From positions 1-55,632 of the forward strand of contig JAAYPR010000046.1 in assembly GCA_012519705.1 (NCBI GenBank): a stretch of 55,632 bases of DNA, given 5' to 3'. Below the pieces are notes generated by a model. That model saw only the letters and a list, made by a program, of their open reading frames with translations, was not told the DNA's origin and did not search any database. Source of the stretch: Campylobacteraceae bacterium. GTDB lineage: Bacteria > Campylobacterota > Campylobacteria > Campylobacterales > Campylobacteraceae. Shown here in pieces: positions 1-55,632 of this stretch (its first letter is position 1; the number at the start of each line of letters is the position of its first letter). The translations under genes were made by a program, and so were the position numbers.

Positions 1-984
1 CTTTTTTGCACCATCTCTGTTCATGATGTCTTTTAAATTCAAGCTTACGGTTCTTATATCATAGTTTAAAATTTCATCTAAAATTTGCTCTTTTGAAACG
101 CTCTCTTGTCTAATGATTTTAGCTAAATTTCCGTCGGCTAAAAACTTAGCATTATAGAACTGATGGTCGTTTGCAGCGTATGGAAATGGTATAAAGATAG
201 CTGGAAGCTGATTTGCCACTAGCTCCCAAAGAGAACTCGCCCCGCTTCTTCCTACGCATAAATCAGCCTCATTCATCTTTAGCACTAACTCATTTGAGAA
301 GTCAAAAGCATCAGCCTCAATGCCACTTTCTTTATAGAATTTAGAGACTCTCTCAAAGTCACTTGAGCCACATTGGTGGATTATTTTTATCTTTTTTTTA
401 TCTAAATCTAAAGCCAAACTCATAGCTAAATCATTTATAAATTTAGCCCCCTGAGAGCCTCCTAAAAACAAAATAGTTTTTAAACTCTCCCTCTCTCTTG
501 CGTTCTCAAAGAAAATTTCATTTACAGGATAGTCAAATTTCTTTTTTTGATATGAGCTATAAAACCCTTTTGAAAAAGGTTTAAAAAGCTTGTTAAGTCT
601 CCCAATAGCGTGGTTTTGCTCATGGATAAAAAGTGGTTTTCTAAAAAAAAGTGAATAAAAAGTTGCTGGGGCAGCACTATATCCACCTACACTAAACAGA
701 GCTTTTACATCTTTATCTTTTAAAACTTTCTTACACTCAAAAGAAAGGCTTATGATATTTAAAAGTGAACCTATTTTTGAAAGTCCTTTTTTATTTACAA
801 CGCCTGAACTATCTAAAAAGATCTTTTCATCAAAAATATCACTATCTTTAAACCAAGCCATGTCCTGACCATAAGTTGAGCCTATAAAAATAATCTTAAT
901 TTCTCTATTTTTAAGCTCTAAACCGATACTTTTAGCTATGGCTAAATGCCCACCGGTTCCACCACCTGTGATAACTATACTCAT
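1..984 (-). CDS. murG: UDP-N-acetylglucosamine:lipid II GlcNAc transferase MurG, C-terminus cut by window edge
   Basis: MurG transfers GlcNAc from UDP-GlcNAc to lipid I on the inner face of the cytoplasmic membrane, making lipid II for peptidoglycan. The N-terminus reads MSIVITGGGTGGHLAIAKSI, the glycine-rich loop typical of MurG. The ATG at 984 has a strong Shine-Dalgarno (AAGGAG). About 328 codons are in the window and the frame is still open at base 1. The family is usually about 340-360 residues, so only a short C-terminal piece is missing. It lies 19 bases downstream of the ftsW stop and is probably cotranscribed with ftsW and ftsK. Confidence is high because of the motif and the ftsW neighbour. 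Confidence 0.95.
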   Translation of the reverse strand, partial: MSIVITGGGTGGHLAIAKSIGLELKNREIKIIFIGSTYGQDMAWFKDSDIFDEKIFLDSSGVVNKKGLSKIGSLLNIISLSFECKKVLKDKDVKALFSVGGYSAAPATFYSLFFRKPLFIHEQNHAIGRLNKLFKPFSKGFYSSYQKKKFDYPVNEIFFENARERESLKTILFLGGSQGAKFINDLAMSLALDLDKKKIKIIHQCGSSDFERVSKFYKESGIEADAFDFSNELVLKMNEADLCVGRSGASSLWELVANQLPAIFIPFPYAANDHQFYNAKFLADGNLAKIIRQESVSKEQILDEILNYDIRTVSLNLKDIMNRDGAKK

Positions 985-1003
985 TTTACGCTCCTTAAAA
1001 AAC

Positions 1004-2164
1004 TCAAGCTTTTATCTTTTTTGATATCATCAAAATAAACCCAATCGCCATAGATGAGCCAAGAAGCTGGCTTCCGCCATAACTTAAAAATGGAACTGCT
1101 ATACCCTTTATAGGAATTAGCGATGTGATGCCGTAAGAGTTAACCATAAACGAAAACAAAAACATAAACCCAATGCCCACACAAAAAAGATAATGAACGT
1201 TATTTTTCGACTTAAGCCCTACTCTAAACACCCTATAAAGCAGTATAAAAAATAATGCTGTTATAATCAAAAGCCCGATAAAACCAGCTTCTTCAGCAAT
1301 GCCAGCTAAAACAAAGTCTGTATGAACTTCGCTTAAAAAACCAAGCTTAAAAGTCCCAAGCCCAAGCCCTTCGCCAAACAAACTACCATTATTTATAGCA
1401 TTTAAAGAGTGAGAGACTTGATATGGAGTCTCAGTTCCCTCAACATAAAGCTTCTCTGCTACATCATCAGGAAAAAATGATAAAATCATCTCTTGCATCC
1501 CACCCCACCATGACATCACTCTTCTAACTCTGTGTTCACTTGTCCCAATCGCTACAAAAACAATAGAAGCAACTAACACAAACCCACTCATTATAATCCT
1601 AAAGCTAGTCCCAGCTAAAATTACCATAACTAGTAAAACCATACTTAGAACAAAAACTTGCCCTAAATCATTTTGTAAAACCCCAATAGTAAGTATAACT
1701 ATAAAAAAGACCACCATATATGGAAGAAGAATGATAATCTCTGTTTTAAAAGACTTTTTTGTTCCATCGATTTTTCTAGTAAAACTCCAAGCTAAAAAAT
1801 AGATAAACCCTATCTTAAAAAACTCAACCGGAGCTAAAGAAATTCCTGGTAAATTTATCCATCTTGCAGCACCATTTACCTCTCTTACCAAATTTGAAGG
1901 CATAAAAGGCATGACAAGCATAAGGGCAAAAGTGAATAAAAACATAAATATACAAAATGGTGTGAGAAATCTATCGGGATTTGCCCTAGACAAAGCCCAC
2001 ATTAAAAAAACCCCAAAACTTCCTACAATAAACTGTCTTATAAAAAAATGAAGGTGATTATAGTCATAAAAAAGCACTGTAAAAGTCGTTAGAGAAAGCG
2101 AAAAAACAATGCCAATTGAAATTAAAATAGTAGCAATATAAAAAAGTGTACTGTCAGCTCTCAT
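1004..2164 (-). CDS. ftsW: Lipid II polymerase FtsW (SEDS family)
   Basis: This is a SEDS-family peptidoglycan glycosyltransferase of 386 aa with about ten hydrophobic segments. Family features include NDLGQ near residue 165, the AEEAGFIG segment near 290 and the C-terminal loop SYGGSQLLGSSMAIG. FtsW polymerises lipid II at the division septum with a class B PBP. FtsW and RodA are hard to separate by motif alone. I choose FtsW because murG lies directly downstream and ftsK directly upstream. The ATG at 2164 overlaps the ftsK stop in an ATGA junction, suggesting translational coupling. Confidence 0.88.
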   Translation of the reverse strand: MRADSTLFYIATILISIGIVFSLSLTTFTVLFYDYNHLHFFIRQFIVGSFGVFLMWALSRANPDRFLTPFCIFMFLFTFALMLVMPFMPSNLVREVNGAARWINLPGISLAPVEFFKIGFIYFLAWSFTRKIDGTKKSFKTEIIILLPYMVVFFIVILTIGVLQNDLGQVFVLSMVLLVMVILAGTSFRIIMSGFVLVASIVFVAIGTSEHRVRRVMSWWGGMQEMILSFFPDDVAEKLYVEGTETPYQVSHSLNAINNGSLFGEGLGLGTFKLGFLSEVHTDFVLAGIAEEAGFIGLLIITALFFILLYRVFRVGLKSKNNVHYLFCVGIGFMFLFSFMVNSYGITSLIPIKGIAVPFLSYGGSQLLGSSMAIGFILMISKKIKA

Positions 2165-4317
2165 AGTATGATTTCTCTTTGACCTCTAGCATTTGGCTCA
2201 CTTAAAACTCCCATAGTTTCAAGCTGCTCGATGATAGTTGCAGCTCTGTTATAGCCTATTTTAAGCCTTCTTTGAAGATAGCTAATTGATGTTTTCTCAT
2301 CAGCTAAAACTATCTCTCTTGCTTCTTCATAAAGCTCATCTAGCTCGATATTTTGAGGCTCATTTCCACTTGGTGAAATTTGTTCATTTTCATCAAGTAA
2401 AAATCTCTCATCATAGTCAGCTGGTGCTTGAGACTTTAAATACTCAACTACTTTTAAAATTTCTTCCTCTGTTGAAAAAGGAGCATGAAGCCTAATAAGC
2501 CCCGGACTTCCCGGAGGAGTAAACAGCATATCTCCACGCCCTAGCAGACTCTCAGCTCCCATTTGATCTAAAATAACCTTGCTATCGATTCTCTGCCCTA
2601 CTCTAAAGCTTATCCTTGAAGGCAGATTTGCTTTAATCCTACCAGTTACAACATCCACGCTTGGACGCTGAGTTGCAACAATTAAATGAATCCCGCTAGC
2701 TCTTGCCATTTGAGCAAGTCTAGTGATATAAAACTCAACATCTTTTCCACCTGTCATCATCAAATCCGATAACTCATCAATGATAACAACGATATATGGC
2801 ATTGTTTCAAGCCCTTTATTGAGAGCTTTTTGATTGTAGTTTTCTATATTTTTAGTTCTGGTTTCTGACATAGTTTTATATCTTCTCTCCATCTCAGCAA
2901 CCAAATTTGATAAAGCGGTAATCGCCTTTTTAGCGTCGATTATGACAGGAGTTAAAAGATGTGGGATATCATTGTAAATACTAAACTCAAGCATTTTTGG
3001 ATCTATCATTATAAGACGCAAAGTTTTTGGTGAGTTTCTGTATAAAAGACTTAAAATCATAGCATTTATACCCACGCTTTTACCACTTCCAGTAGTTCCA
3101 GCTATAAGCAAGTGTGGAAGCTTTTTTAAATCTGTCACAAAAGGTTGTCCTACGATATCTTTACCAAGAGCGATGGTTAAGGGGCTTGATGCTTGCTTGA
3201 AAATTTCACTATCTAAAATCTCTTTTAGATAGATGGTTTCTATATCGCTATTTGGAATTTCAATTCCCACTACATCTTTTCCAGGGACTGGGGCTTGAAT
3301 TCTAATAGTCTCAGCTCTTAACGCCATAGCTAAATCATCTTGTAAATTTAGTATCTTACTAACCTTCACATCAGCAGCCGGGCGAAACTCAAAGGTCGTT
3401 ACAACAGGGCCTGAGTAAGTTCTAACTACATCGCCGTTTATTTTAAACTGTCTAAGTTTGTCAAGTAAATCATAAATTTTTTGATCAATTTCTGCTTCAT
3501 CAATCTTTCTAGACTTTTTAGGAGCGTTATTTAGGAAATTTAAAGATGGTAGTTTAAAGTTATCAATCTTGATAGCCTTACCTTTATCAAGCTCATCAAG
3601 GAGTTTTTTGTTCTCAGCAACTTCGCTTAAATGCTCAACATTTTCAAAAACTATTGCCTCTTCTACCACCTCTTTTAAAATCTCTTCTGTTGCTGCTTTT
3701 TCTTTTTTCACCTCTTTTGCTTCTAAATTTAAAGGCGTTAAAGGCTTTATCTCTTGCTTTTCTACTTTTTTTTCTATTTTTGGCTTGTGTAAAGTTTCAG
3801 TCTCAGGGATTGGGCTTTTTTCTATAATTTCATCTTTTTTCTCAATCACAACTTCAAGATGTTTTTTTGGCAAAATAAAAGATTTTTTAATTATAGTTGT
3901 AATTCTCTCTTCAAAAATCAAAACTATAGATAGTCCAAACATCATAATTATAAAAACCCAAACTCCAGCTGTGCCAATTATCTCTTTCAAAGAAACTACA
4001 ATCCCATCTCCTATGAGACCTCTATATGTACTAAAACTGCTTGCTTGAGCAACTAATATAGTAACAAAAAGCAAAGTCAACCCTGTAATGAACTCAACTA
4101 CACGAAAGCTTATCTTTTTAACTCTTTTAAAAATATAATATACTAACATAATAGAAAAAACTGGATAAAAATAAGCAAAATATCCAAAAAAATAGATATT
4201 ATAATGCCCAATGCTAGCCCCTAAGCTTCCGACAAAAGCTGGATTTAGCGAGATGGTAGCCAGTTCTAAAAAAATAAATAGTGATATGGTTATTATAAAA
4301 ATAATTTCTTTTAAAAT
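2161..4317 (-). CDS. ftsK: DNA translocase FtsK, with probable ATT start
   Basis: FtsK is a septal DNA pump that clears chromosome termini during division. The motor domain shows Walker A GTTGSGKS and Walker B VVIIDELSD, and a C-terminal winged-helix gamma domain is present (TSISYLQRRLKIGYNRA). An E/K-rich linker separates the motor from the membrane part. The first ATG is at 4149, which gives 662 aa and only two membrane segments. The same frame stays open upstream and encodes two more strongly hydrophobic segments, giving the four expected of FtsK. No ATG, GTG or TTG exists in that extension. A Shine-Dalgarno AAAGG (4325-4329) sits 7 nt before an in-frame ATT at 4317 and 4 nt before another at 4320. 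I take ATT 4317 as the likely start (about 718 aa). The exact start is inference; the product is certain. Confidence 0.85.
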   Translation of the reverse strand: MLKEIIFIITISLFIFLELATISLNPAFVGSLGASIGHYNIYFFGYFAYFYPVFSIMLVYYIFKRVKKISFRVVEFITGLTLLFVTILVAQASSFSTYRGLIGDGIVVSLKEIIGTAGVWVFIIMMFGLSIVLIFEERITTIIKKSFILPKKHLEVVIEKKDEIIEKSPIPETETLHKPKIEKKVEKQEIKPLTPLNLEAKEVKKEKAATEEILKEVVEEAIVFENVEHLSEVAENKKLLDELDKGKAIKIDNFKLPSLNFLNNAPKKSRKIDEAEIDQKIYDLLDKLRQFKINGDVVRTYSGPVVTTFEFRPAADVKVSKILNLQDDLAMALRAETIRIQAPVPGKDVVGIEIPNSDIETIYLKEILDSEIFKQASSPLTIALGKDIVGQPFVTDLKKLPHLLIAGTTGSGKSVGINAMILSLLYRNSPKTLRLIMIDPKMLEFSIYNDIPHLLTPVIIDAKKAITALSNLVAEMERRYKTMSETRTKNIENYNQKALNKGLETMPYIVVIIDELSDLMMTGGKDVEFYITRLAQMARASGIHLIVATQRPSVDVVTGRIKANLPSRISFRVGQRIDSKVILDQMGAESLLGRGDMLFTPPGSPGLIRLHAPFSTEEEILKVVEYLKSQAPADYDERFLLDENEQISPSGNEPQNIELDELYEEAREIVLADEKTSISYLQRRLKIGYNRAATIIEQLETMGVLSEPNARGQREIIL

Positions 4318-4377
4318 AATAAAACCTTTAAGAGAATTTAAACTATGATTGTAGCAAAATAACTTTTAAAAAGGTTT

Positions 4378-4401
4378 AATTTGGGTAAAGCTACCCAAAT
4401 T
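4378..4401 (-). terminator. Intrinsic terminator of the cts/msh-like operon
   Basis: This is a perfect 10-bp inverted repeat, AATTTGGGTA / TACCCAAATT, with a 4-nt loop. On the minus strand it starts inside the stop codon of the GspF-like gene and is followed within a few bases by a run of five T. It would end the nine-gene operon before ftsK. Confidence 0.65.
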
Positions 4402-5650
4402 ATCCACCTTTAACTGCACTTCCTAAATCCCACATAGGCATAAATATACCAAGTGCAAGAAGAAGTACTAATGCTGCCATAAAAAAGAGAAGTATAGGCT
4501 CAACATAACTAGAAATATTATCTATAATATCATCAAACCTCATCTTGTAATAATCAGCAACGTTTTTAAGCATAACATCTATGCTACCACTCTGCTCTCC
4601 AGCACTAATCATCTGGATAAGCATCCCCTCAAAAAGCTCTGTATTTCTAAAAGCATCTGTCAAACTTACACCTTGCTGAACAGCTATCCTAACTGAGCCA
4701 AGTTTTACTTTTAAAGTTTGGTTAGCAACCATTTTATTTGCAGTATCTAGGGCATCTGCTATTGGAATTCCAGCTCTTGTTAGCTCGGAAAATATAAGAG
4801 TAAAACGCGACATAGTTGAGAAAAAGACAATTTTTCCAAAAAGATAGACTTTTAAAATCATCTTATCCCACCCTTTTTTAAAATCATCACTTGTTCTAAG
4901 CATATATCCTATAGCCCAAATGGAGCCAAATATTGCAATTAAAACATATAAGCCATAATTATTTAAAAGATTTTCTATAGTAAATAATATACGAGTTGGA
5001 AGAGGTAAATTTGCCCCCAAATCATCAAATATCTCTTTAAACTGAGGTACAACAAACATCATCAAAATAGCAAAAGCTACAGCCAGTGCCACCAAGATAG
5101 TGATAGGATATCTCATAGCTTTTTTAAACTTTTGCTGATTATCCCAAACTTCTTGCATCATATTAGATAAATTTGTCAAAGACTCAGCCATATTACCCGT
5201 ATTTTCACCAAGGTTGACCATAGCTATAAAAAGATCACCTAATTCCGGTCTAAATTTACTAGCAGCTTCGGTTAAGCTAAGTCCTGAGTTTAAATCATCA
5301 CTCATTGAAGTAAAAATTTCTTTTAGTCGTTTATCCTCAGCTGAGTTTGCGACCTCTTTTATACTATCATGTATGGATATCCCAGCACTTGTCATAACTG
5401 CAAGCTGTCTGATTGAAGCTACTAAGTTTGGAATTTTTATTCTAGCTCCAACCCCTAAAAGCCTTGTAACCGATGATTTCAAATCGGCAAGCTGAGACTC
5501 AAGTGGAACACTTTTTGTTTCACCCACCTTTACAATAGTCCCGCTTTTTTGTCTTTTAGCTATATTTTGAGCTGCAACTTTGTTTTGAGCTTTTACAAAC
5601 ATCTTTTGGCGTCTGCCATCTTTTATATACTCTACTTCGTAGTTTTTCAT
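4400..5650 (-). CDS. ctsF: Type II secretion/competence inner-membrane platform protein (GspF/PilC family, CtsF/MshG-like)
   Basis: This 416-aa polytopic protein is a GspF/PilC/MshG platform component, which couples the cytoplasmic ATPase to pseudopilus assembly. Two T2SSF repeats are visible (about residues 70-195 and 275-400). Membrane segments lie near residues 185-208, 235-255 and 385-405. The N-terminus (MKNYEVEYIKDGRRQK) is typical of the family. The start overlaps the stop of the ATPase gene by an ATGA junction. In Campylobacter jejuni the equivalent gene is required for natural transformation (ctsF). The assignment rests on family and gene order. It is the last gene of the operon and is followed by an intrinsic terminator. 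Confidence 0.85.
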   Translation of the reverse strand: MKNYEVEYIKDGRRQKMFVKAQNKVAAQNIAKRQKSGTIVKVGETKSVPLESQLADLKSSVTRLLGVGARIKIPNLVASIRQLAVMTSAGISIHDSIKEVANSAEDKRLKEIFTSMSDDLNSGLSLTEAASKFRPELGDLFIAMVNLGENTGNMAESLTNLSNMMQEVWDNQQKFKKAMRYPITILVALAVAFAILMMFVVPQFKEIFDDLGANLPLPTRILFTIENLLNNYGLYVLIAIFGSIWAIGYMLRTSDDFKKGWDKMILKVYLFGKIVFFSTMSRFTLIFSELTRAGIPIADALDTANKMVANQTLKVKLGSVRIAVQQGVSLTDAFRNTELFEGMLIQMISAGEQSGSIDVMLKNVADYYKMRFDDIIDNISSYVEPILLFFMAALVLLLALGIFMPMWDLGSAVKGG

Positions 5651-7398
5651 TCTCTTGCCACCCTATAAACCTCTTCTAAACTTGTAACTCCTAAAGCTGC
5701 TCTAGAGATTGCATCATGGAACATATCTATAAATCCCTCTTCATAAGCAACTTCACTTATCTCATCTTTACTAGCCTCTGCTGCTATTAAATTTTGTATC
5801 TTATCTGAAATTGGTAAAACTTCACTTATCATCTCCCTACCCGCATATCCACTTCTTGCACAACTGTCACACCCCACTGCCTTATAAAACTGATAACTCT
5901 CTGGCAGATACTTAGAAATTTTATCTATCGTAGTTCTTGGTAGCGTTGTTGGCTGTTTGCATTTTGGGCAAAGTTTTCTAATAAGTCTTTGAGCCTCAAT
6001 AGCTATAACAGAACCACTTATTAAATAACTCTCAATACCCATATCTATCATTCTTGGAATTGATCCAATAGCGTCGTTTGTGTGAAGCGTTGAGAAAACT
6101 AAGTGTCCTGTAAGAGCTGATTGTATCGCGATTCTTAGAGTTTCTTGGTCTCTAATCTCACCTATCATTATAATATCAGGGTCTTGACGAAGAATCGACC
6201 TAAGTGCTGAAGCAAACGTAAGCCCTGCTTTTTCATTAACATGAACTTGTTGAATTAAATTTAACTGATACTCAACTGGATCTTCAACTGTAATAATCTT
6301 AGTTGTAACATTTTTTATATCATTAAGTGCAGCATACAAAGTTGTAGTTTTACCACTTCCTGTCGGTCCTGTAACTAAGATAATGCCATAAGGAGAGTGC
6401 ATAGCAGAGTTAAATTTCCTTAAATTTTCTGGATGCATTCCAAGCTTATCAAGACTAATTAAAACCTTAGATTTATCCAAAATTCTCATAACTATACTCT
6501 CACCATTTACTATAGGTAGAGTTGAGATACGAAAATCATACTCTTTTTCCCCAACCATTAAAGAAAATCTACCATCCTGAGGTCTTCTTCTCTCAGCTAT
6601 ATCCATATTTGATAAAAGTTTTAGTCTTGAAACAAGTGGTGGATAGATATCCTTATCAAAGATGAAAATTTCATTTAGCATACCATCTATTCTCGTTCTG
6701 ACTATGCAGTTTGTCTCGGTTGGCTCAACGTGAATGTCACTACCTCTTAGGCTGATTGATTGTTTTACAATTGTCTCTATAAGCCTTAAAATACCAGAGC
6801 TTGTGCTGCTATCAACAGCGTCCTCTCCAGTTCCTGAAAGCTCTTGCCTAATCTCGGCAACAAGACCTTTTATACTCTCAGACAATACAAGCTTTCCTAG
6901 ATACTTATCTATCTGGTCTGGGTCACTCATAACAACTTTTAAAAGTTTTCTACTAAAAAGACCTTGGATTCTATCTTGGGCATTTAAATCAAATGGATCT
7001 TTAAATGCAACATATACATTTAAATCATCCTCTTTTATAGGAAGGGCATCAAATTTTTTGAGTTGATTTAGAGAAATTTTTTCAGCTATTCTATAATCTA
7101 TATCTATTTCATTTAGATTTATATACTCCATTTTAAATCTTTTAGCAAAGATTGTTAAAAAAGTATCTTTATCTATAAAAAACTTCTCCGTGACATCATT
7201 GATAGTAATTTTTTTTAATTTATAAAGCTCTGAAAGAACTATGGATAACTGCGTCTCTGAGATATAGTTATCTCCCACCAAAACTTCTCCCAAAGTCAAG
7301 CCGATGCTAATCTTTTCTGAAATATCGCTTTTTGCTTCAGCTGGGATAATGTTTTGATTTATTAAAACACCTACAATCAGTTCTTCAAGTTTTTCCAT
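5647..7398 (-). CDS. ctsE: Type II secretion/competence ATPase (GspE/PilB family, CtsE/MshE-like)
   Basis: This is a 583-aa secretion ATPase powering pseudopilus extension. The N-terminal part (about 1-170) resembles the MshEN/GspE-N region. The ATPase core carries Walker A GPTGSGKTTTLY and the Walker B/His box region GEIRDQETLRIAIQ...TGHLVFSTLHTND. A C-terminal zinc-binding module follows, with CPKC and CDSC pairs before SGYAGR. Extension ATPases keep this zinc site and retraction ATPases lack it. It lies directly upstream of the platform-protein gene with a 4-bp overlap. In C. jejuni the orthologous position is ctsE, needed for DNA uptake. The family is certain; the competence role is inferred from synteny. 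Confidence 0.88.
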   Translation of the reverse strand: MEKLEELIVGVLINQNIIPAEAKSDISEKISIGLTLGEVLVGDNYISETQLSIVLSELYKLKKITINDVTEKFFIDKDTFLTIFAKRFKMEYINLNEIDIDYRIAEKISLNQLKKFDALPIKEDDLNVYVAFKDPFDLNAQDRIQGLFSRKLLKVVMSDPDQIDKYLGKLVLSESIKGLVAEIRQELSGTGEDAVDSSTSSGILRLIETIVKQSISLRGSDIHVEPTETNCIVRTRIDGMLNEIFIFDKDIYPPLVSRLKLLSNMDIAERRRPQDGRFSLMVGEKEYDFRISTLPIVNGESIVMRILDKSKVLISLDKLGMHPENLRKFNSAMHSPYGIILVTGPTGSGKTTTLYAALNDIKNVTTKIITVEDPVEYQLNLIQQVHVNEKAGLTFASALRSILRQDPDIIMIGEIRDQETLRIAIQSALTGHLVFSTLHTNDAIGSIPRMIDMGIESYLISGSVIAIEAQRLIRKLCPKCKQPTTLPRTTIDKISKYLPESYQFYKAVGCDSCARSGYAGREMISEVLPISDKIQNLIAAEASKDEISEVAYEEGFIDMFHDAISRAALGVTSLEEVYRVARE

Positions 7399-7420
7399 AT
7401 CTTCCTACCAAATTTATATA

Positions 7421-7960
7421 TTACCAATATTTTTTAACAGACCTTAATCTACCATCCTCATAAATAGCAATTATCATCTGCGTAATGCCATTTTCCTCAT
7501 TTACTAACAAGTCTGAGTATGAGTTTTCAGTCAGTTTTATCCTATATGCATCTCCAACAACTTCATACTCTTTTGCAACAAATTTATCAAACACTATAGA
7601 TAAAATATACTCTACTTTTGGAGTTCTTATATAGCTTATATCTACCCCATCAACCAAAGCTAAATAAAGCATCTTTTTTTGAAAAAGAATAGTTGCATAC
7701 AAGGATGCATTTACCCTTGCTTCTTTTGTCTCGTAAAGCATAACCACAGGGATGATAAGCTCATTTATCTTATCCATCTGAAGACATGAGTTTGCATACA
7801 TATTTGCAATAGCTGGGTCTTGATTTAGTATAAAATACTCTCTAACGCTATCTTGACAAACCCTGTTATAGCTACCTGCATCATACCAGTTTTTTACATC
7901 ATAGCTATCAAGCCCAAAAAGAAAACTTAAAAATGATAAAAAAACTATAAATTTTCGCAT
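7421..7960 (-). CDS. Exported protein of unknown function in the cts/msh-like operon
   Basis: This is a 179-aa protein with an N-terminal signal peptide (MRKFIVFLSFLSFLFG, then DSYDV), so it is probably periplasmic. I recognise no catalytic motif. It contains Cys residues near 35 and 60 that could pair after export. The start overlaps the stop of the TPR-protein gene (TAATG), so it is translated as part of the operon. It sits between the mshN-like and mshE-like genes, where the MSHA locus I recall has no gene. C. jejuni has a small unnamed gene at the comparable position (next to ctsE). It may be an accessory factor specific to this lineage. Confidence 0.7.
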   Translation of the reverse strand: MRKFIVFLSFLSFLFGLDSYDVKNWYDAGSYNRVCQDSVREYFILNQDPAIANMYANSCLQMDKINELIIPVVMLYETKEARVNASLYATILFQKKMLYLALVDGVDISYIRTPKVEYILSIVFDKFVAKEYEVVGDAYRIKLTENSYSDLLVNEENGITQMIIAIYEDGRLRSVKKYW

Positions 7961-8856
7961 TATAAATCACCATTTTGAATTTGCTTTATAAGAGCCTTAA
8001 CCTCAGCAGTTGGCACTCTGCCATCAAAATTTTTAAGAGCTATTAACGCATCCTCTTTATTGCCCTTTTTATAAGTAGCTTTTGCAAAAAGTATCCAGCT
8101 TTGAGGATTGTTTTTATCAAGCTCATTTGAAATCAGTGCCCATTTTATAGCTTCATTATAGTTTTTATTTTTATAAGCATTTTCCGAAAGTCTAATAGAA
8201 TAGACTATGTCATTTGTAGAATAAAACTTCTCCTCTAGGCTCTTCTCACTTACTTTCATGGGAGAGGTTTGAATAACTACCTTTCCACTACTTGAACTAC
8301 TAGCTCTTGTCCCTGCACTAGCTCTTGGAGCAGATGGTGGATTTCCAAAGTCTATAATCTCATCTTTTGGAATTTGATTCAAACTCTGACTTGGCTCTAT
8401 TCCAGCTAATGTAGGAGTATCTTGATTACTATCCTTGTATCTATTGTTTATGATAAAGCCCCCAGCATCAACACTAGAGCTTATCCCAATATCGCTAAAA
8501 GTTAAAGTGCCTCTATTTTCTTGTTCTGGTGCTGGATTTTCTACAAATTCATTTTTTACTGTTTTTTGTTTTATATCTTCATCTTCTTTTTCTTCTACAA
8601 AACCAGATTCTATATTTTTCTCAATTTTTGCAGTACTAGTTTGCTCTAAAACACTCTCTTTAGTAGCATTATTTGGAGATATAAGCCAAATAACAGCCCC
8701 TAACGATGCTGAAATCAAAATCAGCAAAAAAGAGATAGTTTTATCAAGTTTAAAATTTTTAAATTTACTAAATTTATTAAATTGAAAAATTTTGCTACTA
8801 TCCTTATATTTTTTCCATTTTTCTTCTAGTTCTACTATTTCATAATGTTCAAGCAT
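7960..8856 (-). CDS. Membrane-anchored tetratricopeptide protein (MshN-like)
   Basis: This 298-aa protein has a short cytoplasmic N-terminus, one membrane segment (about residues 38-60, ISFLLILISASLGAVIWLIS), a long low-complexity acidic and Ser-rich linker and a C-terminal pair of TPR-like helices (about 215-290, with NYNEAIKWALISNELDKNNP). This layout matches MshN/GspB-type proteins that link the inner-membrane complex to the secretin. The start overlaps the upstream ATPase gene by 8 bp. The call rests on architecture and position after the mshM-like ATPase. The sequence itself is divergent and has no diagnostic motif. Confidence 0.65.
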   Translation of the reverse strand: MLEHYEIVELEEKWKKYKDSSKIFQFNKFSKFKNFKLDKTISFLLILISASLGAVIWLISPNNATKESVLEQTSTAKIEKNIESGFVEEKEDEDIKQKTVKNEFVENPAPEQENRGTLTFSDIGISSSVDAGGFIINNRYKDSNQDTPTLAGIEPSQSLNQIPKDEIIDFGNPPSAPRASAGTRASSSSSGKVVIQTSPMKVSEKSLEEKFYSTNDIVYSIRLSENAYKNKNYNEAIKWALISNELDKNNPQSWILFAKATYKKGNKEDALIALKNFDGRVPTAEVKALIKQIQNGDL

Positions 8857-9682
8857 TTATAAGTCCTGCACTGATTGCTGCCATCTCTATAATCTTATCA
8901 CTAAAGCTAGATGGGCTTAACTCTGTTGGTCTATTTTCTTCATAATACTCACAAATCTCATAAATTTTATAAAGCAGTTTATTTAAATTTCTTAAATTTC
9001 CATCTGTTAAATGAAAAATCAGATTAAAATTCTCATCGCTAAACTGATGAAAATAAGGATAAACTTCATGAAACATAAGCTTTTTTTCGATGTAGAGTTT
9101 TAACTCGCCCAAAGTTGAGTTTGGAAGCTCTATGCTTGACCAAATTCTTGTTTTAAAATAATCTTTTGCCAAAACATCCTCTTCATCAGTTTTATGAACT
9201 GTAAAAAGAAATTTAAAAAGCCTACTATCCGCCATAAGTCTAATTTTTTCTATTAAAACAGGCGGATAAAACTGAGCCTCGTCTAAAAGTATTACAACCT
9301 GCTCCGTCTTTTGAACAGGCGAGTTAGGCTTTTCTATCTCTATTTGATAAATTCTCATAAAACTTTCATATCCATCTATTTTATGCCGAGACTTTTTATC
9401 AAAGATTTTAAAAAACAACTCATTAAAAAACTCTTTTTCATCAAAAAAAGGTTGAGGAAAAAAGACGACCTTAGCCTTATCTTCTAAATCTTCTTTTATT
9501 TTATAGAGTAAAAATGTCTTTCCAGTCCCTGGCTTACCATAAAAAAGTATAAGTTTAAGCGGTTTTTGCAAAGCACTTATAATCTTATGGTAAGCAAGGG
9601 TTGATTTATCAAGATTAACAAACTCACTAATATCATCTGTTTCGATGAATATATTTTTAATTTTAGTGTAGTTGTTACTCAT
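8849..9682 (-). CDS. ctsP: AAA+ ATPase of GspA/MshM type (CtsP-like)
   Basis: This 277-aa cytoplasmic P-loop ATPase has Walker A GKPGTGKTF near residue 45 and Walker B VVILLDEAQF near 130. The pattern is that of ExeA/GspA/MshM ATPases, which assist secretin assembly, but the C-terminal peptidoglycan-binding part of GspA is absent. In C. jejuni the corresponding ATP-binding protein CtsP is required for transformation. The gene overlaps both neighbours: 8 bp with the secretin stop upstream and 8 bp with the TPR gene downstream. The ATPase family is clear; the gene symbol is inferred from synteny. Confidence 0.75.
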   Translation of the reverse strand: MSNNYTKIKNIFIETDDISEFVNLDKSTLAYHKIISALQKPLKLILFYGKPGTGKTFLLYKIKEDLEDKAKVVFFPQPFFDEKEFFNELFFKIFDKKSRHKIDGYESFMRIYQIEIEKPNSPVQKTEQVVILLDEAQFYPPVLIEKIRLMADSRLFKFLFTVHKTDEEDVLAKDYFKTRIWSSIELPNSTLGELKLYIEKKLMFHEVYPYFHQFSDENFNLIFHLTDGNLRNLNKLLYKIYEICEYYEENRPTELSPSSFSDKIIEMAAISAGLINA

Positions 9683-11264
9683 GATAATAAATTGACTTTG
9701 AATACCCTAAATCTTTTAAAGAATCCGCCAATTTAAGATCCGAAGTGTTGTCCATAATGGTTGGAGTTATGATAAATACAAGCTCTGTTGTTGATAGGAT
9801 ATCGCCTGTACTCTTAAACAATCCGCCAACTAAAGGAATTTCACTAAGAATCGGAACTCTGGTATTATTTTTTGTTTTAGATTGTCCTATCATGCCACCA
9901 AGTATTACAGTATCTCCGTTGCCAACTGTTATAACGGTTGAAATTTTCTTCTCTTTTGTATCTGGTGCTATACCTCTTGGCTCTGTTCTATAAACATCAT
10001 CCTCTTTATATTTAAACTCACTTAAGCTTGGGTTTATCCTAAGCATTATTTTATTGTTATCTGAAATCTCAGGTGTAATGTTTAGCAAAATCCCTATAAA
10101 GCTTGAATACATCGTAGTGTCTTGGGAAGTTGGTGTTCCATCATCAGAGTAATCTTGAGACTCCAGAAGAACATAGTTTATAACATCGCCAACTGTGATT
10201 ATAGCTTGCTGATTATTCAAAGTCATAACTTTTGGACTAGATATTACTTTGCTTTTTCCTTTGGTTTCTAAGAAATTTATAGCTCCGTCGATATTAAAAT
10301 TTAAATTTGCACCTATAGCCCATACTCCATTACTCTGACTAGCTTTTGTCCCCATATGATTACCCCACTCAAATGTAGGATCTGACCCATATGATGTGAT
10401 CCTTCCAGTAGCACTATCAATCTGTGGAGGTGTTCCTCTATTAGTGGTCATAACAGCCGGATTCCTATTTCCAAATGTAAAACCACTTGGAGTAAGAGGA
10501 TTGTTTCCTAGATAACTGTTAAAACCTATTTCAAATTTAGACCAGTCAATTCCTTTGGTATAGTTATTGCTAAGCTGAACTTCAACTATAGTAACATCAA
10601 GCATTACTTGTCTTTTTAGTCTTCTTTGCATCTCAGCTACATATTTTTCAACTCTATCTACTTGGGATTTCATACCAGTAACTGTTACAAGTCCAGCATT
10701 CTGATTTATGATAGGAGCAATTGCTTGGTATCTTTCTGTTCCGTTGTTTAAGATAGCAGTTACCTCATCAGACAATGTTGACCAAAAATCAAACTTTTCT
10801 AAAGTAGTAATTCTATTATCCTCTAAAGACTCAGCATCCCTTTCATCATCTATCTCATATGGAGATGAGTCAGTTGAGGCTCTAAGAATCGCAGTTCCCT
10901 CTCTAACCCCTGTTATATAGTCTATTTTAAAAGTTTTAGTCTGAAGAGCTGAAATGCTTAAAGTTTGGTTCTTAAACTCATAGTCAAGGTTATTACCTCT
11001 TATAAGTATATTAAAAGTCTCTCTTAGGCTAAGATCTTTTATACTTACACCATTTATCTCTCTTTGAAGCTCTTCGCCTGCTATAACATCTTTGGCGACT
11101 ATACTAAACTTGCAAACATTTGATAGCTGAACCAGTATCTCATTTAAAGTTACGGTATCGGTTATGGTTATATTAAAAGCTCTTCTTTCGCAATCATTCG
11201 CGTAAAGACCTACAACTAGCACTAAAGGCAGAAGCAGTTTTTTAGTTAATCTCGATAATAACAT
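9675..11264 (-). CDS. ctsD: Secretin (GspD/PilQ family, CtsD/MshL-like)
   Basis: This 529-aa outer-membrane secretin forms the channel for the pseudopilus or DNA uptake. It has a signal peptide (LLLPLVLVVGLYA). An N0/STN-like domain follows, with TITDTVTLNEILVQLS and VSIKDLSLRETFNIL, and then an N1-like ring domain around residues 165-215. The secretin core spans about 290-510 and ends with the family signature PILSEIPLVGGLFKS. A Thr/Asn/Gly-rich stretch near residues 245-310 probably forms an inserted loop. The start lies inside the end of the PilP-like gene (23-bp overlap). Orthologues are ctsD in C. jejuni and mshL in Vibrio. Confidence 0.88.
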   Translation of the reverse strand: MLLSRLTKKLLLPLVLVVGLYANDCERRAFNITITDTVTLNEILVQLSNVCKFSIVAKDVIAGEELQREINGVSIKDLSLRETFNILIRGNNLDYEFKNQTLSISALQTKTFKIDYITGVREGTAILRASTDSSPYEIDDERDAESLEDNRITTLEKFDFWSTLSDEVTAILNNGTERYQAIAPIINQNAGLVTVTGMKSQVDRVEKYVAEMQRRLKRQVMLDVTIVEVQLSNNYTKGIDWSKFEIGFNSYLGNNPLTPSGFTFGNRNPAVMTTNRGTPPQIDSATGRITSYGSDPTFEWGNHMGTKASQSNGVWAIGANLNFNIDGAINFLETKGKSKVISSPKVMTLNNQQAIITVGDVINYVLLESQDYSDDGTPTSQDTTMYSSFIGILLNITPEISDNNKIMLRINPSLSEFKYKEDDVYRTEPRGIAPDTKEKKISTVITVGNGDTVILGGMIGQSKTKNNTRVPILSEIPLVGGLFKSTGDILSTTELVFIITPTIMDNTSDLKLADSLKDLGYSKSIYYHE

Positions 11265-11700
11265 TTTGACTTCCTTGTTTTAAATTCAATTCTAAACTAT
11301 GTTTTTCATTTTCTAACACGACACTTTTGTCTTTTATTTCTACAATTTTATAAGAACCTATATAATCCCCTAGATTATACCAATCATCGTTGATTTTAAC
11401 CCTATCTGTAACGATAGCGTTTAAAGACTTACCAACCAGTCCTGGATCAATCTCATCTTCTTCTAAATCAACCTTGCTCAGATCTTTTTCAATCTCAAAA
11501 GGATTTTTAAGAAGAAGTATTTCTTTATCACTCAACCCAACTCTCGTTTTTGCTATGGCATCAAACTGCCTATCATAAGCAGACATATCTGGAGTGTTTT
11601 TACTTTCAGATACAGCAACATCAACTGATGAGTTTGCATCCTCGTTTGCATGTAGACATACGGTGCCTATAAAAACTAATAATATTAAATTCTTTTTCAT
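11242..11700 (-). CDS. Small periplasmic PilP/MshK-like protein (CtsR position)
   Basis: The ATG at 11700 fits better than an upstream TTG, because it forms a TAATG junction with the preceding stop and begins a clear signal peptide (MKKNLILLVFIGTVCLHA). The mature protein (about 135 aa) is acidic. It ends in a small beta-rich domain of the PilP/MshK type, which docks the inner-membrane PilN/PilO pair onto the secretin, here with VNDDWYNLGD-like turns (VKINDDWYNLGDYIGSYKI). It directly precedes the secretin gene, as pilP and mshK do, and this is the position I recall for ctsR in C. jejuni. The family call comes from position and architecture. Confidence 0.65.
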   Translation of the reverse strand: MKKNLILLVFIGTVCLHANEDANSSVDVAVSESKNTPDMSAYDRQFDAIAKTRVGLSDKEILLLKNPFEIEKDLSKVDLEEDEIDPGLVGKSLNAIVTDRVKINDDWYNLGDYIGSYKIVEIKDKSVVLENEKHSLELNLKQGSQNVIIEIN

Positions 11701-12332
11701 TAGTGTTTTATCCCCCAAACAGAAACTTTTATATCACCACCTACTGTGATATCTGATGTTGAATTGATATCTAAACCGTTTACATCTACAACCATTTTAG
11801 ACTCCTCAATATCGTTTATATACTTTAACACACTATGAAATCCACCTTCTATATCGATATTTACATCTAGCATCGGATGGACTCCTAATTGCTTATCGCC
11901 TAAAGTCTTGCTAGAAATAGATTTAACTTTTATGCCATTTTCTTTAGCTGATTTTGTAAGTGAGTCTAAAAACCCAGCCCAATTTTGTTCATTATAGCTG
12001 ATTTGAGACAGCTCTTTTAATTTATTATCAATATAATTATTTTGATAAACCAAAGAGTCGTGTCTAGCAATTTTTTCATTTAACTCATTTTGAGATGCTG
12101 TAATTTTTGCTTCATCATTATTTCTAAGATAAGCATCAACATTAGAAAGCTCTCTGTTGATATTATTTAGAGCATTTTGTTTCTCGTCAAAATACTCCTG
12201 TGCCATCGGAAAAACAACTAAATAAACTAAAAAAGCCACCAATAAAGCTACTACCAACATTAGCATCTGAGCTTGGTCTTTTGACTTACTTGATAACTCA
12301 TTATCAATTTTATCTAAAATACTCTCTTTCAT
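11700..12332 (-). CDS. PilO/MshJ-like inner-membrane alignment protein
   Basis: This is a 210-aa bitopic membrane protein. It has a short cytoplasmic start, one membrane segment at about residues 24-45 (LMLVVALLVAFLVYLVVFP), a coiled coil at about 50-110 and a C-terminal ferredoxin-like domain. This is the layout of PilO/GspM/MshJ. It would pair with the PilN-like half of the preceding gene product. It has its own Shine-Dalgarno (AGGTGGGA) just before the ATG and lies 8 bases downstream of that gene. Sequence similarity to PilO is too weak to read by eye, so the call rests on architecture and gene order. Confidence 0.65.
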   Translation of the reverse strand: MKESILDKIDNELSSKSKDQAQMLMLVVALLVAFLVYLVVFPMAQEYFDEKQNALNNINRELSNVDAYLRNNDEAKITASQNELNEKIARHDSLVYQNNYIDNKLKELSQISYNEQNWAGFLDSLTKSAKENGIKVKSISSKTLGDKQLGVHPMLDVNIDIEGGFHSVLKYINDIEESKMVVDVNGLDINSTSDITVGGDIKVSVWGIKH

Positions 12333-12340
12333 TGTCCCAC

Positions 12341-13921
12341 CTATCTCATCTTAACACTTACGTTGCTTTCATAAGCAACAGTTTGATTGTTTTCATCCAA
12401 AACAATAAGCTCTGTATTAACAGAGTAGCCCCTTGTCTTACTAATATCATCTAAAAGCTCTGTCATCTTTTTTTCTGTATCAGTTCTAATAGTAAAAGTT
12501 AAATTTTGATCAGAATTGTAAATTTTATAAAGAGTTCCCTCTTGTTTGTTTATCAAATTTGAGATATCATAAATAGCCTTACTCTTCATAGGATAATTAA
12601 CTTTTTTATCATGCATAGCACTAAGAAGCTCGGATCTTTTATTTAAATACTCGCTTTGTGCAGCGATTTCTTTATCTTTTTGCTCTTTTTTTGCCTCCAA
12701 ATCAGCAAGCTTAGCACTAATTTCACTTCTTCTCTTATCTTTTTCATTAAATTCGATTTGCTTTTCTTCTGTAAGTTTTTGGTTTTGATATCCAACAGCA
12801 TACTGATAACTAGGATATGCCATGGCCGCCACAAAAGCCAAAGCAGACAAGGAGATAAGTTTTCCACTTGGTCTTTGAGCTAAAGGAGGAGGTCTTAGAA
12901 ATGGTGAATAGTTATAGTCATCATCTTTATTTATTAAATAGTCTTGAGCTAAAAGCATCATTAAAATATCAAGTTGAGTTAAGCCTTCAGTATTTTTTTG
13001 GTTAAGTGCAATTGAAAAATCAAAAGCTTTATATTTAAAACCAAGCCTTTCTTCTACAAAAGCATCTATGCCAGAAATAGCTCCTATATCACTAGAGAAA
13101 TAAAAATTATTTATCTTAATGCCATTGATTTTACTAATACTGTTTAAAAGATCACCCAAATAAAAAAACATATCATCAAAAATTTGAATGATATAATCAA
13201 GTTTTTTACTATCTTCTAAATAAATACTGCCATCTGAGAGTTTTCTATAAAGTTCTTTTTCATCAACTCTCTCTCCAGCAAGCTCACAAAACTTATCATA
13301 GATAAATTTTAAATTGTATCTTATAGGTCTTGATTCAAAATACTCCCCATTTTGATAAATAACTAAAAATGCATCATCATGCTGAAGATAAACAAAACAG
13401 TCAATTTCAGTTGGCGAGAGTAAGCTTCTACTATACAAACCGCTCATTAAAAATGGAGTCAAAGCAACATAGTCTATATACTTAGTATTTTCTGCTATAT
13501 ATGAGAGATTTTGTCTTAGAAGTGTGTTATTAACAACAAAAACATTATAAAATCTACTATCACCTGAAGAGTTTGGGGACTCTATATAAGTAATTTTATA
13601 ATCATCGTTTGGATCTAAAGCTAAATCTTCGTAAGCTTTTATAATAATAGCATCTGCTACTTCATGCTCTGGAGTAACTCTGTTTATCTCGATACTTGCC
13701 GATAGGATATCCTTATTTTGAATGTAGGTTATAAAAAACTCTTTGTTTTTTAACTTTTCTTCATAAACAGAAATTTCATTCTCAAAAAACACAAAAGAGT
13801 TTTCAGTCACTCTATTGATAGAAATAATCGCACTACCACCTTTTTTGGTGCGTTTTTTCTTATCCTTTTTTGGCTTTTTCTCTGTTTTTTTAATTTTTTC
13901 TTTTTTAAATTTTTCAAACAT
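12341..13921 (-). CDS. PilM-PilN fusion protein (MshI-like), first gene of the operon
   Basis: This is a 526-aa protein. After a very Lys-rich start (MFEKFKKEKIKKTEKK) comes a cytoplasmic domain (about 30-340) that looks like the actin-like PilM/GspL fold. A single membrane segment follows near 353-372 (LISLSALAFVAAMAYPSY), then a charged coiled coil (about 380-430) and a C-terminal PilN-like domain (about 440-526). MshI and GspL have this composite layout, whereas type IVa pili split it into pilM and pilN. It opens the operon; AAAGGA lies about ten bases before the ATG. It probably recruits the GspE-type ATPase to the membrane. Confidence 0.68.
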   Translation of the reverse strand: MFEKFKKEKIKKTEKKPKKDKKKRTKKGGSAIISINRVTENSFVFFENEISVYEEKLKNKEFFITYIQNKDILSASIEINRVTPEHEVADAIIIKAYEDLALDPNDDYKITYIESPNSSGDSRFYNVFVVNNTLLRQNLSYIAENTKYIDYVALTPFLMSGLYSRSLLSPTEIDCFVYLQHDDAFLVIYQNGEYFESRPIRYNLKFIYDKFCELAGERVDEKELYRKLSDGSIYLEDSKKLDYIIQIFDDMFFYLGDLLNSISKINGIKINNFYFSSDIGAISGIDAFVEERLGFKYKAFDFSIALNQKNTEGLTQLDILMMLLAQDYLINKDDDYNYSPFLRPPPLAQRPSGKLISLSALAFVAAMAYPSYQYAVGYQNQKLTEEKQIEFNEKDKRRSEISAKLADLEAKKEQKDKEIAAQSEYLNKRSELLSAMHDKKVNYPMKSKAIYDISNLINKQEGTLYKIYNSDQNLTFTIRTDTEKKMTELLDDISKTRGYSVNTELIVLDENNQTVAYESNVSVKMR

Positions 13922-13978
13922 GGAAATTTTTCCTTTCTAAAGAGACATTTCTCCTAATTCCGAATTTTAAACAAATTT

Positions 13979-14053
13979 TAATTAAAAATCAATAGATAAA
14001 GTGCTTTTTAATTCCATATTAATCAAAAATCAATAAATAAAGTGCTTTTTAAT
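13979..14053. repeat. Short direct duplication of the era 3' end
   Basis: Two 29-bp segments, 13984-14012 and 14025-14053, differ at one base. The right copy is the last codons and stop of era (KKHFIY-stop). The left copy lies downstream of the stop and could encode the same last residues. The similarity extends to about 35 bp with two mismatches. Confidence 0.8.
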
Positions 14054-14899
14054 GTTTTTTTCGTCTAAATTCCACCCTTTTTTTACAACAACTTCTAAAT
14101 TTAAATAAACTTTAATATTTGCAAACTCTGAAATTAGTTTTCTTGCTTTAATTCCGATTCGTTTTATGGTATCGCCATTTTTACCAATCAGTATCATTTT
14201 ATGTGAGCTTGTATCTGTGATGATTTCGGCATAAACACTAAGTAAATCTGGCTCTTCTATAACCTTTTTTACCATCACATCAGAACTATACGGCACCTCG
14301 CTACTAACTGAGTCAAAAATAGCTTCTAAAATAAAATCTCTATAGATATCTTTGGTCATTGTTGTGCTTATTATTTCAGGGTCGTAAAAATACTCATGTT
14401 CTGGCAGATGCTTTGAAATTTCATCAAGAAGTGGTTGTTTGCAAATTTGTTTTTTTATAGAAGTTGGTACAAGTGCTAAAAACTTCTCACTAAATTTAGA
14501 GTATTCTGTTATCTTTTTAGCTAGCTTTTCATCGCTTACTTCGTCAATCTTTGTTAAAATTAAGATATGTTTTACGCTCTCATTAAGCTCTAAAAACTTC
14601 TCGTAGTTTTGTGTCGTATCATGAACAGAAGCTAAAAAAAGAACTAAATCAGCGTCCCCAATGGACTTTAAAGCTAGCTCAACCATCGCTTTATTCATAG
14701 TTTTGCCGCTCTCATGAAGCCCTGGGGTGTCTATGAAAATGATTTGATCTTTGCCGTTCATAACGATGCCGTTAACCTTCCTTCTAGTTGCGTTTTGTTT
14801 ATGAGAGACCATAGAAATTTTCTCCCCAAGTAAGAAATTTAGCAAACTACTCTTTCCAGCATTTGTTCTGCCTATCAAAGATACAAATCCACTTTTCAA
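14030..14899 (-). CDS. era: GTPase Era
   Basis: Era is an essential GTPase that binds the 3' end of 16S rRNA and helps 30S subunit assembly. This 289-aa protein carries G1 GRTNAGKS, G3 DTPGLHES and G4 TKID in the N-terminal GTPase domain. A C-terminal KH domain contains the loop [12 protein letters not shown]. The start is TTG at 14899, behind AAGGA. The usual Era G1 is GRPNVGKS, so Thr and Ala here are mild variants. It follows hslU by 14 bases and probably ends the rplI-hslV-hslU-era transcription unit. Confidence 0.95.
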
Positions 14900-14913
14900 A
14901 CTTTTTCCTTTTT

Positions 14914-16230
14914 TTATAAAATATATCTAGCCAAATCTTGACTTTGTGAAATTTCACCTAATTTTTCTTGAACCAAAGCCTTATCAACCGTTACAGTTTT
15001 TCCAGCGTAATCATCCGCCTCATAACTTATATCTTCAAGCACTTTTTCAACTACAGTGTGAAGCCTTCTAGCTCCGATATCTTCTATTTTTTCATTTGTA
15101 GAAGCAGCTATTTTTGCTATCTCTTTGATACCATCTTCACTAAACTCTAAATTTACATCTTCGGTTTTTAAAAGAGCCTTATACTGCTTCAAAAGTGAGT
15201 TTTTAGGTTTGGTTAAAATCTCATAAAGAGCGTCTTCATCAAGACTATTTAACTCAACTCTTAGTGGAAATCTGCCTTGAAGCTCGGGAATTAAATCGCT
15301 TGGTTTACTCATATGAAATGCCCCAGCTGCGATGAAAAGAATGTGGTCAGTATTTAGAGTGCCATATTTTGTAGAGACACTTGAACCCTCAACTATAGGT
15401 AGTAAATCTCTTTGAACCCCCTCTTTGCTCGGATCTTGTCTTGAAACACTACTAGAAACTGCGACTTTATCTATCTCATCTATGAAAATCACACCTTCCT
15501 GCCCAGCTCTTCTCATGGCTTCAGTTTTTATAGCTTCCATATCTAAAACTTTCTCACTAGCCTCATTTCTAAGGACAATTTTAGCGTCTTTTATTTTAAG
15601 AGTTTTTTTAACTTTTCTACTAGCAACGCCAATGATTTTAACAAAGCTTTCTTGCATATTTTGCATCTCGGGTGGTAAGTTTGGGTTTGTATCAAGTGAG
15701 CTCTCTCTAACTTCTATCTCGATATTTAATTCATCTAAAGAGCCACTTTTTAGCTTTTCTCTCATCTTTTCATAGCTATTTTTGTAGTCATTAAGCTTTT
15801 CTTCACTTGCACCTTTTGGAAGTGGTGGAAGAAGTTTTTCTAAAATTTCTTTTTCCACATACTCATCTATTTTATCGCTACTTTTTTCAATCTCTTCATT
15901 TTTTACCAAGTCAACTGCTGCATTTGCAAGGTCTCTTACCATGCTCTCAACATCCCTTCCCACAAAGCCAACTTCGGTGTATTTGCTAGCCTCAACTTTT
16001 ATAAATGGAAGTCCAAAAAGCTTTGAGAGTCTTCTTGCGATTTCTGTCTTTCCAACTCCGGTTGAGCCTATCATAAGGATATTTTTAGGGATGACCTCAT
16101 CTCTTATGTCATCATCTAATCTCATCCTTCTATATCTGTTTCTTAAAGCTACAGCTATAACTCTCTTAGCATCCTTTTGGCCGATAACATATTCGTCTAG
16201 TTTTTCAACAATCTCTCTTGGTGTAAGCAT
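14914..16230 (-). CDS. hslU: ATP-dependent protease ATPase subunit HslU
   Basis: HslU is the Clp/Hsp100 AAA+ unfoldase of the HslUV protease and feeds substrates to HslV. This 438-aa protein shows Walker [10 protein letters not shown] near residue 55 and Walker B VIFIDEID near 245. The intermediate (I) domain lies at about 110-220. The C-terminus DLARYIL resembles the tail that HslU inserts into HslV to activate it. The start overlaps the hslV stop (TAATG), so the two subunits are translationally coupled. Length is normal for the family. Confidence 0.97.
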
Positions 16231-16775
16231 TATTTATCATCCCATATAGCGTAAGTTTTAATGTTTGTGTTTGTATAGATACAAATTTCCCCTGCGATTT
16301 TAAGGCTTTCCTTTACAAGCTCTTCTTCGTTTAGAGTTCCAAATTTATCCAGTGCTCTTGCCGCACTTAAAGCGTAGTTTCCACCACTTCCAATGGCGGC
16401 AATTTTACCATCATCAGGCTCTACAACATCGCCAACACCTGTTAGTATAAAAACGTGTTCTCTATCTAAAACAAGCATCATAGCTTCAAGTTTTCTAAGA
16501 TATTTATCTTTTCTCCACTCTTTACTAAACTCAATTGCCGCTCTTAAAAGATCGCCTTTCGAGCTATCAAGATGCTTTTCAAACATATCAAAAAGCATAA
16601 AAGCATCAGCCGTGCTACCAGCAAAGCCAGCTAAAACAGAGCCGTCTTTGCCGATTTTTCTTATCTTTGTAGCTGTGCCTTTTAAAACTGTATTTCCAAA
16701 GCTAACTTGCCCATCTCCGCCAATTACCGAGCCATTTTTGCCTTTGTAGGCAAGTATGGTTGTTGCGTGAAACAT
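16230..16775 (-). CDS. hslV: ATP-dependent protease proteolytic subunit HslV
   Basis: HslV is the proteasome-like threonine protease of HslUV. The protein (181 aa) has the [15 protein letters not shown] motif and [13 protein letters not shown]. The catalytic Thr should be the first Thr of TTILAYKG at residue 5, so the four residues MFHA must be removed. Many bacteria have only the initiator Met before this Thr. I recall a similar short leader in Helicobacter HslV, so it is probably a clade trait. The start overlaps the rplI stop (TAATG). Confidence 0.96.
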
Positions 16776-17218
16776 TACTCAGCCACCACTTCCACTTCAA
16801 ATTTAGCTGTGATAGAGTGTTTGAACTTAGCTTCCACGTCAAAAATTCCAACATGTTTTATAGCCTCCATTTCAAGGACTTTTTTATCTATGTCTAAGTT
16901 TTTTTGCTCTTTTAGGGCAGTTGAAATTTCATCTTTTGTTACAGAGCCAAATAGTGCCCCGCCCTCTCCTGCTGGTTTTTTAACCTTAACTCTTACAGTT
17001 TTTAGTTCCTTTTTTAGAGCGTTTAGGCTAGCGATTTCATAGTCTAACTCTTCGGCTTCTTTTCTTTTATCAGCATTATACTGTCTGATGACTGCATCAG
17101 TTGCAACTTTAGCAAGTCCCCTTGCAACTAAAAAGTTATGCCCATATCCATCTTTTACTTCTTTTATCTCTCCAGCTTTTCCTAAGCTTTTTACATCTTT
17201 TAATAATAATACTTTCAT
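16775..17218 (-). CDS. rplI: 50S ribosomal protein L9
   Basis: L9 is a two-domain protein (147 aa) of the large ribosomal subunit. The N-terminal rRNA-binding domain has the family signature with [13 protein letters not shown] near residues 25-37. A long connecting helix (about 40-75) leads to a C-terminal domain with [12 protein letters not shown]. It appears to open the rplI-hslV-hslU-era operon. A TATAAT -10 element lies about 35 bases upstream and AAAGGAT precedes the ATG. Confidence 0.97.
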
Positions 17219-17251
17219 TAAATTTAATCCTTTATTTGTATAATTTTACAT

Positions 17252-17257
17252 ATTATA
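17252..17257 (-). promoter_or_regulatory. Candidate -10 box upstream of rplI
   Basis: A perfect TATAAT on the minus strand, about 35 bases before the rplI start, in the only gap between argG and rplI. Epsilonproteobacterial sigma-70 promoters often have a clear -10 without a recognisable -35, as here. Confidence 0.5.
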
Positions 17258-17275
17258 ATACATAAATTTTATCTG

Positions 17276-18499
17276 TTATTCCATTTTTCTACCATTTTTT
17301 CCAGCTATTATAAATCTTAAAGCATTTAGTTTTATAAAGCCTTCTGCGTCTTTTTGGTCATAAACGCTATCTTCCTCAAACGTACTAAAATCAGCGTTAA
17401 ATAGGCTATCAGTTTTACTACTTCTTCCAAGAACTATAACATTTCCTTTGTAAAGCTCTAGTCTAACTACGCCATTTACATGCTTTTGACTCTCATCAAT
17501 TAGTGCTTGAAGCATAAGTCTCTCAGGTGAAAACCAAAAACCGTTATAGATAAGTTCTGCGTATTTTGGCATAATATCATCTTTTAAATGAGCTGCACCT
17601 TTGTCTAAAGTCAAGCTCTCAATAGCTCTATGAGCTTTTAGCATGATGGTTCCACCTGGTGTTTCATAGCAACCCCTTGACTTCATACCAACATATCTAT
17701 TTTCTACTAAGTCAAGTCTTCCGATACCGTGTTTTGCACCAAGCTTATTTAAGGCATCTAGCATATTTGCAGGGCTTAAAACTTTGCCGTTTAGGGCAAC
17801 TGGGTCACCATTTTTATACTCTATTTCGATGATTTCACTCTCATTTGGTGCATCTTTTGGATCAACCGTCCATCTCCACATGTCAGGCTCAGGGCTTGCG
17901 TTTGGATCTTCTAAAACAAGACCTTCATATGAGATGTGAAGCAAGTTCGCATCCATTGAGTATGGAGATTTGCCTGGTTTTTTCTCAATTACAATGCCGT
18001 TTTTCTCAGCATAAGCAAGAAGTTTTTCACGGCTATTTAAGTCCCACTCTCTCCAAGGTGCGATGATTTTCACATCTGGCATTAGGGCGTAAGCACCAAG
18101 TTCAAATCTTACTTGGTCGTTTCCCTTACCTGTCGCACCGTGGCTTATAGCGTCCGCTCCTGTTTTTTTAGCGATTTCTACTAAATGTTTAGCTATCAGT
18201 GGTCTAGCGATACTTGTGCCAAGCAGATACTCGCCTTCATAAATAGTATTTGCTCTAAACATAGGAAAAACATAGTCTCTTGCAAACTCTTCTTTTAAGT
18301 CAAGTATAAAGATATTTTCCTCTTTTATGCCAAGTTTTAATGCTTTGTCTTTTACTGGAGCTAAGTCTTCGTTTTGTCCGATATCTGCTGTAAAAGTCAC
18401 AACTTCACAACCGTAATTATCGCCTAGCCATTTTAAAATGATGCTCGTATCAAGTCCGCCTGAGTAGGCTAAAACTGCTTTTTTAACGTTTTTTTTCAT
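17276..18499 (-). CDS. argG: Argininosuccinate synthase
   Basis: ArgG joins citrulline and aspartate with ATP to make argininosuccinate, the penultimate step of arginine synthesis. This 407-aa protein begins with the PP-loop motif AYSGGLDTS (residues 12-20). It also carries the conserved [12 protein letters not shown] segment and [11 protein letters not shown]. Length is normal. It is separated from rplI by 57 bases and is transcribed divergently from the S4-domain gene, so the 105-base gap upstream should hold both promoters. Confidence 0.97.
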
Positions 18500-18604
18500 T
18501 TTAGTAACCTTTTTATATAAATTTAGGCTTTAATTCTATCTAAATTTCATTTAAAGATAAGTAAATTACCCAAAATTTATTTAAATTTAGGTATGATATC
18601 GCCC

Positions 18605-18850
18605 ATGAGAATAGATAAATTTTTAAACGCAGTTAATGTTGTAAAACGTAGAGCTGTAAGCGAAGATATGTGTAAAAGTGGCGTTGTTAGCATAAATGAT
18701 GTGGTTTGTAAACCTGCAAAAGAGCTTAAAATAGGCGATATTATCACCATTAAATTCTTAAAGGGCGAGAAAAAGTATGAAGTTTTAAGCTTCCCAACTA
18801 CAAAAAACACCCCTAAAAGTAAGCAAAGTGAATACATCAAAGAGCTTTGA
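18605..18850 (+). CDS. S4-domain RNA-binding protein
   Basis: This is an 81-aa protein made almost entirely of an S4 RNA-binding fold (MRIDKFLNAVNVVKRRAVSE, then GVVSINDVVCKPAKELKIGD). Small stand-alone S4 proteins bind structured RNA, often rRNA or tRNA on stalled ribosomes. I choose the ATG at 18605 because the S4 fold begins there. An in-frame ATG at 18593 would add four residues and has no better ribosome-binding site. The C-terminus overlaps the start of tsaE. Confidence 0.85.
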   Translation: MRIDKFLNAVNVVKRRAVSEDMCKSGVVSINDVVCKPAKELKIGDIITIKFLKGEKKYEVLSFPTTKNTPKSKQSEYIKEL

Positions 18851-19235
18851 GTTAAGCCAAAACGAACTTCTAAATTTGGTAAAAACCCTGCCATCCCAAG
18901 GTGTGATAATCCTAAGAGGAAATTTAGCAAGTGGTAAAACAACTCTAGTTAAAGAGATAGCTAAATTTAGAGGGTTTGACGGAGTTGTAAGCTCTCCAAC
19001 ATTTAGCGTGATGCAAAACTACGGAGATATTTATCACTATGATTTGTATCAAAGTGGGTTTGATGGCATCATAAAAAATGGGCTTTTTGAGAACTTCTTT
19101 GAAGATGGGCTACATTTGGTTGAATGGGGAGATGAGAGACTTGAAAATGCCCTTAAAAAATTTGAGATAGACTACTCTATCATAGAGATAGAACCATTAG
19201 GAAATAAAAGACTATATAAGGTAAGTTATGCATAA
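18828..19235 (+). CDS. tsaE: tRNA threonylcarbamoyladenosine biosynthesis ATPase TsaE
   Basis: TsaE is the P-loop ATPase that works with TsaB and TsaD in making the t6A modification at tRNA position 37. The protein (135 aa) has Walker A GNLASGKTT, a variant of the usual GxLGAGKTT. It also has the SPTFSVMQNY and YHYDLYQ motifs typical of the family and the LVEWGDE segment. The start is GTG at 18828 inside the S4 gene, and its end overlaps lptB by 8 bp, so the three genes form an operon. Confidence 0.93.
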   Translation: MNTSKSFELSQNELLNLVKTLPSQGVIILRGNLASGKTTLVKEIAKFRGFDGVVSSPTFSVMQNYGDIYHYDLYQSGFDGIIKNGLFENFFEDGLHLVEWGDERLENALKKFEIDYSIIEIEPLGNKRLYKVSYA

Positions 19236-19953
19236 ACTTGAAGCTATTGATTTAAAAAAAATTATTAAAAAAACAAATATTATAAACGGTGTTTCGCTAG
19301 AAGTAAAAAGCGGTGAGATAGTTGGGCTTTTAGGGCCAAACGGAGCTGGAAAAACAACAAGCTTTTATATGATATGTGGACTTATAAGTCCAACTTCTGG
19401 GATAGTAAAACTTGATGAGACAGACATAACAAAAGTTCCACTCCATAAACGTGCACAGCTAGGAATTGGCTACCTACCTCAGGAAAGCAGTGTTTTTAAA
19501 GATTTAAGCGTTGAAGATAACCTACTTCTTGCCGCAGAGGTAAATTTCAAAGATAAAAACGAAGCTAGAAAAAAAGTAGAAGAGATGCTTGACCTACTTA
19601 ACATAACTCCTATTAGAAACAGGCTTGGCGTAAGCCTAAGTGGTGGGGAGAGAAGAAGATGCGAGATAGCAAGAAGCCTTGTCATAACTCCTAAGTTTTT
19701 ACTCCTTGATGAGCCTTTTGCTGGGGTTGACCCTATCGCTGTAGCTGATATACAAAACATTGTAAAAGACTTAAAAAAACTTGATATTGGCATACTTATA
19801 ACAGATCATAACGTTAGAGAGACTTTAGCAATTTGTGATAGAGCATATGTGATGAAAGATGGTGAGATTCTAGCTAGTGGAACGAGTGATGAAGTAGCAT
19901 CGGATGAGAATGTTAGAAAACATTATCTTGGGGAAGAGTTTAGGTTTTTTTAA
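19228..19953 (+). CDS. lptB: LPS export ABC transporter ATP-binding protein LptB
   Basis: LptB is the ATPase of the LptB2FGC complex, which extracts lipopolysaccharide or lipooligosaccharide from the inner membrane. The protein (241 aa) has Walker A GPNGAGKTT, signature LSGGERRR and Walker B FLLLDEPFAGVDP, followed by the H-loop TDHN. The IGYLPQESSVFKDLSVEDN segment is characteristic of LptB. In C. jejuni, as I recall, rpoN follows this gene. Here a polysaccharide locus on the opposite strand follows instead. An LptF/G permease is encoded at 40.7 kb. Confidence 0.93.
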   Translation: MHKLEAIDLKKIIKKTNIINGVSLEVKSGEIVGLLGPNGAGKTTSFYMICGLISPTSGIVKLDETDITKVPLHKRAQLGIGYLPQESSVFKDLSVEDNLLLAAEVNFKDKNEARKKVEEMLDLLNITPIRNRLGVSLSGGERRRCEIARSLVITPKFLLLDEPFAGVDPIAVADIQNIVKDLKKLDIGILITDHNVRETLAICDRAYVMKDGEILASGTSDEVASDENVRKHYLGEEFRFF

Positions 19954-20023
19954 ATTGTGAAATTTAGAAACTAATTTCATGACAATCTGCCATTTATAAT
20001 CATTATAAAAATAATCTAAAAAA

Positions 20024-20057
20024 CGTGGCAATCCATTTTATTTAACGGATTGCCACG
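20024..20057. repeat. Inverted repeat related to the 52-kb REP/MITE-like element
   Basis: CGTGGCAATCC (20024-20034) and GGATTGCCACG (20047-20057) form a perfect 11-bp inverted repeat with a 12-nt loop. The left arm is identical to the inner end of the two larger repeats at 51.8 and 52.1 kb. It lies between convergent genes. Confidence 0.8.
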
Positions 20058-20088
20058 GCGGTTTCATTTGTCACCATGAACTATAGAA

Positions 20089-20124
20089 AACATTAGCTTT
20101 TTCTTACTATAAAAAGCTAATGTT
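20089..20124. terminator. Bidirectional stem-loop between lptB and the polysaccharide locus
   Basis: A perfect 14-bp inverted repeat (AACATTAGCTTTTT / AAAAAGCTAATGTT) with an 8-nt loop. The arm ends are A/T runs, so it can act as a terminator for the two convergent transcripts. On the minus strand it is followed by a short T run. Confidence 0.65.
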
Positions 20125-20143
20125 GGTATTTTCTCCAACAACC

Positions 20144-21451
20144 TTAAGATGCACCTTCGCGTACTAAAACTACTTTAAAAGTTTTGATGATTATCACTAT
20201 ATCATTCCAAACGCTCCAGTTTTTCATATACCATGTATCCATCTGTGCTCTTGTAGCAAAATCAACATCGCTTCTACCACTTACCTGCCAAATGCCAGTA
20301 ATACCCGGTCTAACAGCCAAAACTAAATCTATTTTATCTTCAAAATCAACAGACTCTGCTGGCAAATATGGTCTAGGCCCTACAATACTCATATCACCTT
20401 TTAAGACGTTTATAAGTTGCGGGAGTTCATCAAGCGAAGTTTTTCTTAAAAATTTACCTATTTTTGTTATCCTTGGATCGTTTTTATACCTTTTAAAAAT
20501 TTTATAATATTCAGTCTCATCTGGATTTTGCTCCAGCCACTCATTCATAAAACTCTGATCTGCACACATTGAGCGAAATTTATAACAACTAAAAATTTTT
20601 CCATTTAAACCAAGTCTTGGCTGAGAAAAAAATATACTTCCTTTTGGTTCGCTTATTTTCACTGCAAGCATAATAATCACAAAAATAGGCACAAGCAAAG
20701 GCATAGAAAGAAGTATCAAAAAGATATCTAAGGCCCGTTTTGAAGCCATATTAAATTTACTCTTAAGTGAGTTTTGTATAGCAAAAACATTTGTGCGTGA
20801 ATTAAAGATATTGTAAATATAGGCTTTTGAAAAATCATAACTCTGAAGTATTGGACTAAATAAAATCTCTTTATTTTCTTTAATATTTTGTTCAATTAAC
20901 TCGTTAAGATTATCGGAACTTAGTCTACTTCCACCTATAAAAATTGACTCATATTCCTTGCCCTTTGCACGAACATAGCCAAGATAGTGATTAGTAAATA
21001 GTTCAAGCTCAAACTCACGACTTTCACCTATAATCCTAGCTCTCTTTCTCCAAATTCCAACTTTAAAAAGCCATCTTTTAAGTATAAATTTAGTACTTGG
21101 TAAAAATATCATCATAAAAATAAAGCTAAACACAAAGACGGTCCTTGAGTAGCTATAGTTGGCTTTTTCAAGTGCTAAAAAACTAAGTGTGAGTAAAAAT
21201 CCTAAAAATGAACTTTTTATTACCATATGGCTTTCGTGCCAAAAATCATACCTTCTCGTATAAATTCCATAGTGAAAAAACAAAAGTATCATAATAGCAT
21301 AGAGCGGTATAAAATTTATATAACGAAAAATATTTTGAAATATCTCATCTCCATATAGCATATTTTTCAAACAAACAGCCATAAAAATCGAAAAAGTGAT
21401 AACTAAAATATCACAAATAAAAAGTAAAAATAGTGATAAATTTTTATTCAT
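20144..21451 (-). CDS. Polyprenyl-phosphate hexose-1-phosphate transferase (WbaP/WcaJ type)
   Basis: This 435-aa enzyme starts polysaccharide synthesis by moving a sugar-1-phosphate from a nucleotide sugar to undecaprenyl phosphate. The N-terminal half has about four membrane segments (residues 7-115). Near 238 the catalytic bacterial sugar-transferase domain begins with KRALDIFLILLSMPLLVPI. It contains the motifs YKFRSM, TSLDELPQLINVLKGDMS, VGPRP and RPGITGIWQVSGR. The five-segment long form is typical of Wzx/Wzy-dependent loci. It is the last gene of the locus, transcribed toward lptB. The sugar cannot be told from sequence. Confidence 0.88.
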   Translation of the reverse strand: MNKNLSLFLLFICDILVITFSIFMAVCLKNMLYGDEIFQNIFRYINFIPLYAIMILLFFHYGIYTRRYDFWHESHMVIKSSFLGFLLTLSFLALEKANYSYSRTVFVFSFIFMMIFLPSTKFILKRWLFKVGIWRKRARIIGESREFELELFTNHYLGYVRAKGKEYESIFIGGSRLSSDNLNELIEQNIKENKEILFSPILQSYDFSKAYIYNIFNSRTNVFAIQNSLKSKFNMASKRALDIFLILLSMPLLVPIFVIIMLAVKISEPKGSIFFSQPRLGLNGKIFSCYKFRSMCADQSFMNEWLEQNPDETEYYKIFKRYKNDPRITKIGKFLRKTSLDELPQLINVLKGDMSIVGPRPYLPAESVDFEDKIDLVLAVRPGITGIWQVSGRSDVDFATRAQMDTWYMKNWSVWNDIVIIIKTFKVVLVREGAS

Positions 21452-21463
21452 AACTATACCTCA

Positions 21464-22570
21464 TTATCTTTTAACCTTATTTATTAAAAACATATATTTT
21501 CCTTCTAGTTTTTTAACTTCATTAGATATATTATATTTTTCAATATTAAGCGTATTATGTTTGTCTTTACTATTATAAATATTAACTATTTCTTTTGCCC
21601 AAATACTAGCTTGAGTGCTTAGTGATAAAAATGCAGAGCTAGTGCTTATCTGAATTTCTTTAGTGATTTCATCTGAAAAAACACAAGGCAAAGATGCAAC
21701 TTGAGCCTCTAGACCAACAACAGGAAGCCCTTCATATAAACTAGGTAACACAAAAACATCCATAGCTGAATAATATTTATAAACATCATTTACGTTTCCA
21801 GCAAATATAACCATATCATATATATTTTTTTCTTTTACATAGCTAACTATATCATTTAAAAGTTCTCCATCACCTAATAAAAGAAGTTTTGAATTTGGTT
21901 TTATAAATAATATTTCCTGAAAAATATCTATTAAAAATTTGTGGTTCTTCTGGGTTCTAAATCTACCCACATGCCCTATCACAAAATCACTATCTTTTAT
22001 ACCTAAGCCAGCTCTTATATTTTTTCTATACTCATGTGAAAATTTAAATTTATCTAATTCAAAGGCATTATTTATAATGGTAAAGTTGGAATTTTTACCA
22101 AACTGAAATTCTCCAGCATACTTTCCACAAGCAAAATATTCATTTGCAAAAATTTTTGAGAAATTTTTTAAGATATTTTTTGCTAAATTTCTTAATTTCT
22201 CATCCTTATTTGTAGTAGAATGAGCATGTGATATACGCATAGGAACATTAGCAAATCTCGCACAGGCAAGTGAAAAAACACTAAGTGTATTAACATGAGA
22301 ATGAACTATCGAATATTTATTTTCTTTAAAAATTTTATATAAACTTTTCATATAGCTATAAGGATTTTTTATAGGCGGGATATACAACACTCTTCCGCCA
22401 AAAGCCTCTATCTCATCAAGCGGAACCCTTGTAGAGTCACTTGTCACGATAAAATCAAACTGAAATTTATCCTTATCGATATGTCTATAATAGTTCATAA
22501 CTACCGCCTCAACGCCACCACCAACCATTTTTCCAACTATTTGAGCTATAACTATTTTTTTATTTTCCAT
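21464..22570 (-). CDS. Family 4 glycosyltransferase
   Basis: This GT-B fold retaining glycosyltransferase (about 368 aa) is similar to EpsF/capsular GT4 enzymes. The N-terminal acceptor domain has GKMVGGGVEAVVMNYYRHID and HSHVNTLSVFS. The donor domain has GHVGRFRTQKNH and the E-x7-E region SLYEGLPVVGLEAQ. I choose the ATG at 22570, which follows AAAGGA at good spacing, over an in-frame TTG at 22588. It lies 20 bases after the stop of the EpsG-like gene. Donor and acceptor are unknown. Confidence 0.85.
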   Translation of the reverse strand: MENKKIVIAQIVGKMVGGGVEAVVMNYYRHIDKDKFQFDFIVTSDSTRVPLDEIEAFGGRVLYIPPIKNPYSYMKSLYKIFKENKYSIVHSHVNTLSVFSLACARFANVPMRISHAHSTTNKDEKLRNLAKNILKNFSKIFANEYFACGKYAGEFQFGKNSNFTIINNAFELDKFKFSHEYRKNIRAGLGIKDSDFVIGHVGRFRTQKNHKFLIDIFQEILFIKPNSKLLLLGDGELLNDIVSYVKEKNIYDMVIFAGNVNDVYKYYSAMDVFVLPSLYEGLPVVGLEAQVASLPCVFSDEITKEIQISTSSAFLSLSTQASIWAKEIVNIYNSKDKHNTLNIEKYNISNEVKKLEGKYMFLINKVKR

Positions 22571-22590
22571 AATGTTTTCCTTTATCAATC

Positions 22591-23652
22591 TTATCCCATA
22601 CTAAAAATATATTTTACAGCAGTTATCAAATATGCAAGCAAAACCCAATATCCTAAATATAAAGTTTTTCCATATTTTAAATTATTAAATAAAAAATAAG
22701 CAATAAAAAACTCAAATATATTAAACAACATATATACTCTACCAAAAATTGGTATACCGTATGAAAATATTCTTAATAACCCAGCAAAATATCCTAAATT
22801 ATATAAAAATATAGTTTTTGAATCTTTTACTTTTGCATAAAAAACTAAAGATAAAAGATTCATTATTAGTACAAACCAAATACCAAGCTCACCAAACATA
22901 GCTTTGGCATACGGTTTCATATGATAGGATACTAAATAATTTCTATAAACATTATCACCAGATGTATTGTTGTAAATGAATTCCGCTAAACTAGGAACTA
23001 AGTTGGCTCTATTTATTACAAAAACTGCAATAAATAATGACAGGATAAAAGTGGCTTTATAATGTTTTTTAAAAAAATTAAAAACCATAATAAAAGGCAA
23101 TATTGTTATAATTGTTGGATGAAACATAAAACCTATAATTGTTAAAAATAATGATTTTATTTTTTTTCTTTCATAAAACATAATAAATATTACTGGGACT
23201 AGCATTGTTATAAATATAGATCTTAAAGTATTAAACATCATTGTAAAAAATGATAAAGATATTAATATATACATTAAAATTTGAAGCTTATCTTTAAAAT
23301 TATAAAATTTATATAAAACATTGAGCATAAAATTCAAAAATAAAATTTGCAGAGCAGACCATATGCTAAAAAATATAATCGGATTATTAGTAAATAAATT
23401 TATAGCCTTAATGATATAGTACATCGTAAAGCCTTTGTAGTCTGGAAAAGTATCTGTTTCTGCATTTTTTAAAAAAATAATCTTATACATATTGTAATCT
23501 GTTCCATAACCATCCTGAAAAGAAAGAAGTAAAAACATTATAAGCAACGTTATTTTATAAAGGCAACCTCTAATTGCTTTGCAATGAATAGATACAACAT
23601 AAGCACTTATAAAAAAAATATAAAATATTACTATAGTGTATTGCGTCGTCAT
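22591..23652 (-). CDS. EpsG-family polysaccharide polymerase (Wzy-like)
   Basis: This 353-aa protein is very hydrophobic, with roughly ten membrane segments. The GTDYNMYKIIF segment near residue 50 after SFQDGYG is the hallmark of the EpsG family. Members of this family act as repeat-unit polymerases (Wzy) in exopolysaccharide and capsule loci. It is the only polymerase candidate in the locus. It begins directly after the upstream glycosyltransferase stop (TAA-ATG). It is AT-rich like its neighbours. Confidence 0.75.
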   Translation of the reverse strand: MTTQYTIVIFYIFFISAYVVSIHCKAIRGCLYKITLLIMFLLLSFQDGYGTDYNMYKIIFLKNAETDTFPDYKGFTMYYIIKAINLFTNNPIIFFSIWSALQILFLNFMLNVLYKFYNFKDKLQILMYILISLSFFTMMFNTLRSIFITMLVPVIFIMFYERKKIKSLFLTIIGFMFHPTIITILPFIMVFNFFKKHYKATFILSLFIAVFVINRANLVPSLAEFIYNNTSGDNVYRNYLVSYHMKPYAKAMFGELGIWFVLIMNLLSLVFYAKVKDSKTIFLYNLGYFAGLLRIFSYGIPIFGRVYMLFNIFEFFIAYFLFNNLKYGKTLYLGYWVLLAYLITAVKYIFSMG

Positions 23653-24648
23653 TTATCTCATATTCTTTCTTATGCTAAGAGCAATATACTTAAAAAATAA
23701 AAAAAACTTTAAGCCAAAAAATTTATATAAAAAAATTTGTCCTTTATCTATAAGTGTTGATTCACTACTTTTCATAACTAGCCAAAAATTTTCTTTTATT
23801 GTTTTATTTATTAAAATAAATTTATCACCTAAGTCATTCAAATTGTTTCTAAATTTGTACAAAAGCATAAAAATATCCCTAGTTTTTCGTATTTTAATAG
23901 CTTTTAAAATTTTTTTATCTTCAGAGAAATACTGCTCTAAGTCCTTATAGACATCAAAAATAATAAAATCTCTTTTGTTACCGCAAATTTTCATTGTTGA
24001 ACTGCTTCTCTGAAGATAGAAATAATCTTTTTTATTACAAAAAGCCACTGAATTTGACCTAGAAAAAACTAAAGGTATAGTGGCTAAATCTTCATAAATT
24101 TTGCCTTTTGGAAACCTTACGTTATCAAACATTTTTCTTTTAAATATTTTACCCCATGGCACAACATCGCAATATTTAGCATAAAAAATATCCATTACTG
24201 AATCTGATTTACTATATTTAAAGACTACTTCATCTCCTATAAGGTTAGAATTTATACTTATTTTTTTATCTTCATAAACATATCTATAAGATGTTATTCC
24301 TATATCGACATTATATTTTTTAACTAGATAATATAAATTCTCTACATAATATTTACCTACAAAATCATCGCTATCTACAAAAACAACCCATTCTCCCCTC
24401 ATGACATCCAAAGCCATATTTCTAGCATCTGCTTGACCGCCGTTTTCTTTATGGATAACTTTTATTCTAGAGTCTTGAGAAGCATATTCATCACAAATTC
24501 TAGGAGAGTTATCAGAACTTCCATCATTAACCAAAATAATTTCTAAATTCTCATAGGTTTGGTTTATGATACTATCTATACATTTTTTAAGATATTTTTC
24601 TACATTATAAACTGGAATAATTATTGAAACTAACGAACTATTCAACAT
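23653..24648 (-). CDS. Family 2 glycosyltransferase, copy 1
   Basis: This 331-aa GT-A fold inverting glycosyltransferase has SIIIPVYNVEKYLKKCIDSI near residue 10, the NDGSSDNSPRICDEY loop and the metal-binding VFVDSDDF. The acceptor-side region contains GKIFKRKMFDNVRFPKGKIYEDLAT. I choose the ATG at 24648 (AAAGG six bases upstream) over the GTG at 24651. It is a close paralogue of the gene at 24908-25894: the N-terminal 120 residues and the C-terminal LLYKFFGLKFFLFFK run almost in parallel. Between the two is a gene remnant whose stop overlaps this start. Confidence 0.88.
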   Translation of the reverse strand: MLNSSLVSIIIPVYNVEKYLKKCIDSIINQTYENLEIILVNDGSSDNSPRICDEYASQDSRIKVIHKENGGQADARNMALDVMRGEWVVFVDSDDFVGKYYVENLYYLVKKYNVDIGITSYRYVYEDKKISINSNLIGDEVVFKYSKSDSVMDIFYAKYCDVVPWGKIFKRKMFDNVRFPKGKIYEDLATIPLVFSRSNSVAFCNKKDYFYLQRSSSTMKICGNKRDFIIFDVYKDLEQYFSEDKKILKAIKIRKTRDIFMLLYKFRNNLNDLGDKFILINKTIKENFWLVMKSSESTLIDKGQIFLYKFFGLKFFLFFKYIALSIRKNMR

Positions 24649-24745
24649 CACTAACCTTTACTTTTTCATCTTCTAAATTTTTGTTAATTTTATTATGCGG
24701 TTTATCATTCAGCAACAAATCAAGGCTTCTTTTTGCAACTAGTTT
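24638..24745 (-). pseudogene. 3' remnant of a deleted gene, possibly a glycosyltransferase
   Basis: An open frame of 35 codons without an ATG ends at 24638 and overlaps the next start, as the operon's intact genes do. The encoded tail reads KLVAKRSLDLLLNDKPHNKI and then a charged segment ending in SDVE, resembling the C-terminal helix of a glycosyltransferase. Upstream of it the frame is closed by TAG, and the next 160 bases are very AT-rich with stops in the frames I checked. I interpret it as the end of a gene lost by deletion. The family is uncertain. Confidence 0.45.
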
Positions 24746-24907
24746 CTATTTAAAATAGCTATATTTCTAGCTTTTTATAACATTTACCTATATTAGCTAC
24801 AATAGCCTGATAGATTTTAACTAATATCCCTATTTAAAATATAAAAATAAACTAAACATTGCAAATTTATTACACACTTAAAAATACAAAGTACTAACAT
24901 AGTATAT
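24746..24907. other. AT-rich non-coding gap between glycosyltransferase paralogues
   Basis: There is no convincing open frame, RNA or terminator here. Together with the remnant next to it this is the only large gap inside the polysaccharide locus. Confidence 0.5.
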
Positions 24908-25894
24908 TTATTTTTTTACAATCGCTACAATATCTTTAAAGAATAAAAAAAACCGCAATCCAAAAAATTTATATAACAAAATCTTAATCTTGTCTTTAGT
25001 TGTTGACTTATTGCTCTTTATAACTAACAAAAAATCTTCTTTTAATGTTTTTCGTATAAGATTAATTTTATCCTCTAAACCATTTGGATTATTTTTAAAT
25101 TTATGCAATATCATAAAAAAATCTCTAACTTTTCGTATTTTAATGGCTTTTATAATTTCTTTATCTTTATAAAAATATTTTTCCAAATTTTTATAAATAT
25201 CAAAAATGACAAAATCTTTATTATTTCCACTAGATCCAATTATTGAATCCTCTCTTTGAAAATAAAAATAATCTTTTTTATCATAAAAAGCCACTAAATT
25301 AGACATACGAAAAATTATCGGCATTGTTGCTAAATCCTCATAATTCTTACCTTTTGGAAATCTTACATCATCAAAAAGCTCTTTTTTATAAATTTTTCCC
25401 CAAGCGTTAACATTATATTTTTGACCATAAAGCATATTTTTTATTGCTTCATCTGGAGGATAAACTAAAGCTTCTTTATTATATATAGATTCTTCTTTTA
25501 AATTATAAAATTTATCTTCATATACATGCATATAGCTAGTAACGCCTATATTTGTTCTGTATTTTTTAACCAAATAATATAAGTTCTCTATGTAAAATCC
25601 ACTTACAAAATCATCGCTATCAATAAACACTATCCATTCACCATTTGCCACATCAAGTCCAGCATTTCTTGCATCACTAAGCCCACCATTTTCTTTATGG
25701 ATAACTCTAATTCTCGTATCTTTTAAAGCATATTCATCACAAATTTTAGGACACTCATCGGGGCTTCCATCATCCACTAAAATAATATCTAAATTTTTAT
25801 ATGTTTGATCTATAATGCTATCAATGCATTTTTTTAGATACTTTTCAACTTTATAAACTGGAACTATAATTGAAACTAAACAATTACCAATCAT
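24908..25894 (-). CDS. Family 2 glycosyltransferase, copy 2
   Basis: This 328-aa GT-A glycosyltransferase has SIIVPVYKVEKYLKKCIDSI, VDDGSPDECPKICDEY and the DxD-type VFIDSDDF. The ATG at 25894 is preceded by AAAGGG. It is paralogous to the gene at 23653-24648 over nearly its whole length, including GKIYKKELFDDVRFPKGKNYEDLAT and the C-terminal ILLYKFFGLRFFLFFK. The pair probably adds similar sugars to different acceptors, or one copy became redundant. The many Lys, Asn and Ile codons reflect the very AT-rich composition of this part of the locus. Confidence 0.88.
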   Translation of the reverse strand: MIGNCLVSIIVPVYKVEKYLKKCIDSIIDQTYKNLDIILVDDGSPDECPKICDEYALKDTRIRVIHKENGGLSDARNAGLDVANGEWIVFIDSDDFVSGFYIENLYYLVKKYRTNIGVTSYMHVYEDKFYNLKEESIYNKEALVYPPDEAIKNMLYGQKYNVNAWGKIYKKELFDDVRFPKGKNYEDLATMPIIFRMSNLVAFYDKKDYFYFQREDSIIGSSGNNKDFVIFDIYKNLEKYFYKDKEIIKAIKIRKVRDFFMILHKFKNNPNGLEDKINLIRKTLKEDFLLVIKSNKSTTKDKIKILLYKFFGLRFFLFFKDIVAIVKK

Positions 25895-25934
25895 ATTATA
25901 ACCCTTTCAATATTAATAAATATAGGCAAAACTA

Positions 25935-27443
25935 TTATTTAAACCTATTAGTTATCGCAAAATAAATTTCTTTTACAAAACTAAACTTAGCAATACACAA
26001 AAAGATAAATATAAAAATATTTATAAAAATAAAATTTAAAATAAAACTGTTAAAATTAAAATTTAAATAAACATATTTGACAAAACAACATAAAAATATA
26101 AATAAAATAAGATACTTTATATTTATAATAAAATACTCCGACAAGTTTCTATTCAAATACTTCCTATACAAAATTTTGGCATCATACCAAAAATTTGTAA
26201 GTAAATGGGCTATCGCTATAGCTAAAATAACCCCCTCCACTCCTATCATAAATCCAAGAAAAAATGAAAGAATTAAATTCAAACCTGCATCTATAAATAA
26301 AACATTTTTACATTGATTAAAAAAACCAAGAGAATCTCTAAAAACCCAAACAGGTGCTTTAATTAATTCATGATAAAATTTTAAACTAAGAGCTACAATA
26401 ATTGACTCTGAAACCCTATATTTTTCTCCTATCCACAATTCTATAATATTATTAGAAAAAATAAAGAAATTTACACTTACCAAAATAGTTAATATAGAAT
26501 TTGTATTAAAAATATTTAAAAATATCTCATATAATTTTTTATTTGAATCTTTATCGTTTTTTACATTTCCTATCATTGGAATTAAGCTAGCATAAATTTT
26601 ATTAAAAATTGATACTATTAGCAATACAATGATGTTAAAATTAGCAATCAATCCTACATATATTGTATTTATCATTGACACCACTATATTTCCAGTATTG
26701 TTGATAACTACTCCAGCTACTCTAACACCAGCCATCCCTACTATATAGTATTTTAGTTTTTTCCAAACTAATTTTTTTTCTCTTTTACTAACCTCAAACT
26801 TCTCTTTTAAAAAAGGATAAATCTTATTTACTTTTTTATAAATAACAACATTAAGAGCTATGTTTGAAACTAAATCTACTGATAAATAAACCAAGTAACT
26901 TTCAGTTAAAATTAAAACTATAATCTGCACAAAACTTTTTAATACAAAAAATAATGTTATAACTTTTGTTGATATATACTCTTTTTGATCTGCCCTCAAA
27001 AGTACATTATTATATGCTAAAAAATAGGTTGATACGCTTGTAAGCAAGAATAATATATAAATTTGATAAAGATAAATTTCATCTATTTCTATATCAATAA
27101 TATATTTTAAAAAAGGCACAAAACAAAGACCAATTGTAAAAATAACAGCCCCTATTGTTCTGTTTATATACTTATACGAATTAATTATAATACTTAATTG
27201 TCTTTTATCTTTTTCCGCGATTGGCTTATAGCATATATAAGATACGGCACCAGAAACTCCCAATTCAGCAACAGAAAGCATGCCTATTATAGAAGTAAAA
27301 AGTGTGCCTACACTAAGAAGCCCTATTCCCAAAAAGTCTAAAAATAGTTTTCTAGTTACAAATGTGAGAATAGCACCTATAAATATATAAGCAATTCCCC
27401 AACTAGAGTTTTTAATAAAATTCCTTATATACTCTGTTTTAAT
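25935..27443 (-). CDS. Oligosaccharide flippase (Wzx-like, MATE/MOP family), probable ATT start
   Basis: This protein of about 502 aa has about 12-14 membrane segments. The N-terminus (NFIKNSSWGIAYIFIGAIL) and the segment FGLSVAELGVSGA-like (GMLSVAELGVSGAVSYICY) are typical of polysaccharide repeat-unit flippases. No ATG precedes the first membrane segment. A TTG at 27467 lies within the upstream gene and has no ribosome-binding site. The ATT at 27443 lies one base after the upstream stop, 7 nt after GGAG. I therefore take ATT as the likely start; this is inference. With the EpsG-like polymerase it makes a Wzx/Wzy pathway. Confidence 0.82.
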   Translation of the reverse strand: MKTEYIRNFIKNSSWGIAYIFIGAILTFVTRKLFLDFLGIGLLSVGTLFTSIIGMLSVAELGVSGAVSYICYKPIAEKDKRQLSIIINSYKYINRTIGAVIFTIGLCFVPFLKYIIDIEIDEIYLYQIYILFLLTSVSTYFLAYNNVLLRADQKEYISTKVITLFFVLKSFVQIIVLILTESYLVYLSVDLVSNIALNVVIYKKVNKIYPFLKEKFEVSKREKKLVWKKLKYYIVGMAGVRVAGVVINNTGNIVVSMINTIYVGLIANFNIIVLLIVSIFNKIYASLIPMIGNVKNDKDSNKKLYEIFLNIFNTNSILTILVSVNFFIFSNNIIELWIGEKYRVSESIIVALSLKFYHELIKAPVWVFRDSLGFFNQCKNVLFIDAGLNLILSFFLGFMIGVEGVILAIAIAHLLTNFWYDAKILYRKYLNRNLSEYFIINIKYLILFIFLCCFVKYVYLNFNFNSFILNFIFINIFIFIFLCIAKFSFVKEIYFAITNRFK

Positions 27444-27444
27444 T

Positions 27445-28533
27445 TTAGTTCTCCAAAGAAATATCAATTATTTTTTTATATAAATTTTCAAAATCTACAT
27501 TATATACAAAACTTTTACTATCTCTCCATTCTATTTCATCAAGAGCTATTTTGAACTCTTCAAAACCATCTACCACTCTTATGTAAGAAAGCTCTTCAAT
27601 CCACTTATAAACTCCTTCTACTTTTTTGCTGTGGTTATTGAAAGCAATACATGGAGTTCCCACTATAGCACATAGTATCATAGCGTGAAGCCTATCAGTT
27701 ACACAAAGCTTATATTTAGAGAACTCATCTAACTTATCTAAAACTATTTCATTCTGAAACTCTAAAACATCTTTATTTCCACTATAAATCATACTTGTTT
27801 TATGTATTTTATAATCACTAGAAATTAAATCTTTAATATTTTGAACAAGTTCGTTTGAAATAATTTTTTCAAAATCATCTCTAAAACAAAAAACTACATT
27901 TTTTCTTTGGTTTTTTACCTTATGTCTTAAGCTAAGAACGATATCAGGTACAAGATAGACTTTTGAATTAGCAAAATTCGATTTTATAAAATCATATGAA
28001 AATTTTTCTCTAACAAAAATATGAACATTCTCTTGTTCGTAAATTTCTTTTGCTATCTTCATATATTTATTTTTATTTATAGTTGCGTTTTGATTATTTG
28101 AAACAAATATAGTCTGCGGTAGTATAATTATTTTATTATTTCTTATTCTCCTTATTATTTGCCATCTCTGCCACTCCAAGACAAAATATTCATTTCCCAT
28201 ATTACCACCACCATGAATAAAAATAATATCATTATTTTTTATATTTTTCCTAATTTTTTTATATACTCCGTAAAACTCTCTATCATTTATGGTGATTAAA
28301 TTATAATCCTTATAATAATCTTTTAAAAATTCTACCTCTGCTTTGGTTATAGCCAAATCACCTATATTGTTATGAGCTGTGGTAGAAATAAGCCATATAT
28401 TTTTTTTCTCAATATTTAAATTCTCTTTTGGTGCAAAAAAAGCGAAAAACTCTTCTTTCGCAACTCTCAACATAAAAATATTTTTTTTTCCTAAAACTTC
28501 TTTCATAAAATTCTTTACTCTCATACCCAACAT
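27445..28533 (-). CDS. Polysaccharide pyruvyltransferase family protein
   Basis: This 362-aa protein belongs to the polysaccharide pyruvyltransferase (CsaB/WcaK) family, which adds ketal pyruvate to sugars using phosphoenolpyruvate. Family hallmarks are NIGDLAITKAE near 55, IIFIHGGGNMGNEY near 100 and VTDRLHAMILCAIVGTPCIAF near 285. Pyruvyl ketals make the polysaccharide anionic. A run of nine A lies near codon 15-17 (28481-28489), a possible slippage site. The stop is followed almost immediately by the flippase start. Confidence 0.85.
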   Translation of the reverse strand: MLGMRVKNFMKEVLGKKNIFMLRVAKEEFFAFFAPKENLNIEKKNIWLISTTAHNNIGDLAITKAEVEFLKDYYKDYNLITINDREFYGVYKKIRKNIKNNDIIFIHGGGNMGNEYFVLEWQRWQIIRRIRNNKIIILPQTIFVSNNQNATINKNKYMKIAKEIYEQENVHIFVREKFSYDFIKSNFANSKVYLVPDIVLSLRHKVKNQRKNVVFCFRDDFEKIISNELVQNIKDLISSDYKIHKTSMIYSGNKDVLEFQNEIVLDKLDEFSKYKLCVTDRLHAMILCAIVGTPCIAFNNHSKKVEGVYKWIEELSYIRVVDGFEEFKIALDEIEWRDSKSFVYNVDFENLYKKIIDISLEN

Positions 28534-28634
28534 AATTTACAACTCCCAGCTAATAGTCTACTTTGGTATTTCATTTACAATTCTCAATAATACAAACCAA
28601 TGTTTAAATATAATTTTTGAGCTTTTTGTAATTT

Positions 28635-29612
28635 TTATTTTGCTTTATTCTTAACTGCACCATAAATTAAGGCACTAAACACACCTATAAAAAATCCTAC
28701 AAAAGCTAATATAGCTACAATCAAGATTTTTTTATTTGGCATACTGATAGTAGCTATAGATTTAATCTCAGTATTTACATAACCATCTTTTATATCTTCT
28801 TCTATGTGAAAATATTGATCTTTTTTGTTGGCTAAAATAGCCTCTAGCTCAAATATTTTAGCATTTATACCACTTATGCTACCCCTTATCATACTATCTC
28901 TATATTGTATTAAAGAAGACAGTCCATAGTCACTACTGCCTATCTGGGTGTTATACGTAGAACTTATATCTTTTGTGTTTTGATTTACTAAGATTTCTGT
29001 TATTTGATTAATCTTTTCTTCTATCATTGGTGCTTCTTTGTTAATAGTTTCTAACTGATAATTAGCATCTGTTAAAAGTATATTTTCTGTTCTGGCAATA
29101 TCTTGCCTTAATAAATCCAAAGCTATCTCTTTTTATCTCATAGCATATTCTAAATCTATTTTATGTTCTAAAACTATAGAATCTATAATTTTATTTATCT
29201 CAGAAGTTGATGCATCTTTGTCTGAACCAACCAAACTTATAGCATAAAAACCATTACCTAGTATTAAAATATCTTCATCGTCTAGAGTTATGTTATGGTC
29301 AACAGATATGCTCTTAAAAACTGTGTTTTCATCATCTATTACACTAGCACCTAGAGATAAAACATCATTACTAAACTTATTATAACTAGTTATATAGTTT
29401 TTCTCATTATTAACCATAGTGTGCCCTACTTCAACCACAGCTATAGTCTTAAACCACTTAGTCTGCATAGAAGCGTAAAAAACACCTAAAACCATAAAGA
29501 CTAAAGTGATGCCTATAACTATATGCTTATAATCAAAAATAGTTTTAAAAAGAGCACCTAAATCTATCTCGTCATCTTGTATATAGACTTCTTTGTTTAG
29601 CTTATCTGCCAT
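28635..29612 (-). pseudogene. wzz: Wzz-type chain-length determinant split by an in-frame TAA
   Basis: Wzz proteins set polymer length in Wzy pathways. They have two membrane segments flanking a periplasmic coiled coil. The N-terminal half (29133-29612, 159 aa) has the first segment (HIVIGITLVFMVLGVFY, near residues 32-48) and the start of the periplasmic domain. It ends at a TAA at 29133-29135. The same frame continues without a shift to 28635 and encodes the rest of the coiled coil and the second membrane segment (ILIVAILAFVGFFIGVFSAL). A TTG at 29120 could restart it. The two halves add up to one 325-codon gene of normal Wzz length with a single nonsense codon. Either the gene is inactive, the stop is read through, or there is a sequence error. 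Confidence 0.85.
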
Positions 29613-29672
29613 ATTTTTTTCCTTAAATATTCCATAAATAATTTATCATTTTACATCAACTATCATTAAAGC

Positions 29673-31037
29673 CTAATTAAAACTAAGCTTTATTTCATCT
29701 ACAAGTTTTAAAAATTTAGTTTGCAACTCATCTTTTAGCTCTTCACTATTTGCTTCAAATCTAGCTACTAAAATCGGCGTCGTATTGCTCGCTCTCATTA
29801 GTGCCCAACCATCTTCAAAGTGAACTCTTATGCCGTCTATATCTATGACTTCTAAAATTTCAGGTAAATCAAGCTCGTTTAGATGCTCTTTAAAAACTTC
29901 TATTATCTCAAATTTAGTATCATCACTAACTTCTATCTTAAGCTCACCGCTATCATAAACTTTAGGCAATTTTTCAATCTCTTGGTCTAAGTTTGTACCA
30001 TTATCAACTATCTCTATAACTCTTAGCATCGCATAAATCGCATCATCAAAACCAAAAAATCTATTTTTGAAAAATATGTGTCCGCTAACTTCTGCCCCAA
30101 GGTCATAGTCACCCTCTTTTAGCATCTTTTTGATGTTGCTATGCCCTGTTTTTGAGATATATGTCGTACCAAATTTATTAATAGTTTCAAAAATACTTTG
30201 TGAAAACTTAACTTCACCTATAACTTTTGGCTCTTTTAAATTTAGTGCATAAAGATACGCAAGCTCATCGCCTTTAATATCTCTTGTTTTAGTTAAAGTT
30301 GCGATTCTATCTGTATCACCGTCAAACGCAAACCCTAAATCATAGCCGTTTCTAAGTTCATTTTTTATATCGATCAAATTCTCTTCCAAGGTTGGATCTG
30401 GATGGTGATTTGGGAAATTTCCATCTGGCTCCGGATATAGAATTTTCATATTTAAATTTAGTGCTTCATTTAGTGGCTCTAGCACAACTCCAGCTGTTCC
30501 GTTTCCTGCGTCACACACAATGTTTAAATCTAAATCTTTTAAATGAGCAAAACTTGTAGTTAGATACTCTAAATAGCTTGTTAAGATGTCAAACTCTTCT
30601 GCTCTTACGTCATCAGCTATCTCTACACTTTCATTTAAAATCTCTTTTACTCTTAGTTTTAAAGTTTGAATATCCTCTCCAAAATAACTATCTTTTCCAA
30701 TAGTTATCTTAAAACCATTGTATTCTTTAGGGTTATGAGAGCCAGTTATCATGATATTTGCATCAAATTTTTCTGTAAAAACGCTATAATACCCAACTGG
30801 TGTTGGTAGAAGTCCAATATCAAAAATTTTAATATCACTCTTGTTGAGTCCGCTTACAAGATATCTAAACATATCACCAGCAGTTAGCCTTGCATCATAC
30901 CCGATACTCAAAGTTTTAACGCCTTTTTGTACCATTACCTCACCAAGAGCCATACCAATCGCTCTAACAACTCTCTCATTTAACTCACTTCCAACGATGC
31001 CTCTGATATCATACTCTCTAAAAATATTTTCTTGCAT
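29673..31037 (-). CDS. Phosphomannomutase/phosphoglucomutase
   Basis: This is a 454-aa alpha-D-phosphohexomutase of the AlgC/ManB type, interconverting hexose 6- and 1-phosphates for nucleotide-sugar synthesis. The active-site serine loop is ITGSHNPKEYNGFK near residue 98. The metal loop is FDGDTDRI near 240, and the sugar-specificity loop is EVSGH near 320. The phosphate-binding loop RASNTTP lies near 415. It stands at the upstream end of the polysaccharide locus and could supply GDP-mannose or UDP-glucose precursors. The specificity cannot be decided from sequence alone, so no symbol is given. Confidence 0.9.
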   Translation of the reverse strand: MQENIFREYDIRGIVGSELNERVVRAIGMALGEVMVQKGVKTLSIGYDARLTAGDMFRYLVSGLNKSDIKIFDIGLLPTPVGYYSVFTEKFDANIMITGSHNPKEYNGFKITIGKDSYFGEDIQTLKLRVKEILNESVEIADDVRAEEFDILTSYLEYLTTSFAHLKDLDLNIVCDAGNGTAGVVLEPLNEALNLNMKILYPEPDGNFPNHHPDPTLEENLIDIKNELRNGYDLGFAFDGDTDRIATLTKTRDIKGDELAYLYALNLKEPKVIGEVKFSQSIFETINKFGTTYISKTGHSNIKKMLKEGDYDLGAEVSGHIFFKNRFFGFDDAIYAMLRVIEIVDNGTNLDQEIEKLPKVYDSGELKIEVSDDTKFEIIEVFKEHLNELDLPEILEVIDIDGIRVHFEDGWALMRASNTTPILVARFEANSEELKDELQTKFLKLVDEIKLSFN

Positions 31038-31108
31038 AAAAAACCTACCTTTTTAAATCTAACTTTTATCACCAAGTGGTAATTATATATAAAATTTGGT
31101 AAACAAAT

Positions 31109-32470
31109 CTAAAAACTCCTAAATTTCCCTGCCATTGCTTTATATATCAAAATTTCAGAGTTTAGAGTTTTATACTTCTCATTTAGTAAATTTATCCTTG
31201 CTGAAATTTCACTATTTTTAGCGTCTAGATAGTCTTTTAGTTCAGCATTTCCATAGTTGTATTTATCTAAATAAAGCTTGGATAAACTCTGGCTATTTTT
31301 TAAAATATCCTCAAAAAGAGCTAAATTTGTAAGTGAAATTTCATACTCTTTATAGTATAAACTCACTTCATTTAGAGCTTTTATTAAAGCTCTTTCATAC
31401 TCAACTACTCTTTTTTCAAACTCAATTTCCTTGATTTTAAGATTTTCTTTTAGTCTTTTATAGTCTAAAAATGGCAAGTTTAGCCTTACGCTTCCACTTA
31501 AAAAATCAAGTTCTGTAATACCTCTAAAACTATCGCTACTAGCAGTTAGACTAGCCCCTAAACTAAGGCTTGGATAGAAGTTTTTTTGACTTACTTTATA
31601 ATTATAAAAAGCAGAGTTTATAGATGAAATTCCTTTTCTTAAGTCAGGTCTGTTTGAGATGGCATAACTTGGCACGCTCAAATCCACCCCTTGAAAAGCC
31701 ACATCTCTAAGAGATAAACTCTCTAAATTTAAACTTTCTAATTTTAAACTCTCTTCGGGCTTTAAATTTAACAAATTTCTAAGTAACTCTAAATTTCTCT
31801 CTCTATCTTTTTTATAACTTAAAATCTTGCTTTCTAGATTAAGAATCGACTTATTAAGCTCTAGCAAATTTATCCCACTATCTCTTCCATAGTCGCGCTT
31901 TGCCTTAGTTATAGCGTAAAGTTTTTTATAGTTTTGTAGATTTTCATCTAAAAGCCTCAAACTATCATTTATAAATAGAGCTTTAAAATAACTATCTACG
32001 ATAGAGTTTACTAAATTTAGCTTAACGCTTTCCATATCAAACTCGCTCGCTACAACGTCCCAGTTAGCAGAGTTTACGCTATCTCTTATCTTGCCGTATA
32101 AATCAACCTCATAACTTGCCATTATGTTTGAGTTAAAGCTATCTCTCCACTCCTGCTGAACGCTTATATCTCTTCCACTTTCACCGCTTAAAGAGCCACT
32201 CAAAGTCGGGTATAAATCAGCCTCTACAAGCCCAGCTCTTGCCATAGCACTAGCGATATTTAAAGCACTTAGTTTTAAATCAGAGTTGTTTTTAAGTCCT
32301 AAGCTTACTAGCTCATTTAGCTTAAACTCTTGGTATCCGATATACCACTCCCTCTCTACTAAAAACTCCTCGTCTTTAAACTCACTGACTACCCTATAGT
32401 TATCAACCGTGCTTTTTGGGGCACATCCCACCAAAAACAGTGCTAAAAAAACATATATAAAAACTCTCAT
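31109..32470 (-). CDS. Outer membrane efflux lipoprotein (TolC/NodT family)
   Basis: This 453-aa outer-membrane factor of a tripartite pump has a lipoprotein signal, MRVFIYVFLALFLVGC, so Cys16 should be acylated. Two repeats of the alpha-barrel/beta-barrel type follow, with ALNIASAMARAGLVEADLYP near 80 and SNRPDLRKGISSINSAFYNY near 270. It is the third gene of a macA-macB-tolC-type operon with gaps of only 2 bp, so it is the dedicated exit duct for MacAB. It lies upstream of manB on the same strand, separated by 71 bases. Confidence 0.9.
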   Translation of the reverse strand: MRVFIYVFLALFLVGCAPKSTVDNYRVVSEFKDEEFLVEREWYIGYQEFKLNELVSLGLKNNSDLKLSALNIASAMARAGLVEADLYPTLSGSLSGESGRDISVQQEWRDSFNSNIMASYEVDLYGKIRDSVNSANWDVVASEFDMESVKLNLVNSIVDSYFKALFINDSLRLLDENLQNYKKLYAITKAKRDYGRDSGINLLELNKSILNLESKILSYKKDRERNLELLRNLLNLKPEESLKLESLNLESLSLRDVAFQGVDLSVPSYAISNRPDLRKGISSINSAFYNYKVSQKNFYPSLSLGASLTASSDSFRGITELDFLSGSVRLNLPFLDYKRLKENLKIKEIEFEKRVVEYERALIKALNEVSLYYKEYEISLTNLALFEDILKNSQSLSKLYLDKYNYGNAELKDYLDAKNSEISARINLLNEKYKTLNSEILIYKAMAGKFRSF

Positions 32471-32472
32471 CC

Positions 32473-34401
32473 CTACTCCTGTAAAAGTGCATCTATCGGG
32501 TTTAGTCTGCTTGCATTTCTAGCTGGAATGTAGCCAAAAACTATCCCTATAAAGCTTGACGTTATAAGTGCTATGATGGCTGGTAAAGCACTAAATTGTA
32601 AAGTAAAATCACTGCTTACATAGTTAAAAATCGTCCCTAAAGAATACGCCAAACCTAGCCCTATAATCCCGCCCATAACGCATAAAATCACAGCTTCTAT
32701 TAAAAACTGAGATAAAATGCTACTTTGTTTTGCACCTATCGCCATCCTAATGCCTATTTCCTTCGTTCTCTCAGTCACACTTACTAGCATGATATTCATA
32801 ACCCCGATTCCGCCAACTAAAAGGGAAATCACCGCGATGGAAGCAATAAGGAGTCTCATCGTTCCCATCGTGCTTTCAACTGTTTGTTTAATCGTATCTG
32901 AGTTTCTAGTAAAAAAGTCTTTTGTTCCGTGAAGTTTAGTTAGAAGTGCTACTAAGTTTTGCTCCGCCATCTGCGGGTTTGCATCATCTTTTACTTTCAC
33001 AGTGATACTTTGTATAAATCTATCTCCAGTGACTTTATTTATCACAAAACTAAAAGGTGCATAAATTCGTAAATTATCACTCGCTCCCATGGCGGTGTCA
33101 TTTTTCTTAGCCACTCCGATAATCCTAGCTGGAACTTTGTTAAAAAAAATTATCTTATCAAGTGGATCTTCATGCTTAAAAAACTCATTTTTAGCATTAT
33201 CGTCTATGATAACAACCGAGTTTGATTTTAAAATATCTTCCGCTGTAAACCCCCTGCCGCTTTCTAGCTCTATGCCGTTTACCGCTAATGAGTCAACCCC
33301 GCCACCTCTAAGTCCGCCGTTTAGGCTTTTGTTTTTATACGTCACAACTCCGCTTGTAGAGGTGTTTGGCGTTGAGTAGTCAAGGTAAGGCTCAAGCCCT
33401 AAAATCCTAGAGTCATTTATAGTTAGAGTATTTACAGCCCCAGCTCTTAAATCTCCAAAGTTTTTACCAGGGTAAATATTTATCGTGTTTGTCCCGATAG
33501 CTCTAATGGAAGAGAGAATTTTTTCTTGTGAGCCTTTTCCAAGAGCGACAACTAAAATAACTGATGAAATTCCTATGATGATGCCAAGCATTGTAAGAAG
33601 GGAACGAAGTTTATGAGAAAATATCGCACTTACCGACATCTTAAACGACTCAGAAAATGAGTTGATAAAAGAATTTAGTCCGCTTTTTTTAAATTTCTCT
33701 CGTTTTTTAGACTCGTAAATTTCATCTTTTTTTATGGTGTCGTTTATGATTTCGCCATCTTTTAGCTCGATGATTCTATTTGCTTTGCTTGCGACATTTG
33801 AGTCGTGAGTTACCATTATGACAGTATGTCCGAGCTTATGAAGGTTAGATAAAATCTCCATAACCATCTCACCACTTTTACTATCAAGTGCTCCTGTTGG
33901 CTCGTCTGCTAGGATTATCTCTCCACCGTTCATTAAAGCTCTTGCGATACTAACTCGCTGTTGTTGTCCACCGCTTAGTTTGTTTGGGATATTTAAAACC
34001 TTATCTCCAAGCTCTAAACTCTCTAAAATTTCCCTTGCACGTCTTTCTCTATCCTCTTTACTAACTCCGTCATAAACTGCCGGTAAAGCTACGTTTTGAA
34101 GAGCGTTGATAGAAGTTATAAGGTTGTATTTTTGAAAGATAAAGCCAAAAATTTCGCGTCTTAGCCTAGCCTTCTCATCAGCGTCATATGAGCTTACATC
34201 GTTTCCGTTTATGTAGTATTTTCCACTAGTTTGCGTATCAAGACAGCCGATTATATTCATAAGGGTTGATTTACCACTCCCGCTTTGCCCCATGATAGCG
34301 ACAAACTCGCCCTTTTTTATCTCTAAGTTTATGTTTTTTAGAGCTTGGTATTTCCCATCGCCGATGTTGAAAGATTTGCCGATATTAACAAGCTTTATCA
34401 A
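32473..34401 (-). CDS. macB: Macrolide-type ABC exporter MacB
   Basis: This 642-aa fused ABC transporter uses cytoplasmic ATP hydrolysis to drive a mechanotransmission pump. The N-terminal nucleotide-binding domain (about 1-230) has Walker A GQSGSGKST, signature LSGGQQQR and Walker B ILADEPTGALD. The membrane part has one segment near 270, a large periplasmic domain (about 300-515) and three C-terminal segments, with the FtsX-like VSVTERTKEIGIRMAIGAK motif. The substrate may be a macrolide, a peptide or an LPS-related molecule. It lies between macA and the outer-membrane factor gene. Confidence 0.94.
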   Translation of the reverse strand: MIKLVNIGKSFNIGDGKYQALKNINLEIKKGEFVAIMGQSGSGKSTLMNIIGCLDTQTSGKYYINGNDVSSYDADEKARLRREIFGFIFQKYNLITSINALQNVALPAVYDGVSKEDRERRAREILESLELGDKVLNIPNKLSGGQQQRVSIARALMNGGEIILADEPTGALDSKSGEMVMEILSNLHKLGHTVIMVTHDSNVASKANRIIELKDGEIINDTIKKDEIYESKKREKFKKSGLNSFINSFSESFKMSVSAIFSHKLRSLLTMLGIIIGISSVILVVALGKGSQEKILSSIRAIGTNTINIYPGKNFGDLRAGAVNTLTINDSRILGLEPYLDYSTPNTSTSGVVTYKNKSLNGGLRGGGVDSLAVNGIELESGRGFTAEDILKSNSVVIIDDNAKNEFFKHEDPLDKIIFFNKVPARIIGVAKKNDTAMGASDNLRIYAPFSFVINKVTGDRFIQSITVKVKDDANPQMAEQNLVALLTKLHGTKDFFTRNSDTIKQTVESTMGTMRLLIASIAVISLLVGGIGVMNIMLVSVTERTKEIGIRMAIGAKQSSILSQFLIEAVILCVMGGIIGLGLAYSLGTIFNYVSSDFTLQFSALPAIIALITSSFIGIVFGYIPARNASRLNPIDALLQE

Positions 34402-34403
34402 GG

Positions 34404-35597
34404 CTACATCCTCATCCCGCCATGCCCTGAGCCTGGTGTTCCCATCTGTGATTTTGGTTTAGCTCCGCTACCGCTTTGCATTATAATGTCATCATTTTCG
34501 TTGATTCCAGTTAAAATTTCTTGATAAAATCCATCAGTTATACCTAAAGTTACCTCTTTTTTAACTGGCTTATCACCTTTTAAAACTTTAACAAAAAACT
34601 TACCATCTTCCTTTGAAATAGCACTATCAGGGATATAAATCGTATCTTTTGATTCACTTATGACAACTTCGTTTTCCGTTGTCATTCCTATCTTAAAAAA
34701 GTTATCTTTGTTATCTATTAGCATCTTAGCGTAGTAGTAAACCGCACTTTTAGAGCTACTTGTTTGAGATGTGCTACTTCTAGCATACTTTCCATCACTT
34801 AAATCAGTCATAGCTGGGTCTATACTCGAAATCGTGCTTTCAAATTTCTTATTTGGATTAGCAAGAATTGAGAATTTAACTCTCATACCAACGTCTATTT
34901 TTGGCAAGTCGCCTTCCGCTACTTCCATATTTATCTCTAACTTTGATAAATCCGCTATTTGGACGATTAAAGGTGTAGTTTGGTTAGCGTTTACAGTTTG
35001 CCCCTCTTTTACGATGGTTGAAACTATCGTCCCATCAAGTGGAGCAGTTATTTTCGTATAGCTTAAATTTGTCATAGCGGTGTCTAAATCAATGTTGTTT
35101 TGATTTATTTGAGCTTTTAGTTGAGTTATTTTAGCTCTTTTTAAAGCTAAATCATTCTTAGCATTTTCCAAGCTCTCTTTTGATGTGGCTTTTCGGTTAT
35201 ATAAATTCAGCTCTCTTTGATATTTAAGCTCTGCGATATTTGCTGAAATTTCACTAGCGTTTAAATCAGCCATGTAAATTTCATGTTGAGCTTTTCTTTT
35301 TTCTATCTCGTTTATCTGTTTAACTGAGTCAATCTGGGCTATCATATCGCCTTTTTTAACCTTATCTCCAACTTTTACATAAAGCTTTTCTATCTGACCG
35401 CCAACTTGAGCACCCACATCGACTAAATCTCTTGCCCAAACCTCTCCTGCTGCTACAACAGAGTTTGTAAGAGTTCCTTTGAGTGGTTTTACAGTTAAGT
35501 AGCTAACCTCTTCTTTTTTATTAAGCTTAGAGTAACCAAAATACCCCCCAGCCCCTAAAATAAGCAAAATCAGAGTAAATTTTATAAATCTTTTCAT
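34404..35597 (-). CDS. macA: Periplasmic adaptor MacA
   Basis: This 397-aa membrane-fusion protein connects MacB to the outer-membrane factor. It has an N-terminal membrane anchor (FTLILLILGAGGYFGYSKL), a lipoyl/barrel-sandwich half (VGAQVGGQIEKLYVKVGDKV), a coiled-coil hairpin at about 95-170 and the second lipoyl half (YTKITAPLDGTIVSTIVKEG). Beta-barrel and membrane-proximal domains follow. The C-terminus is Gly/Met-rich with one His (GSGHGGMRM), which might bind metal. The first gene of the operon, it is followed by macB after 2 bp. Confidence 0.92.
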   Translation of the reverse strand: MKRFIKFTLILLILGAGGYFGYSKLNKKEEVSYLTVKPLKGTLTNSVVAAGEVWARDLVDVGAQVGGQIEKLYVKVGDKVKKGDMIAQIDSVKQINEIEKRKAQHEIYMADLNASEISANIAELKYQRELNLYNRKATSKESLENAKNDLALKRAKITQLKAQINQNNIDLDTAMTNLSYTKITAPLDGTIVSTIVKEGQTVNANQTTPLIVQIADLSKLEINMEVAEGDLPKIDVGMRVKFSILANPNKKFESTISSIDPAMTDLSDGKYARSSTSQTSSSKSAVYYYAKMLIDNKDNFFKIGMTTENEVVISESKDTIYIPDSAISKEDGKFFVKVLKGDKPVKKEVTLGITDGFYQEILTGINENDDIIMQSGSGAKPKSQMGTPGSGHGGMRM

Positions 35598-35672
35598 AAA
35601 AATCCCATTATTTTAAATTTGAAACGAAAATGATACATTGTAAATGTTAATCAGTTGTTAAAATTTATATAA

Positions 35673-36542
35673 CTATGCATAACTTTTAAGTTCATAGTGT
35701 TTAATTATCCTTTTATGAACAACCAAAGAAAGAGCGATTATTAACCCGCCAATTATAAAGCGTGTAAAATCAACTTCTGTTTTCCAAAACACTAAATTTA
35801 CCAAAATAGCAACTGGTATAAGAGCGTTGTTCATAATGGCTAAAACCCCGCTATCAACTTCGCACGCTCCCTTGTTCCATAGGAAATATCCTGCCCCACT
35901 TGCCCCAACTCCAAGCCATAAAACTACTAAAACTTGAGTTAAGCTAAGCGGCGTTCTCTCTCCGTAAAACATTAACCCCAACAAGCAAACCACAACCGCC
36001 CCCACAAAGAAAAAACCAAAGTTGCTAAACTGCTCTTTAAACTCATACTTTTCAAGGATAAATTTATACGAGCTTTGCCCTATACCAAAGCAGATATTTG
36101 CTCCTTGAACTAGCAAAAACCCTGTTAAAAACCCAGGATTTATATTTCCAAATTTAATCACAAACGCCCCAAATACCGCAAGCCCAACGCTGATAAGATA
36201 AAGAGCTCTAACTCTCTTTCTTAAAATATCATAAAAAATAGTCACATAAAACGGAGTAAATATCGTAAACAAAGCAACTTCTGGAACGCTTAAGTATCTA
36301 AAGCTGTTGTAGTAGAAAATATACATTAACCCTATCTGAAACGCCCCGATTATAGCCGTTATAAAAGCTAGCTTTTTATTTTCTAAACCCATGCCTTTTA
36401 GCTTCATAAATGGTAAAAAACAAAGTAGTGCTATAAAAACTCTAAGAAAAGCGGCGTAGTAGCCATTCACTCCCCTTAAACACTCCCCTATCAAACTAAA
36501 ACTAAAAGCCCAAATCAGCGTAACTAAAATAAGTTTTTTCAT
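35673..36542 (-). CDS. EamA/DMT-family permease
   Basis: This 289-aa protein has about ten membrane segments in two EamA repeats (residues 1-130 and 145-280), the pattern of drug/metabolite transporters. The N-terminus LIWAFSFSLIGE contains the usual early Trp-Ala-Phe pattern, and FFYNSFRYLSVPE-like text is present near 75 (YNSFRYLSVPEVALF). The transported compound is unknown. It is divergent from glmU; the 123-base gap between them should contain both promoters. Downstream, macA begins after 75 bases, so it may or may not be cotranscribed. Confidence 0.85.
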   Translation of the reverse strand: MKKLILVTLIWAFSFSLIGECLRGVNGYYAAFLRVFIALLCFLPFMKLKGMGLENKKLAFITAIIGAFQIGLMYIFYYNSFRYLSVPEVALFTIFTPFYVTIFYDILRKRVRALYLISVGLAVFGAFVIKFGNINPGFLTGFLLVQGANICFGIGQSSYKFILEKYEFKEQFSNFGFFFVGAVVVCLLGLMFYGERTPLSLTQVLVVLWLGVGASGAGYFLWNKGACEVDSGVLAIMNNALIPVAILVNLVFWKTEVDFTRFIIGGLIIALSLVVHKRIIKHYELKSYA

Positions 36543-36665
36543 AATTTTTACCTTATGCTTAAATTTTCTTGTTATTATAGAAACTTTAGCTTAAATTTGC
36601 TACACTAAATGAGTTTTTTACATTAAATTTGATAAAATTACAAAATTTGAAGATTAAAGGCAGTT

Positions 36666-37979
36666 ATGATGAGTGATATTTCCGTAGTAGTTTTGGCAGC
36701 TGGTTTTGGCACAAGGATGAAATCTAAAAAAGCAAAAGTTCTTTTTGAGCTTTGCGGTGAGCCGATGATTATCCACATACTAAAAAAATCTTACGAGATA
36801 AGTAGCGATGTAAGCGTTATCTTAAACTATCAATTTGATGAGATAAAAGAGATAGTTTTAAGCGAGTTTCCAAATACCAAAATTTATAGGCAAGATGTGG
36901 AAAACTTCCCTGGAACAGCTGGGGCGTTAAAAAATGTAGAGTTTAACTCTAAAAAAACACTAATTGTGTGTGGTGATATGCCTTTGGTTAAAATAGATGA
37001 GTTAAAAAACTTAGCAAACTCAAATGCTGACGTGGCACTAAGCGTGTTTAAAACCAAAAACCCTTTTGGATATGGCAGAGTCATCACAAATAATAATGAA
37101 ATTATAAAAATAGTTGAAGAAAAAGACGCATCCACTGATGAAAAACTAGTAGATACAGTAAATGCTGGATGCTACGCCTTTAAAAGCGAAGTTTTAAAAG
37201 AAATCTTACCTAAAATTTCAAACCAAAACGCTCAAAATGAATACTACCTAACAGATAGCATTGAAATCGCCAAAGATATGGGTTTATCATGCGAAGCAGT
37301 TTTAGTTGATGAGCAAAATTTCATGGGGATAAATGATAAATACGCCTTATCAATCGCTGAAACTTTGATGAGTGATGAGATAAAACAAAACCTGATGAAG
37401 CAAGGCGTTATAATGAGACTTCCTAGCACTATCTATATAGATTCAAGAGCGAAGTTTGAAGGTGAGTGTGAGATACAAGAAAATGTTAGTATCATAGGAA
37501 AATGTACTATAAAAGATAGCGTTATAAAAAGTGGAAGTGTGATAGAAGAGAGTTTGGTAGAAAACTCAGATATCGGACCACTTGCACATATCCGCCCAAA
37601 ATGTGATATCAAAAACACTCATATAGGAAATTTCGTTGAGCTAAAAGCAGCCAAAGTTGATGGAATAAAAGCTGGACACTTGAGCTATTTAGGTGATTGT
37701 GAAATAGCTAGTGGAACAAACGTAGGATGTGGAACGATAACTTGTAACTACGACGGCAAAGCAAAATACAAAACTATAATAGGTAAAAATGTCTTTATAG
37801 GAAGCGACTCTCAACTAGTTGCACCTGTGACAATCGCTGATGATGTCATGATAGCAGCTGGCTCAACAGTGACAAAAGATGCAAAAAGTGGCGATTTAGT
37901 AATATCAAGAACAAAGCAAGCAAATATCGAAGGCTTTTACTATAAATTTTTTGGAGAAAAAGATGAAACTAAAAGATAA
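36666..37979 (+). CDS. glmU: Bifunctional UDP-GlcNAc pyrophosphorylase / GlcN-1-P acetyltransferase GlmU
   Basis: GlmU acetylates glucosamine-1-phosphate and then makes UDP-GlcNAc, the precursor for peptidoglycan, lipid A and surface glycans. The protein (437 aa) has the N-terminal pyrophosphorylase with LAAGFGTRMKS and the C-terminal left-handed beta-helix of hexapeptide repeats, with SDIGPLAHIRPKC and GCGTITCNYDGKAKYKT. Length is a little under the usual 450-460 because the C-terminus is short. ATGATG at 36666 gives two equivalent starts. Its end overlaps coaBC by 17 bases. Confidence 0.96.
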   Translation: MMSDISVVVLAAGFGTRMKSKKAKVLFELCGEPMIIHILKKSYEISSDVSVILNYQFDEIKEIVLSEFPNTKIYRQDVENFPGTAGALKNVEFNSKKTLIVCGDMPLVKIDELKNLANSNADVALSVFKTKNPFGYGRVITNNNEIIKIVEEKDASTDEKLVDTVNAGCYAFKSEVLKEILPKISNQNAQNEYYLTDSIEIAKDMGLSCEAVLVDEQNFMGINDKYALSIAETLMSDEIKQNLMKQGVIMRLPSTIYIDSRAKFEGECEIQENVSIIGKCTIKDSVIKSGSVIEESLVENSDIGPLAHIRPKCDIKNTHIGNFVELKAAKVDGIKAGHLSYLGDCEIASGTNVGCGTITCNYDGKAKYKTIIGKNVFIGSDSQLVAPVTIADDVMIAAGSTVTKDAKSGDLVISRTKQANIEGFYYKFFGEKDETKR

Positions 37980-39138
37980 AAAAATTCTCCTTGGAGTATG
38001 TGGGAGTATAAGCTTTTATAAAGCGTTTGAAATTTTATCAAAACTTAAAAAACTAGGTGCTGATGTTTATGTAATGCTAAGTGATGGAGCACTAAATTTT
38101 GTAAATTACGAGTCATTTGAAGCACTAAGTGAGCATAGAGTGCTTTGTTCTAAAAACCTTGACTGGCAAGCTGGACTAAACCACATAGAGTATTCTAAAA
38201 TGGATTTAGTTTTGATAGCTCCAGCAAGTGTGAACACTATAAATAAATACGCTCGTGGCTTTTGTGATAATGTCTTTATAGAGACACTTATCGCTACAAA
38301 AGCTCCCATTATGATAGCTCCAGCGGCAAATAACAACATGCTTGAAAATGAAATAACTAAAGAATCCATAGAGTCTTTGAGGAAAAAAGGCGTTACTTTT
38401 ATAGAGCCAGTTACAAAAACTTTAGCTTGTGGTGATGTTGGAAAAGGAGCGTTAGCTGATGTTGATACCATAGTAAATAGTGCTATAAGAGAGCTTTGTA
38501 AAGATGAGTTTTATGCGGGGCGAACTGTTATAGTAACAGGTGGTGCAACTAGTGAGAAAATCGATGATGTAAGGGTTATAAGCAACCTCTCAAGTGGAAA
38601 AACCAGCAAAGCTTTGGCAGATGCTTTTTACTATCTTGGTGCAGATGTGGTTTTTATAAGTAGTTATGACTACAGCGTTCCATATAAGCTGATTAAATTT
38701 GATAGTTCTTTTGGGCTTCAAAGTGCCCTTCTTAGCCAAAATCTAAAAGAAGGCGATATCGTTGTAATGGCAGCAGCGGTGAGTGATTTCATACCAAATA
38801 AAATAAAAGGTAAAATCGACAAAGAGAGCACTGGTGAGGTTTTAACCCTAAATTTTAGAAAAAATGAAGATATTATCTCAAAAGTTAAAACAAAAGGGGT
38901 TAAAAAAATAGGTTTTAAACTTGAAGTAAATACAAAAGATGCTTTGAATAATGCCAAAAAAACTCTTGCTACTAAAGATTTAGATGCCATCTGCCTAAAT
39001 GTCCTAAACGACGTGCTAACCTTTGGCGGAGATAAAACTAAAATTTCTTTTATAACCAAAGATGGCATTACTGAAATTCCTGCTGGCACAAAAGAAGATA
39101 GTGCTTTAGAGATAGCACAACTTATAAAAAGCTTGTAA
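37963..39138 (+). CDS. coaBC: Phosphopantothenoylcysteine synthetase/decarboxylase CoaBC
   Basis: This bifunctional coenzyme A enzyme (391 aa) condenses 4'-phosphopantothenate with cysteine and then decarboxylates the product. The N-terminal flavoprotein half (CoaC) has GVCGSISFYKAFE, IAPASVNTINKYARG and the catalytic Cys segment LACGDVGKGAL. The CoaB half has TGGATSEKIDDVRVISNLSSGK, MAAAVSDF and KNEDII. The ATG at 37963 is preceded by GGAG at 6 bases and lies within the glmU end. An in-frame TTG at 37951 is less likely. Operon order glmU-coaBC-uppS. Confidence 0.95.
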   Translation: MKLKDKKILLGVCGSISFYKAFEILSKLKKLGADVYVMLSDGALNFVNYESFEALSEHRVLCSKNLDWQAGLNHIEYSKMDLVLIAPASVNTINKYARGFCDNVFIETLIATKAPIMIAPAANNNMLENEITKESIESLRKKGVTFIEPVTKTLACGDVGKGALADVDTIVNSAIRELCKDEFYAGRTVIVTGGATSEKIDDVRVISNLSSGKTSKALADAFYYLGADVVFISSYDYSVPYKLIKFDSSFGLQSALLSQNLKEGDIVVMAAAVSDFIPNKIKGKIDKESTGEVLTLNFRKNEDIISKVKTKGVKKIGFKLEVNTKDALNNAKKTLATKDLDAICLNVLNDVLTFGGDKTKISFITKDGITEIPAGTKEDSALEIAQLIKSL

Positions 39139-39139
39139 A

Positions 39140-39811
39140 ATGAACGAGTTAAATCACCTAGCTATCATCATGGATGGAAACGGGAGATGGGCTAAAAAAA
39201 GGGGCTTTATAAGAACTAGAGGTCATGAAAAGGGTGCAAATGTTGTTGAAGATATAGCTGAGTTTTGTATAGGAAATAACATTTCCTATCTAACTCTTTA
39301 TGCTTTTAGTACGGAGAACTGGAAAAGACCAAAAACAGAAGTTGATTTTCTAATCTCTTTATTTAAAAAATTTCTAAAAGATAAAGAGTCGCTTCTCTTA
39401 AGAGAGAAAATCAAATTCCAAACCATCGGCGATATAAATGCCTTTGATGATGAGCTTTTAGATTTAATAAAAGACTTAAAAGAAAAAACCAAAGAGTTTG
39501 ACTCTCTAACTCTAAACTTAGCTGTAAATTACGGCTCAAAGGATGAAATTTTAAGAGCTGTTAAAAAGCTAGTAGATGAAAATTTAGAGATAAATGAGGC
39601 AAATTTAACCGCTCATCTTGACAGTTCTATCCCTGTGGATTTACTAATAAGAACAGGTGGAGAGCAAAGACTTTCGAACTTTTTACTCTGGCAAGCAAGT
39701 TATGCAGAGCTTTGTTTTACACAGACTTTGTGGCCTGATTTTACAAAAGAAGAGCTAGGAGAGATAGTTCAGAAATACAGAAAAATTGACAGGAAATTTG
39801 GAGGATTATGA
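39140..39811 (+). CDS. uppS: Undecaprenyl diphosphate synthase (cis-prenyltransferase)
   Basis: UppS extends farnesyl diphosphate with eight isoprene units to give the C55 carrier for peptidoglycan and polysaccharide. The protein (223 aa) has the catalytic AIIMDGNGRWAKKRG, LTLYAFSTENWKRP and the C-terminal RTGGEQRLSNFLLWQASYAEL. It starts one base after the coaBC stop, and its end overlaps the peptidase gene by four bases. Its product is the lipid used by MurG and by the polysaccharide locus of this window. Confidence 0.96.
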   Translation: MNELNHLAIIMDGNGRWAKKRGFIRTRGHEKGANVVEDIAEFCIGNNISYLTLYAFSTENWKRPKTEVDFLISLFKKFLKDKESLLLREKIKFQTIGDINAFDDELLDLIKDLKEKTKEFDSLTLNLAVNYGSKDEILRAVKKLVDENLEINEANLTAHLDSSIPVDLLIRTGGEQRLSNFLLWQASYAELCFTQTLWPDFTKEELGEIVQKYRKIDRKFGGL

Positions 39812-40662
39812 TAGTTTTAGCTTGTTTTTATTTTATGATTGGAGTGTGTATCGGTTCATTTAGTAATGTGCTCATTTACAGACTTCCTGAAGGAGAGAGT
39901 ATCAACTTCCCTGCATCTCACTGCCTAAGTTGCCAAACTCCGCTTAAATGGTATCACAATATCCCACTTTTTTCTTGGGCATTTTTAGGCGGAAAATGTG
40001 CATTTTGTAAAGCTAAAATCAGCATTCAGTATCCTTTAGTCGAGCTAACTTGTGGGGTTATAATGCTACTTTGCTACCACACAGAAGTTTCGGACTTTTC
40101 AAACTATACAGAACTTTTTAAAGCCCTGATGATAGGTATAGTTTTTATCTTAATGCTTGCTATGAGTATAACTGACTTTAGATATACAGCAGCCCCATCG
40201 TCCCTGCTTTATGCTTCTGTTGTTTTTTCGCTTCTATATGCCTTAAGCGTGGAAAAAACTCTAGTCGCTCTTGCTTTTGGGGCTGGTTTTGTGGTTTTAG
40301 CTTTTGTGATGAAAAAGGTTCTTAAAAAAGAGGCTTTAGGAGAGGCTGACATCTATATATTTGCATGTATGGGAGCTATTCTAGGTGCGAAACTTGGCTT
40401 TTTTGCAATATTCATTGGAGCTGTTTTAACTCTTCCGGCTTACGCTATAGCAGGAGCTATTTTGAAAAACAGAGTAAAAAATGAAACTAAAAATTTAGAA
40501 AACTTAACCGAGCTAGAAAAAGCAAAGATTGAAAGATATAGTGCTAATAGTATAAATGAGTTTCAAATGCCTTTTATACCATTTTTAGCCATGGGGCTTT
40601 TTTTAGTATATCTTTTTCAAGATGAGTCAATAGAGTTTTTAAAATTTATTATGGGAATTTAG
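39808..40662 (+). CDS. pilD: Prepilin peptidase and N-methyltransferase (PilD/GspO family)
   Basis: This inner-membrane aspartyl protease (284 aa) cleaves type IV prepilin leaders and methylates the new N-terminus. The N-terminal zinc-binding region has CLSCQ (about residue 35) and CAFCK (about 60). The two catalytic aspartates are in SITDFRY (about 130) and GEADIY (about 178). Membrane segments surround both. It is the only prepilin peptidase candidate in the window and could process pseudopilins for the cts/msh-like machine 26 kb away. It overlaps the uppS stop by four bases. Confidence 0.9.
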   Translation: MIVLACFYFMIGVCIGSFSNVLIYRLPEGESINFPASHCLSCQTPLKWYHNIPLFSWAFLGGKCAFCKAKISIQYPLVELTCGVIMLLCYHTEVSDFSNYTELFKALMIGIVFILMLAMSITDFRYTAAPSSLLYASVVFSLLYALSVEKTLVALAFGAGFVVLAFVMKKVLKKEALGEADIYIFACMGAILGAKLGFFAIFIGAVLTLPAYAIAGAILKNRVKNETKNLENLTELEKAKIERYSANSINEFQMPFIPFLAMGLFLVYLFQDESIEFLKFIMGI

Positions 40663-40666
40663 TTAA

Positions 40667-41695
40667 ATGAATAGAATAAACAGATATCTTCTCTCGAATT
40701 TTGTTAGCAGTTTTGCATCTCTTTTTACAGTGCTTTTTGCGATAATATCGATAGTATTTTTTATAAAAATTGCTAAAATCACATCTTTTATTCAGATAAA
40801 CAGCGTTGAACTTTTAAAGCTCTATCTTTTTATGCTTCCAAGAGTTTTGATTTTTACAGCTCCGATTGCTTACTTTGTGGCACTTGGGACTTCGCTTTTT
40901 AGACTGTCCCGTGAAAATGAAAGCACGGTTATCTTTACTTTTGGATACCCTTCAAAAAAAATAGGAAGTTTTTTTCTTAAAATATCATTTCTGATAAGTA
41001 GTTTTATGCTTTTTATCTCTATTATTATGATGCCTTACGCCGATAACCTAAAAGATAACTTTGTTGACTATAAAAAAACTCAGGCTACGCTAAATTTAAA
41101 ATCTAGCGAGTTTGGGCAGAGGTTTGGCGAGTGGCTTATCTATATAGAAGATGATGTAAGAGAGGGCGAAAACACCATCTATAAAGATCTCATTCTCTAC
41201 TCTCCAAAAACCAAAAACACCGATGAAAGAGTTATTTTAGCAAAAAGTGGAGTCTTTAGAAGTGTGGACTCAGTATTTGAGATGAAGCTAAAGGACGGGG
41301 TTGTTTATACCATCGACAAATCTGTGCATATTACAAATTTTGAATCTATGACTATCCGCTCTAAACCAAAGGATAGCGTCATTAGAGCAAATACTGTGTA
41401 TGACTACTGGGCTGAAGCAAAAACTAGCGATAAAAGAAAAAAAGATTTAACTATTTACGCCCTAGTTTCACTTTTCCCACTTGCAACAACGCTTTTTGCT
41501 GTCTCTTTTGGGATAGTAACCTATAGGTATGAAAAAGGGTTTATTTATTTTGGTCTGTTTGGAGTGCTTTTTTTATATTTTGCATCTATAATGCTGCTTT
41601 CAAAACAACCATTTATCGCTATACCGTCTATATTTTCAGCATTTTTCATACTCTCGATATTTTATTTCTATAAGAAAATCATTAAAAAATACTGA
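40667..41695 (+). CDS. LPS export permease of the LptF/LptG family
   Basis: This 342-aa protein is a YjgP/YjgQ-type permease. It has an N-terminal pair of membrane segments ([21 protein letters not shown], typical of the family), a third near 100, a periplasmic beta-jellyroll (about 130-245) and three C-terminal segments. Gram-negative bacteria have one LptF and one LptG. This could be either one and I do not see the partner in the window. The start is 4 bases after the pilD stop, and its stop overlaps truA (TGATG). Confidence 0.85.
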
Positions 41696-42393
41696 TGAAA
41701 ATAAAACTAACCTACTCTTATGATGGCTCTAAATTTAGCGGTTCGCAGAGCCAACCACACTTAAACACAGTTGAAGATAGTTTAAAAGAGGCTCTTTCTC
41801 ATGTGGGGATTTTTGAGCCTTTAACATCGTCATCTAGGACTGATAAAGGAGTTCACGCTCTAAATCAAACAAGCATGGTAGAGTGCGGAGAGTTTTGGGA
41901 CTTAAGACGCTTGAAAGAGCTGGTTAATCGTCACGCTCATCCATATATCCATATAAAAAACGTTGAAAAAGTTGATGGTGAGTTTCATGTCCGCTATGAT
42001 GCGGTGGCAAGAAGTTATAGATATATTTTAAACCATGATGAGTTTAGTCCGTTTTTATCATCATATTGTCACTTTTGCAAAGAAGTTGATTTGGATAGGC
42101 TAAATTTATCTTTGTCTAAATTTAGGGGAGTTCATAACTTTAGTGAGTTTATGAAAGTTGGAAGTGATGTTAAGACTTTTAAGAGAGGAATTTATCAAAG
42201 CTACGCTTTTAGATATAAAAACCTTACTATTATCAAATTTAAAGCAAACGGCTTTTTAAGGGCTCAAGTTAGACTAATGGTAGCAAATGCCTTAAAAGAG
42301 CAAAATGGAAACTCTAAATTTAGCATAGATAAAGCTATAACTCGCATTCCAGCCCCAGCTTCAGGGCTTTACCTAGAGAGAGTTTTTTACTAA
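41695..42393 (+). CDS. truA: tRNA pseudouridine(38-40) synthase TruA
   Basis: TruA makes pseudouridine at tRNA positions 38-40 in the anticodon arm. The protein (232 aa) has the start [17 protein letters not shown] and the catalytic loop [13 protein letters not shown] with the essential Asp. It also has RSYRYILNH and the [12 protein letters not shown] segment. Length is slightly under the usual 245-270. It closes the glmU-to-truA operon. No clear terminator was seen in the 19 bases before the convergent DUF4230 gene. Confidence 0.95.
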
Positions 42394-42412
42394 ATTTCAC
42401 TTCAATATAAAT

Positions 42413-43135
42413 CTAGTTAGCAACTATTCTCTTTTTAAACTCTCCATCTAACTCAACCTTACTATCTTTCACATCCACTCTATTTAGGCACTTGTCTGTA
42501 AACTCAAGTTCGATATTTTTAGCACCAAAGCTTTTTGCCATCATCTCGATGGTGTTCGATGCTGAGGCGTGAATTCTATCTCCTAAATCATTGATGATTT
42601 TTATAGACATATTTTTTATCTCATCTTTTGCTTCGGTTATTAGCATATTTTTCTCACTCTCGCTAAAGCTTGGTCCAAAGAGCGAGTTTAGAGAGTCAGG
42701 TAGTAAAAACGGCATAAATTTAGAGTTTTTCTCATCATAAATTTTCATATCTTTTATAGAAAACTTATATTTACACTGTGGCATCTTAACTCTAAAAGTC
42801 CCATCTCCTGCGTCTTCTATCTTAAAATCTTTGCTTTTTAAGTCATAGACAAAGTCTATCTCAAACTCAAATATCACGGCTATTTGCTTCTTTGTCATCG
42901 TCCAGCCAAGAAGCTTGTCCATAAGCCCGCTAAATGCACTATCTTTTCTAGTAACTATCTCTTTTGAGTAAATTTTAAATACACTTAGCTCCCCAACACT
43001 TTTAAGTTTAGTGATATCAGTTGTTATCTCTGTTTTTGCCTCTTTTTTACCCTTTTTAAGTCTTTTATTCTGTTTAAAAAGCACAAAAACAGCCAAACAT
43101 AAAACTATAAAAATGATAAAAACTACTAAATCCAT
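42413..43135 (-). CDS. DUF4230 domain-containing membrane protein
   Basis: This 240-aa protein has an N-terminal membrane anchor (VVFIIFIVLCLAVFVLF) and a Lys-rich basic linker. A domain of about 190 residues follows that matches my memory of DUF4230, including the VTRKDSAFSGLMDKLLGWTMTKKQIAVIFEFEID segment read in parts. It has no known function. The stop lies 19 bases from the truA stop (convergent) and the start lies 27 bases from the ilvA stop. No signal for regulation was found. Confidence 0.7.
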   Translation of the reverse strand: MDLVVFIIFIVLCLAVFVLFKQNKRLKKGKKEAKTEITTDITKLKSVGELSVFKIYSKEIVTRKDSAFSGLMDKLLGWTMTKKQIAVIFEFEIDFVYDLKSKDFKIEDAGDGTFRVKMPQCKYKFSIKDMKIYDEKNSKFMPFLLPDSLNSLFGPSFSESEKNMLITEAKDEIKNMSIKIINDLGDRIHASASNTIEMMAKSFGAKNIELEFTDKCLNRVDVKDSKVELDGEFKKRIVAN

Positions 43136-43162
43136 ACATTTCCCTTAAAAATTATCATAAAT

Positions 43163-44374
43163 TTAGACTAACTTTATAAAACTATATCCGCTATCTGTAA
43201 GCATTTGGCAAACTTTGTCTTGATGCTCTTTGCCTTTTGTCTCTAAAGCTATGGTTATCGCTGCATCGCCGTAGTCGATTTTGGTTGAAAATCTATCGTA
43301 GTCGATCTTTACGATATTTGCATTTGCAGACTTTAATGCCGCTGTTAAGCCCATCAAAGCCCCTGGTTTATCAACCAAAGTTACAACTATTGACATCTTT
43401 CTGTGGGATTTTATAAGCCCTTTTTCGATGATGACATTAAGCATCTGAACGTCGATATTTCCACCACTTAAAATGACGCCTATTTTTGAGCCTTCTTTAT
43501 ACTTAAACTTTTCATTCATCAAAGCTGCCACGCCCACTGCCCCAGCACCCTCGACTATGATTTTTTGCTCTTCAAGTAGGAAAAGTATCGCACTTGCGAT
43601 TTCCTCATCATCAACTTGCACGAACTCATCAACGCTTTCTAAAATATGCTCCAAAGTTATCGGGCTTGCATCACGCACGGAAATTCCATCCGCTATGGTT
43701 TTAACACTTAGTGAGTTTATCGGCTTTTTAGCTTTGAAGCTATTATACATCGCCGGAGCTCCTTTTGCCCCAACGGCAATGATTTTAATGTTTGGATTTA
43801 TCTGTTTAGCACAGCTTGCAACTCCGCTTACAAGCCCACCACCACCAACCGGAACGATGATATAGTCAAGGTCACTCACCTCATCAAGCATCTCAAGAGC
43901 GATTGTCCCCTGTCCTGCTTGAACATAAGGGTTGTCAAATGGATGAACAAAAGTAAGTCCGTTTTCCTTAGCATACTCTAAAGCGTAAGCGTAAGCTTCA
44001 TCGAAGTTATCGCCTTTTAGGATAACTTCTGCTCCTAAATCTTTCGTCCCGCTCACTTTTAAAAGAGGTGTTGCTTCTGGCATCACTATAACTGCTTTTA
44101 TACCAAACTCACGTGCACTTATGGCAACGCCTTGAGCGTGGTTTCCAGCACTTGCGGCGATGACTCCACACTTTTTCTCAGCTTCGCTTAAATTTGCTAT
44201 CATGTTGTAAGCACCGCGGATTTTATACGCTCCTGTGCGTTGTAAGTTCTCTTCTTTTAGGTATATTTTTGCGTTAAATTTTTGATTTAGCTTAGTAGAC
44301 TCTGCAAATGGAGTGTTTTCTGCAAAGCCTGAGATGGTTCTTTTAGCTTGGATTATTTTGTTTAAATCAACCAT
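43163..44374 (-). CDS. ilvA: Threonine ammonia-lyase (catabolic/biosynthetic type with ACT domain)
   Basis: This PLP enzyme (403 aa) deaminates threonine to 2-oxobutanoate, feeding isoleucine synthesis. The PLP lysine lies in TGAYKIRGAYN near residue 50. The serine/asparagine loop is AASAGNHAQGVA near 90, and the glycine loop VPVGGGGLVSG lies near 180. A C-terminal ACT-like domain (about 325-403) suggests allosteric control. This 403-residue form with a single ACT domain is common in Campylobacter. It is divergent from the DUF134 operon, whose operator lies 107 bases upstream of its start. Confidence 0.93.
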   Translation of the reverse strand: MVDLNKIIQAKRTISGFAENTPFAESTKLNQKFNAKIYLKEENLQRTGAYKIRGAYNMIANLSEAEKKCGVIAASAGNHAQGVAISAREFGIKAVIVMPEATPLLKVSGTKDLGAEVILKGDNFDEAYAYALEYAKENGLTFVHPFDNPYVQAGQGTIALEMLDEVSDLDYIIVPVGGGGLVSGVASCAKQINPNIKIIAVGAKGAPAMYNSFKAKKPINSLSVKTIADGISVRDASPITLEHILESVDEFVQVDDEEIASAILFLLEEQKIIVEGAGAVGVAALMNEKFKYKEGSKIGVILSGGNIDVQMLNVIIEKGLIKSHRKMSIVVTLVDKPGALMGLTAALKSANANIVKIDYDRFSTKIDYGDAAITIALETKGKEHQDKVCQMLTDSGYSFIKLV

Positions 44375-44479
44375 AAATTTCCTTTGAAAAACTATTTTTC
44401 CTATTTTATCATTTTATTTTATATTTATCTTAAAATTGTGATAAATTTACTGTTTTTAAGGATAAATTTGAAGTAGTTA

Positions 44480-44508
44480 TTGACATATGCCATTAAAAAA
44501 GCTACAAT
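44480..44508 (+). promoter_or_regulatory. Consensus sigma-70 promoter of the DUF134-NifX operon
   Basis: TTGACA (44480-44485) and TACAAT (44503-44508) are separated by exactly 17 bases. The -35 is perfect and the -10 differs from TATAAT at one position. A strict -35 is unusual in epsilonproteobacteria. It predicts a start point near 44515. Confidence 0.75.
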
Positions 44509-44528
44509 TTCATTTGTGGCATATGTCA
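44481..44528. promoter_or_regulatory. Inverted-repeat operator flanking the promoter
   Basis: TGACATATGCCA (44481-44492) and TGGCATATGTCA (44517-44528) are perfect 12-bp inverted copies with 24 bases between them. The first covers the -35 and the second covers the expected transcription start, so a bound dimer would block RNA polymerase. Each arm contains the palindrome CATATG. The DUF134 protein encoded just downstream is the natural candidate ligand. Confidence 0.7.
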
Positions 44529-44557
44529 GTAACTATAAGAAATTTAAAGGGAAAGTT

Positions 44558-45262
44558 GTGGCAAGACCAATAAAATGGAGAAATGTCTGCTCCTTACCTA
44601 AAAGCAGTAAATTTGGACCACTCGACTGCAAACGTGAAGATGAAATCATAATGAGCGTTGATGAGTATGAGGCCATCAGGCTTATAGATTTAGAAGGCTT
44701 CAACCAAGAAGAGTGTGCAAAACAGATGAACATCGCTAGAAGCACGGTTCAAGGAATTTATATCTCCGCTAGAAAAAAGTTAGCCGAGTCTTTAGTAAAT
44801 GGCAAAACGCTTTTCATAAAAGGCGGGGAGTATAAACTTTGCGACGGTTTGGGCGGTGGATGTGGCAAAGGATGTCGTAAGAAAAAATTCAAACAAGAAA
44901 GGATGAAGATGAAAATAGCCATTCCAGTGGATGAAAAAAACATAGATGCAAAAGTGGCAAGCTCTTTTGGTAGAGCAACTTACTTTTTGATTTATGATGT
45001 GACAAGCAAAAGTGAGAGTTTTGTAGAAAATGAAGCTCTACAAAGCAAGGGTGGAGCTGGGATTAAAGCAGCTCAAACTATAGTAGATAGCGGGGCAGGC
45101 ATTTTACTAACTCCAAGACTTGGTGAAAATGCTGCTGATGTGGTGCAAGGTGCTGAGATAAAAATCTATAAAACAACTGATGGTTCGGCAAAAGAAAACA
45201 TCAACGCTTTTATAGATGGTAAACTTGATATCCTAGATGAGTTTCACGAGGGAAAACACTAA
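44558..45262 (+). CDS. DUF134 DNA-binding domain fused to a NifX-like (dinitrogenase cofactor family) domain
   Basis: This protein of about 234 aa has two parts. The N-terminal DUF134 domain (about 1-105) starts MARPIKWR and has a helix-turn-helix like sigma region 4 ([21 protein letters not shown], read in parts). It ends in a Cys-rich tail ([16 protein letters not shown]). The C-terminal NifX/ORP-type domain (about 118-230) starts MKIAIPVDE and contains [13 protein letters not shown]. The GTG at 44558 fits AAAGG seven bases upstream and the family start. A further upstream ATG would add 26 residues and lies over the operator. An internal ATG at 44909 has its own AAAGG six bases upstream, so the NifX part may also be made alone. 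Confidence 0.85.
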
Positions 45263-46108
45263 GTGAAAACTGATAACCTAAAAATAGCAGTCCTTAGCGG
45301 AAAAGGCGGAGCTGGGAAAACCCTGGTCTCTGTAAATTTAGCCGCGGTAGCTAAAAACTCTACATATATCGACTGTGACGTGGAAGAGCCAAATGGATAT
45401 CTTTTCTTTAAGCCTGAAAATGTGGTCAAGAAAGACGTCACGGTTAAAATCCCAGTAGTTGATGATGAACTTTGCAATGGATGCAGAAAATGTGTAAAAT
45501 TTTGCCGTTACAACGCTCTTGCTTATATCAAAAACAAAGTTGTTGTGTATGATCAAATTTGCCACTCATGCGGAGGATGCATGCTAGTCTGCCCACATGG
45601 TGCGATAAGTGAAAAAGATAGAACTATCGGCAAAATAGAAAGTGGAACATCAAAAGATACTCAAATTTACACCGGAGTTTTAAATATCGGCGAGGTTTCA
45701 GGAGTGCCTATCATAAAAGAGATGGTTGAGAGTAAATTTGATGGCTTAACCATCATAGACTCACCACCAGGAAGTGCTTGTATAGTGATGGAGAGCATCA
45801 AAGACGCCAATTACTGTATCTTGGTAGCTGAGCCAACTATCTTTGGGGTGCATAACTTAGAGATGATACATGAACTTGTTAAGGTTTTTGGTAAGAAATT
45901 TGGAGTTATCATAAATAAAAGCTTAGATAGCGATGAGCTAGTTGAGAGTTTTTGCAAAGAAAATGGCGTTAAAATTCTAGGCAAAATTCCTTTTGACAAA
46001 GAGCTTGGAGAGTTAAATTCAGATGCTAAAATCGCAGTTAGAGAAAGCGTTAAATACAAAGAGCTTTTTTTAAATTTGCTTGACAAAGTTTTAAAGGAGG
46101 CGTCGTGA
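45263..46108 (+). CDS. MinD/ParA-type ATPase with inserted 2x[4Fe-4S] ferredoxin domain, copy 1
   Basis: This 281-aa protein of the MinD/Mrp superfamily has the deviant Walker A LSGKGGAGKTLVS at residues 10-22. A ferredoxin insert follows (about 65-115) with two clusters (CNGCRKCVKFC and CHSCGGCMLVC). The Walker B/switch region IIDSPPGSACIV lies near 160. Such proteins sit next to NifX/ORP genes in anaerobes, where they are thought to help assemble or transfer metal clusters. The GTG start lies directly after the DUF134-NifX stop. Its stop overlaps the next gene (GTGA). Confidence 0.88.
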   Translation: MKTDNLKIAVLSGKGGAGKTLVSVNLAAVAKNSTYIDCDVEEPNGYLFFKPENVVKKDVTVKIPVVDDELCNGCRKCVKFCRYNALAYIKNKVVVYDQICHSCGGCMLVCPHGAISEKDRTIGKIESGTSKDTQIYTGVLNIGEVSGVPIIKEMVESKFDGLTIIDSPPGSACIVMESIKDANYCILVAEPTIFGVHNLEMIHELVKVFGKKFGVIINKSLDSDELVESFCKENGVKILGKIPFDKELGELNSDAKIAVRESVKYKELFLNLLDKVLKEAS

Positions 46109-46980
46109 AACAGCTACTTATTTTAAGCGGAAAAGGCGGAACTGGAAAAACCACTGTCGCAAGTGCCTTTATAAAGTTATCAAACGCTAAGGCTTACGCT
46201 GACTGCGATATCGATGCCCCAAATTTGCACCTTATAAGTGGCGATGAGCTTGGAAAGCCTGCAAAGTCAGAGTTTTACGGACTAGATAAAGCTTATATCG
46301 ACCAAGAGAAGTGTATAGAGTGTGATAAATGCTTTAAATACTGCCGTTTTGATGCGATCTTGAAAGATGATGGCTACAGCGTAGATGCTTATGCATGTGA
46401 GGGGTGCGGGGTTTGTGAGTATGTCTGCCCAATGGGTGCTATTTCTATGAAGCCGTATGTTGATGGAGACTTGATGCTTTATAGTGGCGGTGGCAAGGCG
46501 TTTTCTACTGCTAAGCTTAAGATGGGAAGCGGAACTTCTGGGCTTTTGGTTAGCGAGGTTAAAAAAGAGCTAAAAGTTAATGCCCCAAGTGACGCTGATA
46601 TCGCTATAATTGACGGCTCACCTGGGATTGGATGTCCGGTAATCGCCTCGATAAGTGGGGTAGATATGGTTTTAATCGTCGCAGAACCGTCAATCTCAGG
46701 CATTAGCGATATGGAGCGAATCGTTAAAACCGCAAAAAGATTTGGAGTAAAAATAGCAGTTTGTATAAATAAATTTGATACAAATCTTAAGAACACAGAA
46801 AAAATAAAAGAGTTTTGCAAAGAAAACGAGTTAAGTTTAACTGGGGAAATTCCTTTTGATAAAGAGGCTGTAAAGATGGTAAATTTAGGTAAATCTATCG
46901 TTGATACAGAAACTTTATCAGGAAATGCAGTTAAAAAAGTATATGAAAAAACACTGAATTTATTAAATAAAGGAGAATAG
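46105..46980 (+). CDS. MinD/ParA-type ATPase with inserted 2x[4Fe-4S] ferredoxin domain, copy 2
   Basis: This 291-aa paralogue of the preceding protein has Walker A LSGKGGTGKTTVA near residues 7-17 and ferredoxin clusters CIECDKCFKYC and CEGCGVCEYVC (about 70-115). The switch region AIIDGSPGIGCPV lies near 170. The two ATPases probably form a heterodimer, as in ORP complexes of Desulfovibrio (recalled from the family, not proven here). The GTG at 46105 overlaps the stop of copy 1 by four bases. The next gene starts two bases after its stop. Confidence 0.88.
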   Translation: MKQLLILSGKGGTGKTTVASAFIKLSNAKAYADCDIDAPNLHLISGDELGKPAKSEFYGLDKAYIDQEKCIECDKCFKYCRFDAILKDDGYSVDAYACEGCGVCEYVCPMGAISMKPYVDGDLMLYSGGGKAFSTAKLKMGSGTSGLLVSEVKKELKVNAPSDADIAIIDGSPGIGCPVIASISGVDMVLIVAEPSISGISDMERIVKTAKRFGVKIAVCINKFDTNLKNTEKIKEFCKENELSLTGEIPFDKEAVKMVNLGKSIVDTETLSGNAVKKVYEKTLNLLNKGE

Positions 46981-46982
46981 AG

Positions 46983-47336
46983 ATGAAAAAAGTTGCAGTT
47001 GCAAGTAATGACGGCGTGGTAGCAGGACATTTTGGTCACTGTAAGGAGTTTATAGTTTTTGAAACAAAAGATGGCAAGATAATTGGAAATGAAACCGTTC
47101 CAAGTCCTGGACATAAACCTGGACTTCTACCAAATTTCTTAGGCGACAAAGGCGTGAATGTCATCATAAGTGGCGGAATGGGTCAAGGTGCGGTTAATAT
47201 ATTTAATGAGAGAAATATAGAAGTTATCGTTGGAGCTTCGGGCGACGCTAAAGAAGCAGTTGAAAACTATCTTAACGGCTCTTTAAAGTCAACTGGTTCG
47301 ATTTGCGAAGAGCATGAGCGTGGATGTAATCACTAA
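46983..47336 (+). CDS. NifX/ORP-like (dinitrogenase iron-molybdenum cofactor family) protein
   Basis: This 117-aa one-domain protein of the NifX/NifB-C/ORP fold begins MKKVAVASNDG. Its central part is GHFGHCKEFIVFE, GHKPGLLPNFLGDKGVN and ISGGMGQGAVNIFNE. Residues able to bind a cluster include His and Cys in GHFGHC and a C-terminal CEEHERGCNH. In Desulfovibrio the homologous orange protein carries a Mo-Cu cluster; whether this one binds metal is unknown. It is the last gene of the operon and is followed by a strong terminator. Confidence 0.85.
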   Translation: MKKVAVASNDGVVAGHFGHCKEFIVFETKDGKIIGNETVPSPGHKPGLLPNFLGDKGVNVIISGGMGQGAVNIFNERNIEVIVGASGDAKEAVENYLNGSLKSTGSICEEHERGCNH

Positions 47337-47340
47337 ATTT

Positions 47341-47363
47341 AAAGGGGCTTTTGCCCCTTTTTT
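47341..47363 (+). terminator. Intrinsic terminator of the NifX operon
   Basis: AAAGGGGC / GCCCCTTT is a perfect 8-bp stem with a TTTT loop, followed by more T. It lies five bases after the stop of the last operon gene and abuts the stop of the convergent gene. Confidence 0.85.
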
Positions 47364-47664
47364 ATGATTTTAACATTAAAATTGCTATTTCAAGCATTTT
47401 TATAGCTGTATCTTGGCTATCTAAAATTGTGTTATAAATAGCGTCTTCGCTTAGAACCCCTCTATTTAATTTCTCTGGAATTTCACCCTTTTCATCAGCA
47501 GATAAATCCTTATCTCTTTGTTCGCTGTAATAATACTCTATCAAGCTTTGATATTTAGGAATTAATTCTTTTATCTCATTAAGTGCTTTATTGAGCTCTT
47601 GTAAGTTCTCACCATAAGTATTTAGAATATTTTCAAATTTAGTTATATGGCTAAAATCTTTCAT
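47362..47664 (-). CDS. DUF4298-like small protein
   Basis: This protein of about 100 aa starts MKDFSHITKFENILNTYGEN. The ATG at 47664 has AAAAGG at good spacing, while an upstream start at 47712 would overlap the previous gene without a ribosome-binding site. The helical heptad-rich body (EIKELIPKYQSLIEYYYSEQ) and the tail ILDSQDTAIKMLEIAI fit the DUF4298 family as I remember it. Function unknown. It lies 11 bases downstream of the CoA-binding protein gene and is the last of this operon. Its stop abuts the terminator of the convergent operon. Confidence 0.7.
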   Translation of the reverse strand: MKDFSHITKFENILNTYGENLQELNKALNEIKELIPKYQSLIEYYYSEQRDKDLSADEKGEIPEKLNRGVLSEDAIYNTILDSQDTAIKMLEIAILMLKS

Positions 47665-47675
47665 ATTTTGCCTTT

Positions 47676-48068
47676 TTATAATCCCTCTCTCATCGCTTCT
47701 TGCATAACACACTTATCTTGCACGAAATTTATGCCGTTTTTTAAAGCTATCTCTTTTACTTCGTCGTTTGTTATGCCAAGTTGAAGCCAAAAAGTTTTAA
47801 CATTTTTTGCTATAACTTCATCTATGATAACGCTAGCAAACTCGCCTTTTCTAAACATCACAACCATGTCTATCGGAGCGTCTATTTCGCTTAAGCTTCT
47901 ATATACTTTTTCGCCTAAAATCTCATCAAATTTAGGATAAATCGGATAAATCTTATACCCCATTTCCTGCATATATCTGCTTACATAGTTACTTGGTTTT
48001 TCTACGTCAGGACTAAGACCAACGACCGCCACAGTTTTTGTAGTTTGTAGAATTTCTTTAATTGTCAC
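47676..48068 (-). CDS. CoA-binding domain protein (YccU-like)
   Basis: This 130-aa Rossmann-fold protein has the CoA-binding motif VAVVGLSPDVEKPSNYVSRYM near residue 14, then MGYKIYPIYP and MVVMFRKGE near 75. It belongs to a family of small cytoplasmic proteins related to the N-terminal domain of succinyl-CoA synthetase alpha. Its exact role is unknown. It lies 10 bases downstream of the YbaK-like gene in the same operon. Confidence 0.85.
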   Translation of the reverse strand: MTIKEILQTTKTVAVVGLSPDVEKPSNYVSRYMQEMGYKIYPIYPKFDEILGEKVYRSLSEIDAPIDMVVMFRKGEFASVIIDEVIAKNVKTFWLQLGITNDEVKEIALKNGINFVQDKCVMQEAMREGL

Positions 48069-48078
48069 TATTTTTCCT

Positions 48079-48564
48079 TTAACTGATCTCTTTTATAAAA
48101 ACACTATTTCCATGCTCTTTAATAAGCTTAATTAAATCTTTTGTACTCATCCAAACAGTTGCTGTGTTATCGTTTGGATGAATTCCTATAAGCCCATATA
48201 AAAACTCAGAGTCTAGATAAAACTCTACTTTACGGCTCTCATCATTTAGAAGTCCAAGCGGTGTGACTGAACCTTTTGTAAGTTTTAAAATTTCAAACAA
48301 ATCACTCTCTGGGGCAAAAGAGAGATTGTTCGTGCCAAGTTCTTTTTTAAACTCTTTTAAATTTGCTCTTTTTGCACCCTTTATAGTCATAAGATAATAC
48401 TTCTCTTTTTTACTATCTTTTAAAAATAGGTTTTTTGATTTTCTATCAGGGTATGGCAGGTTAAGTTTAAAAGACTCATCTATACTAAAAACTGCCTTGT
48501 GTTCCGTAACTTCAAACTCAATATTTTTCTCTTTTAAAAATTTATAAATATCTTGCTTTTTCAT
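48079..48564 (-). CDS. YbaK/ProX-type aminoacyl-tRNA deacylase
   Basis: This 161-aa protein has the YbaK/prolyl-tRNA-editing fold. Visible features are [14 protein letters not shown] near residue 16, [16 protein letters not shown] with the conserved Lys, and [11 protein letters not shown] near 105. Members hydrolyse mischarged tRNA-Pro and related species. The ATG at 48564 forms an ATGA overlap with the stop of trmA. A start further upstream would run through the end of trmA. The C-terminus with [15 protein letters not shown] is family-typical. Confidence 0.88.
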
Positions 48565-49679
48565 TTTATTTTTTCTAGCATCGCCCCACACTCAATGTGT
48601 TTTGTATGAACAAATTGATCAAATATAGCAAATTTTGTAACCCTGTGAGTAAGTGAGAGCTCTTTTAAATTCTCATATAGAGTATCGGGATTACACGAAA
48701 TATAGATGATATTTTCATAATTTTTTATAAAGCTTAAAACACTCTTATCAAGTCCAGCACGAGGTGGATCAACTAAGATATGGCTAAATTCATACTCACT
48801 TAAACTCACGCCTTCAAGTCTGTTAAACTGCTCCCCATCAAACGCTCTCATTAACTCTTCGCTACTCATTCTAAGGAAATTTATATTTTTAGCGTCATTT
48901 AAACCAGCGTTTAAATTTGCGTTTTTAATAGAGCTTTTACTTATCTCATTTGCCAAAACTTTTCTAAATTTAAAGCTTAGCGGAATAGTAAAATTCCCAT
49001 GTCCGCAGTACATCTCAAGTAAATCTTTAGTATCACTCAAATTTGAGATAACCCAGCTGATCATAGCCTCGTTTATAGTTTTATTTGGCTGGATAAATGC
49101 GGTGCTGTCAAATTTATAGTTGTAAGTTTTTGAGCCTATTTCTAGGGTGTCGTTTAAAGTCTCACTTCCAAAAACAAGCTTTTTACCCCTACTTCTAGCT
49201 ATCAAATTTACACCCAAACTCTTACTTAAATTTGCAAGCTCATCTTTTATTAAATTTATATCTTTATGATAAAGAAGTATGACTAAAACCCCGCTACTTG
49301 TGGCGATAAACTCTACCCCAAAAACTTTTGGTTTTAGCTCTTTTGAACTCTCCAAACTACGAAGCAACAAAGGCATTAAATTCGCTATCTTTTCATCTAC
49401 TTTTGGGCACTCTTCTATTTTTAAGTGCTTTGTTTTAGTCCCATTCATCGTATAAAAAAGCTTCTCGCCCTCGTGATATAGCCCAAACTCAGCTCTGATT
49501 CTATAATGCTTTATAGGAGACTCAAAAACCTCAAATTCTCCGCCATAAAACTCACTAAATTTGGAAGCTATAAACTCCTTTTTAGCTAGAATTTGCTCCT
49601 CATAAGGAAGCTCTAAAACACAGCTTCCACACTCGCCTAAATGTTTACAAAACTTCAAATTCACCCTACTCTTTTTCAT
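48561..49679 (-). CDS. trmA: tRNA (uracil-5-)-methyltransferase TrmA
   Basis: TrmA methylates U54 of tRNA (ribothymidine). The protein is about 372 aa. It has an N-terminal Cys-rich start ([11 protein letters not shown]), the SAM site [19 protein letters not shown] near 215 and VDPPRAGLD near 295. The catalytic Cys lies in [14 protein letters not shown] near 330. The ATG at 49679 overlaps the SDR gene stop (ATGA). A longer in-frame start would lie within the SDR gene. TrmA is preferred over RlmC/D by length and lack of TRAM domain. Confidence 0.9.
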
Positions 49680-50422
49680 TCTTTTTCGTGGAAAAACCCA
49701 GCCCAAGTTTGAGTTATCGCCATAACTTCAAGGGTGTTAATGTTAATGTTTTGTGGAAGTTTTGAAAGGTCATAAACTATCCTTGCGATATCTTTGGCTG
49801 TAACATACTCTGTATTTTCATATGGTGCTTCTGCCCTCTTGGCGTCGCCTTTAAACCTAACTAAACTAAACTCAGTTTTGCAAAGCCCTGGCTCGATATT
49901 TGTCACTCTTATGCCAGTTCCTCTTAAATCATTTCTTAAATTTAAACTAAACTGCCTAACAAACGCTTTCGTTCCACCATAAACATTTCCTCCAGCATAA
50001 GGCCAAGTGCCCGCAACTGAGCCGATATTTACTATGTATCCACCTTTTTTAATGTTTGGTAAAACCGCCTTTGTAACGTAGATAAAACCTTTGATATTTG
50101 TATCTATCATAGTTTCTAAATCATCTAGTGGCATGTCTTTGAATTTCTCCTGCCCCAAAGCAAGACCAGCGTTATTTACAAAAATATCGATGTTTTTAAA
50201 CTCATCTGGCAAGCTTTCAACCGCTTTAAAGATAGCGTCTTTATCTCTAACATCCACTGGGATTTGATGAACTTTAACGCCATTTAGCTCATTTGCTAAG
50301 CTCTCAAGTCTTTCTTTTCTTCTGCCTAAAATGACTAAATTATACCCATCACTAGCAAATTTCTTAGCGATTTCCCAGCCAAAGCCAGAAGTTGCCCCTG
50401 TTATAAAAATAGTTTTATTCAT
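49676..50422 (-). CDS. Short-chain dehydrogenase/reductase (YdfG-like)
   Basis: This 248-aa NAD(P)-dependent oxidoreductase has the cofactor motif [16 protein letters not shown] near residue 6, the NNAGLALG motif near 85, the catalytic Ser in [14 protein letters not shown] near 135 and YGGTKAF (Tyr and Lys, YxxxK) near 150. The [11 protein letters not shown] segment with Arg residues suggests NADP. It resembles E. coli YdfG (serine/3-hydroxy acid dehydrogenase). The start overlaps the ankyrin gene stop by 8 bp. Confidence 0.88.
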
Positions 50423-51638
50423 ATTGCTCCTTTGTAAAATCTTGCTCTTTTAGCCCAAGGCTATGAAAATACTCAAGCACTTTTTTATCTTCGTTTAAGG
50501 CTGCCCAGTCAGCTAAGTTAAAGCCCATATCATCGACTTCATCTATCCTAGCACCGTTTTTTATCAAAGTTTTTATAATGCTTAAATTTGAGTACTTCGC
50601 AGCGTGCATTAAAACACTTTTTGAAGTGTGATTTAACCCACAAAGGCTAAAAGGCAAGTACGCACTAGATACCGATGAGATGGTGATTTTCTCCATACTT
50701 GAGATTATTTTTGCATTTACATCAGCACCGTTTTCTATGAGCAAATTTACTAAGTTTTCATCTCTAAACTCCACCGCATAAAAAAGAGCTGTTTTGCCAA
50801 AGCTGTTTTTATAGTTTACATCCGCACCTTTTGATAAAAGATACTTAAACATAGCTAAATTTTTCAAAGAGTAAAGTAGCACACTCTCATGTCCTGAGTT
50901 TAAATTCGCCCCCCACGTCACTAAAGCATCTAAAAAATCTATCTCTTTGTTTAGTAAAATTGCAGTTTTTAAAGCCCTTGTTAACTCAGCTTCATTTGGT
51001 CTTTTTTCATAGAGATAGCCGATGAGTAGGTTTGTGTCAAACTTAACATTTAGCATATTTCGATCAAGCTCGCTTATATTAAATCTATTTTTATGCTCCC
51101 CAACTGCTACGTTTAAAAACTCATTTGCAACTCTGTTTGCATAAAATATCGCACTTGCCTCGTCGTATCCAAACTGCAAAATATAAAAGTCCACAAGCAT
51201 CGGAACTACAACTTGATAGTGTGAGTTAAACTCTTCAAATTTTAGGTAATTATCAAGGCTTTGTAACGCCCAGACTTGAAAATACTCTCTATTTTTGTTC
51301 ACTTTTGCGTCACTTGCCGCTTGACCATCCAAAGTCTTTTTATAAATTTCAGGAGCATAGAGAGCTTTTAAAAGTAAAAACTTAAACTCTCTTTTGTAAG
51401 TTATCGCACTATTTCCATCGCAGTCGATGTTAACTCCGCGAATTTTTAGTGAGATATCATAAAGAGGTTTTAAAAAAGAATTCTCACAGCTAAAATCATC
51501 GCTTGTCAGCTCTAAATACTTCTCTTGGCTGATAGTGCCTGAAAAGATGGAGTTTGCATCAGTTTTAAGAGTCTGGCAAAGCGAGTTTGCATTCGAGAAA
51601 GAGATTAAAAATAGTATTGTTATTATTACCCTAAACAT
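50415..51638 (-). CDS. Exported ankyrin-repeat protein
   Basis: This 407-aa protein has a signal peptide (MFRVIITILFLISFSNANS), so the mature protein is likely periplasmic. The N-terminal half has no recognised domain. The C-terminal half (about 230-400) carries ankyrin repeats with characteristic turns (SKGADVNYKNSFGKTALFYA, NLLIENGADVNAK, TLIKNGARIDEVDD). Ankyrin proteins mediate protein-protein binding; the partner is unknown. It opens an operon with the SDR, trmA, YbaK-like and CoA-binding genes and has a stretch of almost 700 non-coding bases upstream. Confidence 0.85.
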   Translation of the reverse strand: MFRVIITILFLISFSNANSLCQTLKTDANSIFSGTISQEKYLELTSDDFSCENSFLKPLYDISLKIRGVNIDCDGNSAITYKREFKFLLLKALYAPEIYKKTLDGQAASDAKVNKNREYFQVWALQSLDNYLKFEEFNSHYQVVVPMLVDFYILQFGYDEASAIFYANRVANEFLNVAVGEHKNRFNISELDRNMLNVKFDTNLLIGYLYEKRPNEAELTRALKTAILLNKEIDFLDALVTWGANLNSGHESVLLYSLKNLAMFKYLLSKGADVNYKNSFGKTALFYAVEFRDENLVNLLIENGADVNAKIISSMEKITISSVSSAYLPFSLCGLNHTSKSVLMHAAKYSNLSIIKTLIKNGARIDEVDDMGFNLADWAALNEDKKVLEYFHSLGLKEQDFTKEQYE

Positions 51639-51820
51639 TTAAAAATCCTTTGGCTGACATTTTAGCATAAAAAAGGGAGTTTGGCAGTGAAATTTGGGTG
51701 ATTTTTTAAATTTGCAAAACTTTAAGGGGTGGAATTTAAAAATTTTTATTAATATTGTAAAAAAGCTTATATTTTATATGAAAAACACTCAACTCCTATA
51801 AACACTACATCTACTAACCT
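51639..51820. other. Non-coding AT-rich spacer upstream of the ankyrin gene
   Basis: No gene, RNA or strong hairpin was recognised. It must hold the promoter of the ankyrin-gene operon, but no clear element was identified. Repeat units start at its right end. Confidence 0.4.
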
Positions 51821-51980
51821 CGTCATTGCGAGACGGACGAAGTCCGGCGTGGCAATCTAGCTCTTAAACTTCAAAATAAGTTTTAAAAACAAATTTAAAG
51901 GTTTTTCAAGTAAAAAACTTATAAATTCATTATAGTTTTCTTTATTGGATTGCTTCGTCGCTTCGCTTCTCGCAATGACG
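51821..51980. repeat. REP/MITE-like inverted-repeat unit 1
   Basis: The left arm (51821-51857) starts CGTCATTGCGAG and ends GGCGTGGCAATC. It contains a mini-hairpin CGGAC-GAA-GTCCG (51834-51846). The right arm (51947-51980) starts GGATTGC and ends CTCGCAATGACG, so the outer 12 bp are perfect inverted copies and the whole can fold into a long stem with a loop of about 90 bases. The left arm recurs at 52073. Nothing in it codes for protein. Confidence 0.85.
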
Positions 51981-52072
51981 ACTCTAGAAGATTAGGCTGT
52001 TTTTAGGTGGAAAATTTTATATTTTTGTATAAAAAAATTCTTAACCTTTACAAACAATATATCTACTAATCT

Positions 52073-52278
52073 CGTCATTGCGAGACGGACGAAGTCCGGC
52101 GTGGCAATCCATTTGGATAAATTTTAAGTTAAATTTATTGATTTTTCTTTTGTAAATTTATAGTTAGAATTTATTTAAGTAAAAATCTTATAAATTTTTA
52201 AAGTTATTATTTGATGGATTTTACTTCGCTACGCTCATAACTGCCGAGACACTTCGTTGCTTCGCTCCTCGCAATGAC
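52073..52278. repeat. REP/MITE-like inverted-repeat unit 2
   Basis: The left arm (52073-52110) repeats the 37-bp left arm of unit 1 exactly and extends one base. The right arm ends CTCGCAATGAC (to 52278) but carries extra sequence between about 52220 and 52251. The flanks resemble those of unit 1 (for example an ATCTACTAA-type run before the arm and a CTTATAAATT-type run in the loop), so the two units look like an old tandem duplication 252 bases apart. Confidence 0.8.
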
Positions 52279-52281
52279 TAC

Positions 52282-52315
52282 CCTATGGGATTTTTACTAT
52301 TTTTTATCCCATAGG
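52282..52315. terminator. Stem-loop downstream of acnB
   Basis: CCTATGGGAT (52282-52291) and ATCCCATAGG (52306-52315) form a perfect 10-bp inverted repeat about 18 bases past the acnB stop. No T run follows on the minus strand, so terminator function is uncertain. Confidence 0.45.
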
Positions 52316-52333
52316 TAACTAATTACTTTAAAA

Positions 52334-54937
52334 CTACAACTTAAACTCACTAATTTCGTTGAAATTTAGATACTGATAAATTTCACTCTCTTTTCCAGCA
52401 AGTTTTTTAGGAACTATTTCCATATATTCCTCCACAGTTGGCAGACGTCCTAGCATCGCACAAACCGCCGCTAACTCTGCACTTCCTAAGTAAACCTGAG
52501 CTCCAAGCCCCATTCTATTATCAAAGTTTCTAGTTGAAGTTGAGAAAACTATAGCATTATCAGCAACTCTTGCTTGGTTACCCATACAAAGCGAACATCC
52601 TGGAACTTCCGTTCTAGCCCCAGCTGCTGCGTAGTATGAGTAGTAACCCTCTTCCATAAGTTTCTTTTCATCCATTTTTGTTGGTGGCACAACCCAAAGT
52701 CTAGTTGGAATTTGCCCTTCGCCTTTTAGCACTTCGCCTAAAGCTCTATAATGCCCGATATTTGTCATACAACTTCCTACAAATACCTCGTCAATTTTCT
52801 TAGGGCGTTTTTCATCCGCTAAAATTTCGCTCAAAGTCGCCACGTCATCTGGGTCGTTTGGACATGCTAAAATTGGCTCTTTTATCTCATCCATATCTAT
52901 CTCTATCACACACTCATACTCTGCGTTTTCATCAGCTCTTAAAAGAGTTGGGTTTTCAAGCCATTTTTCCATCTTCTCTTTTCTTCTTAGGATGGTCGCT
53001 TTGCTCTCGTATCCAGCGTCTGCCATAGCTTGAAGCAAGACAATATTTGACTTAATATACTCTATAACTGGCTCTTTATCTAAATTTACCACACACGCTG
53101 CCGCACTTCTCTCAGCACTTGCGTCACTTAGTTCAAATGCTTGTTCTACTTTTAAGTTCTCTAACCCTTCTATCTCTATAACTTTACCAGCGAAAATGTT
53201 CTTTTTATTTTGTTTTTCAACTGTTAAAAGCCCTTGTTTTATCGCATAGTATGGTATTGCATTTACTAAATCTCTTAGAGTTATTCCAGCTTGAAGTTTT
53301 CCTTTAAATTTAACTAGCACAGACTCAGGCATATTTAGTGGCATCGCTCCAGTTACTGCTGCAAATGCTACCAAACCACTTCCAGCTGGGAAGCTTATGC
53401 CGATTGGAAATCTTGTGTGTGAGTCTGCTCCAGTCCCAACTGTGTCAGGCAGAACCATTCTATTTAGCCATGAGTGGATGACACCGTCCCCTGGTTTTAG
53501 CGAAACCCCGCCTCTATCACTCATAAACTTAGGCAGAGTTTTATGTGTTATCGCATCACTTGGCTTTGGATAAGCTGCTGTGTGGCAAAAGCTTTGAATC
53601 ACAAAGTCCGCACCAAACCCAAGGCTAGCAAGTTCTTTTATCTCATCTCTTGTCATTGGTCCTGTTGTGTCTTGTGAGCCAACTGTTAGCGTTATAGGCT
53701 CTACATACATCCCAGCTCTAACGCCTTCTACCCCGCACGCTCTTCCTACCATCTTTTGAGCTAGGGTATAGCCTTTACTCTCATCGCTTTGTGGTTGAGC
53801 TGGTTTTATGAAGATATCTTCGCTCTCAAGTCCTAAAAACTCTCTTGATTTATAGCAGAGTGATTTGCCGATGATTAGCGGAATTCTCCCCCCTGCTCTA
53901 ACTTCGTCAAAAATTGTATTTGGTATAAGTTCAAACGTGCTTACAATAGAGCCATTTTTTAAAATCTCACCTTTATATGGATAAATTTCTATTGTCTCGC
54001 CCATTTCTAAGTTTGAAACATCAGCGATGATTGGCAAAGCCCCACTATCTTCAGCAGTGTTAAAGAAAATCGGTGCGATAGTTGAGCCAATTACTATGCC
54101 TCCTGTTTTTTTATTTGGCACGCCGTCAATTTCTTCGCCGATATGCCACTGAACTGAGTTTATGCCACTTTTTCTACTGCTGCCAGTTCCTACAACGTCC
54201 CCTACATAAGCAACGTTTTTACCGCTTTTTTTAAGCTCTTTGATTTTTTCAATGCTACCTGGTTGTCTTCTAACAAGCATCGCATTTGCGTGAAGTGGAA
54301 TGTCTGAACGGCTAAATGCCTCGCTTGCAGGGCTTAAGTCATCGGTATTTGTTTCACCCGCAACTTTAAAAACAATAGCTTCTATTTTTTCTGGGATAGG
54401 AGCCTTGTTTAAAAACCACTCTGCTTTTGCCCAGCTCTCAATCACGTTTTTTGCGTTTTCGTTGCCTTCTTTGGCTAAATTTGCAACATCGTTGAAATAA
54501 TCATGAACAAAGATTATCTCTTTTAACGCCTCCGTAGCAGCTTTTGCAATGCCACCGTCGCTGTTTTTTAAACAGGCGATTAAAACTATGACGTTGTATC
54601 CGCCAAGCATGGTTTTTAGCATATTTATAGCGTCATTTTTATTTATACCATCAATTTCTAAGCCGTGATTTAAAATTTCATTTAAAAACTCAGCTTTTAC
54701 CTTTGCCGCATCATCAACGCCTGGGTTAACTCTGTTTTTAAGAAGTTCTATAAGTTTCTCTTGGTTTGCGTCATCACCTTTTGAGAAAAGTTTTTTAAAA
54801 AACCCACCCTTGTCTTCATCTTTGTTTTTTAAAAGCTCTATCAACTCCGCTGTTTGCTCAGCGTTAAGCGGAAGTGGTGGGATGCCTAAATTTGCTCTTT
54901 CACTTTTGTGATTTTCATATCTGGTTAAAAAATCCAT
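52334..54937 (-). CDS. acnB: Aconitate hydratase B / 2-methylisocitrate dehydratase
   Basis: AcnB is a citric-acid-cycle enzyme (867 aa) with a [4Fe-4S] cluster, interconverting citrate and isocitrate. The N-terminal HEAT-like domain and the swivel domain precede the catalytic domains, the arrangement typical of type B aconitase. Cluster-ligand motifs are [21 protein letters not shown] and [10 protein letters not shown]. The length is normal for AcnB. It has its own TACAAT -10-like element upstream. AcnB is the only aconitase type I would expect in Campylobacter. Confidence 0.97.
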
Positions 54938-54968
54938 CTCTATCCTTTATAATAAGTAAATTTATGGT

Positions 54969-54974
54969 ATTGTA
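54969..54974 (-). promoter_or_regulatory. Candidate -10 box of acnB
   Basis: TACAAT on the minus strand about 32 bases before the acnB ATG, in the short divergent gap shared with ogt. Confidence 0.35.
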
Positions 54975-55003
54975 GCTAATTTTAGATTAATAAAGGAAAT
55001 TTT

Positions 55004-55453
55004 ATGCAAAAAGCTTATTTTAAGGCTAATTTTGGAAACTTAGAAATTTCTAGCAATGAGCTAGGTATAAATGAGATAAAATTTGTCAGTTTTTATAAAA
55101 AGAGTGAATTCAAAGATGAAAATTTAGAGCTTTGTTTGTATGAATTAGATGAGTATTTCAAAGGAAATTTACGAAATTTTAGTGTAAAGTTAAACATAAG
55201 TGGAACTGAGTTTGAGAAAAAAGTCTACAACGCTCTACTTGAAATTCCCTACTCAAAAACAAAAACATATAAAGAAATAGCTGAGGCTATAGGTCATCCT
55301 AAAGCTTATAGAGCGGTTGGAAACGCAAATGCTAAAAACAAAATTCCTATAGTCATCCCCTGTCATAGAGTTGTAGCGGTAAACTCTATTGGTGGATACA
55401 GTAGTGGAACTAAAATCAAAAAAATTTTACTAAATTTGGAGCTATCTTTTTAA
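55004..55453 (+). CDS. ogt: Methylated-DNA--protein-cysteine methyltransferase Ogt
   Basis: This 149-aa DNA repair protein removes O6-alkylguanine by transferring the alkyl group to its own cysteine. The active-site motif is VIPCHRVVAVNSIGGYSSG near residue 120. The helix-turn-helix region is PYSKTKTYKEIAEAIGHPKAYRAVGNAN, with the arginine finger in YRAVGNA. AAAGGAA precedes the ATG at 55004. It is divergent from acnB. Confidence 0.95.
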   Translation: MQKAYFKANFGNLEISSNELGINEIKFVSFYKKSEFKDENLELCLYELDEYFKGNLRNFSVKLNISGTEFEKKVYNALLEIPYSKTKTYKEIAEAIGHPKAYRAVGNANAKNKIPIVIPCHRVVAVNSIGGYSSGTKIKKILLNLELSF

Positions 55454-55512
55454 TATGCGATATTTACATATAATCATAAAATATTCTATTTTTTAATATA
55501 TTTTAATAAGGC

Positions 55513-55632
55513 TCAATTAAACTTAAGCGGATTTTCTCTTATTAATTTTAGCAAAGTCTTATATAAATCTTTATTATCTTTTTTAATATTGTACCTATAT
55601 TCACATTCTTTCAAATGCAAAACAAAATTATC
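55513..55632 (-). mobile_element. IS1595-family transposase, C-terminal end, cut by window edge
   Basis: The last 39 codons of a minus-strand gene entering from the right read, in parts, NFVLHLKECEYRYN, DNKDLYKTLLKLI and RENPLKFN-stop. This tail (HLKECExRxN ... LLxLIRENPL) is characteristic of IS1595/ISXO2-like DDE transposases. The probable IS end is GGCTCAATTAAACTTAAGCGG starting near 55510, overlapping the stop codon. The rest of the element lies beyond the window. Confidence 0.8.

Follow-up and report, generated by a model that had tools for sequence, protein, structure and literature searches.

Two palindromic sites over the promoter of a DUF134-NifX operon in a Campylobacteraceae bacterium: a candidate operator pair of the DUF134 protein

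The inverted repeat that lies ahead of the DUF134 gene at 44558 is best explained as a pair of operators of that gene's product, which would bind both sites and repress its own operon (probability about 0.8, judged from sequence comparison). The repeat belongs to a contig of 55,632 nucleotides, analysed as a whole and hereafter called the window; all promoter and gene features described below are on its forward strand. An autoregulatory operator had been proposed for this place in the initial annotation. The proposal stands insofar as the paired site occurs at most orthologous promoters and only in DUF134-bearing genomes, and it is refined here to two separate palindromes, which we infer to be bound by the DUF134 protein.

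The sequences TGACATATGCCA (44481–44492) and TGGCATATGTCA (44517–44528) are exact inverse copies, which agrees with the perfect 12-bp inverted repeat claimed at 44480–44528, but the extent of the repeat had been understated. Extension with TAGTTA/TAACTA gives 19-bp arms with one mismatch (TAGTTAYTGACATATGCCA, 18 of the 19 arm bases pair). Each 12-mer is a near-palindrome in its own right (TGRCATATGYCA; 10 of 12 positions are palindromic), and the two copies are 36 bp apart, centre to centre. Since each 12-mer is itself near-palindromic, two operators describe the locus better than one inverted repeat, and the repeated unit is a palindrome of about 22 bp used twice. Candidate operator site 1 (extended palindrome 44476–44497, core TGACATATGCCA) overlaps the −35 element, and candidate operator site 2 (extended palindrome 44512–44533, core TGGCATATGTCA) lies over the predicted start. 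Perfect 12-bp inverted repeats were observed four times in the window, against a mean of 0.76 and a maximum of 4 in 25 Markov-1 simulations; the 18/19 repeat is rarer (one observed; mean 0.08, maximum 2 in 25 simulations). A bare 12-bp repeat is thus unremarkable in this AT-rich window, and the repeat owes its significance to where it lies and to its conservation rather than to its length. Exact matches to TGRCATATGYCA are found at these two places only in the 1.72-Mb genome.

The promoter (44480–44508) is composed of TTGACA (44480–44485), a 17-bp spacer and TACAAT (44503–44508). It is the top promoter-like match of the region (11/12), and the same layout is seen in relatives. Transcription is expected to start near 44515, and the second arm (44517–44528) falls where +1 is predicted. 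Both the consensus promoter under the repeat and the placement of the second arm at the expected start point had been noted before and hold.

The same arrangement recurs at orthologous promoters. Pairs of sites 32–43 bp apart, neither site having more than one mismatch, are carried by 59 distinct promoters, the window's included. These 59 pairs, one per locus in 775 kb of loci, are all situated upstream of DUF134, directly or a few hundred bases off. TTGACA lies within site 1 in 58/59 of the paired-site promoters, and a −10 within one mismatch of TATAAT is present in 56/59. Averaging of the sites yields a longer palindrome, about GTTwATGACATATGTCATAAAC. The hosts belong, by recorded name, to Bacillota, Chloroflexota, Spirochaetota, Atribacterota and Mycoplasmatota. 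Within 250 bp of DUF134 the pair is found in 17/77 loci, while 359 permuted palindromes, used as a control over the same distance, gave an average of 0.04 loci; only two permutations scored above zero, both of them close to the motif itself (12 and 2 loci). The operator had been made to depend in part on the presence of the repeat at orthologous promoters, and the pair precedes most of the orthologues found, all of them outside the genus. Palindromic sites that lie over the regulator's own promoter and are conserved in orthologues, one mark of a promoter-overlapping autorepressor, are therefore found here. The spacing of 32–43 bp spans a full helical turn and gives no sign of a fixed cooperative geometry, and helical phasing or looping between the sites was rejected as unsupported at this range.

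In two loci that were read (L131:3368–3646 and L134:3159–3473), a small Gly/Arg-rich gene stands between the pair and DUF134; its protein in L131 was identified as DUF5320. Because of this position between the paired operator and DUF134, the gene is probably a member of the regulon in some relatives.

A strict form of the pair pattern is present in 32/50 DUF134 genomes, nearly always once, and the reversed control occurs in one genome. Clostridia genomes (n = 291) were sampled without regard to the motif; the pair was found in 32/126 DUF134-positive and in 0/165 DUF134-negative genomes (Fisher p = 1.8e-13, kinship ignored). The strict pair is missing from 94 DUF134-positive Clostridia, many of which belong to different DUF134 subgroups, whose sites have other flanks, occur singly or cannot be recognised. 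Among 153 genomes of the window's family, only the window's genome has the pair. Three genomes carry an extra pair away from DUF134, before NifX-ATPase-ATPase genes that are usually followed by a second NifX, and a fourth carries one before a lone NifX gene; these extra pairs imply control in trans. Of the Clostridia pair matches that lie away from DUF134, four (L219, L223, L234 and L235) fall within or next to unrelated genes and seem to be chance occurrences.

Palindromes built on CATATG also precede diverged DUF134 genes. Other Campylobacterota DUF134 genes share about 29–43% identity with the window's domain, and the palindrome ACATATGT was found upstream of 31/36 of them (11 for the next palindromic octamer). 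Several repeat the layout, with TTGACATATGTTC followed by GAACATATGTTC 34 bp on. One Clostridia subgroup has GTGCATATGCAC, usually as a single site. Ahead of the only other DUF134-NifX fusion of the window's family (L007), the order TTGACATTTGTCA, TACAAT, TGACATAAGTCA is observed, i.e., the layout is kept and the core is changed.

The base flanking the core of the site varies together with the recognition helix. In the DUF134 model the second helix of the helix-turn-helix begins at residue 61. Ser or Ala at residue 62 goes with G beside CATATG (21/21; left half of site 2), Thr goes with A (33/36), and Gly is found in the GTG group. A phylogeny-aware comparison of residue 62 with the flank gave one supported pair; the gene tree is too poorly resolved for independent changes to be established, and the association therefore stays a lead.

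The gene under this promoter (44558–45262, GTG start, 234 aa) codes for a DUF134 domain with a Nitro_FeMo-Co (NifX) domain fused to it in frame. The DUF134 part (PF02001, residues 2–93) scores 77.9 bits against a gathering cut-off of 27, and helices 50–57 and 61–81 are modelled at high pLDDT where the helix-turn-helix of the family is expected. The first gene had been described as coding for a DUF134 protein with a helix-turn-helix, and this description is borne out by the score and the model. The helix-turn-helix (residues 50–81, 44705–44800) is supported by the structure model, fold matches and covariation, and includes Ser62 (codon 44741–44743). A sequence search among solved structures returned weak helix-turn-helix matches only, and none for the DUF134 domain as such. 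Fold matches of the model, with modest scores, include sigma region 4 among the top ones and the DNA-binding domain of DeoR (7bhy). The helix-turn-helix is followed by a Cys triad, C95-x6-C102-x3-C106 (44840–44875), a possible metal or cluster ligand; a triad-like pattern is present at this place in 75/77 relatives. The fused NifX domain occupies 44909–45262; most relatives encode it as a gene of its own. Within the reading frame of the fusion, AAGGA precedes ATG 44909 (44898–44911), which could let the NifX part be translated separately, as is the standalone gene of the relatives.

Downstream of the fusion gene the operon comprises two P-loop ATPases with ferredoxin inserts, ATPase 1 (45263–46108) and ATPase 2 (46105–46980), a second NifX/ORP-like protein (46983–47336) and a terminator-like hairpin at the operon end (47341–47360). 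The NifX/ORP-like proteins and the ATPases are probably cluster carriers.

According to the proposed mechanism, a DUF134 dimer would bind each palindrome of about 22 bp (approximately GTTwATGRCATATGYCAwAAC) through its sigma-region-4-like helix-turn-helix. Since site 1 lies on the −35 and site 2 on the transcription start, their occupancy would exclude RNA polymerase. The regulator and its operon, which encodes two ferredoxin-type MinD/Mrp-like ATPases and two NifX/ORP-like domains, would thereby be expressed less. The signal can be named only tentatively: at somewhat less than even odds, DUF134 is modulated by a metal-sulfur cluster, with either the NifX domain or the Cys triad as the sensor. 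The triad, the fusion to NifX and the binding of Fe-S clusters by the related MrpORP point this way.

The same sites could serve activation. A DUF134 protein that binds them but mainly activates, or acts as a cluster-dependent dual switch, is an unlikely variant, even though regulators with cluster ligands can change mode and the Cys triad and NifX fusion suggest a ligand; a promoter this close to consensus has no need of an activator, and proteins bound over the −35 and the start, the positions of these sites, normally block polymerase. Much less probable is a different, unlinked regulator that controls DUF134 operons. The binding protein cannot be named from sequence alone, which leaves some room for such a regulator, but the pair is absent from all 165 DUF134-negative Clostridia and from all 152 other genomes of the window's family, DUF134 is the common element across phyla, diverged genes included, and the flanking bases track its recognition helix.

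An RNA hairpin acting as an attenuator or stability element, or a chance repeat, is the most improbable explanation and can hardly be retained. The fold would be strong if the whole stretch were transcribed (z = −7.7), but the first arm contains the −35 and would thus be untranscribed from this promoter; furthermore, the sites are individually palindromic in relatives, and many diverged genes have a single site. As for chance, 12-bp repeats alone are not rare in the AT-rich window, but conservation excludes this origin. Repression by DUF134 from its two operators is the preferred reading.

The operon itself was probably acquired, since the gene is missing from all sampled congeners and is most closely related to genes of Firmicutes. 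The DUF134 gene was absent from the other genomes of the genus (14 genomes searched), and some DUF134 match, mostly weak, was obtained in 7/153 genomes of the family. The nearest relatives are in Firmicutes and other anaerobes, and their DUF134 parts are up to about 76% identical to the window's. The gene order DUF134, NifX, ATPase 1, ATPase 2, usually followed by NifX, is found in 35/64 relatives with enough downstream sequence. In the congener G002, ilvA and a DUF4298 gene adjoin, about 40 bp apart, where the window holds the operon. The GC content of the operon is 0.39, against 0.34–0.36 in the 5 kb on either side. The case suggests that the operon brought intact control sites with it into a Campylobacter-type genome.

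At the ilvA-DUF4298 junction of another congener (G013, L210:4244–6547), which corresponds to window positions 44374–47362, a 767-aa AAA_13 protein is encoded. It matches the PADLOC candidate defence family PDC-S06, the match to PrrC being weaker, and two copies of the DUF4298 gene flank it further out. The junction may be an insertion hotspot. The fusion of DUF134 with NifX is unusual among close relatives of the window protein; other DUF134-NifX fusions (L007:1498 onward and L089:6001 onward) carry a different NifX type with an HFGH motif, so that such fusions seem to have formed at least twice.

Many anaerobes carry DUF134 (126/291 sampled Clostridia and 73/397 sampled genomes of the window's phylum have a match), yet no assigned target was found. 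With an operator defined and a small regulon linked to Fe-S or heterometal cluster carriers, DUF134 function becomes testable, and the pairing of residue 62 with the flanking base is a candidate specificity code. Taken more widely, at somewhat short of even odds, DUF134 proteins could be widespread metal- or Fe-S-responsive autoregulators of the ORP-like cluster-carrier operons of anaerobes, with a shared CATATG operator and a code by which residue 62 determines the base beside the core.

Several known systems are close to the one proposed. Like the orp operons of Desulfovibrio vulgaris, the window operon encodes NifX/ORP-like protein with MinD-type ATPases, and ORP itself (2wfb) matches the fused NifX domain in sequence. 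The D. vulgaris operons are controlled by sigma54, the enhancer-binding protein DVU2106 and IHF (PMC3897727), whereas the window operon has a sigma70-type promoter with DUF134 sites; as judged from this near-consensus promoter, it appears to lack a sigma54 promoter with a cognate enhancer-binding protein, and its only recognised DNA-binding domain is DUF134. MrpORP is an Mrp/NBP35 ATPase fused to a NifX-type domain, and both of its domains bind Fe-S clusters (PMC6345978). The window operon shares these domain types, but as separate polypeptides and with ferredoxin inserts in the ATPases; the best score to the MrpORP model (NF041136) was 115 bits, for the second NifX protein only, against the NCBIfam cut-off of 450 bits. 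Sigma-70 region 4 and DeoR (7bhy) share the helix-turn-helix fold with the DUF134 model over about 40–60 residues (best E-value 0.09, Z < 7), a likeness of fold with no demonstrated kinship.

A described operator or binding site of DUF134 was not found in the open-access literature (searched with DUF134, COG1342, UPF0251/PF02001 and motif strings, for the latter among the best 20 of 32 papers), in agreement with the initial annotation, which knew of none. An autoregulator of the helix-turn-helix type with two operators is a familiar kind of system; what appears to be undescribed is the operator and regulon of the DUF134 family. The DUF134/UPF0251 family (PF02001), to which the window protein belongs by score, is published as predicted DNA-binding proteins of unassigned function, and a specific operator and regulon are proposed for it here.
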